Positions 1 through 44,710 of a stretch of 44,710 nt of DNA are shown here, piece by piece. The position numbers were made by a program, and so were the translations under genes. Source of the stretch: Alcanivoracaceae bacterium (GTDB lineage: Bacteria; Pseudomonadota; Gammaproteobacteria; Xanthomonadales; Marinicellaceae); NCBI GenBank assembly GCA_016763695.1, contig JAESTH010000220.1, forward strand, positions 1 to 44,710, read 5' to 3'. The stretch's first letter is position 1. Every line of letters starts with the position of its first letter. The notes under the pieces are model-generated. The model was not told the origin of the DNA. It saw only the letters and a list, made by a program, of their open reading frames with translations, and did no database searches.

Positions 1-1
1 A

Positions 2-502
2 CAGGATTTACGCAAACTACAAGCAAGTGATAGCTTGATCAATTTATTGAAAAAACTAAAAAACAGCCAATTGGAATATGCGAAAAAGAGCAATAAATAC
101 ACCCCCATAGTTGTCAAAATTGCTCCAGATCAGGATGATGATGCCACATTTAAAATGGCAGAAACTATACAAAATTCTGGAATGGACGGCATTATTTGCA
201 CAAATACCACAATTAATAAAAATAATTTAAAAAAAGAAAATCATCAGTCCGAAGATGGGGGATTAAGCGGAAAGCCACTGTTATCAAGGTCTAATCATAT
301 AATTAAAATTGTGCGAAGTGCAGTTGGCTGCGATTTTCCAATTATTGGGGTTGGTGGAATTTTGACAGATGATGATGCAATGAGTAAAATAGCATCTGGT
401 GCTAACTTAGTGCAAATATACACAGGACTCATTTATCATGGCTCAAAGCTTGTTCATGATAGCAATCGTAAAATTAAATTAGAAACAAAACAGAATATAT
501 AA
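2..502 (+). CDS. pyrD: Dihydroorotate dehydrogenase (quinone), C-terminal part; 5' end outside window
   Basis: Frame open from base 2 (QDLRKLQASDSLINLL...); motifs VKIAPD, GIICTNTT, GGLSGKPL, IIGVGGI, GANLVQIYTGLIYHG typical of class 2 PyrD. Confidence 0.93.
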   Translation, partial: QDLRKLQASDSLINLLKKLKNSQLEYAKKSNKYTPIVVKIAPDQDDDATFKMAETIQNSGMDGIICTNTTINKNNLKKENHQSEDGGLSGKPLLSRSNHIIKIVRSAVGCDFPIIGVGGILTDDDAMSKIASGANLVQIYTGLIYHGSKLVHDSNRKIKLETKQNI

Positions 503-1498
503 ATGAAAGTACAAGAAAATTTTAACTTAAAAAAACACAATACCCTCGCAATTGATTGTTATTGTGATCAATTCATTTTAGTGGAAAACTTACACGATGT
601 AGAAAAAGTCATGCCCTATGTTGGCAAACAGGGTTTCTTTATTCTTGGCTCTGGTAGCAACCTGGTTTTAACCAAAAATATTGAAAAACCTGTGGTGCAT
701 TTAGTTGACAGGTTTCATGCACGTGTTGTTGATGGGTTAACCATAGTTTGGGCAGGTTCTTTATGGAGCGACTTTGTCACGTGGTCAGTCAAAAAAGGCC
801 TTGGAGGAATAGAAAACCTCGCGGCCATTCCAGGCACAGTTGGAGGAGCTCCTGAACAAAATATTGGTGCTTATGGTACCGAAGTTAAAGACACCATTGT
901 ATGGGTAGAGATTTTTAATTATAGAACAGGTATGTTTCAAAGATTGAGTAATGATGAATGTAGATTCATGTATAGAACCAGTATTTTCAGGGAATCAGAA
1001 AACCCATGGATTATTACCAGACTGGCATTTGAACTTACACCTCATGCTGAAATCAACTTAGATTATGATGGCTTAAAACAGGAATTAGAAAAAAACAATA
1101 TTATAGAGCCCTCATATTTGGATATAGCAACTGCTGTTACCAGCATTAGACAAAGAAAATTACCTGATTATCACGAAATTCCCAATGTTGGCAGCTTCTA
1201 CAAAAATCCGATTATTGATGAAAAGCACCATAAGAAACTGGCAAGAAAATATGATGACCTGATTTCATTTCCATTGGAAAACAACCACTTTAGAATCAGT
1301 GCAGCATGGCTATTGGAAAAATGTGGCTTTAAAGGACATAGGATGCATGAATGTGGATTTTCTGAAAAGCACGCCTTGGTATTAGTTAATTATGGTAACG
1401 CCAAAGGCAAGGAAATCATCAGCCTGAGCAAAGAGGCCATAAGATCCGTCAATCAAAAATTTAAGATTAAACTAAAAATAGAACCACAAATAGTTTAA
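503..1498 (+). CDS. murB: UDP-N-acetylmuramate dehydrogenase
   Basis: 331 aa; NTLAIDCYCDQF, GSGSNLVL, NLAAIPGTVGGAPEQNIGAYG, NVGSFYKNP, SAAWLLEKCGFKG motifs. Confidence 0.95.
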   Translation: MKVQENFNLKKHNTLAIDCYCDQFILVENLHDVEKVMPYVGKQGFFILGSGSNLVLTKNIEKPVVHLVDRFHARVVDGLTIVWAGSLWSDFVTWSVKKGLGGIENLAAIPGTVGGAPEQNIGAYGTEVKDTIVWVEIFNYRTGMFQRLSNDECRFMYRTSIFRESENPWIITRLAFELTPHAEINLDYDGLKQELEKNNIIEPSYLDIATAVTSIRQRKLPDYHEIPNVGSFYKNPIIDEKHHKKLARKYDDLISFPLENNHFRISAAWLLEKCGFKGHRMHECGFSEKHALVLVNYGNAKGKEIISLSKEAIRSVNQKFKIKLKIEPQIV

Positions 1499-1520
1499 TC
1501 AATATAATAATAATTTACCA

Positions 1521-1560
1521 TCACATTGTCATTCCTGCCTTCGCCAGAATGACAATGTGA
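1521..1560. repeat. REP-like inverted repeat: 14-bp perfect arms TCACATTGTCATTC / GAATGACAATGTGA, 12-nt loop
   Basis: Read directly; intergenic between convergent murB and the transglycosylase gene. Confidence 0.8.
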
Positions 1561-1711
1561 GTAATCGGCTTACTAGCTACTTGACCAAAAAAGAATAATC
1601 TACTATGAAAAAGCTGGATTTGGTCAAAATTTCCCCTGATTTGCGTCAATTAGCGCACCACTTTCCTCAAAACCGACTTTCCTTCGCTAAGTCTACTTTC
1701 TCAGTCAAGCA

Positions 1712-2308
1712 CTAACTACAACCTTTTAATTGTGCTGCATACGACTTTGATTTTCTATTCACTTTTTCAGCTACTTTTATTAACCACTTCTTGCCCTTAT
1801 ATGACTTTTTCAAAAAGCCCCCTCGCCCTTCATGATATGCCAAATATTGATTATAAGCGTCCCATTTAGAGACTTTGGCCCTTTTATGCGTATGATAGGT
1901 ATACCAGCCAACAAAATCGATCGAATCTTTAAAACTATCTCTATCTGCGCCCCTGTTTTTTGTCTCCTTAATATACTCTTGCCAGGTTTCATTGAGTACC
2001 TGAGCATAACCATAAGCAGATGATTGCCTTCTCCACGGGATAAAGCCTAACAGCTTCTTCCTATCCGGCTTTGCATCGTATTTAAAACCAGACTCCTGTT
2101 GCAAGATCGCCATTTGTACATGGATAGGCGTTCCCCCTTTCTTGCTTGATTTTTTTGCATATTTCTGCCATCTGTGTTTCTGTGCAAAAATATCACATAT
2201 GTTTTCTGTGTTATTTGGGGTTTTATGAGAACAGGCTGACAACAATATCGCTACATATATTAACGAAACAAAAATAATTACAGCAATCATATTTTTAAAT
2301 AAAATCAT
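1712..2308 (-). CDS. Lytic-transglycosylase-like (SLT domain) lipoprotein
   Basis: Lipobox-like LLSAC near N-terminus; AILQQESGFKYDA and SAYGYAQVLNETWQEY SLT-like motifs. Confidence 0.8.
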   Translation of the reverse strand: MILFKNMIAVIIFVSLIYVAILLSACSHKTPNNTENICDIFAQKHRWQKYAKKSSKKGGTPIHVQMAILQQESGFKYDAKPDRKKLLGFIPWRRQSSAYGYAQVLNETWQEYIKETKNRGADRDSFKDSIDFVGWYTYHTHKRAKVSKWDAYNQYLAYHEGRGGFLKKSYKGKKWLIKVAEKVNRKSKSYAAQLKGCS

Positions 2309-2367
2309 ACACCTATCACCTCATTTCCATAAATGTCGTAAATAATTTGCCTCATATGTCTATAAAT

Positions 2368-2748
2368 TTATAGATTCACATTTTTCTTATCGGGTCCTAA
2401 ATAAATACAACCCGAATTACAGGTTTCACAAACTTCCACTTTTGATAAAGATGGCAACCGTTCTTTTAACATCATCCATATCCAAAAACATAAATTTTCA
2501 CTGGTTGGATTCTCCAAGCCTTCGATATGATTGAGACAATTATGATCCAATTGAGCATATAAAGGTTTAAATGCAGCTTTAATATCTGAAAAATCCGCTA
2601 CCCAACCTGTATCCTTCGATACCATACCTGATATGCTAATAATTATATTAATCGAATGCCCATGCAATCGACCACATTTATGTCCATCAGGCACATTGGG
2701 CAACCAATGTGCTGACTCAATTGTAAATCTTTTATATATTTCCATCAT
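2368..2748 (-). CDS. queD: 6-carboxytetrahydropterin synthase
   Basis: ESAHWLPNVPDGHKCGRLHGHS, LDHNCLN, ENPTSENL, ETCNSGCIY motifs. Confidence 0.93.
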   Translation of the reverse strand: MMEIYKRFTIESAHWLPNVPDGHKCGRLHGHSINIIISISGMVSKDTGWVADFSDIKAAFKPLYAQLDHNCLNHIEGLENPTSENLCFWIWMMLKERLPSLSKVEVCETCNSGCIYLGPDKKNVNL

Positions 2749-3146
2749 TTCTCTTTTTGTACGTACAGTACCATATTATGATCAATAAGTTTATAGCCAT
2801 ATTTTTTGGCTAATTGTATTTGCAGATCTTCTAATTCTTTGTCAAAAAACTCAATCACCTGCCCTGTATCAACATCTACCATGTGATCATGGTGCTCACC
2901 AGTATCCAGCTCATAAACTGACTGCCCATTATCAAACTGGTGTTTAATAAGCAACCCAGCTGCTTCAAATTGATTTAACACCCGATAAATGGTGGCTAAA
3001 CCAATATCACTACTAGATGACCTTATCTGAGTAAACAAATCATCTGCAGAAAAATGTTCGCCAGGCCTCTTTTCAAAAAACTCCAGCACTTGTAAACGAG
3101 GTAAAGTTACTTTCAATCCCGCATTTTTAATATCTTGACCTTTCAT
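2745..3146 (-). CDS. fur: Ferric uptake regulator
   Basis: LKVTLPRLQVLEFFE, IGLATIYRVLNQFEAAGL, HHDHMVDVDTGQVIEF. Confidence 0.94.
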   Translation of the reverse strand: MKGQDIKNAGLKVTLPRLQVLEFFEKRPGEHFSADDLFTQIRSSSSDIGLATIYRVLNQFEAAGLLIKHQFDNGQSVYELDTGEHHDHMVDVDTGQVIEFFDKELEDLQIQLAKKYGYKLIDHNMVLYVQKEK

Positions 3147-3239
3147 TTTTTTCTCAATTAGTAATTTATCAAAGAATTTAACTGCTATTTAACAGGCATT
3201 ATTGTATCATTCGCACTATTAAAAAGTTTAGTTATTGTT

Positions 3240-3578
3240 ATGAAATCAATCACAATTATTATTGCACTGATATTTATATTATTTTCCAGTGCTTGTATGT
3301 ACAAAACACCAGTCCAGCAAGGCAATGTATTAGTCCAGGAGGACGTTGATGAAGTCAAACCAGGAATGAGCAAACGTCAAGTTGCACTAACTCTTGGAAC
3401 ACCTGCAATAGCCGACCCTTTTAATCAAGATAGATGGGACTATATTAACACTTTTAAGTATAAAGGTGAAATTGATAAAGTTAAAAGGTTAACTTTATAC
3501 TTCCATGATGACAAATTGATTAAAACAGAAGGCAATTATTTCCCTGAGAAAAACAGCACTACTATTGAAGACAAATAA
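3240..3578 (+). CDS. bamE: Outer membrane protein assembly factor BamE (SmpA/OmlA) lipoprotein
   Basis: Lipobox SSAC; VQEDVDEVKPGMSKRQVALTLGTPAIADPFNQDRWDYINTFK; divergent from fur as in other gammaproteobacteria. Confidence 0.93.
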   Translation: MKSITIIIALIFILFSSACMYKTPVQQGNVLVQEDVDEVKPGMSKRQVALTLGTPAIADPFNQDRWDYINTFKYKGEIDKVKRLTLYFHDDKLIKTEGNYFPEKNSTTIEDK

Positions 3579-3909
3579 TGGATTATTGATTTAAAGACTC
3601 ACAAGAATCATGGATGTTATCAGGGCTTCTAAATAAATTAATGGTTTATATATAACTCTTCAGTAAGTTTATTCAAGTTAACTTACAGAGCTAGTGAAAT
3701 ATCTCAGAATATCTTGGGTGCAGGGTTCTAACCCTGCCTTACTCTTTGTTATCTAGAAGTAGAACATTGAAAACCCCAAGACTAAGGTTCTCGTAACAAT
3801 GAGTTATTTTACAGTCTTACAGCAATTTCTCAATCCATGAAAAATTATTACCCCAAAGTAGACTTCCCTAGCTACAACAACTTTCTCGCTCATGCACTAG
3901 ATACCAATT

Positions 3910-4203
3910 TTAATTAATTATTCCCTGTTCTTTTTGTTTTTGAGCTCTTTTTCTTCTGACATCTTTTGGATTGGCGATCAGCTCTCTGTATATTTCAATT
4001 CTATCATTGACCTTTACTTCATCATCAAGTTTTTTGAGCTGATTATAGATGCCAACTTTATTAATAGTTAAATCAATTTCAGGATATTTAACCAAAAGAC
4101 CTGAGTCCAAAATAACATCTTTAATGGTATCGCCCGCATTCAACTCTACTCTTACTGAATTTTGTTGTAATAATGTGGCATAAATGACTTCAACCGTAGA
4201 CAT
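3910..4203 (-). CDS. RnfH family ubiquitin-fold protein
   Basis: 97 aa; VEVIYATLLQQNSVRVELNAGDTIKDVI..., VGIYNQLKKLDDEVKVNDRIEIYRELIANPKDVRRKRAQ; syntenic with ratA and smpB. Confidence 0.9.
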   Translation of the reverse strand: MSTVEVIYATLLQQNSVRVELNAGDTIKDVILDSGLLVKYPEIDLTINKVGIYNQLKKLDDEVKVNDRIEIYRELIANPKDVRRKRAQKQKEQGIIN

Positions 4204-4630
4204 GATTGGCCCTCATAACGAAATCAGCAACTAATTGTTGCGCAATCCTTCCAAATGCACGTTTAAAAGCGCTGTTTAAAATCCCTGATTTAAAATTAAA
4301 CTCAAGGTGCAGTTCAATTTTACTGGCCTCATCATTGAGTCGAGTAAAAATCCAATATCCAGATAGCTTTTCAAACGGCCCCTTAACCAAGCTCAATATA
4401 ATCCTAAATCCATTTAATTCTTCAACAAGTATATTTTTAGTGGTGAATTTTTGTTTAATTCCAGCCAAACTAACGGTCATACCAGCAATCATCAACTCTT
4501 GAGTTTCTTCTATTAGATGTGAATCATGACACCATTTGAGAAATTGAGGATAACTTTCTATACCATAGACTAAATTGAACATTTTTTCAGCGCTATGTCT
4601 CACTATCGCCTGACGATTAACTTGATGCAT
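4190..4630 (-). CDS. ratA: RatA/COQ10-type START-domain protein
   Basis: SAEKMFNLVYGIESYPQFLKWC, FEKLSGYWIFTRL, FKRAFGRIAQQLVADFVMRA; overlaps the rnfH start. Confidence 0.9.
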   Translation of the reverse strand: MHQVNRQAIVRHSAEKMFNLVYGIESYPQFLKWCHDSHLIEETQELMIAGMTVSLAGIKQKFTTKNILVEELNGFRIILSLVKGPFEKLSGYWIFTRLNDEASKIELHLEFNFKSGILNSAFKRAFGRIAQQLVADFVMRANHVYG

Positions 4631-4707
4631 TTATTATCGAAAATATAAAAACACATATTCTACACAACATAAGTGCAATTTTTTAGTTTTTTTTATACAA
4701 TCCACTA

Positions 4708-5184
4708 ATGAGTAAGAAAAAGAAAAAAATACCATCAAATGTAATTGCCTACAACAAAAAAGCAGGTTTTGAATATACTTTTATTGAAGATTTTGAAGCG
4801 GGACTTTCCTTGCTAGGCTGGGAAGTTAAGAGTTTGAGACAGGGTAAAGTTCAATTTAATGAATCATATGTATTTATAAGAAATAATGAAGCTCAGTTAA
4901 TAGGAACTCACATTACAGCATTAATGAGTGCTTCAACTCACGTAAATACTGAGCCCATGCGTCCAAGAAAACTGTTGCTGCACCGAAAGGAGATAGCAAA
5001 GCTAATCGGTTCAATTGAGCGCAAAGGCCTAACCCTAGTGCCAAGAAAACTTTATTGGAAAGCAGGTAAAATCAAACTACAGATATCTTTAGCAAAAGGT
5101 AAAAACACCCACGACAAGAGACAAACCGAAAAAGCCAGAGACTGGGACAGAAACAAACACAGGGTATTAAAAGCCAATAGGTAA
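4708..5184 (+). CDS. smpB: SsrA-binding protein SmpB
   Basis: AYNKKAGFEYTFIEDFEAGLSLLGWEVKSLRQGKVQF..., GKNTHDKRQTEKARDWDRNKHRVLK. Confidence 0.96.
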   Translation: MSKKKKKIPSNVIAYNKKAGFEYTFIEDFEAGLSLLGWEVKSLRQGKVQFNESYVFIRNNEAQLIGTHITALMSASTHVNTEPMRPRKLLLHRKEIAKLIGSIERKGLTLVPRKLYWKAGKIKLQISLAKGKNTHDKRQTEKARDWDRNKHRVLKANR

Positions 5185-5221
5185 TATTACGAGCTGGTAA
5201 TTAATCCTGTGTTTGCCTCTT

Positions 5222-5650
5222 TTATAACGTCATCCAACAGGCTAAAGGTGTTTTCTGGCCCAGAGAATTTAAGCTCATCTGCGTACAGTCTGTGCCATTA
5301 TTATCATTGATCTGAGTACTACCACTCTTTGCATCTGCTGAAATAGTATAACCATTATCCTGTGTCATACTGTAATCGTAATCAGCAGATGTATTAAATG
5401 CAGAACCACTTAAACCCAAATCATCGATAGTTGGGGTATTTCCTGTATTTATTGATGTCGCGTATTGATTAAAGGTGGCATTATTTCTCTCTTGCGCACT
5501 GGCAATCTGTAAAATTGCATTATGAGCTTCCACCCTTTTTGATCGGATAACCTGAGTTCTATAAGAGGGAATAACATATGCCAATAACACACCAATAATT
5601 GCAATAACAACCATCAATTCCACTAGAGTAAAACCTTTTTGCCTATTCAT
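5222..5650 (-). CDS. pilE: Type IV pilin, PilE-like
   Basis: Prepilin N-terminus QKGFTLVELMVVIAIIGVLLAYVIPSY; C-terminal Cys pair (TDCTQ...LACW); last gene of the pil operon. Confidence 0.9.
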   Translation of the reverse strand: MNRQKGFTLVELMVVIAIIGVLLAYVIPSYRTQVIRSKRVEAHNAILQIASAQERNNATFNQYATSINTGNTPTIDDLGLSGSAFNTSADYDYSMTQDNGYTISADAKSGSTQINDNNGTDCTQMSLNSLGQKTPLACWMTL

Positions 5651-5665
5651 ACTATTTCTATCCAG

Positions 5666-6127
5666 TTAAAATGGAGGGGAGATGGCTTTATCACCAACAT
5701 AGCTTATGATACCATGCAAATTACCACCATTGGAGTCAAAATACATTTGCGCCTGATGATCTGTACAAATTTTATTTATTGAAGAAGAACTCACCCTCTG
5801 CAAATCATCCTCTTCAACATCAATTTTCATGATGTACTCAGATGACTTTGCAATATTTATCAGGTTACTTGGCTGCGAACTCGCATCATAAAAAGAATCA
5901 TCAAACCCCATCATCGCATATTTAAATATCCATATTTTGGCATTTGTGCAAATGGGCTTAAATTCTTTTAACTGCTCATCTTTTTTAGACTTTAAAACTA
6001 AATATTTATTTTTGACATCTACATCAATCACCTTCCAGATGGTGAAATCATCAGTATTATAAGTATTGTTTTGAGCCAGCGCAAGTGTGCTACATAGCAT
6101 CAGTATTATTACTATTTTATTAAACAT
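5666..6127 (-). CDS. Hypothetical secreted protein at the PilY2 position (between pilY1 and pilE)
   Basis: 153 aa with signal peptide MFNKIVIILMLCSTLALA; two Cys in the mature part; tightly spaced in the operon. Confidence 0.75.
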   Translation of the reverse strand: MFNKIVIILMLCSTLALAQNNTYNTDDFTIWKVIDVDVKNKYLVLKSKKDEQLKEFKPICTNAKIWIFKYAMMGFDDSFYDASSQPSNLINIAKSSEYIMKIDVEEDDLQRVSSSSINKICTDHQAQMYFDSNGGNLHGIISYVGDKAISPPF

Positions 6128-6142
6128 ATCATCATTCTCTCA

Positions 6143-9100
6143 TTAATCAAACATTATCCGGTGCCAGCTTCTTCTTTTCCATTCATTGGTGAAACGTGAT
6201 TCTATGGTAAGACTACTGTTATCAAGTCCATCACCACCCGCTATATCAATATTAATAACAGAATCACCTCCTCCAGGAACCGTTAAAGAACTAAACCCCA
6301 ATATCAAATCATCTATGTGCACACCATCTGCGCTACCACCATTGAAAAAACTACCTATTTCAGGTGAACCTCCTGTGGTTGAATCAATTATCATAAACCA
6401 ACTCTCACCACCAGCCAAGCATGGGTCTTCACCATTGGGTATAATAGTTGCAATGGTCGCAATTTTATTTCTATTATTCCTACCTATAGAATTTACCAGC
6501 CTTTCACCCAACTGCGGTAGTTCTATTTTCCAGCTTTGCTCAGATGTTACTTCACGATTAGACAGGCTTCTAAAATTTCCACTTGTTGTAATTGTCTGCT
6601 CAACAATTCTGGAATCATTTAAAGTATACATGCTGATAGCACTAGCATTATCCTTTAATCCAAACAAATATTGTTCGTGGCTGCCTAATATTGCCCTGTC
6701 TTGCAACTCTATATATTTACCCGTACCAAATAGCACGACTACATTACTGCTACCATCATCTGGGGTAAATATCCTTGGGGCAGTGGTAATAGGCTGATCA
6801 CGATTACCCTGGTAGAGAATCTCTGGTTGTGAAACTGGAGAGTCAAAAATATCTTTCATATCAAATCGATAAAGATTTCCTGCCAAATCCCCAGCATAGA
6901 CAAAATCGGTACCTTGATCCGCTCCAAAAAATGTGGTATCTGTATTTGCCTCATCATAGGCAACGAAATCAGCAGCAATAGGTGCTCCCATTCCATTTGG
7001 CTCAAGATTGCTACCTATACCAGTGTTCCACTCGTGCAGTATATTGCCCGTTTCTAAATCAATCGCATACAAGGCAGACTTCTGTGTTGAACTATTATAA
7101 CCATTGGGTACTAATGCCACCCATTTTTCAGTAATAGTTGTTGCAGAACTTGGTACAGCCACTCGTGCAATAACTCCACCAGAATAGGAAAAACCCATGT
7201 CTGCATCGTCTTCATCGGTGAATTCCCATAATACATCTGGTTCGGAAGCTGGGTTACTACCAAGATCTAATGCATAAACCAATTTGCCTCCATGGCGCAT
7301 TCCTCCCAGTGCAACCGTTGACCATCCTCCATTAATAAAAGCATCCTGCACAAAAGGTGCCAAATCAACAAAGCTCTTGTGCTTATATTGCGGGCTTGCT
7401 AATGCAGAAATACCATTTAAGGATTTAGAGGGAATATAGGCCCAAAGCTCATGTCCACCATTATCTGTATTTATACCAGCATCAAAGGCATGCAACATAC
7501 CATCATTGGCTCCCACCAATATGACATTATCTCTTTGTCGGTTAGTGTTTCTAAACTCCGCATAACCATTACCATTATCTGCTGCGATCTTTTCCTGGCT
7601 ACCTGTTCCCCAAAAATCATCATTATATGACTCAGCGGGACCTCGCAGTATTTGAGCTGGAGAGTGAATGACATCACCTAACAGGTTATTCCTGTTTCTT
7701 AGATTGCCACCAAACTGGTTTTCAAGATTCCTCTCACCCCGAATATAATCTATAAATATCTCCGCAGCCTCAGAGTCACTTGTATAATCACCCGAAACAT
7801 TATTATAAAAATCTGAATCAAGTATTTTATTGATCTCTGAACTTGACATGGCATATGACTTAAACTCATGTTGATTTTTGGTATCGTAATTATAAGTGAA
7901 GATCAATCTGGAATCATTATCATTGCTAGCAGCAATATTGGTGTTCATGGATGAGCAGAAACCACCTGTTAGTTTACAGGCGGCATCCCACTCAATGTCT
8001 CCCAAGGTTCCATCTGCATTAAGAGGAGAGGCTACCACAAAACCACTCCAGTTTGAGGTATCATAACCTGTCCTGAATGATAAAGTTGCATCTGAAATAA
8101 TACTGGATGAAATACTACCAGCACTGGCTCTGCCTTTACGCTTAATAATACTTGAGACCAAATTTGATAATGCATCAACTAGCTCCTGTGGGTTTTGCGC
8201 ACTAAAATAATCTCCTCGACTATTTAAAGAAGCATGCCAGACATCATCTACTCGGCCTTCTTCCCAGCTAACTCTTCTAACAATTCTGTTGGAACAGGAT
8301 ATATTACTATTGCTATCTGCATTACGACACAAGCCTATATCAGCTATATCGGCACTACAGTCTATTACATCAGTTCCTGTATTAGACCCCACATAACAAA
8401 TATGATCTTGGCACGACCTGACAAATTCTTCACCAGATGAATTACGTCGAAAACAGGTATCATTAAAGGTGCTGGGCCACTGCAATTGACCCGATCTTAA
8501 GGCTGGCAAATCAATATCCCTATCAAATGTACCTTTAATACCCAAGCCAATATTAAAGTTAACCATATGTTGCCAGTTTGCAGGATCATTTTTTGGGTTC
8601 CACAACAACTCAGGTATACTCCACCAATTGGTTTCAGAAGGAACATTAATCACATCGCCATCAGAATCGGTAAAGTCATCAATAAATGTGGGAACATTAT
8701 TAGCTAAACCCGTCCTTAAATCTCGAGACCAATAGTAAAAAGCGGTATCTGCCAAAGTAGAATAGTTACCATCTGCATAAAAATAGTTGGCCGGAGCGTA
8801 AGATGCAGTGGTTCCATCTGAAAATTCAGGTAAAGTCCTTGTTGTATTGTCAACATTGCCCGTTATCCCTGATGATGAGTTCCATGAGCCATCAGAAATA
8901 GCAATATGAAAGTTCTGCTGACAGGTTAATTCGCCACCGAAATTACTATCATGATAGGGACCGCTACTGCCACCTCTCTTAAATAAATCTCCCGCTTCCT
9001 TAGTAGCACGTCTTAATGGCGTACTACCATTTCCTGGTACTAAAAACAGCCAATCATAAAAATCTTCTCGGTGTCCATCTGCAAATAAATTCATATTAGT

Positions 9101-9826
9101 TGACTTATACCTAAATCTATTATTATTGAGTTGTTGCCAATCCACCTTAAAGTCGGGTCCAAAATTGACAAATGCATGACTCACCGCGGCCCTAGCTAAT
9201 TTAGAGCGGGTATTATAATAAGTATACCAATTGGCAAAATTTTGTTTTTCCTGTGTACCAGATACGTCATGGCGCTGGTAATTACTATTTTGATTTCTCC
9301 TGTCTGCCAATGTCGCATCTGCTGGCCCTTCCCATGTATAATAAAAGGCTCTATTTTGGCTATTGGAACGCCCTGCACTGGCATAAGAAATACTATAATT
9401 ACCTGCAGAATAAAAGGGGTAATAATAACGAAACACCCTGTATCTACTTCTCAAATCTACCCGAAACAAAAAGTCCCCAGCTGTATAGTAACCATCTCTT
9501 GAGGCATTATTAAAAGTTGAATCTGGTAAAGACGTGCCATCAGCTCTAACTGGAGGGGGATACTCTATATTCGGATTATAGTAAATCAAGTTATAATCTG
9601 ATGAGGCAAAACTAGGCCTATTTCTATCAAAACTTCTAGAGTCGGGCATATAACTCCAGGACATACTGCCTGAATCATCAAAAGTCACGGCTAATGCTGG
9701 TGGTACAGTTTGATTAAGAAATAGCGGCTCATCAGTTAACTGTAATTCTGCAGCGAAAACAAAACTAGCAGTTAATAAAAAGAATAATGTTAATGTGGTT
9801 GATTGTTTTTTTATATTAATATTCAT
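6143..9826 (-). CDS. pilY1: Type IV pilus assembly/adhesion protein PilY1
   Basis: 1227 aa; signal peptide; VTFDDSGSMSW (MIDAS-like); propeller motifs VGANDGMLHAFDAG, WAYIPS, VFGTGKYIELQD-like; between pilX and pilE. Confidence 0.94.
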   Translation of the reverse strand: MNINIKKQSTTLTLFFLLTASFVFAAELQLTDEPLFLNQTVPPALAVTFDDSGSMSWSYMPDSRSFDRNRPSFASSDYNLIYYNPNIEYPPPVRADGTSLPDSTFNNASRDGYYTAGDFLFRVDLRSRYRVFRYYYPFYSAGNYSISYASAGRSNSQNRAFYYTWEGPADATLADRRNQNSNYQRHDVSGTQEKQNFANWYTYYNTRSKLARAAVSHAFVNFGPDFKVDWQQLNNNRFRYKSTNMNLFADGHREDFYDWLFLVPGNGSTPLRRATKEAGDLFKRGGSSGPYHDSNFGGELTCQQNFHIAISDGSWNSSSGITGNVDNTTRTLPEFSDGTTASYAPANYFYADGNYSTLADTAFYYWSRDLRTGLANNVPTFIDDFTDSDGDVINVPSETNWWSIPELLWNPKNDPANWQHMVNFNIGLGIKGTFDRDIDLPALRSGQLQWPSTFNDTCFRRNSSGEEFVRSCQDHICYVGSNTGTDVIDCSADIADIGLCRNADSNSNISCSNRIVRRVSWEEGRVDDVWHASLNSRGDYFSAQNPQELVDALSNLVSSIIKRKGRASAGSISSSIISDATLSFRTGYDTSNWSGFVVASPLNADGTLGDIEWDAACKLTGGFCSSMNTNIAASNDNDSRLIFTYNYDTKNQHEFKSYAMSSSEINKILDSDFYNNVSGDYTSDSEAAEIFIDYIRGERNLENQFGGNLRNRNNLLGDVIHSPAQILRGPAESYNDDFWGTGSQEKIAADNGNGYAEFRNTNRQRDNVILVGANDGMLHAFDAGINTDNGGHELWAYIPSKSLNGISALASPQYKHKSFVDLAPFVQDAFINGGWSTVALGGMRHGGKLVYALDLGSNPASEPDVLWEFTDEDDADMGFSYSGGVIARVAVPSSATTITEKWVALVPNGYNSSTQKSALYAIDLETGNILHEWNTGIGSNLEPNGMGAPIAADFVAYDEANTDTTFFGADQGTDFVYAGDLAGNLYRFDMKDIFDSPVSQPEILYQGNRDQPITTAPRIFTPDDGSSNVVVLFGTGKYIELQDRAILGSHEQYLFGLKDNASAISMYTLNDSRIVEQTITTSGNFRSLSNREVTSEQSWKIELPQLGERLVNSIGRNNRNKIATIATIIPNGEDPCLAGGESWFMIIDSTTGGSPEIGSFFNGGSADGVHIDDLILGFSSLTVPGGGDSVINIDIAGGDGLDNSSLTIESRFTNEWKRRSWHRIMFD

Positions 9827-9840
9827 ATCTAGCTACCTTT

Positions 9841-10422
9841 TTAATTAAGTACCGCAGTAAATACAGACTCATATGCGGAATACATATGTCCAGAACTATC
9901 CGTTGCCTTACTAACCACCCTGAAAAACCTTAACTTTGCTTCTCCCCCTTCCCCAGGACGGTCTCCACCGCCAGATTCTCCGACTGTAACAGCATAATTG
10001 TTAGTACTCGATTTCATTAGTTCAATGATAAACTTCGGCTCTTCTGCTAAGACCCCACCATATGCCGCATTAATACTGACGCCTTGAGGATGAGTAAAGC
10101 CACCATAAGTTAAACTTTTCTCAGTCCTGAAAGCAAGCGATTCTAATGATCTGGATTCAATACAATATTGACAAGAATCTTCTGTTAAATCAGTTCCATT
10201 GTTTGTTCTAAAAAAAGCGTATATCCAGTGCTCCGCTGCTGACAACATTGATAGAGCAGCGGCATCACTTAATTCTCTATTTTTTAACCCTGCTGCCATC
10301 CGATCTTCTAACATTGCAGATTTCATGGACGTTATACCAATAATAGAAACGGTTAATAACAGAATCATACCAATAGCCAGAGCCACACCCTTTTGTTTAT
10401 TTTTATTCTTTTGCCTTTTCAT
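9841..10422 (-). CDS. pilX: PilX minor pilin
   Basis: QKGVALAIGMILLLTVSIIGITSMKSAMLEDRMAAGLKNRELSDAAALSMLSAAE; ATG at 10422 preferred to the TTG at 10434. Confidence 0.9.
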   Translation of the reverse strand: MKRQKNKNKQKGVALAIGMILLLTVSIIGITSMKSAMLEDRMAAGLKNRELSDAAALSMLSAAEHWIYAFFRTNNGTDLTEDSCQYCIESRSLESLAFRTEKSLTYGGFTHPQGVSINAAYGGVLAEEPKFIIELMKSSTNNYAVTVGESGGGDRPGEGGEAKLRFFRVVSKATDSSGHMYSAYESVFTAVLN

Positions 10423-10424
10423 AT

Positions 10425-11669
10425 TTAGTTCCAATTTTTTGTTGCTACAACTGAGTAAAACTCTCTTCTGTGCAGCCTGTAATGATTGATTTGAGAGAGA
10501 AGATCTTCAGGACTTTGTGCTTGATCGCCATCAATGCTATAGAAAAATGCTTCGTTTTCATTGCTACTGCTGTCATGAATAGTGTTTAATAACAGATGAA
10601 ACTCTATAGAAACAACAGAGCGCCAACCACAACCAGGTGTATTTGGTAAATCGTCCGTAGCTGCAGTACAAGAAGTAATATCCATCGCATCCACTCCTTG
10701 TGCATCCAATACTAAATAATTTCCCTTGGTTGCCGTTTGCACAGTATATAAAATATCAAACCGGTCCACACCCTCAATAAGTGCGTTGACGGTACCATTT
10801 GCGACACTGTAAAGCGTTGGTGTATCCCTATCATTAACAACATTATTTGCCACATAATAAGTGATACTACGCATATCTCGGTTCAAATCAAAAACTCTGG
10901 TTAATACTCTATTGGTTACTCCTGTAGAACCTGGTGACGAGAACGTCGCTGTGCCCGTTCCTCCTGCAATAATAGTCGTCACCACATGAGGTTCTGTAAT
11001 TGAACAACTTGCTATTAACACTGGAGTATTTGCAACGGGGAATTGAGCATCAGGATTCGACGATTCATAAAATTCATATTGTAAGGTTTGTGTTACCGCA
11101 AGTTCTGCCCTATCAACAATATTGCTCACCGCCTTACCAGGGCCGTGTAAATAGCGCACTGTTAGTACATCTGTACCAGCAATTCTGTCTCCATCACCTA
11201 CCCCAATTGTTGGTATTAAATAAGACATATCGGTACCAGCAGATGTAAAGTCAGGTAAGCAGGAATTCGCTCCACATTCATGTCCATGAATAAAATGACG
11301 GGGATCAAAGAAGGGCCCTGCCGGCACACCAGGAAAAACCTCCTGATTATCAAGCACCCTCCAAGGTTGAATTTTGGATGAAAGGTTTTCATATTCTATG
11401 GCTAATGGGTCTATCCCGACTATCTGTTTTTCTTCAGCACCAACCGAACTTAAACAATATTGATAGCCAGCCTGATCCAGTGCATTTTTTAATTGTAGAG
11501 TTATAAAGCGACCATTTTCCTGTAATCTTGCCAAACCATTCTGGGTACGATTCATTGTTGCCGTAGTTTCAAAAACTGTCACTAGTCCAGTCAAAATAAT
11601 TAAACCAATAAAAACGGCTATCATTAATTCAACAATCGAAAATCCTGATTGATAATTTTTATATTTCAT
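10425..11669 (-). CDS. pilW: PilW minor pilin
   Basis: QSGFSIVELMIAVFIGLIILTGLVTVF; NGRFITLQL; operon position. Confidence 0.9.
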   Translation of the reverse strand: MKYKNYQSGFSIVELMIAVFIGLIILTGLVTVFETTATMNRTQNGLARLQENGRFITLQLKNALDQAGYQYCLSSVGAEEKQIVGIDPLAIEYENLSSKIQPWRVLDNQEVFPGVPAGPFFDPRHFIHGHECGANSCLPDFTSAGTDMSYLIPTIGVGDGDRIAGTDVLTVRYLHGPGKAVSNIVDRAELAVTQTLQYEFYESSNPDAQFPVANTPVLIASCSITEPHVVTTIIAGGTGTATFSSPGSTGVTNRVLTRVFDLNRDMRSITYYVANNVVNDRDTPTLYSVANGTVNALIEGVDRFDILYTVQTATKGNYLVLDAQGVDAMDITSCTAATDDLPNTPGCGWRSVVSIEFHLLLNTIHDSSSNENEAFFYSIDGDQAQSPEDLLSQINHYRLHRREFYSVVATKNWN

Positions 11670-12154
11670 GGTGTTGCTACCAGAGAGATTGATTGGGTGG
11701 AGTCTGCACTGATTTCATTCGATTCACTCCAGGTTATTGTTGCTGTACAAAAGCCATCAGTTGGAGCGTTACCCCAACCTGGTGTAAGGTTTAAATCACA
11801 TGCTATGGAACCAACAGAGTTTGGCAATAATTGAGTTAACATGTTTGACCATTGCTGTACATCTCTGGCGGTAATAGCTGCAGGTCCACAAACAGAAGTG
11901 CACATTGTTGAGATATCTGCATAACCTGCGAAAGTTCCATCGTACAAGCCAGCTTTGACCCCTGCTTTATTCCTACGCATCATATCAATAATGGTAGCGG
12001 TTAATATTGTCGCCTGAGAGCGCATATAACCATTGTGATTGTTTTTAACCGCTACCGTCATAATCCCCGCCACTCCTAACAAGCCAAATGAGAAAACCAC
12101 TACAGCAATCATGACCTCTATTAGGGTAAAACCTTTATGTTGTTTAAATTTCAT
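11666..12154 (-). CDS. pilV: PilV minor pilin
   Basis: HKGFTLIEVMIAVVVFSFGLLGVAGI; operon position. Confidence 0.9.
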   Translation of the reverse strand: MKFKQHKGFTLIEVMIAVVVFSFGLLGVAGIMTVAVKNNHNGYMRSQATILTATIIDMMRRNKAGVKAGLYDGTFAGYADISTMCTSVCGPAAITARDVQQWSNMLTQLLPNSVGSIACDLNLTPGWGNAPTDGFCTATITWSESNEISADSTQSISLVATP

Positions 12155-12171
12155 AATTTATACCAATATTA

Positions 12172-12681
12172 CTACAGATCTACCGTTGAGATCATGCCCG
12201 AGGGACTCACGGTTGCTAAAACAGATTTTGAAACATCTACATGATCAATATTCATTTGAAAACCTCCACCTAATAAGGCAAGCCCTGTTAATGCCCCTAA
12301 ATTATCAAAGGCAATTATGTCACCACTAGCAGCAGAGTCCATAGTCATATCACCACCTATATTCTGCTTGATTCGTATTAAATCATCAATAGCAGCGGTA
12401 TAAACATCATCTGAATCCACATCCATAAAAACTTGCCATCCATTTGTCCAGTCTGAACCAGCCAGGGATTGAATCACCACCCTTTGCCCTCTTTTAACAG
12501 CGGTCACTCGGGTTAATGTTACATCACCAAGCCAGTCGTTGATATCGTTAGTCATTTTTTGGCGAACTGTAAAATCATGGTATGCGGGGAGCCCGTAAGA
12601 CATTAAAATACTTGCTATCAGCAATGTTACCATTAGCTCAATAATTGAGAAGCCCTGACTTTTTTTAGATTTATTTTTCAT
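12172..12681 (-). CDS. fimT: FimT/GspH-type minor pseudopilin
   Basis: SQGFSIIELMVTLLIASILMSYGLPAYHDF; ORF opens at 12732 but the prepilin leader starts at the internal Met at 12681. Confidence 0.85.
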   Translation of the reverse strand: MKNKSKKSQGFSIIELMVTLLIASILMSYGLPAYHDFTVRQKMTNDINDWLGDVTLTRVTAVKRGQRVVIQSLAGSDWTNGWQVFMDVDSDDVYTAAIDDLIRIKQNIGGDMTMDSAASGDIIAFDNLGALTGLALLGGGFQMNIDHVDVSKSVLATVSPSGMISTVDL

Positions 12682-12872
12682 GTTTATTTTCGAAAATTCG
12701 TTATCATACATTATGCACAAGATGACAATCATCTCTATAATAAGATATATATTATTGACAAGTGGTAAGTTTTGTTAGATGGGTGGTAGTAAACCCAGTG
12801 AAAACACTATTTAGTGATTGATCAAGAAAGTAATCGTTGCGAAGGTAAATCTGGCTTGAGAAAAATAACGCA

Positions 12873-13823
12873 TTATCTAATACTCAGCCTTAATTCTTTA
12901 GGAAGAGCGAAAACCATATTTTCTGGCTCACCAGGCAGCTCAGAAATTAAAATATTTTTCGCATTTTTAGACAAAAACATAATGACATCCTTAACTAGTT
13001 TTTCAGGTGCAGATGCACCAGCAGTCACACCGATGGTATTAATATTTTTCAACCATGACACATCAATACAGGCAGCATCATCAATCAAGTAGGCTTTCAC
13101 ACCTTGCCTCTCAGCTAATTCATGCAGACGGTTTGAGTTTGAGCTATTAACACTTCCTACCACCAATACCAAATCACATTCATGAGCCAGCTGTTTTACT
13201 GCAACCTGACGATTTTGAGTAGCATAACAAATATCATCATGCTTGGGGCCTCTGATTTGAGGGAACCTGGTTTTTAATTCTGCAATAATATCAGCGGTAT
13301 CATCCAATGACAGAGTAGTCTGAGTGACATATGCCAACTTTTCATTTTTGCTCAACTGCAACTCTCTCACATCAATAACCGATTCCACTATATACACCGT
13401 ACCAGAACCTTTGTTACTATCCCACTGTCCAATTGTCCCTTCAACTTCTGGATGCCCCTCATGACCAATGAGAATTAAGCTATAGTTATTTTTACAATAC
13501 CGCATAACTTCCATATGCACTTTTGTAACCAGTGGACAGGTTGCATCAAAAACCTGTAAACCGCGTTTTTTTGCCGTCTTTCTAACCAGCTGTGAAACAC
13601 CATGAGCCGAGAAAATAACAATATTTCCATCTGGTATTTCATCTAGTTCTTCTACAAAAATCGCACCCTTAGCCTTAAGATTATTAACCACAAAGCGATT
13701 GTGCACAACCTCATGTTTAACATATATTGGCGCTCCAAATAGTTCGATCGCACGATTAACAATTTCAATCGCCCTATCAACACCTGCACAAAAACCCCTA
13801 GGATTCGCTAGACTTATTTTCAT
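12873..13823 (-). CDS. ispH: 4-hydroxy-3-methylbut-2-enyl diphosphate reductase
   Basis: [25 protein letters not shown]-type motif, [32 protein letters not shown]. Confidence 0.97.
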
Positions 13824-14314
13824 AATTTATCTTCTTTCCCGCCCCAAATAAGATCAAGTATCAGAAAAAAAGCACCGATACTAATAGCCGTATCAGCAAT
13901 ATTAAAAGCAGGCCAGAAATATTGATCATAGTGCGCCTCAATAAAATCTATCACATAACCCAGACTTAGGCGGTCATATATATTACCTATTGCTCCACCA
14001 ATTACAAAAGTCAATCCTAAATTCAAGAAGCGAGCTTTAATATCACTGTTCTTAAGCCAGATCAATAACCATATAACAATGACAACGGCTACAATACTGA
14101 TACCCCAACGCTGCCATCCAGACTGATCTGCCAGAAAACTGAATGCCATGCCTTCATTATGCATAAGAGTCCAGTTCAGGTAATTATTGACCACTACAGC
14201 CTCATAAATTTCCAGTGATTCTGTAGCAATGATTTTTGTCCATTGATCTAACAAGATAATAATTAAACTAATCGGCAACCACCAAAGGCCTGATTTTTGT
14301 AATATTTTAAGCAT
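13820..14314 (-). CDS. lspA: Lipoprotein signal peptidase
   Basis: [35 protein letters not shown]; start at internal Met 14314 (ORF opens at 14440). Confidence 0.95.
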
Positions 14315-17114
14315 AAATTCTGATTTCACCTGGACCTTCAATATTATCAACACATCGCCCACACAATTCTGGATGCTCAGAGTTAGACCCAACATCTTGC
14401 CGCTTATGCCAACATCTGACACATTTCTCACCAGAGGCAACCTGTGCTAACACATAAACAGACCCTACTTCTAAGTGACACTCAACAGCCGTATCAGGTT
14501 TTTCAGTCATTGGCAAAAATTGAGCAGCTGAAGTAATAAGGACAAATCTTAACTCTTCATTTATTCTGTTAAGCCTTTGATAAACATCATCATCCAAATA
14601 AATAGCTACAGCAGCATCCAGTGAAGAACCAATTTCCCCTTTGATACGCATTTGCTCTAATAATTTTGAATTGGCATTGCGAATTTCTCTGACTACATCC
14701 CAATCCTTATCGCCCCAATCGCTGTTAGTTTGAACTTGAGGGATTTCATACCATTGTTCAAACAAAATATTTTCGTCATTACCTATCAAACGCCAAATTT
14801 CATCAGCTGTATAAGTCATAATTGGAGCCATCCAACGAATCATTGCCTGCAAAATATGATGCATGGCCGTTTGCGCTGAAGCACGTGCATTGGAGTCTGT
14901 TTTGGCAGTATATAATCTATCTTTTAATACATCCAAATAAAATGCTCCCATATCCTGAGAACAAAAGGAACTCATTTTTTGATAGATGTTATGGAATTGA
15001 TAATTTTTAAAATCATCAACAATCTCATTCTGTAATTGCCCAGCTCTTTGAATAGCCCACTGATCGAGTAAAGTGCAATCCTCAACATTCAACAATTGGC
15101 TTGAAGCATCAAAGCCATTTAAGTTGCCTATTAAAAATCTGGCAGTCTTACGAATTCGGCGATAGCCATCAGCTACACGTTTCATGATTTCATCAGAAAT
15201 GGTGATTTCTTTCGAATAATCTGCCGATGCCACCCATAAACGTAATATATCAGCACCATAAGTATCAATAATTTGTTTGGGGGATATAACATTACCTAAA
15301 GATTTTGACATTTTTTTGCCATTTTTATCAACCACAAAACCATGAGTTAAAACTTGCTTATAGGGCGCATGTTCGTTAATGGCAACACCTGTTAATAAAG
15401 ATGAATGAAACCAACCACGGTGTTGATCTGAACCTTCTAAATATAAATCTGCTGGTTCAGTTAAATAATCTCTTGCAGATAATACCGCAAAATGACTCAC
15501 ACCAGAATCAAACCAAACATCTAATACATCAGTGGTCTTATCATAATTATCAGCATCAGCTATTAACTCACTGGCATCCGTATCAAACCATGCGTCTATG
15601 CCTGACTTTTCAACTAACAGAGCCACTTTTTCCATGGTATCCAACGTATCTGGATGTAATTCACCTGTTTCTTTATGGGTAAATAAAGTGATTGGCACTC
15701 CCCAGGTTCTCTGTCGGGAAATACACCATTCTGGTCGATTTTCAATCATGGAATAAATACGACTCTCACCCCATTCAGGCACCCATTTAACATTGCGGAT
15801 TTCCGCCAATGCATTGGCTCGTAACGCTTGTTTATCCATGCTCACAAACCATTGTGGTGTGGTTCTAAATGCTGTGGGTGTTTTATGTCTCCAACAATGA
15901 GGGTAAGAATGCTCTATTTTTTCAAAATACAACAAAACTTTATTTTCTTCTAATAATTCAACTATTGTGGTATTGGCTTTCCAAACATGCTGTCCAGCAA
16001 ATAAAGGAGTACTTGGTAGATACACGCCATTTCCACCAACAGGGTTATCAACTTCCAAATGATATTGCTTACCTACATTGAAATCATCGACACCATGGCC
16101 TGGAGCCGTATGCACTGCACCAGTACCAGCTTCTACAGTCACATGATCACCTAAAATCACAGGAACTTTTCTGCCATCGTAAAAGGGGTGTTGCAACTGT
16201 AATCCTTCCAGCTTATCACCTGTTACTGTTGCCACAACTTCTGGATCAAAACCATACTTGGCACAGACATCATTCACTAATTCTGCTGCGATAACCAATA
16301 AATAGTTGCTGTGACCTTTTATTAATGAATATTCCAATTCTGCATTTAAAGAAACTGCCTGAGATGCAGGCAGAGTCCAGGGGGTGGTTGTCCATATTGG
16401 AACAGCTACATTTTGTTCTATATCATCAATACCATAAGCCTTAAATAGTTTAACCGAATCAATAACCGCATAAGCGACATCAATAGCGGGGGATACCTTA
16501 TCCTGATATTCAATTTCAGCCTCCGCTAACGCCGACCCACAATCAAAACACCAATTGACAGGCTTAACGCCCTTTTCAACATGACCATTTTCTACAATTT
16601 TAGATAAAGCACGAATCATATCGGCTTCATATTTAAAATCTTTGGTTAAATACGGGTTATCCCATTCACCAATAACACCTAAGCGTTTAAACTCTGTTTT
16701 TTGGATTTCAACTTGTCTGGTTGCATATTCTCTACATTTTTGACGGAAAGTTTTGGCATCAATCTTCTGACCTACCTTACCATGCTTCTTCTCAACCTGA
16801 ATTTCAATTGGCAAGCCATGGCAGTCCCAACCTGGCACATATGGCGCACTAAAGCCTGATATCAACTTGGATTTAACAATGATATCTTTTAATATTTTAT
16901 TAATAGCGTGTCCAATGTGTAAAGAACCATTAGCATAGGGAGGTCCATCATGTAAAATAAATTGCGGCCTGTCTTTTGTTGCTTGCTGGATTTTATGATA
17001 TAATTTCTCTTCGTCACATTTTTTCAGCCAAACTGGTTCTTTTTGTGCCAAGCCTGCTTTCATTGAAAACTTGGTTTTAGGCAGGTTTAGTGTTTCTTTA
17101 TAATTATTGCTCAC
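14307..17114 (-). CDS. ileS: Isoleucyl-tRNA synthetase
   Basis: HDGPPYANGSLHIGHAINK, DWLDVWFDSGVSH-type motif, KMSKSLGN, C-terminal CVRCWHKRQD...CGRC; GTG at 17114 preferred because the ORF start at 17147 overlaps ribF. Confidence 0.95.
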   Translation of the reverse strand: MSNNYKETLNLPKTKFSMKAGLAQKEPVWLKKCDEEKLYHKIQQATKDRPQFILHDGPPYANGSLHIGHAINKILKDIIVKSKLISGFSAPYVPGWDCHGLPIEIQVEKKHGKVGQKIDAKTFRQKCREYATRQVEIQKTEFKRLGVIGEWDNPYLTKDFKYEADMIRALSKIVENGHVEKGVKPVNWCFDCGSALAEAEIEYQDKVSPAIDVAYAVIDSVKLFKAYGIDDIEQNVAVPIWTTTPWTLPASQAVSLNAELEYSLIKGHSNYLLVIAAELVNDVCAKYGFDPEVVATVTGDKLEGLQLQHPFYDGRKVPVILGDHVTVEAGTGAVHTAPGHGVDDFNVGKQYHLEVDNPVGGNGVYLPSTPLFAGQHVWKANTTIVELLEENKVLLYFEKIEHSYPHCWRHKTPTAFRTTPQWFVSMDKQALRANALAEIRNVKWVPEWGESRIYSMIENRPEWCISRQRTWGVPITLFTHKETGELHPDTLDTMEKVALLVEKSGIDAWFDTDASELIADADNYDKTTDVLDVWFDSGVSHFAVLSARDYLTEPADLYLEGSDQHRGWFHSSLLTGVAINEHAPYKQVLTHGFVVDKNGKKMSKSLGNVISPKQIIDTYGADILRLWVASADYSKEITISDEIMKRVADGYRRIRKTARFLIGNLNGFDASSQLLNVEDCTLLDQWAIQRAGQLQNEIVDDFKNYQFHNIYQKMSSFCSQDMGAFYLDVLKDRLYTAKTDSNARASAQTAMHHILQAMIRWMAPIMTYTADEIWRLIGNDENILFEQWYEIPQVQTNSDWGDKDWDVVREIRNANSKLLEQMRIKGEIGSSLDAAVAIYLDDDVYQRLNRINEELRFVLITSAAQFLPMTEKPDTAVECHLEVGSVYVLAQVASGEKCVRCWHKRQDVGSNSEHPELCGRCVDNIEGPGEIRIYA

Positions 17115-17130
17115 GCAAAAACTCCATTCA

Positions 17131-18069
17131 TCATTTATTGTTATCAAAAAATAGACGTGTTTTTATCACATCGTCATTAATATGTCTTTTTAATTCGCTT
17201 ATGCTGTCGAATTTTACTTCATTTCTTAATTTATGGTGAAATAAAACTTCAACATTTTGCCCATAAACCTGTTTATTGAAATCCAGAATATGAACTTCCA
17301 GTATATTTGCCACTCCATTAACAGTTGGTCGAGTACCAATACTGGCTGCACCAAGGTATTCTCTATCATCAAAATCAGATTTAAATTTAACCGTAACACA
17401 AAAAACCCCTCTGATTGGTACAAACCGTTTTCCCAGCCTAATATTAATGGTTGGGAAATTCAACTTTCTGCCTAATTGCTGACCTTTGCTGACCTTGCCA
17501 AAAATTGAAAACTTTCGCCCAAGATTAACCTCCGCTGATTTAAATTCATTGTTAGATAAATTTTGCCTAATCTGAGAACTGCTGATTCGCTTGCTTTCAT
17601 TTGAAACCGTAGCAATAGCAGAAACAGAAACTCCCAGAGGTTCACATTGATTTTTCAATGTCTGCAAATTTCCCGCCCTATTTTTCCCAAATTTAAAGTC
17701 ATCGCCAATAATAATATGCTGCGCTTTTAAGCCTTTAATCAGTATCTTGTCAATAAAGTCTTCTGCTGTATATTCTGCAAGGTTTTTATTGAAGTTTAAT
17801 ACACACAGGACATCAACGCCCAATTTTTTAAGCAGATGGTATTTACACTTGAAAGGAGTAAGAATAGCTGTTTTATTGATTCCACTAAAATACTGTGATG
17901 CCAATGGCTGCATGGTTATAACTACCGACTGTAAATTATTTTTATCTGCATAAGCAGCAACCTTTTTAATCAGAACCTGGTGCCCCACATGAACACCATC
18001 AAAGTTGCCAATGGTGACAACAGTGGAGTCAGCCAATGAAGTATATTGTGGGTAGCGAATCAATCTCAA
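17131..18069 (-). CDS. ribF: Bifunctional riboflavin kinase/FMN adenylyltransferase
   Basis: VTIGNFDGVHVGHQ, VIGDDFKFGKNRAGN, SSSQIRQNL, GRKLNFPTINI, GAASIGTRPT. Confidence 0.95.
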   Translation of the reverse strand: MRLIRYPQYTSLADSTVVTIGNFDGVHVGHQVLIKKVAAYADKNNLQSVVITMQPLASQYFSGINKTAILTPFKCKYHLLKKLGVDVLCVLNFNKNLAEYTAEDFIDKILIKGLKAQHIIIGDDFKFGKNRAGNLQTLKNQCEPLGVSVSAIATVSNESKRISSSQIRQNLSNNEFKSAEVNLGRKFSIFGKVSKGQQLGRKLNFPTINIRLGKRFVPIRGVFCVTVKFKSDFDDREYLGAASIGTRPTVNGVANILEVHILDFNKQVYGQNVEVLFHHKLRNEVKFDSISELKRHINDDVIKTRLFFDNNK

Positions 18070-19625
18070 TTTAACACCAATAGATTTTTAACCCTAACTT
18101 TCATAAGCATGAGTGATAACAGATAAACCATTAAACCAACAAATATACATAACATCAAATTAGCCGCTCTTGAATACCACAGCAATTCAGACCATTGACC
18201 CAGGTTTATCAACAACAACACAATTGCTAATGCCATAAAAATACTTGCAAGTAAAATCCTTAAAATCATTGACCACTGTAAAACCCCCTCTGGTATAACA
18301 TTTTGCTTCCTTAAGCCCTTATATAACATATATGTTTGCATCCAACCTGAAACAGCACTTGCCAGAGCCAAACCAACATGCAAAGCAAGCACTTCAAAAT
18401 ACCACAGTATAGCGACAAATAAAACATTCAGAAGCATATTTGCAAACAGCGCTATTATCCCCACTTTTACAGGTGTTTTGGTATCTTTGCGAGAATAATA
18501 GGCCGGCAATAAGATCTTATTGATCACAAAAGCAGGCAAAGCCAACATATAAGCCATTAAACTCAAAGCAGTTAACTCACTGGCACTGCTATCAAAAGCA
18601 CTGTACTGGAACAATGTTATTACGACATTGCGTGCCAGAACTGCCAGGCCAATAGCCGCAGGAATAGCAATAAAAAACCCCAAATTTAATGCCCATTGCA
18701 TTGTCTGCATAAACTTCTTTCTGTCATTTTTAGCAAACTGCTGTGACAAGGTCGGCAAAATCACTGTCGAAATAGCAATAGCGAAAACACCTAATGGAAA
18801 CTCAAGCAATCTATCTGAATAATATAAAAAAGTAACACTGCCTGCAATTGGCAACATGGTTGCAATCAAAGTATCCAATAACAAATTGATTTGTGCAACT
18901 GAAGAACCAAATAAAGTCGGCACCATCAATTTCATGACCTTTTTAACCTTACTGTCCTTAAATCCAAATTTAAACTTTGGAAACAAACCCAACTTCATTA
19001 GTGCTGGAATTTGCACAAGCAATTGCAATATCCCCGCTATTAACACGCCTACTGCAAGAGACTTAACTGGTATTGCAAAAGAATCTCTTAAAAAATAAAC
19101 ACTGGCAATAAGCGAAATATTTAATAATATCGGCGTGGCTGCCGGCAATGCAAATTTTTTATGTGAGTTGAGAATACCACCAGCAAAAGCCACCAAAGAA
19201 ATAAGAGGCAGGTAAAACAGTGTATAGCGCAACATCTCCACAGATTCACTAAACACCTCAGGCTACTCAGCTATCCACTTATAAGCAAATAATGACAACA
19301 CTTGCGGTGCGAATATTTCCATTAACATCCACACAATCAAAACCACTGCCAAGAGACTCCCTGCAATCCTGTCAATGAACTGCTTTAACACCTGTTTGGA
19401 TTCAGTTGCTTTAATATCATTTAAAACAGGCACAAATGCTAAGGAAAAAGAACCTTCTGCAAATAACCTTCTCATGAAGTTAGGAATTTTAAAAGCCACA
19501 AGAAAAGCATCCGTCCAGATAGAGGCTCCAAAAAATATAGCCATAACCATATCCCGAATAAAACCAGTTATTCGAGATATTAATGTAAAAATACTAACAA
19601 TTGCAGTTGATTTAAGAAGACTCAT
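18066..19625 (-). pseudogene. murJ: Lipid II flippase MurJ, interrupted by one in-frame TAG at 19263-19265 (ORFs 19263-19625 and 18066-19256 lie in the same frame)
   Basis: N-part LLKSTAIVSIFTLISRITGFIRDMVMAIFFGAS...NFMRRLFAEGSFSLAFVPVL; C-part LRYTLFYLPLISLVAFAGGILNSHKKFALPAATPILLNI; junction reads FAYKWIAE*PEVFSESVEMLRY. Could still be functional through readthrough, reinitiation or a base-call error. Confidence 0.85.
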
Positions 19626-19764
19626 TAAATATTACGTTCAAACATAAACTCAATTTTATGAATAAATGCTCATAAATCCTATGTATTATTGAAAATATGG
19701 CCATTTTAGACAATCAAGCATATTTATTGTAATAATAGCAGCTTTTGATATTCAATTTATTGAC

Positions 19765-19770
19765 TATAAT
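19765..19770 (+). promoter_or_regulatory. Possible sigma70 -10 box (TATAAT) upstream of rpsT
   Basis: Perfect TATAAT; only TTGATA with 14-nt spacing upstream, so the -35 assignment is weak. Confidence 0.35.
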
Positions 19771-19830
19771 AGTAATAAGTGTGAGAATGCGCGGCTTAAT
19801 TTTAATATACCAAAATATTGGAGAAATAAC

Positions 19831-20094
19831 TTGGCTAATTCATCATCTGCAAAAAAACGTGTAAGACAAGCTGCAAAAAGACGCGTACATAACATGGGTA
19901 TTCGTACAGAAGCGAGAACATACATAAAAAATGTCGTTAAGGCAATTGAAGCTGGCGACAAGAAACAGGCACAGGATCTTTATGCAAAAATGATTCCTGT
20001 AGTAGACAAAGTTGTCAACAAAGGCATTTTTCATAAAAATAAAATTGCCAGACATAAAAGCCGTCTTAACAATAAAATAAAAGCAATGGCATAA
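19831..20094 (+). CDS. rpsT: 30S ribosomal protein S20
   Basis: ANSSSAKKRVRQAAKRRVHNMGIRTEARTYIKNV...; TTG start codon. Confidence 0.96.
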   Translation: MANSSSAKKRVRQAAKRRVHNMGIRTEARTYIKNVVKAIEAGDKKQAQDLYAKMIPVVDKVVNKGIFHKNKIARHKSRLNNKIKAMA

Positions 20095-20098
20095 ATTA

Positions 20099-20140
20099 TT
20101 TTACTTGAGTCACCGAATTCGCTTGAGTACTCAAGTAAAA
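20099..20140 (+). terminator. Probable terminator after rpsT: TTTTACTTGAGT / ACTCAAGTAAAA
   Basis: 12-bp perfect inverted repeat directly after the rpsT stop; no classical long U-tract. Confidence 0.55.
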
Positions 20141-20276
20141 ATAACATATAATCAAATTAATCCCACATTTAATACTAAAAAACAGGTGTTTTTACTCAAA
20201 ACATGAACCTGTTCACACATTTTTAACATTTTTTGTCATATAATTGGATAACAGTCAAATAATTATAAGTTTAAGT

Positions 20277-21590
20277 ATGAAATATAGAGATAAAATATTA
20301 GTCGATCAAATTCAAGTAGGCATGTATATATGCAAACTTGATAGACCTTGGCTTGAAACACCCTTCCCTTTTCAGGGATTTTATCTCCGTACCAAACATG
20401 AAATCAATGAAGTACAAAGATTTTGTGATTTTGTTTACATAGATTGTAAAAAAGGCACTCAAACTTATAAGGAACCAGAAATAAATAGGGCATCACCTCT
20501 TCTGGTCAGGGAAAAAATCAACCAGACAAAATCCAAGCACCTAATAGCATCGGATTTAAGAAAAATTGTTGTTAATATTGGCAAATATGAAGAGCAAACA
20601 AAGCCTTTTAAAAAAGAAATCAACAACGCAAAAGTGTTATTTTCTGATTTGGCACGCTCGATTGAACAGATCAGCTTTAACATAAGAGTAGGCAAACGCT
20701 TAAATATTTCAGAAGCAAAGTCTTTAACTAGATCAGTTGTCATCAGCGTCATAAAAAACCCCAATACCATGATTTGGTTAAGTCAACTTAAAGATAAAGG
20801 TGATTACACTTATAACCATTCATTAAGGTCTAGTATTTTAGCCACTGTTTTTGGTAGACACCTGGGACTTTCTGAGGACGAACTGGTTTCATTGGCAACA
20901 GGCGTTCTACTTGCTGATATTGGTAAAACTAAAATCAATAGAAAATTACTTAATAGTAGCCAAAAACCAAACCAATCTGAAAAGATTTTACTTAAAAGCC
21001 ATGTTGAACTTGGTGTCGAGATGTTAGCCACCGAGAAAAATGTTGATCACTCAACTTTAGTGATAGTAGAAACTCATCACGAAAGATTCAATGGAACAGG
21101 TTACCCTTATGCATTGGTTGGTGCTGAAATTCCATTTTTTGGTCAAATTGCTGGATTGGTTGATGTATTTGATGCAATCACCAGTAAAAAATCATATGGC
21201 AAACAGTTAACACCAGCCCAAGCGATGGATTGGCTATACGGCCAAAGAGATAAGCTATTTTCAGGAAAGCTTATTGATGACTTCATTCAGGCAATTGGAC
21301 TATACCCAGCAGGGACACTGGTGCAATTGACCGATAAATCAATCGGACTGGTTGTATCACATAACCCCGATAAACGTCTTAGACCCGAAGTCTTTCTTTT
21401 AAAAGACAGCAACAGTAAAAATTTAAACTCAACTAAAACAGTTGACCTGTCGAAAAGAGCTTTTTTATCAAAAATTGACAGGCCAATGGTCAGAAAAGCA
21501 ATATTACCAGAACAATTAAATTTAACTGGACACGAGATATCAGAAGCTATACAAAACAACAAAAAAGTAAGAAAAGCTTTATTTGGTTAA
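20277..21590 (+). CDS. DUF3391 plus HD-GYP-domain-like protein (putative c-di-GMP phosphodiesterase, degenerate HD pair)
   Basis: KILVDQIQVGMYICKLDRPWLETPFPFQGFYL (DUF3391-like); LLADIGKTKI, HHERFNGTGYP, GLVDVFDAITSKKSY; ATG at 20277. Confidence 0.88.
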   Translation: MKYRDKILVDQIQVGMYICKLDRPWLETPFPFQGFYLRTKHEINEVQRFCDFVYIDCKKGTQTYKEPEINRASPLLVREKINQTKSKHLIASDLRKIVVNIGKYEEQTKPFKKEINNAKVLFSDLARSIEQISFNIRVGKRLNISEAKSLTRSVVISVIKNPNTMIWLSQLKDKGDYTYNHSLRSSILATVFGRHLGLSEDELVSLATGVLLADIGKTKINRKLLNSSQKPNQSEKILLKSHVELGVEMLATEKNVDHSTLVIVETHHERFNGTGYPYALVGAEIPFFGQIAGLVDVFDAITSKKSYGKQLTPAQAMDWLYGQRDKLFSGKLIDDFIQAIGLYPAGTLVQLTDKSIGLVVSHNPDKRLRPEVFLLKDSNSKNLNSTKTVDLSKRAFLSKIDRPMVRKAILPEQLNLTGHEISEAIQNNKKVRKALFG

Positions 21591-21667
21591 TATTCTAAAC
21601 CCTCCTTACCACTATCCTAAATAGCTTGATATAATATCGCTTACTTTACAAGCGCACTTTAACATCA

Positions 21668-22462
21668 ATGAGAAACTATCTACAATTATTAGAATTACTT
21701 CTTAATAAAGGCACTACCAAAACAGATCGTACAGGAACTGGTACAAAAAGCCTTTTTGGCCACCAGATGCGCTTTGATCTAGCACAAGGATTCCCCTTAA
21801 TAACAACTAAAAAACTACACCTAAAGTCCATCATACATGAGCTCTTATGGTTTATCTCTGGTGATACTAATATTAAATATTTACAGGATAATGGTGTCAA
21901 AATATGGAATGAATGGGCAGATGAAGATGGCAACCTTGGTCCCGTTTATGGATATCAATGGCGCTCCTGGCCCACTTCTACTGGCAAACATATAGATCAA
22001 ATAAAAAATGTTATTGAACAGATTAAAAACACACCTGACTCCAGACGTATTATTGTCAATGCCTGGAATGTAGGTGAAATTGAAAACATGGCTCTCCCAC
22101 CCTGCCATTGCCTGTTTCAATTTTATGTTGCAGATAACAAACTCTCCTGTCAATTATATCAGCGCAGTGCTGATGTATTTCTAGGCGTACCATTTAATAT
22201 TGCTTCATATGCAATATTAACAATGATGATTGCGCAAGTTTGTCAATTAGAATTAGGTGACTTTGTACACACACTTGGTGATGCACACCTCTACTCCAAT
22301 CATATAGAACAAGCAGAATTACAGATTCAAAGAGATACATACAAACTCCCTCTTATGAAAATCAATCCAGATATTAAGGACTTGTTTACATTCTCATATG
22401 ATGACTTTGAATTGACAAACTACCAATCACACCCACATATAAAAGCAAAAGTTGCCATTTAG
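21668..22462 (+). CDS. thyA: Thymidylate synthase
   Basis: [53 protein letters not shown]-terminus IKAKVAI; TAG stop. Confidence 0.97.
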
Positions 22463-22475
22463 AAGATCATTTGAC

Positions 22476-22961
22476 ATGTTAAAAAATACTCAATTAACCT
22501 TTATCCTGGCAATGGATGAAAATAAGCTGATTGGAAGCAACAATGATTTACCCTGGAGACTACCAGCAGACTTAAAATATTTCAAAAAGCAAACCCTCAA
22601 CAAAATCATATTAATGGGTAGAAAAACCTGCGAATCACTACCATTTGCCCTTCCCAAAAGAAGAAATATAATTCTAACTAGAAATATTGATTTTTCTAGA
22701 CAAGGCTTTGAAATCATTCATAAAATTGACGACATAAATAGCCTAAAAGGAGAAGTCATGATTATTGGAGGAGCAATGATCTATAAACTATTAATGCCCT
22801 ATGCAACAAAACTACTCATCACTAAAATACATCACGAATTTTCAGGCGACACTCATTTTGAGTGGAACCCGAATGAATGGAAAATGACTGCCAAGATAGA
22901 CAATAAAGCCGATGATACAAACGTTTACAACTACAGCTTTATTGAATATTTACGCAAGTAA
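22476..22961 (+). CDS. folA: Dihydrofolate reductase
   Basis: LAMDENKLIGSNNDLPWRLPADLKYFKKQT, ILMGRKTCESL, MIIGGAMIYKLLMP; ATG at 22476. Confidence 0.93.
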   Translation: MLKNTQLTFILAMDENKLIGSNNDLPWRLPADLKYFKKQTLNKIILMGRKTCESLPFALPKRRNIILTRNIDFSRQGFEIIHKIDDINSLKGEVMIIGGAMIYKLLMPYATKLLITKIHHEFSGDTHFEWNPNEWKMTAKIDNKADDTNVYNYSFIEYLRK

Positions 22962-22974
22962 TTAACTACCAGCC

Positions 22975-23823
22975 TTATAAATTTGTACGCACATCCAATA
23001 ATTCTGGGAAAAAAGTTAAGTCCAAAGCTTTCTTCAAAAATGAAACACCACTGGAACCACCAGAACCTCTTTTAAAACCAATTATCCTTTCAACCGTCTT
23101 CATATGCCTAAATCGCCACATTTGAAAAGACTGCTCAACATCTACCAACTGCTCACATAAAGCGTATGCATCCCAATTTTTTTCAGTATGTTTATATATA
23201 TCAACAAAAGTAGCCACCAAATCATCATTGAATTTATGTGGTTCAGCCCACTCTCTATTGATACATTCTTCGGGTATGGCATACCCACACTTATGCAAGT
23301 GCTGCAAAAATACATCGTAAATTGAAGGTGAATTTAATATCTCATTTAAATCTTGCCGCGAAGCACTGTCCTCAGGAAACATTTTCAACATATCACTGTT
23401 TTTGTTTCCCAACAAAAACTCCAACATCCTATACTGCACAGATTGGAATCCTGAGGCACTGCCAAACACATCACGAAACTGTACATACTCACTGGGAGTC
23501 AGAGTTTCTAATACTCCCCATTGTTCAAACAACTGCCTCTGCACCTGCTTAACACGTGCCAATATTTTCGAGGCAATATCCAACTGCTCTGCTTCAATGT
23601 TTTTTATTGCTGCCTTGATCTCATGTACGATTAACTTTAGCCACAACTCAGAAACCTGATGTTGAATAATAAACAACATTTCATCATGATGTGGTGGCGA
23701 ACTGAGAGGCACCTGAGCTGACAAAATTTGATCCAGACGCAGATAACCGCCATAATTATCACGTAAGTCCACATCTAATTTTATGCCTTTTTCTAGATTC
23801 CTGAAATTATTGCCTTCTTTCAT
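22975..23823 (-). CDS. kynA: Tryptophan 2,3-dioxygenase
   Basis: [80 protein letters not shown]. Confidence 0.96.
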
Positions 23824-23911
23824 GCTATATACCTTAAATTTTACCTGAAATTATTATGTTTTTATTCTATAATACATCGCCGTAAATTTACATTCAAAAT
23901 GAATTATTAAA

Positions 23912-23970
23912 GGCATATTCATAACTTTAGTCAGATGGGATTGAGATGCACATTTAGTTATGAATATACC
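23912..23970. repeat. Imperfect inverted repeat GGCATATTCATAACT ... AGTTATGAATATACC (14/15)
   Basis: Read directly in the kynA/E1alpha divergent intergenic region. Confidence 0.7.
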
Positions 23971-24164
23971 TTATTACAATTTAATGATTCCTTTTGGGGA
24001 CACCTTGAAAATCTGATTATTAATATTCATGTAAATATCAGATTATCATATTTAACAACAAACCTATTGTGCTTGAAAGTGCAGGAAAAACCATAGCAAC
24101 GGAAAATGCTTAATTTTTTTAAACACATTCATGCAAATATATTAAAAATACTGGAGGAACAAGA

Positions 24165-25241
24165 GTGGCAACAGTAGCATCTTTTAACGTTGAATATATT
24201 CAATATCTCTCACCCACGGGTGAACTGGTTGGTGATAAAATACCTGCCATAGCAAAAGATTACGAACAAATCAAATCTTTATATGAAATCATGGTAATGA
24301 CCCGGGTTTTTGACGCTAAAGCAATTTCATTACAAAGAACAGGAAAACTAGGCACTTATGCTTCGTCACTTGGTCACGAAGCCGTTCATGTTGGCATAGG
24401 CTCAGCTATGAAATATGAAGATGTCTTTGCTCCCATGTACAGAGAATATGGCGTACAATTTTGCCGAGGAGTAAAAATGTCAGAAGTACTACTCTATTGG
24501 GGAGGTGATGAAAGAGGCAGTAATTTTTCAGGTCCTCCACATGATTTCCCTTGGTGCGTACCCATTGCTACACAAAACACACATGCAGCAGGAGCAGCGT
24601 TATCTTTCAAACTAAGAAAAGAACCACGCTGTGCGGTCACTGTCATTGGAGATGGCGGAAGCTCAAAAGGAGATTTTCTTGAAGCTATTAATGCTGCCAG
24701 TGCATTTACGTTACCTCTGGTCATGGTTATTGTGAATAATGGCTGGGCCATATCTGTACCCAGAAAAAAGCAAAGCAGTGGTCAAACATTGGCACAAAAG
24801 GGTATTGCAGGAGGCTTACCCAGTATACAGGTTGATGGCAATGACTTATTTGCCGTGCATAACGAAGTAAAAGTAGCTTTACAAAGAGCCCGTGATGGCA
24901 AAGGTGCCACCGTCATTGAAGCGATAACATACCGCTTAAGTGATCACACAACTGCCGATGATGCCAGTCGCTATCGCCCAGATGAAGAAGTAGAAAATGC
25001 CAAAAAATTTGAACCCATTCTTAGGCTGAGACAATATTTAATGAACAATAATCAATGGAGTGTCCAGCAGGAAAACAAACTGATGGAAGATTGTGCTCGC
25101 AAAGTCGAAGCTGCCGTTAAGGAATATCAAAACGCACCAAAACCACCTGTCACCGACATGTTCGATTATATGTTTGCAAAATTACCACATGATTTAGCAG
25201 CACAAAGAAAGTTTGCAAAGGAGTTAGACAACAATGGCTAA
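24165..25241 (+). CDS. 2-oxoacid (pyruvate or branched-chain) dehydrogenase E1 component alpha subunit
   Basis: 358 aa; GTG start; ThDP motif GDGGSSKGDFLEAINAASAFTLPLVMVIVNN; YRLSDHTTADDASRYR. Confidence 0.9.
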   Translation: MATVASFNVEYIQYLSPTGELVGDKIPAIAKDYEQIKSLYEIMVMTRVFDAKAISLQRTGKLGTYASSLGHEAVHVGIGSAMKYEDVFAPMYREYGVQFCRGVKMSEVLLYWGGDERGSNFSGPPHDFPWCVPIATQNTHAAGAALSFKLRKEPRCAVTVIGDGGSSKGDFLEAINAASAFTLPLVMVIVNNGWAISVPRKKQSSGQTLAQKGIAGGLPSIQVDGNDLFAVHNEVKVALQRARDGKGATVIEAITYRLSDHTTADDASRYRPDEEVENAKKFEPILRLRQYLMNNNQWSVQQENKLMEDCARKVEAAVKEYQNAPKPPVTDMFDYMFAKLPHDLAAQRKFAKELDNNG

Positions 25242-26169
25242 TATAACTTTAGTAGAAGCGGTATCATTGGCTTTAGCCTATGAGTTAGAAAATGATAAAG
25301 ATGTCGTTGTTCTTGGTGAAGATGTAGGAATCAACGGTGGTGTATTTAGAGCCACGGCAGGTCTTGCACAAAAATTTGGTGAAGACCGTGTTATAGATAC
25401 CCCCTTAGCCGAAGCCATGATTGCAGGATTAACTATAGGTATGGCAACACAGGGCATGAGGCCAGTAGCCGAGGCTCAATTTATGGGTTTTATCTATCCA
25501 ATGATTGAACAAATAGTCTGTCATGCTGCACGATTCAGAAATCGTACCCGTGGCAGATTAACCTGTCCACTGGTTATACGTGCACCATTTGGAGGCGGTA
25601 TTCATGCACCAGAACACCATTCCGAAAGTGTTGAGGCCATTTTTGCTCATATCCCTGGTATTAGAGTAGTTATCCCATCCTCCCCATCTCGTGCATACGG
25701 CTTATTACTGGCGGCTATTCGTGACCCTGATCCCGTTTTATTCCTTGAGCCCAAAAGAATATATCGAGTAAATAAAGAAGAAGTGATTGATGATGGTGAA
25801 GAACTACCATTAGATATGTGCTTTGAACTACGAGAAGGCACTGATATTACACTTGTTAGTTGGGGTTCAATGGTTAAGGAAACATTAGAAGCTGCTGACA
25901 AATTAGCACAGCAAGGTATTTCTGCAGAAGTTATTGACGTCGCCACGGTGAGCCCGATTGATATGGATACCATTTTAGAATCTGTAAAGAAAACAGGTCG
26001 TTGCGTCATTATCCAGGAAGCTGCCAAACATTGCAGCGTCATTTCAGAAATTGCAGCAAATCTTGCAGAAGATGGACTCTACTCATTAATGGCACCTGTG
26101 AAAAGAGTAACAGGTTATGATGTGATTATGCCATTATTTAAACTAGAAAAAAATACATGCCTTCAGTAG
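25234..26169 (+). CDS. 2-oxoacid dehydrogenase E1 component beta subunit; apparent C-terminal frameshift, with homologous tail continuing in the -1 frame to 26213
   Basis: LGEDVGINGGVFRATAGL, DTPLAEAMIAG, APFGGGIHAPEHHSES, VIQEAAKHCSVISEI; after A7 at 26147-26153 the other frame encodes KYMPSVARILKAVNEVMEVS*. Confidence 0.9.
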   Translation: MANITLVEAVSLALAYELENDKDVVVLGEDVGINGGVFRATAGLAQKFGEDRVIDTPLAEAMIAGLTIGMATQGMRPVAEAQFMGFIYPMIEQIVCHAARFRNRTRGRLTCPLVIRAPFGGGIHAPEHHSESVEAIFAHIPGIRVVIPSSPSRAYGLLLAAIRDPDPVLFLEPKRIYRVNKEEVIDDGEELPLDMCFELREGTDITLVSWGSMVKETLEAADKLAQQGISAEVIDVATVSPIDMDTILESVKKTGRCVIIQEAAKHCSVISEIAANLAEDGLYSLMAPVKRVTGYDVIMPLFKLEKNTCLQ

Positions 26170-26209
26170 CAAGAATACTTAAGGCAGTAAATGAAGTGAT
26201 GGAGGTATC

Positions 26210-27499
26210 ATGAATATATTTAATTTACCAGATTTAGGCGAAGGCTTACCAGATGCAGAAATTGTTGAATGGCATGTAAAAGAAGGAGATATAGTTAAGG
26301 AAGACCAGCCGATGGTTTCCATGGAAACAGCCAAAGCTGTGGTTGATGTCCCCTGCCCTTATTCAGGAGTCATAACTAAACTACATGGACAACCAGGTGA
26401 TGTCATAGATACTGGGGCCATCCTGGTTGAATTTGATGGCAATAAAACCACAGATACGCCAGCAAAGCTCAAAGAAGACATTGTAGATTTGATTGACGAA
26501 CTGGAGAAAGAACTACCCGTCATACAACAATACCCTAAATCTACAGCTGAACTTGCTACAGGCGATGACAGTGGCACCGTGGTAGGAGAAATGGAATCAA
26601 GCAACAAGGTTGTGAGTGACATTGCCAGTGTTGGCAACATTAAAATTGCACCAGCAGTTAAAGCTTTGGCAAAGAAACTGAAAGTAGATCTAAATGATGT
26701 CATCCCCACAGGAGTAGGCGGGGTGATTCGCCCCAGCGATATCCGTCTGGCAGATACAATGAAATCACAAACACCACAGGATACAGCAAAACCAGTGGTC
26801 ACTACCCCTACCCCCGTAGTTGAGCCAGTAAGAGCAACCATTGTTACCCCTTCAATAGTCAACGATGAGTGGCAACAAGTCAAAGGCACTCGCCGTGCCA
26901 TGGCCAGAATAATGACCAGTGCACATGCACAAATAGTTCCTACCACCATTATGGATGATGCAGATATCCATAAATGGGCTACAGGAGAAGATATCACTGC
27001 CAGATTAATCAGAGCCATGGTCAAAGGAGTTGCAGCAGAACCAGCTTTAAACTCCTGGTTTAATGGTGAAAAATTAGCCCGAAGAATCATCAGCCACGTT
27101 GATGTAGGTATTGCTGTTGATACACCTGATGGATTATTTGTACCAACCATGCGCAACTGCGAGCAACGCGATGCATCACAAGTACGCGCAGGCATGAACA
27201 CCATAAAAGAGCAAGTTAAAGCCAGAAGTATTCCTGCTGCTGACATGAAAGACTTTACCATTATGTTATCAAATTTTGGCGTTTTTGCTGGCCGCTATGC
27301 TACACCAATGATCACACCACCATGTGTTGCTATCATGGCATCTGGTAAATTATTACAGGAAGTTGTTCCCGTACTCGGAGGATTCGAAGTACATAGAATG
27401 ATCCCCTTATCATTAACGTTTGATCACCGTGCTGTTACTGGTGGCGAAGCCGCTCGATTCCTTGCTGCGGTGATAAAAGATTTAAACAAAAGTAGGTGA
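26210..27499 (+). CDS. 2-oxoacid dehydrogenase E2 component (dihydrolipoamide acyltransferase), one lipoyl domain
   Basis: Lipoyl METAKAVVDVP; peripheral subunit binding IKIAPAVKALAKKLKVDLNDVIPTGVGGVIRPSDI; C-terminal FDHRAVTGGEAARFL. Confidence 0.93.
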   Translation: MNIFNLPDLGEGLPDAEIVEWHVKEGDIVKEDQPMVSMETAKAVVDVPCPYSGVITKLHGQPGDVIDTGAILVEFDGNKTTDTPAKLKEDIVDLIDELEKELPVIQQYPKSTAELATGDDSGTVVGEMESSNKVVSDIASVGNIKIAPAVKALAKKLKVDLNDVIPTGVGGVIRPSDIRLADTMKSQTPQDTAKPVVTTPTPVVEPVRATIVTPSIVNDEWQQVKGTRRAMARIMTSAHAQIVPTTIMDDADIHKWATGEDITARLIRAMVKGVAAEPALNSWFNGEKLARRIISHVDVGIAVDTPDGLFVPTMRNCEQRDASQVRAGMNTIKEQVKARSIPAADMKDFTIMLSNFGVFAGRYATPMITPPCVAIMASGKLLQEVVPVLGGFEVHRMIPLSLTFDHRAVTGGEAARFLAAVIKDLNKSR

Positions 27500-27540
27500 G
27501 GTATATTCATACCTGAAATAAATAACAAATGGAAAATAAC

Positions 27541-28023
27541 ATGAAAATAGCAGATAAAAATGTAGTTAATATTAAATACACTTTAACTGATAATGATAAA
27601 AATATCATTGACCAATCAGAAGATGGCAACTTCAGCTTTCTTATTGGTGCTGGTAATATTATCTCTGGATTAGAAAATGCCTTAATAGGAAAAACTGTCG
27701 GCAACATATTTGATGTCAGCATCAACCCCACTGATGGCTATGGTGAGTACAACAATGAATTGGTACATGAAGTACCAAGAACTCAGTTTCCTCCTGATAT
27801 TACAATTGAAGCAGGCATGCAATTTCAGGGTAAAACTCCCGATGGGCAAATGACAGTGGTCAAAGTAACCGATGTCAAAAATGATAATGTTTATGTTGAC
27901 AACAATCACCCATTAGCTGGTGTACAACTTAACTTTACCGTTGAAGTCACCAATATCAGGGCAGCATCTGAAACAGAATTAGAACATGGGCACGTTCATG
28001 ATTCTAACGAACATCACGGTTAA
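27541..28023 (+). CDS. slyD: FKBP-type peptidyl-prolyl isomerase, SlyD-like
   Basis: NVVNIKYTLTDNDKNIIDQSE, FLIGAGNIISGLENALIGKTVG, VSINPTDGYGEYNNELVHEVPR, VDNNHPLAGVQLNFTVEVTNIR; C-terminal His-containing tail. Confidence 0.92.
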   Translation: MKIADKNVVNIKYTLTDNDKNIIDQSEDGNFSFLIGAGNIISGLENALIGKTVGNIFDVSINPTDGYGEYNNELVHEVPRTQFPPDITIEAGMQFQGKTPDGQMTVVKVTDVKNDNVYVDNNHPLAGVQLNFTVEVTNIRAASETELEHGHVHDSNEHHG

Positions 28024-28036
28024 AATAAGCACCGCA

Positions 28037-28066
28037 TTAAGAGGCTCTGTGTACAGAGCCTCTTAA
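28037..28066 (+). terminator. Strong hairpin TTAAGAGGCTCTGT-GT-ACAGAGCCTCTTAA after slyD
   Basis: 14-bp perfect inverted repeat with 2-nt loop followed by T-rich sequence. Confidence 0.75.
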
Positions 28067-28117
28067 TCTAATCACTTTTCAAGCTCCCAACTCCATGCTT
28101 CATGATATAATCTCAAA

Positions 28118-29725
28118 ATGACAATAATCAAAAACACAATCAATACCGAATCAACCGAATTTGCGCAAAACTATCAGTTCATGCACTCACTTGTAGATGA
28201 GTTACGTGACAAAACAACAACAATCTCCCTGGGAGGTTCACAAAAATCCAGAGACAGGCATATTTCCCGCAATAAATTACTTGTAAGAGATAGAATACAC
28301 GCACTGATTGATAAAGGCAGTCCATTTCTAGAACTCTCTGCACTTGCCGCCAACGAAATGTATGACAATGTTGCCCCAGCTGCTGGCCTAATCACAGGTA
28401 TCGGTGTTATACAGGGACAAAACGTCATTATCGTTGCCAATGATGCAACTGTTAAGGGCGGAACTTATTTCCCACTAACCGTAAAAAAACACCTAAGAGC
28501 CCAGGAAATTGCCTTGGAAAATCATTTACCCTGTATTTATTTGGTCGACTCAGGTGGGGCCTTTTTACCATTGCAAGATGAAGTATTTCCAGACAAAGAA
28601 CATTTTGGGCGTATTTTTTTCAATCAGGCACAGCTTTCAGCCAAAAATATCCCTCAAATTGCGGTAGTAATGGGCTCTTGTACCGCTGGTGGTGCTTATG
28701 TTCCTGCCATGTGTGATGAAGCCGTTATCGTCAAACAACAGGGCACCATATTTTTAGGCGGGCCACCTCTGGTTAAGGCCGCAACTGGCGAAATTGTAGA
28801 TGCAGAAACATTGGGGGGCGCTGAAGTCCATTCATCCATTTCTGGTGTCACCGATCATTTTGCTGAAAATGACCAACATGCTTTAGCAATCACCCGAGAT
28901 ATAGTTAAATATTTCAATCGTCGCAAACACAAATGGCTAAAGCAAATAGCCAGCAGAGCCCCAATTCATAATGAAAAGGAGCTATATGGCATTGTTCCAC
29001 AAAGTACCCGTATCCCGTATGATATACGTCAAATAATAGCACGTATTGTTGATGCCTCAGATTTTCAGGAATTTAAACAAAAATATGGTACAACCCTAAT
29101 TTGTGGATTCGCCCACATACATGGAAACCCTGTAGGTATTATTGCCAATAATGGTATATTATTTTCTGAATCCGCTTTAAAAGGCGCTCATTTTATTGAA
29201 CTGTGCAATCAGCGAAACATTCCTTTGGTATTTTTACAAAACATTACTGGCTTTATGGTTGGTAAAGAATACGAGCACAATGGTATTGCTAAAAATGGCG
29301 CAAAAATGGTGACTGCAGTGGCCTGTGCATCCGTACCTAAATATACAGTTGTTATCGGTGGCTCTTTTGGTGCAGGAAACTACGCCATGAATGGTCGTGC
29401 CTACGCAGGGCGATTTTTATGGATGTGGCCTAATGCACGTATTTCCGTTATGGGTGGAGAACAGGCTGCATCAGTATTGACCACAATCAAGCAGGATGGT
29501 ATGGATAAACGTGACATACAGTGGGATGAAACTGAAAAACAAGCCGAATATAATAAAATAAAACAACTATATGAAGACCAGGGTAGCCCCTATTACTCAA
29601 CAGCAAGACTATGGGACGATGGTATAATCAATCCTATTGATACCCGTCGGGTACTTGGTCTTGCCATAGAAGTAGGATTAAATGCTCCAGTTGCAGAAAC
29701 CAAGTATGGCGTATTTAGAATGTAA
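28118..29725 (+). CDS. liuB: Methylcrotonoyl-CoA carboxylase beta (carboxyltransferase) subunit
   Basis: [102 protein letters not shown]. Confidence 0.92.
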
Positions 29726-29783
29726 ATAACATAAAGAAAATACTCAACCATCAAACCAAAACCATAAATTAAAGTGAAAGCTT

Positions 29784-30587
29784 ATGAAACAATTTTCCAT
29801 GTACAAAACTATAAAAATAGACACCAATAAAAAAGGTGTAACGACCCTAACCATGGCACGACCAGATGTTCATAATGCTTTTAATGCAGAAATGATCGCA
29901 GAAATGACAGCCGCCTTTGAAGCTTTAGATAAAAACTCTGATACCATAATTATTGTATTACAGAGTCTGGGAGATTCATTTTCAGCAGGAGCTGATATCA
30001 ACTGGATGAAATCAATGGTAGAAGCCACCCAAGGAGAAAATCAGGAAGACTCACTAAAACTTGCAGCCTTGATGCGCGCAATCAATTTTTGTAGCAAAAC
30101 AGTTATTGCAAAAGTCCAGGGGCTGGCTCTTGGTGGTGGTGTAGGCCTGATTGCTTGTTGTGATATTGTTATTGCAAATGAACAAGCAAAGTTTGGCTTG
30201 ACCGAAGCAAAGCTGGGTTTAGTCCCTGCTGTTATTTCACCTTATGTTATTGACGCGATATCTAGTCGACATGCAAGGAGATATTTTCAGACGGCAGAAA
30301 TATTTCATGCACAAAAGGCTTATGAAATGGGATTATTATCTGAGATCTGTCCAATAGAACAACTAGATGAATTGGTAGAAAGACAGATCAAATTTCTATT
30401 ATCTACAGGGCCAAGTGCCAAACAAATCAGTAAGAAATTAGTCCATTCAGTCATATCAAGAACCGTTGCACAACAAAAAAGACTGGATCAATATACCACA
30501 CAGGTCATCGCATCTGTACGAGTATCACCAGAAGGACAATTAGGACTTAAATCATTTTTAGATAAGAATAAACCGAAGTGGAATTGA
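29784..30587 (+). CDS. liuC: Enoyl-CoA hydratase/isomerase family, likely methylglutaconyl-CoA hydratase
   Basis: MARPDVHNAFNAEMIAEM, FSAGADINWMKSM, KVQGLALGGGVGLIACCDIVIA, FGLTEAKLGLVPAVISPYV; adjacent to liuB. Confidence 0.85.
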   Translation: MKQFSMYKTIKIDTNKKGVTTLTMARPDVHNAFNAEMIAEMTAAFEALDKNSDTIIIVLQSLGDSFSAGADINWMKSMVEATQGENQEDSLKLAALMRAINFCSKTVIAKVQGLALGGGVGLIACCDIVIANEQAKFGLTEAKLGLVPAVISPYVIDAISSRHARRYFQTAEIFHAQKAYEMGLLSEICPIEQLDELVERQIKFLLSTGPSAKQISKKLVHSVISRTVAQQKRLDQYTTQVIASVRVSPEGQLGLKSFLDKNKPKWN

Positions 30588-30681
30588 AGAATGACTAGTT
30601 TTTGAGAACCTATTCATCTTGAAAACATGGCCTTTAATCCTTAGATACGCTAAAATTCAATAAAATTAATTGAGAAACTTT

Positions 30682-31317
30682 ATGAAAAAACAACTAACCA
30701 TATCATTACTATGCATCGGGCTTATCTGCTCTATATCTGTGTTGGCTGCGCCCGTTTATGTGAAAATGGAAACAAATCGTGGTGATATCATCCTTGAACT
30801 TGATCAGGAAAAAGCCCCTCTTTCCGTTGCCAACTTTGTCAAATATACTACTGATGGGTATTATAATGGCACAGTATTCCATCGTGTAATTCCCACATTT
30901 ATGATCCAGGGTGGAGGATTTGATGAAGAATTAACCCGTAAAACCACCAGAGAACCCATACAAAACGAAGCCAACAATGGACTGAAAAATGCCAGAGGAA
31001 CAATTGCCATGGCCAGATTACCTAGCCCACATTCTGCCACCTCACAATTCTTTATAAATGTTCAGGATAATCTGTCACTGGATTATACTGGCGAACAAAA
31101 TGGTCGCACTTGGGGATATGCAGTATTTGGTAAAGTGATACAGGGTCTGGATGTGGTAGATGAAATTCGTTTTACCCAAACAGGTCCAAATCCTCCATTT
31201 AATAGAGACGTACCTATTAAAACCATGTTGATTAAGAAGATTTCAATACTAGATAAAGCCCCAGAAGCTCCTGAAACTACTGAACAGGAAAAGCCAAAAA
31301 CTGCTGCGGACATGTAA
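30682..31317 (+). CDS. Peptidyl-prolyl cis-trans isomerase, cyclophilin type, with signal peptide
   Basis: MKKQLTISLLCIGLICSISVLAAPVYVKMETNRGDIILEL, NGTVFHRVIPTFMIQGGGF, TIAMARLPSPHSATSQFFINV. Confidence 0.93.
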   Translation: MKKQLTISLLCIGLICSISVLAAPVYVKMETNRGDIILELDQEKAPLSVANFVKYTTDGYYNGTVFHRVIPTFMIQGGGFDEELTRKTTREPIQNEANNGLKNARGTIAMARLPSPHSATSQFFINVQDNLSLDYTGEQNGRTWGYAVFGKVIQGLDVVDEIRFTQTGPNPPFNRDVPIKTMLIKKISILDKAPEAPETTEQEKPKTAADM

Positions 31318-31322
31318 AACAG

Positions 31323-32048
31323 GTGAGGCAAACAACTTTATTTATTGCAGACTTACACTTAAACGATTCACAACCTGAGATATATCAAAGATTCAAAAGC
31401 TTTATTCATGATAAAGCTCAAGATGCTGACTCCTTATATATCTTGGGCGATCTGTTTGAGTACTATTTAGGTGATGATGCTATAACCGATGTTGCACAAA
31501 AAGTTTGCGATGATTTAAACAATCTAACCAGCAAATATCAGACAAAATGTTACTTTATGGCAGGTAATCGTGATTTTTTACTGTCATCTGCCTTTGCGAG
31601 TGCTGCAGGGCTCATCATACTCGAATATCCAAGTATCATTGTACTGGACGACGAAAAACTCATTCTCACACATGGCGATGAATTGTGCACAGATGATATC
31701 GAATATCAAAAAATACGACAGCAATTACGCTCCAAAAAATGGCAACAATGGTTTTTAAGCCTATCATTACAGGAGCGAATAGCGTTTGCCAATCAGGCCA
31801 GAATAAAAAGCCAACAACACACCCAAGCCTCTAAAGCAGAAATAATGGATGTTAACCAACTAGCTGTCGTTAACCTATTTAAACAGCATAAAACCACATT
31901 AATGCTGCATGGGCACACACATCGCCCAGCTTTTCACAATTTTTTAATCGACAATAAACAACACCATAGAATGGTTGTTGGGGATTGGCATCAACAAACA
32001 AGTTACATAGAACACAAAAACAGCAACTTTCAACTGAGCACTTACTGA
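31323..32048 (+). CDS. lpxH: UDP-2,3-diacylglucosamine diphosphatase
   Basis: FIADLHLNDSQP, ILGDLFEYYLGDD, MAGNRDFLL, LTHGDELCTDD, LHGHTHRP; GTG start. Confidence 0.93.
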   Translation: MRQTTLFIADLHLNDSQPEIYQRFKSFIHDKAQDADSLYILGDLFEYYLGDDAITDVAQKVCDDLNNLTSKYQTKCYFMAGNRDFLLSSAFASAAGLIILEYPSIIVLDDEKLILTHGDELCTDDIEYQKIRQQLRSKKWQQWFLSLSLQERIAFANQARIKSQQHTQASKAEIMDVNQLAVVNLFKQHKTTLMLHGHTHRPAFHNFLIDNKQHHRMVVGDWHQQTSYIEHKNSNFQLSTY

Positions 32049-32114
32049 TTTTCATCACCATTATGTGATAAAATATTGCGCTAAATTATTAACATATTCT
32101 TAACGAGGAATAAA

Positions 32115-33632
32115 ATGACTGCATTTGATAAATTAAACGTGATACGCGCATCCAAAGGAAGCGTATTAACCAAAGGTTTAGGTGATGATATTATTACCAA
32201 ATTTCTTGTCAGCGACCCGAGTCTGGCACAAGCGATTGAAACAGCTTATGATAACTTCAATAACATTAAAGCTGAGTTTCCGAACTTGGTCGACATGGAC
32301 GAAACAGCACAAATGCAACATATACAGCAGGATTATGTTAACTTCTATTCTGATGATGCAATTAACCCATATGTTTCACTGGCCGGCAAAGGAGCCTGGT
32401 TAATCACCTTAAAAGGTGCCGTTATACATGATAATGGCGGATATGGTATGTTAGGTGCTGGCCATGCTCCTGTTTTTGTACTTGAGGCCATGAGCAGACC
32501 GCATGTCATGGCAAATATCATGACAGCAGCTGTAGGACAACTTAAACTAAGCCAAGCCATAAAACGCGAAGTTGGACATACCCAGGGTAACTGCCCTTTT
32601 GATAAGTTTTTGTGCATGAACTCTGGTTCAGAGGCCGTAACAGTAGCAGCCAGAATATCAGACATCAATGCAAAAAACATGACGGACAATGGTGGCCGAC
32701 ATGCTGGCAAACAAATAAAAATAATGGCCTTGAAAGGGGCATTTCATGGCCGTACAGATCGACCTGCTCAATACTCTGATTCATCATTGGGTGGATACAG
32801 AAAAAACTGCGCCTCATTCCAGAACAGAGACAACCTAATCACTATCGGTATCAATGACATAGAAGACTTAAAACAGGCATTTGCTCAAGTTGATGCTGAT
32901 AATATCTTTATAGAGTCATTTTTTATGGAACCTGTTATGGGCGAAGGAAACCCTGGCATGGGCATCAGTAGAGAATTTTATGATACAGCTCGTGCATTAA
33001 CTAAAGAACGAGGAACATTATTATTAGTCGATTCCATTCAGGCTGGCTTACGCGCACAGGGCTGCTTGTCAATCGTCGATTATCAGGGTTTTGACGGCAT
33101 TGATGCACCAGATATGGAAACCTATTCTAAAGCACTGAATGCAGGGCATTATCCATTGTCCGTATTAGCCATGACTGCTGATACTGCGGCCATGTATGTT
33201 AAAGGTGTTTATGGAAATACCATGACAACCAATCCTAAAGCCATGGATGTTGCTTGCGAAGTACTAGCAAGAGTTGATGATGCATTCAGAAAGAATATTC
33301 TCGAACGTGGTGTAGAATTTGTTGAAAAGCTTAATGGTTTACAACAGAAATTAAACGGTCAAGTGACCAATGTGCAAGGCACAGGCCTATTATTTTCATG
33401 CGAACTGGCATCAGAGTTCAAAGCTTATGGCACAGATTCAATTGAAGAATTTTTACGTTTTCATGGTGTTGGCGTCATTCATGGCGGAGAAAACTCACTG
33501 CGCTTTACACCACATTTCGCAATCACCTCTGCCGAAGTTGATTTAATTATCGATGCTGTTGAATATGCCATTATTAATGGACCAAAAGCAAACGCAAAAG
33601 ATGAAGTCAACACTTTAGAAAAGGCAAGTTAG
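32115..33632 (+). CDS. Class-III PLP-dependent aminotransferase family protein, divergent
   Basis: GYGMLGAGHAP, MNSGSEAVTVAARIS, KGAFHGRTDRPAQYSD, LLLVDSIQAGLRAQG, SKALNAGHYPLS (PLP Lys), TTNPKAMDVA. Confidence 0.85.
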   Translation: MTAFDKLNVIRASKGSVLTKGLGDDIITKFLVSDPSLAQAIETAYDNFNNIKAEFPNLVDMDETAQMQHIQQDYVNFYSDDAINPYVSLAGKGAWLITLKGAVIHDNGGYGMLGAGHAPVFVLEAMSRPHVMANIMTAAVGQLKLSQAIKREVGHTQGNCPFDKFLCMNSGSEAVTVAARISDINAKNMTDNGGRHAGKQIKIMALKGAFHGRTDRPAQYSDSSLGGYRKNCASFQNRDNLITIGINDIEDLKQAFAQVDADNIFIESFFMEPVMGEGNPGMGISREFYDTARALTKERGTLLLVDSIQAGLRAQGCLSIVDYQGFDGIDAPDMETYSKALNAGHYPLSVLAMTADTAAMYVKGVYGNTMTTNPKAMDVACEVLARVDDAFRKNILERGVEFVEKLNGLQQKLNGQVTNVQGTGLLFSCELASEFKAYGTDSIEEFLRFHGVGVIHGGENSLRFTPHFAITSAEVDLIIDAVEYAIINGPKANAKDEVNTLEKAS

Positions 33633-33644
33633 TAAAAAAGCCTT

Positions 33645-33890
33645 ATGAGTGATAAAAAGCAAAAAGATTCACAAGGAAAAACAATACTGGAGCGGCGGAC
33701 ACAAGACCGGCGCTCCTACGACATTGCTGAAGACTTTGTGGATCGCCGCAGAGTAGAAAGACGTGTTATTAAAGAAGACATAGACTTTGATGATAGGCGA
33801 ACAAAGATAAGGCGATCCAAGATAGTAGGCGTGGATTTTAAAGATCGAAGGAATACAGTCCGAAGAAAGGATGATCGAAAAATAGATTAA
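33645..33890 (+). CDS. Small Arg-rich protein built of four 17-residue repeats
   Basis: 81 aa; RR pairs at residues 17,34,51,68 and 22,39,56,73; DF at 30,47,64. Confidence 0.7.
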
Positions 33891-33955
33891 AAAATGAAAG
33901 TGCTGAAAAACTCTTCCATTTCAAACCAAACAGAAAAATAAAACAGGAAAAAACA

Positions 33956-35368
33956 ATGACAGACAGCTCTGTTGATATATCAATCAAACAAGCATTAAAA
34001 GGTGAGATCACCTTTGATACAATCGTAACCATCAAAGGTTGGGTGAGAAATCGCCGCGATTCAAAAGCCGGATTTTCGTTTATTATCATGCACGATGGTT
34101 CATGCTTTGATGGAATCCAGGTCATTGCTGATAATACCCTGGATAATTATAGTGAACAGATTAAACACTTAACAACTGGCTGCTCTGCCATTATTACTGG
34201 TAAACTGGTCAAGTCTGGTGGTAAGGGACAGACATGCGAAATTCAGGCATCGTCTGTAGAAGTAACAGGTATGGTTGAAGACCCTGAAACCTATCCTGTC
34301 CAACCCAAGCGACACACCATGGAGTTTCTACGTAGTGTGGCACACTTACGCCCCCGTACCAATACATTTAGCGCCATGACCAGAGTGCGCAATACACTTG
34401 CGCAGGCTGTACACAGATTTTTTCATGGCAAGGGCTTCAACTGGATAAGCACACCTATTATTACCGCCAGTGACTGTGAAGGTGCCGGCGATATGTTTAG
34501 AGTGACACAACTAGATTTAGCTAATATACCAATGACAGATAAAGGTGCTGTTGATTATTCCAAGGATTTTTTTGGAAAAGAAACCTATCTAACAGTATCT
34601 GGACAACTAAATGTAGAAACACATGCCCTGGCCTTGTCTAAAGTTTATACATTTGGCCCAACATTCAGAGCCGAAAACTCTAATACAACCAGACATCTGG
34701 CTGAGTTTTGGATGATAGAACCCGAAGTGGCCTTCCATGACTTAAAAGATAGTGCTGATTTAGCTGAAGACTTCTTAAAATATGTATTCAATGCCGTACT
34801 TGAAGAAAATGCAGATGATATGCAGTTCTTCGATAAATTTGTGCAAAAAGGCGTTATCGATAGATTACAATCATTCCAGAAAGATAGTTTTGCTAGGGTA
34901 GATTATACGGATGCTGTTGAAATACTACTGAAATCTGGTAAAAAATTTGAATATAAAGTTGAATGGGGTACAGAGTTACAGACAGAACATGAAAGGTATC
35001 TAGCTGAAGAGTATTATAAAAAACCAACAGTAATCATGAACTACCCAAAAACAATTAAACCTTTTTATATGCACTGCAATGATGATGGCAAAACAGTGGC
35101 ATGCATGGATGTACTTGTGCCGGGTATTGGTGAGTTGATCGGCGGCTCACAAAGAGAAGCTCGCCTGGATGTACTTATAGACAGAATGAAAGAACATGAC
35201 CTTGATCTTGAGGAATACAAATGGTACATAGACCTGCGTAGATATGGTACTGTACCACATGCAGGGTTTGGCTTAGGATTTGAACGATTAGTGAGCTATG
35301 TCACAGGCATAAACAATATTCGTGATGTTATCGCTTTCCCAAGAACACCAGGAAATGCCAAATTCTAA
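33956..35368 (+). CDS. asnS: Asparaginyl-tRNA synthetase
   Basis: [30 protein letters not shown]-like, [78 protein letters not shown]. Confidence 0.96.
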
Positions 35369-35376
35369 ACTATATT

Positions 35377-35404
35377 GTAGAGACAAAGCATGCTTTGTCT
35401 CTAC
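35377..35404. repeat. Perfect 28-bp palindrome GTAGAGACAAAGCATGCTTTGTCTCTAC
   Basis: Sequence equals its own reverse complement; between asnS stop and truD start. Confidence 0.85.
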
Positions 35405-35416
35405 GGATAAAACCTG

Positions 35417-36481
35417 ATGAATTTAGATTTTAACAGCCTATTCCCAACAATAAATAAAATATCTAGCACTGGTACCATTCGCACAAATCCACAAGACTTC
35501 AAAGTGACTGAACTAAACGATATTGAGCTATCTGGTGCAGGCGAACACTTATGGTTATACATAGAAAAAACAGATAGCAATACCGACTGGGTTGCCAAAC
35601 AGTTATCAAATGTTTGTCAAACACCACGTCGTCAGGTGGGCTTTGCAGGCCTAAAGGACAGGCATGCTGTCACACAACAGTGGTTCAGCATACAATTACC
35701 TAAAATATCAGATATTGAGAAAATCCAATCTGCCCTACCTGATGCGATCACAATAATTGAACATGCAAAACACAGTAAAAAAATCAAAGTCGGGCAACTG
35801 GATTATAACCAGTTTGAAATCATTATTCGCGAAATAAAAAGTAACGATAAAAGTGATAGTACAAATAATAAAAAACAACAAATAGAAAAAAATATTCAAA
35901 AAATAAAAGATAATGGTGTCGCCAATTATTTTGGACCACAGAGGTTTGGCCATGATATGGGTAATATACAAAAAGTTCAGGACTGGTTTTCTGGTAGCTA
36001 TAAAGTCAAAACCAAAAATCTGAAAAGTATATTGCTATCTACTGCCCGTAGCCATATTTTCAATACAATAGTTGCACAAAGAATTAAAGAGAAAATCTGG
36101 GATACTGCTATAACTGGAGATATTCTGCAATTAAACAAAAGCCACTCATGGTTCGCTGCCAGTGATGCCACCGCAACTGAAATAGCAGAACGGTTAAAAG
36201 TATTTGACATTCATCTTACTGCTGCTATGTGGGGAGAAGATCAAGTTCAAAGCAGCGAATCATGTGCAACTCTGGAAAAACAGCTTGCTGATTCATTTCC
36301 GATTTATCAACAGGGCTTTGAAAAGTTTCGCCTCAAACAAGACCGCCGAGCCATGCGCATATGCCCAATAGATTTAGCACATGAATGGATCAATGACAAT
36401 TTAAAATTAACTTTTAAGTTGCTGCCGGGAGCTTATGCCACTGGCGTCATACGAGAAATACTGGATTTTCATATACGCTGA
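35417..36481 (+). CDS. truD: tRNA pseudouridine(13) synthase
   Basis: GTIRTNPQDFKVTEL, GEHLWLYIEKTDSNTDWVAKQL, VGFAGLKDRHAVTQQWFS, NYFGPQRFG, RRAMRICP. Confidence 0.95.
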   Translation: MNLDFNSLFPTINKISSTGTIRTNPQDFKVTELNDIELSGAGEHLWLYIEKTDSNTDWVAKQLSNVCQTPRRQVGFAGLKDRHAVTQQWFSIQLPKISDIEKIQSALPDAITIIEHAKHSKKIKVGQLDYNQFEIIIREIKSNDKSDSTNNKKQQIEKNIQKIKDNGVANYFGPQRFGHDMGNIQKVQDWFSGSYKVKTKNLKSILLSTARSHIFNTIVAQRIKEKIWDTAITGDILQLNKSHSWFAASDATATEIAERLKVFDIHLTAAMWGEDQVQSSESCATLEKQLADSFPIYQQGFEKFRLKQDRRAMRICPIDLAHEWINDNLKLTFKLLPGAYATGVIREILDFHIR

Positions 36482-36502
36482 TTAAAAATAATTTATAAAA
36501 AG

Positions 36503-37948
36503 TCAATCCAGAATTTCTGCATGCACTTCTCCATCCCAGGGATGCATCATCATACAATCCAGCAAGTGATCAAATTGTTTTGGAAATTCTTTAATAACAT
36601 TTTCAGGGTCAGAGACCAGATTTTTATCAACTATTAAACCAAATTCAACCATACCATTATATGACAAGATGCTGATTCCCATACCGATTGTGCCATTTTG
36701 CGGAACCCAAAACATTATTTTTTGAACTTCTGCACCAGTTATATATAGCGGTACCTGAGGCCCTGGGACATTAGTAAGTACTGTAGTCGCTTTTTGAGAG
36801 AACTGATCTAACAACATATTTTGTACCGCGGCAGGCGCCATACCAATTGCACTTAATAAACCAAAAGAAACAATAGCCTGTTTGGATTTTTTCAGTTCAT
36901 TCATTTCTTGATGAACATATGCCAATCTTTTTAATGGATTACTTTCAAATATCGGCAATTTAAGGAAAACCAAACCAAAATGATTACCTAAATTTTTTGC
37001 ATGTTCCAGTGGTCGAAGATTAACAGGAACCGTAGCATTAATGGTTAATCCATTAGGGTTTTCACCAATATTCAACATGTATTCGCGCAATGCTCCTGCT
37101 AAATTTGAGATAAGCACATCATTAACAGTGGTACCTGTTGCATAAGCAATGGCTTTAACTTTTCCCAGTTCTATAGACTCGGCCCAAGCAGCATTTTTTC
37201 TGACACTGAGTTTTGATTTGAAAACAGTTGGAGGATCATCAGGCAAAGTCAGAGCATTAAATAATTCAGCTGCAATATCTGTGAACTCAGACACACCTTT
37301 TTCAAGTAATTCTGGGTTAAGTAGAGCCTGAATTCCCAGATCTTTTATCTGGTTAGCCATCTTTATTGAATTAGTAAACTGCTTTTTTGCAGGGTTAATA
37401 ACTGATTTCAACATGCCTAATTTACGGTGGTGTTCTTTACTGTTATTTTCTCGGCTCAAGTTTAAGCTCTTTTCTCTACTGGTACTGGTCATAGATAACA
37501 ACACTTGAATGAGAGCAATTCCATCGGCATAACAATGATGAATACGGGAAATTAACACTGCGCCTTTCTCATAATTCTCCACAATATGAAACTGCCACAA
37601 TGGTTTAGATTTATCCAATGGTGACGAAGCCAGGTCACTGACAAAATCCTGCAACTCTTTATAGTCTGCATTTCCTGGCAGCGCAACCCGCCTGACATGT
37701 CCTTTGATATCAAAAAACTCATCATCCTGCCAATAAGTTCCTGTTGAATTCATCACTGCCTTTTGCTTAAATCTACGAAAACTGAGAAAATTCTTCTCTA
37801 TCATTTCTAAAAAAGCATCATAATCAGGCAACTTATCAAGAAACATCATGCCAGTAATCATCATTAAATTTGAAGGGGATTCCATTCTTAACCATGCTGT
37901 ATCAACCTTTCTCATGGATTCTTTATGGTTGTCGAAATAATTAAACAT
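36503..37948 (-). CDS. Wax ester synthase/diacylglycerol acyltransferase (WS/DGAT) family O-acyltransferase
   Basis: 481 aa; DTAWLRMESPSNLMMITGMM, PLWQFHIVENYEKGAVLISRIHHCYADGIAL (HHxxxDG), VNDVLISNLAGALREYM, VTNVPGP-like TNVPGPQVPLYITG. Confidence 0.92.
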   Translation of the reverse strand: MFNYFDNHKESMRKVDTAWLRMESPSNLMMITGMMFLDKLPDYDAFLEMIEKNFLSFRRFKQKAVMNSTGTYWQDDEFFDIKGHVRRVALPGNADYKELQDFVSDLASSPLDKSKPLWQFHIVENYEKGAVLISRIHHCYADGIALIQVLLSMTSTSREKSLNLSRENNSKEHHRKLGMLKSVINPAKKQFTNSIKMANQIKDLGIQALLNPELLEKGVSEFTDIAAELFNALTLPDDPPTVFKSKLSVRKNAAWAESIELGKVKAIAYATGTTVNDVLISNLAGALREYMLNIGENPNGLTINATVPVNLRPLEHAKNLGNHFGLVFLKLPIFESNPLKRLAYVHQEMNELKKSKQAIVSFGLLSAIGMAPAAVQNMLLDQFSQKATTVLTNVPGPQVPLYITGAEVQKIMFWVPQNGTIGMGISILSYNGMVEFGLIVDKNLVSDPENVIKEFPKQFDHLLDCMMMHPWDGEVHAEILD

Positions 37949-38136
37949 AGATTTATAAAATAGTACGCCTAGAATTTTTCATCTTATCATGAGAGTGCTT
38001 TACACCACTGCAAAAATAGAAGAAAATATTTCAATCAAGCATAAAACTAAGTCTAATATTCATATTGTTTATAAATATGATTTATTTCTATTTTATTCAG
38101 GTTAGAATAAGCCTATAAACCCAGATGAGTTAAGAA

Positions 38137-39315
38137 GTGTCAGAACAGCAACTTAAAATACCAAATTTTAGACTAATCAAGGAAATTGGCCAGGGTGGAA
38201 TGGCCAAAGTATATTTAGGTGAGCAATTGCAACCCAAACGTAAAGTTGCCATAAAAATTGTTTCCCCCAGTAATAACGATCCAAAAATTCTTGAAGACTT
38301 AAAACAAGAAGGCGACACAGTTGCGCAATTTAATCATCCAAATATCGTCACTGTTTATTCTTGTGGCGTTGTCGATAAAAACTATTATCTGGCTATGGAG
38401 ATTCTTCCTGGTGGTGATTTAAAACAAAAGATTAGCGAGAAGGTGCTTGAAGATATTGACATCTTACATATCATGAAAGACATGAGCAGTGCATTGGCTC
38501 ACTCGCATAAACGCCAAACACTGCACCGTGACATTAAGCCTGAAAATATCATGTTCAATGAAGAAGGAAAAGCTGTTTTGTTAGACTTTGGTATTGCCAA
38601 AGCACATGGCAAAACCAGTGAATTCACCCGTATCGGTGCTGTAGTAGGTACACCACACTACATGAGTCCAGAAAGGGCTTTAGGCAAAGACATTGATGAA
38701 CGCTCTGACCTTTATGCGCTAGGCGTGGTCATGTACGAAATGTTGATAGGTAAAAAACTATTTGAAGGTGAAGATACTTTTGCCATTAGCTATGCACATG
38801 TACATGAACCCCCTCCTCCATTGCCTAAGGACAAATCCGCCTTACAATCCATATTAGACAAGTTATTAGCCAAAGACCCTGATGACAGGTATCAGTCTGC
38901 TGATCAATTAACCAGCATTTTAGATAAATGGATCAAACGCTTGGATCGCAGCAATTCACAGACCACACAGGGCTTCATACCCATACGTCAAATACAGACA
39001 AGGTCTAATAAATTAATTATTTATATACTATCCTCGGTAATTGCATTGGGGATTGCTGGCATCACTGGTTGGTATATGACACAAGAAAAAATTAAAGTCA
39101 ATCACAATGATTTAACACCAAGCCAGAAGATAGAACTCAATACCAAAAGAGCCGCCGCTAACAGATTCTTAAAACTTGAGCAATTTGACAGTGCCGAAAT
39201 TAATTTTAAAGCCATTTTAAAAGATTACGATTGTAAAGATGCAGATGCCAGAAATTTTCTCAAAGAGTTTAATGTAGAATTCTACCAAAAAATACTTACT
39301 AATTGTCCTGACTGA
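38137..39315 (+). CDS. Membrane Ser/Thr protein kinase with one TM and short C-terminal repeat-like domain
   Basis: IGQGGMAKVYLGEQ, KVAIKIV, TLHRDIKPENIMF, LLDFGIAK, GTPHYMSPERA; TM KLIIYILSSVIALGIAGITGWYM; GTG start. Confidence 0.92.
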   Translation: MSEQQLKIPNFRLIKEIGQGGMAKVYLGEQLQPKRKVAIKIVSPSNNDPKILEDLKQEGDTVAQFNHPNIVTVYSCGVVDKNYYLAMEILPGGDLKQKISEKVLEDIDILHIMKDMSSALAHSHKRQTLHRDIKPENIMFNEEGKAVLLDFGIAKAHGKTSEFTRIGAVVGTPHYMSPERALGKDIDERSDLYALGVVMYEMLIGKKLFEGEDTFAISYAHVHEPPPPLPKDKSALQSILDKLLAKDPDDRYQSADQLTSILDKWIKRLDRSNSQTTQGFIPIRQIQTRSNKLIIYILSSVIALGIAGITGWYMTQEKIKVNHNDLTPSQKIELNTKRAAANRFLKLEQFDSAEINFKAILKDYDCKDADARNFLKEFNVEFYQKILTNCPD

Positions 39316-39383
39316 ATACTTGTCAAAACCACTTATTCTCGGCCAGGGTCTCCTAGAGGGAAATCACACTCTATAGATTTTAA

Positions 39384-40310
39384 TCAAGATTTATTTTTTA
39401 TATTAATAATCTCTGCAGCAATACTAACAGCAATCTCCTGAACAGTTCGACTATTGATATTAACCCCGACAGGTGCATAAACCTTATTCAGGTCTGTCTG
39501 TGCATACCCATCATTTACCAGTGCGCTGAACATCACATTTATCTTATTTTTACTCCCCAACACACCCAGGTACTTTTGCCTTGATTTTAGCAATTGCGAT
39601 AACAATAGTTTATCTTCAGTAAATTTATGCGTCATTAACAAAACATAATCGTTCTGAGTCACATTTATTGAAGTAAAAATGGCCTCATAATTAATAATCT
39701 TCTTATAAGAGGCATAATTATTTACCATAAAAGTATTGATATCATACCGATTATCGTACAAATTAACCTGAAAACCAAGTTTACTTAATAATTCTGAAGT
39801 AGGTAAACTAACATGCCCAGCACCAAAAATATGTACGATTAGCTGACTATTAAGCAGCTCTGTATAAAACCAAACATCATCAGAAAGTATTTCTGTCATT
39901 TCTGCCTGATTAACATCAAGCAAATCAAGACCTGTACTTGATATTTTAATCATCTGACAACGACTGTCACACTGAGCAATTATTTCTTTGTGCTGGTCAA
40001 ATAATGGCGTGAATGCAACAATTTGTGTCCCAGAGCAAATCATCCCAGAACTTGACTCTGAGCTACCATTATGCACCTGTTTAACAGTGAAAGACTCACT
40101 ACTAGTGGCAAGCAATAAAGACTTAGCCTTTTCAACCAAATTGTACTCCATGATTCCACCACCTATGGAACCATACAATTCACCATTATCCGCAACCATC
40201 ATTTTAAAGCCTCTGCGCCCTGGCGCACTCCCTGATGACTCTATAACTGTTAGTAGATAAAGACTATGTCTACTTTTAAGTAATTGCAGTATTGTCTGCC
40301 AAATATTCAT
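39384..40310 (-). CDS. XdhC/CoxI family protein (molybdenum hydroxylase maturation)
   Basis: VIESSGSAPGRRGFKMMVADNGELYGSIGGGIMEYNLVEKA; VHIFGAGHVSLPTSELLSKLGFQVNLYDNR; YVLLMTHKFTEDKLLLSQLL. Confidence 0.88.
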   Translation of the reverse strand: MNIWQTILQLLKSRHSLYLLTVIESSGSAPGRRGFKMMVADNGELYGSIGGGIMEYNLVEKAKSLLLATSSESFTVKQVHNGSSESSSGMICSGTQIVAFTPLFDQHKEIIAQCDSRCQMIKISSTGLDLLDVNQAEMTEILSDDVWFYTELLNSQLIVHIFGAGHVSLPTSELLSKLGFQVNLYDNRYDINTFMVNNYASYKKIINYEAIFTSINVTQNDYVLLMTHKFTEDKLLLSQLLKSRQKYLGVLGSKNKINVMFSALVNDGYAQTDLNKVYAPVGVNINSRTVQEIAVSIAAEIINIKNKS

Positions 40311-40807
40311 AAAAACAATGTCCCATTAAACAAGCTACGACTAAAAGCATAATATATTGCCATAACACCAGAAAAAGTAACACTGGCTATATAACGATTT
40401 GTTAATTTTATTTGATTTTGAATAAAGAAATTAACAAATAAAGATATGGGTATATTAACAATAAATGATTTTATGGCAATAGTTAATGTTGTAAAACTAC
40501 TACTACCAATGGTTAATAATTCAATAAACAGTAAATGCCTGGCTATCCATAAAGGATTAAAATACAGTAAAGCATAAATCGTTTTCATTATTTGGTGTTT
40601 ATAGCCACTATATTTACTGCATTTTTTTTCGATCCAGGCAAAATAATTAGGGATTTCAAAAGTATAAATAGTTGCTCCAATAAACATGATTCCAAAAAAT
40701 CTTAACCATGAAAACTGATCAAGATACAACGCAGCCATCGCATCAAAAACACTGTAAACGACAGCGCCCCTGATAATATTGATTTTCTTATAATGAAAAA
40801 TAAACAT
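40307..40807 (-). CDS. Hypothetical multi-pass membrane protein
   Basis: 166 aa, several hydrophobic segments; 4-bp ATGA overlap with xdhC start. Confidence 0.65.
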   Translation of the reverse strand: MFIFHYKKINIIRGAVVYSVFDAMAALYLDQFSWLRFFGIMFIGATIYTFEIPNYFAWIEKKCSKYSGYKHQIMKTIYALLYFNPLWIARHLLFIELLTIGSSSFTTLTIAIKSFIVNIPISLFVNFFIQNQIKLTNRYIASVTFSGVMAIYYAFSRSLFNGTLFL

Positions 40808-40914
40808 GAAGAATTTTTTGATTAATAAAACTTCATCCTTGAAATCACACGAGATTGAGCATGAGACTCTGAAAGAATTTCACAGCCTCATTTCTATAAG
40901 AATATACCAATCAA

Positions 40915-41847
40915 TTAAGGAATATGATCCAGGTTCACCCCTTCTTTTTCCACTTGCATTAAGTCCTCTCTAGAGATCCCCAATGATAAAGTGGCGGTAC
41001 TGGCAACAAAAATTGAAGAATAAGTACCAATAATAACCCCAACAATCAAAGCAAATGCAAAACCATGTATCATGGAACCACCAATAAAGAATAATGCAAA
41101 CAACACCAATAATGTGGTTAACGAAGTGATAATGGTTCGTGATAGGGTTTGGTTAATTGAAGTATTAAACACCTGTGCTGGCGTTTTCTTTCTCAGGCCC
41201 CTGAAGTTCTCTCTGACCCGGTCAAATACCACAATGGTATCATTCAGGGAATAACCTATCACCGCCAGCAATGCTGCCAGAATAGTTAAATCAAACTCCA
41301 TTTGTATGACGGAAAACACCCCAGTAGTAATGACCACATCATGTACCAAGGCCACCACAGAACCAACTGAAAAACGCCATTCAAATCTTATGGTGACATA
41401 TAACAAAATACCAATTATGGCATATAGTATGGCCAGCGAGCCATCTTCAACCAATTCATCTCCCACCTGAGAACCAATATAATCACCTGTACCTACTTTA
41501 GCTCCAGCATCCAGAGGTAAAATAATGTCTGCCAACTGATTACTAATATTTGATGAATCATTTATACTTTTAGATGGTAAACGTATTTGTATTGATTTAG
41601 CTGAGCCAAAATTTTGTACAACAGCATCAGCAAAATTATTTTTCTCTAGCACTTCACGAATCTGGTCTAACTCAATGGTTTTTTCAAAGTTGACCACGAC
41701 CGCAGTTCCTCCCGTAAAGTCCAAACCAAAATTTAGCCCTCTAGTTGCCAGTGAACCAATAGAGATGGCAACCAAAACCAATGAAAAAATCATCGCAATC
41801 TTACGTTTTGCCATGAAATCATATTTTATTTTTCCCAATAAATTCAT
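40915..41847 (-). CDS. secF: Protein translocase subunit SecF
   Basis: RGLNFGLDFTGGTAVVVNF, ALVHDVVITTGVFSVIQMEFDLTILAALLAVIGYSLNDTIVVFDRVREN; start at internal Met 41847. Confidence 0.96.
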   Translation of the reverse strand: MNLLGKIKYDFMAKRKIAMIFSLVLVAISIGSLATRGLNFGLDFTGGTAVVVNFEKTIELDQIREVLEKNNFADAVVQNFGSAKSIQIRLPSKSINDSSNISNQLADIILPLDAGAKVGTGDYIGSQVGDELVEDGSLAILYAIIGILLYVTIRFEWRFSVGSVVALVHDVVITTGVFSVIQMEFDLTILAALLAVIGYSLNDTIVVFDRVRENFRGLRKKTPAQVFNTSINQTLSRTIITSLTTLLVLFALFFIGGSMIHGFAFALIVGVIIGTYSSIFVASTATLSLGISREDLMQVEKEGVNLDHIP

Positions 41848-41857
41848 GTTCTTCTCC

Positions 41858-43717
41858 TTATATTGAAAGTGTTTTAAGTTTTGTTTTATTGCCATAGATC
41901 ATGTTCACAATCGCACGTGAAACCATGATAGCCGTGAACATTGAAGTCACGATACCGATGCTTAAAGTAACGGCAAAACCCTTAATCGGCCCAGTACCAA
42001 AAGCAAACAGTACTATTGCTGCAATAAATGTTGTGATATTAGCATCTGCAATGGTTGATAAGGCCTTTTCATAACCTGCCTTAATACTGCCCTGTGGACT
42101 ATTGCCCAAAGCCAGCTCTTCCTTAATACGCTCAAATATCAGTACATTGGCATCTACCGCCATACCTACTGTTAATACAATACCTGCAATACCTGGTAGA
42201 GTTAAAGTCGCTCCAAATAATGATAAAACCGCAATCATAAGTACCACATTAAAAGTCAATGCAATATTGGCAACCAAACCAAACATGCGATAGTAAATCA
42301 GCATGAATATCAATACCACTACAAAACCAATCATCACTGAATTGAAGCCTTTATCAATGTTCTCTTTACCTAAACTTGGTCCGATGGTTTTTTCCCTGAC
42401 AATTTCAACTGGTGCAGCCAGTGAACCAGAACGTAATTGCAAAGCCAATTTAGCTGCAAACTTAGGACTTTCCAAACCTGTAGTCTGGAACCTGTCACTA
42501 AAGACTCCCTGAATGACGGCATTATTAATAACCGTTTGTTCTTCTATATAAACATTCCTACCCGTTTCTGGATCTTTATGAGAAATGACACGCTCTTTAA
42601 ATACCACCGCCATATTATTACCTACATTATCTCGGGTAAAATCCAGCATACGTTTGGCCCCAATGTTATTTAACCGCACAGAAACCATTGGTCTACCTGA
42701 TTGCTGCTCAGTGCCTGATGTTGCATCAATAAGCTGATCACCTGTCGCAATCACACGTTTACTCAACAACACTGGACGACCATCTTTATCTTTATATAAT
42801 TTAAATCCTAATGGAGGAGATTTTCCTGAGTTCATGATGATCAGAGCATTGTGATTAGGATTCATATCAACTGCACGATATTCTAAAGTTGCAACTGAAC
42901 CCAGCGTATCTTTTATCTCTGTTGAGTCCTGCACACCTGGTAATTGCACAACAATTCTATCCGAACCCTGTCGTTGTACAATGGGCTCAGCCACACCAAA
43001 CTCATTGACACGACTTCTGATTGTAGTAATATTTTGCTCTATCGCCTTATCTTTGATATCCTGAATAGCTTTATCGCGTATGCTGCCAACTATTGCTTCA
43101 ACACCATCAATTTGTCGCTGCTTAAAGTTAACCTCATTGATTTGCTTTCTTAATTTATCAAAGGCCCTATCTGCAAGCTCCTCAGATTTAAAAGTTATGA
43201 CCAATTTATCTTTTTTCCATTTTAAACTTTTTTTGGAAATTTTTTCTTTTGATAAAATCTGCACGGCATCGCCACGTATCTGGTTAAACTTATTTGCTAA
43301 AGCCTCTTTCATATCAACTTCCATCAAGAAGTAAACACCACCTCTTAAATCAAGACCAAGACTCATGGCATTACCACCAGCATTTGATAACCAGTCTGGA
43401 ACATTTGGTTTGAGATTAAGAGCAGATTTATAACCTGATAAACCATCCAAAATTTCTTTACCTTTAAACTGATCGTCCAAATTTTCAAATTTTGTTATTA
43501 CCGTGTCATTTTCTAGTGATAATTCATATTGTGAAATATTGCCAGCTTCTAATTTTTTACCAATACTTGCCAATAGCTTTTCATCTACGGCTTGAGACTT
43601 AATTGCACTGGTCTGCACAACAGGGCTTCTACCATATATATTTGGCAAGGCATAAAAAATACCAAGTGCCAATACCATAAGTATCAGCAGGTTTTTCCAT
43701 AAAGGATAATGATTCAT
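41858..43717 (-). CDS. secD: Protein translocase subunit SecD
   Basis: GLDLRGGVYFLMEVDM, RVNEFGVAEPIVQRQGSDRIVVQLPGVQD, TVGMAVDANVLIFERIKEEL. Confidence 0.97.
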   Translation of the reverse strand: MNHYPLWKNLLILMVLALGIFYALPNIYGRSPVVQTSAIKSQAVDEKLLASIGKKLEAGNISQYELSLENDTVITKFENLDDQFKGKEILDGLSGYKSALNLKPNVPDWLSNAGGNAMSLGLDLRGGVYFLMEVDMKEALANKFNQIRGDAVQILSKEKISKKSLKWKKDKLVITFKSEELADRAFDKLRKQINEVNFKQRQIDGVEAIVGSIRDKAIQDIKDKAIEQNITTIRSRVNEFGVAEPIVQRQGSDRIVVQLPGVQDSTEIKDTLGSVATLEYRAVDMNPNHNALIIMNSGKSPPLGFKLYKDKDGRPVLLSKRVIATGDQLIDATSGTEQQSGRPMVSVRLNNIGAKRMLDFTRDNVGNNMAVVFKERVISHKDPETGRNVYIEEQTVINNAVIQGVFSDRFQTTGLESPKFAAKLALQLRSGSLAAPVEIVREKTIGPSLGKENIDKGFNSVMIGFVVVLIFMLIYYRMFGLVANIALTFNVVLMIAVLSLFGATLTLPGIAGIVLTVGMAVDANVLIFERIKEELALGNSPQGSIKAGYEKALSTIADANITTFIAAIVLFAFGTGPIKGFAVTLSIGIVTSMFTAIMVSRAIVNMIYGNKTKLKTLSI

Positions 43718-43775
43718 AATAAATCCTATTTTTTAATATTTAATTAATTAGTTACAATGCTAATGGGAGTTGTTA

Positions 43776-44111
43776 TTATTTTACTGATTTAATCGTTCCC
43801 TTGGGCATAATATTAGCAATTGCTCCGCGTTGTAGCTTTATGGAGACATTTGAGGCAATTTCAACGGTAACGAATGAATCATCTAAAGAAATTATCTTTC
43901 CAAGTATGCCGCCATTAGTTATCACCTCATCACCTTTTCCCAGAGCTGCTACCATGCCTTGATGGGCTTTCATTTTCTTTTGTTGTGGTCTTATCAACAA
44001 AAAATACATAGCTACAAAGATTAAAACCAATGGTATCAGTGAAGTAAAACCACCTCCAGCAGATGTTGCCCCAGAAGTTTGTGCCATTGCATCAGATATA
44101 AAAAAATTCAT
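43776..44111 (-). CDS. yajC: Preprotein translocase subunit YajC
   Basis: LIPLVLIFVAMYFLLIRPQQKKMKAHQGMVAALGKGDEVITNGGILGKI; upstream of secD. Confidence 0.95.
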   Translation of the reverse strand: MNFFISDAMAQTSGATSAGGGFTSLIPLVLIFVAMYFLLIRPQQKKMKAHQGMVAALGKGDEVITNGGILGKIISLDDSFVTVEIASNVSIKLQRGAIANIMPKGTIKSVK

Positions 44112-44223
44112 AATTGTTCTCCAAATTATTAGTGCATATAAAAGCCGCGGGATTATCGCACATATTGGCTAATAAAGATAATATATGATTGAACATTATC
44201 AGAAAACTTGTATGATTCAAACT

Positions 44224-44610
44224 ATGGGTACTCATGAATATAAAGGCGGCTGTCATTGCCAGTCGATCCGTTATCAAATCAATTTAAAGCAATCAATCGA
44301 GTTCAGTGAAATCACGCTGTGTAATTGTAGTATTTGTGAAAAATTCGGCTATTTACATTTAATTATCCCCAAGCCACAATTTAAATTATGCTCTGATTGG
44401 AACTTACTGGAAAACTATCAATTTAATAAAAAAATTGCCAAACACTTATTTTGTAAAAAATGTGGGGTCAAGTCTTTCTACCAGCCCCGTTCTCACCCAG
44501 ATTGCTGGAGCATCAATGTCAGGTGTATTGACAATTTTTCTCAGTTAAACCTCAGAGTCAATAATTTTGATGGCAAAAACTGGAAAAAAAATATTGAGTC
44601 TATCAGGTGA
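44224..44610 (+). CDS. GFA family (GFA/CENP-V zinc fold) protein
   Basis: GGCHCQSIRYQI, CNCSICEKFGYLH, FCKKCGVKSFY, CWSINVRCID; exact start uncertain (44185 or 44224). Confidence 0.85.
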   Translation: MGTHEYKGGCHCQSIRYQINLKQSIEFSEITLCNCSICEKFGYLHLIIPKPQFKLCSDWNLLENYQFNKKIAKHLFCKKCGVKSFYQPRSHPDCWSINVRCIDNFSQLNLRVNNFDGKNWKKNIESIR

Positions 44611-44710
44611 GCAACATTTATCTAAAAAAACGTAAAAACAACTCTTTCTGGATTAAGGATATTTTGGATGATAAAAAACTTGGCGAAATATTTTTTGAAA
44701 ATGACTTTGC
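44607..44710 (+). CDS. Hypothetical protein, N-terminal fragment truncated by window end
   Basis: GTGA overlap with preceding stop; open to window end: VSNIYLKKRKNNSFWIKDILDDKKLGEIFFENDF. Confidence 0.5.
   Translation, partial: MSNIYLKKRKNNSFWIKDILDDKKLGEIFFENDF

Follow-up and report, generated by a model that had tools for sequence, protein, structure and literature searches.

Between the genes for a class-III aminotransferase and asparagine--tRNA ligase (asnS) lies a small open reading frame (ORF) for an Arg-rich repeat protein. The questions addressed here are whether this ORF encodes a genuine protein, how it came to stand at this locus and what its product might do. The window, i.e. the whole stretch of DNA analysed, comprises 44,710 nucleotides of contig JAESTH010000220.1.

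The small gene and its neighbours

Re-reading of the sequence returned the ORF at 33645-33890 with the coordinates and residue positions given in the first-pass annotation, and the Arg pairs were likewise read at residues 17, 34, 51 and 68 and at 22, 39, 56 and 73 (Table 1). The predicted protein contains 18 Arg and has a pI of about 10.4; its 28 basic versus 19 acidic residues give a net charge of about +9. In the window, the stop codon of the aminotransferase gene is 12 bp 5' of the small gene and asnS starts 65 bp 3' of it. The asnS product scored 678 bits against its NCBIfam profile, where the cut-off is 414. In the Arg codons of the small gene CGA, CGG and AGG are frequent; in asnS and the aminotransferase gene AGA is the commonest and CGG is absent.

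Elsewhere in the window, a murJ-like ORF (18066-19625, - strand) contains an in-frame TAG at 19265-19263, after about 120 codons. Since murJ is normally essential, this stop could be a sequencing or assembly error.

Table 1. Position of the small gene, its parts and the adjoining genes in the window
Feature	Position	Strand	Basis
81-aa Arg-rich repeat protein gene	33645..33890	+	ORF reading; ortholog present in 8 of the genus's 10 other genomes
Non-repeat N-terminus, 15 aa, hydrophilic; differs among orthologs	33645..33689	+	Alignment A1
Repeat unit 1, 17 aa	33690..33740	+	ORF reading, alignment, self-comparison
Repeat unit 2, 17 aa	33741..33791	+	ORF reading, alignment, self-comparison; one residue more in 6 of 9 orthologs
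Repeat unit 3, 17 aa; V61 and G62 invariant	33792..33842	+	ORF reading, alignment, self-comparison
Repeat unit 4, truncated to 15 aa	33843..33887	+	ORF reading, alignment, self-comparison
Class-III PLP aminotransferase, 505 aa, upstream	32115..33632	+	Neighbour conserved across the family
asnS, asparagine--tRNA ligase, 470 aa, downstream	33956..35368	+	NCBIfam PRK03932; neighbour conserved

Periodicity of the repeat

Residues 16 to 81 of the window protein fall into four units with a period of 17. When the protein was compared with itself using BLOSUM62, the top score of 66 was obtained at lag 17 and a second peak of 49 at lag 34. Across lags 3 to 39, none of 3000 composition-preserving shuffles matched the score of 66, which rules out a chance repeat. 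Two orthologs treated in the same way also peaked at lag 17, and their scores were reached by 2 and 0 of 3000 shuffles. Between units of the window gene only 17-23 of 45 bases are identical; a recent DNA duplication is ruled out, in agreement with the first-pass annotation, and the repeat is therefore kept at the protein level.

The exact period of 17 that had been noted applies to the window protein, but in most orthologs the spacing slips by one residue. In the alignment, unit 2 of six of the nine orthologs has one additional residue (e.g. NRRKNKDRR), giving RR-x4-RR in these six and RR-x3-RR in the other three, and in G008 unit 4 is longer by one residue. The recurring DF is likewise present in the window protein, but its positions are loosely constrained in the orthologs, with DF, DI, DV, AV or TV in unit 1, DF, DI or NF in unit 2 and DF, DI or EI in unit 3. 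A strictly periodic repeat family is not supported, since the spacing slips and single unit-like motifs are seen in other proteins as well. The slip by one residue points to a flexible chain rather than to a rigid repeat fold or solenoid.

Orthologs and selection

Orthologs are present in 9 of the 11 genomes of the genus (GTDB family Alcanivoracaceae), the window's own included; a search with the single sequence found those in the other genomes at E values from 2e-8 to 2e-19. Metagenome-assembled genomes labelled Alcanivoracaceae, Lysobacterales and Gammaproteobacteria make up the related records. With the aligned family (A1), a search of 299 genomes of the order again picked out these nine and gave nothing else that was convincing. 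A sample of about 1,000 genomes from the order, class and phylum yielded no full-length relative beyond the genus. No convincing paralogs were seen within the genus. Weak matches outside it (E 0.001-0.01 per genome) were rejected as stretches rich in Arg, which often lay in reading frames that probably do not code; the exception was the C-terminal tails of a protein with apparently two transmembrane segments (TMs), described below.

Among the nine orthologs, where G003, G004, G006 and G009 are closely related and do not count as independent, 14 of the 16 Arg positions in the repeats do not vary. Of the other two, one is Gln in G006 and one is affected by a slip of the alignment in G008. V32, I46, V61 and G62 are also fixed, and much else drifts. 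In most of the distant pairs, pairwise counts gave a pS of about 0.6-0.8, which is near saturation, versus a pN of about 0.25-0.37, the ratios being rough because dS is saturated. At most invariant Arg columns the codons differ, many as CGN versus AGR. The stated frame is the sole forward frame that is open in all nine sequences, and every reverse frame is closed in at least one of them. Because the Arg residues are near-invariant although synonymous sites are near saturation, we conclude from these comparisons that the small gene encodes a real, translated protein under purifying selection, chiefly on its eight Arg pairs. Selection at the protein level, as the first-pass annotation had suggested, is thus borne out.

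Known families and predicted fold

Searches of Pfam, NCBIfam and PHROGs returned 0 families each up to E = 10, and consensus-like probes returned none from Pfam. The best PDB match, to the kinetochore protein Spc24, was not significant (E = 0.14), and no paper describing the motif in bacteria was found in the literature. The family had not been recognised at first pass, and it has no relative in these four collections; orthologs in related genomes exist, and the RR positions are under purifying selection. Judged by these searches, the protein is an undescribed family, confined so far to one genus.

AlphaFold2 with the nine sequences gave no confident fold (mean pLDDT 60, pTM 0.20) and short helices only. 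Such low model confidence is consistent with disorder and falls short of proof.

The locus with and without the small gene

In the family members examined, the aminotransferase gene and asnS are adjacent, and in every carrier genome the small gene lies between them, in line, so the synteny with asnS holds in all genomes that have it. The distance from the aminotransferase stop to the ATG of the small gene is 0-13 bp in the carriers, and asnS starts about 12-65 bp after the small gene. In the congener G001 the two flanking genes are contiguous, with a spacer of 119 bp and without the small gene; in G005 the assembly is broken at this junction. Other genera of the family have a spacer of about 100 bp or less here, also without the small gene. 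Gene-less spacers, in G001 and in the other genera, usually hold a terminator-like hairpin. Four of them were folded, and their hairpins, with z from -2.3 to -5.4, were better than nearly all shuffles; three of the four resemble terminators, with a T run. The G001 spacer (L048 1381-1500) folds into a strong hairpin with about 19 pairs, and its whole-spacer MFE of -27.3 kcal/mol was as low in no shuffle. In the window, no terminator-like site was predicted on the + strand from 31900 to 34100, hence none between the three genes. Rfam gave no match at 33500-34100, and an RNA element was ruled out on this ground.

In a tree of the aminotransferase, the nine carriers are compatible with a single change (support 76/90). 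Since this tree does not settle the placement of G001 and G005 within the genus, both one gain and an older gain followed by one loss are possible histories. The GC (0.41) and GC3 (0.34) of the small gene equal those of its neighbours, so there is no sign of a recent transfer. The whole protein searched against phages and a unit-pair query searched against plasmids found no match, nor did a tail query, and a phage or plasmid origin was rejected.

A unit-like motif in other proteins

A unit-pair profile (A2) was searched in 369 genomes of the class and 199 of the order, and most of its matches were chance Arg-rich stretches. One match, in G434, was the end of an apparently two-TM protein, KERRGKKGKDRRQRNIPIDFPDRRKGDRRTA; with E = 0.006 per genome and 369 genomes, about two such matches are expected by chance, and this one was selected. 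The protein has about 105 aa, comes from another gammaproteobacterial family (f148) and is unrelated to the window protein; its two TMs were read from the sequence, and it had no Pfam or NCBIfam match above cut-off. Its C-terminal tail is a one-and-a-half-unit version of the repeat, [DE]RR-x5-IDF-x-DRR-x3-RR. A search with the G434 protein turned up homologs in four further genomes, of which two belong to other genera (loci L182-L184, L186, L187 and L192 in G434, G1039, G1037, G1045 and G1056). Every readable homolog tail ends in the same pattern, which is kept in homologs about 36% identical, e.g. DRRQQNIPIDFSDRRMRDRR, DRRQSMQAIDFPDRRSGIPRR and ERREKSVAINYPERRSIDDRR. Five of six tails scored above all 5000 RR-block-keeping shuffles with the unit-pair profile and the sixth was reached by 8 of 5000, the two closest orthologs of the G434 protein not being independent of the entry match.

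Three further proteins, their identities read from sequence, carry similar but weaker stretches. A polyprenyl-phosphate sugar-transferase-like membrane protein (L095/L108) has such a look-alike at its C-terminus. An RRM-like protein of genus g161 (L104/L105, recognised by eye) has the tail TERRKSERRTIQQGDDF, identical in two congeners. A PilZ-like protein (L103) starts with DRRKSQRR, a stretch found identically in unit 3 of two orthologs.

Because a one-and-a-half-unit version ends the unrelated two-TM protein, the unit may be a short linear motif. We regard it as unlikely that this extends to an undescribed gammaproteobacterial Arg-pair/IDF motif on unrelated scaffolds (membrane-protein tails, the RRM-like protein and the soluble window array) with a common partner, the window gene being a four-copy array that arose within one genus.

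Possible function

The reading we favour, at a probability of roughly 40%, is that of a disordered, multivalent Arg-pair protein that would bind a polyanion, most likely RNA, and would be co-transcribed with asnS. The chain, rich in Arg and acidic residues, would be intrinsically disordered, as suggested by a low-confidence model from nine sequences. Each unit would present two Arg pairs (RR-x3-4-RR), and a short acidic/hydrophobic linker, [IV]-D-F, would set the units apart. Several such sites on one flexible chain could bind tRNA, rRNA or mRNA cooperatively, the acidic residues would curb non-specific aggregation, and the protein might serve as a small RNA- or ribosome-associated factor. Peptides of the RRxxxRR type bind RNA and coacervate with it in vitro, as described for RP3, (RRASL)3, with polyU (PMC6704260). 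The unit-like motif at the end of the RRM-like protein also speaks for RNA; against it, the window chain is partly neutralised by acidic residues, which RP3 does not have. In addition, the conserved IDF/VGVD linker residues suggest a partner more specific than bulk RNA.

Such a partner is the essence of the main rival, which we hold to be doubtful: the unit would be a short linear docking motif, [DE]RR-x3-4-[DE]RR-x5-[IV]DF-x-[DE]RR-x3-4-RR, recognised by a partner protein or by the membrane's inner face, and the window protein a soluble four-copy scaffold, competitor or adaptor. The matching tail on the unrelated two-TM protein, its persistence at about 36% identity, the five tails that beat all shuffles and the stretch ending the sugar-transferase-like protein all argue for docking. 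The entry match, however, is of a quality expected about twice by chance, and Arg adjoining a TM helix is expected anyway from the positive-inside rule.

Binding of c-di-GMP and leader-peptide control are less likely than RNA binding or docking. As a c-di-GMP binder or buffer, which we consider improbable, the protein would repeat in each unit the RxxxR half that the PilZ ligand site has at its N-terminus. RxxxR counts among the established signatures for c-di-GMP (PMC10333796), and R-x3-R occurs in all four window units (R18-R22, R35-R39, R52-R56 and R69-R73). PilZ proteins from the same genus have NERRQFERL or DRRQFKRL at the N-terminus, and the start of the PilZ-like L103 protein recurs in unit 3 of two orthologs. 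Yet the protein lacks both the (D/N)xSxxG half and the beta-barrel, the additional residue breaks RxxxR in unit 2 of six orthologs, and both Arg of each pair are conserved, which is beyond the need of PilZ. Membership in PilZ (PF07238) was rejected, since no Pfam profile matched up to E = 10, (D/N)xSxxG is missing and the model, of low confidence, has no beta-barrel.

Slightly more improbable still is a leader or attenuator ORF whose own translation would govern read-through into asnS. The small gene stands directly upstream of asnS, where relatives hold a terminator-like hairpin, but the ORF in the window contains just one Asn codon and no run of cognate codons, the conservation is that of an amino-acid sequence and not of an RNA structure, and neither an Rfam match nor a terminator-like site was found between the ORF and asnS. 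That the ORF is a functionless chance ORF or annotation artefact, as its small size, its absence from G001 and a family unknown to databases might suggest, is hardly credible, since near-invariant Arg at near-saturated synonymous change, the one frame open in nine genomes and the conserved position contradict it.

Significance and comparison with known systems

The window gene offers a compact natural case of an Arg-pair repeat protein in which selection on the periodic residues has been demonstrated. The comparative setting is clean: within one genus, the locus occurs both with the gene and without it. The possible recurrence of the unit in unrelated proteins is a more interesting lead than the genus-restricted family: if the unit is truly shared, it would amount to an unrecognised bacterial interaction code. 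If it is not, a datable lineage-specific gene in a conserved synthetase locus remains.

Like RP3 and comparable synthetic Arg-pair peptides (RRxxxRRxxxRRxxx; PMC6704260), the window protein has Arg pairs at regular intervals along a short, in its case probably flexible, chain. RP3, however, is designed, has no acidic residues and repeats every 5 residues, whereas the window protein is natural, acidic-rich too and repeats every 17. The [DE]RR-x3-R spacing resembles the N-terminal RxxxR segment of PilZ (PF07238), as in PilZ of the same genus; unlike PilZ, the window protein has no (D/N)xSxxG, beta-barrel or Pfam match and bears two Arg pairs per unit in four units. The tail of the apparently two-TM protein of f148, DRR-x5-IDF-x-DRR-x3-RR, is spaced as units 2-3, but that protein is membrane-anchored, has about one and a half units and is otherwise unrelated in sequence. 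Lineage-restricted (orphan) small disordered proteins are short, charged and taxonomically narrow and have no predicted fold. The window protein resembles them in all these respects; it differs from orphan small proteins in general by the unusually strict periodic Arg-pair constraint in its family and by its fixed position before asnS.
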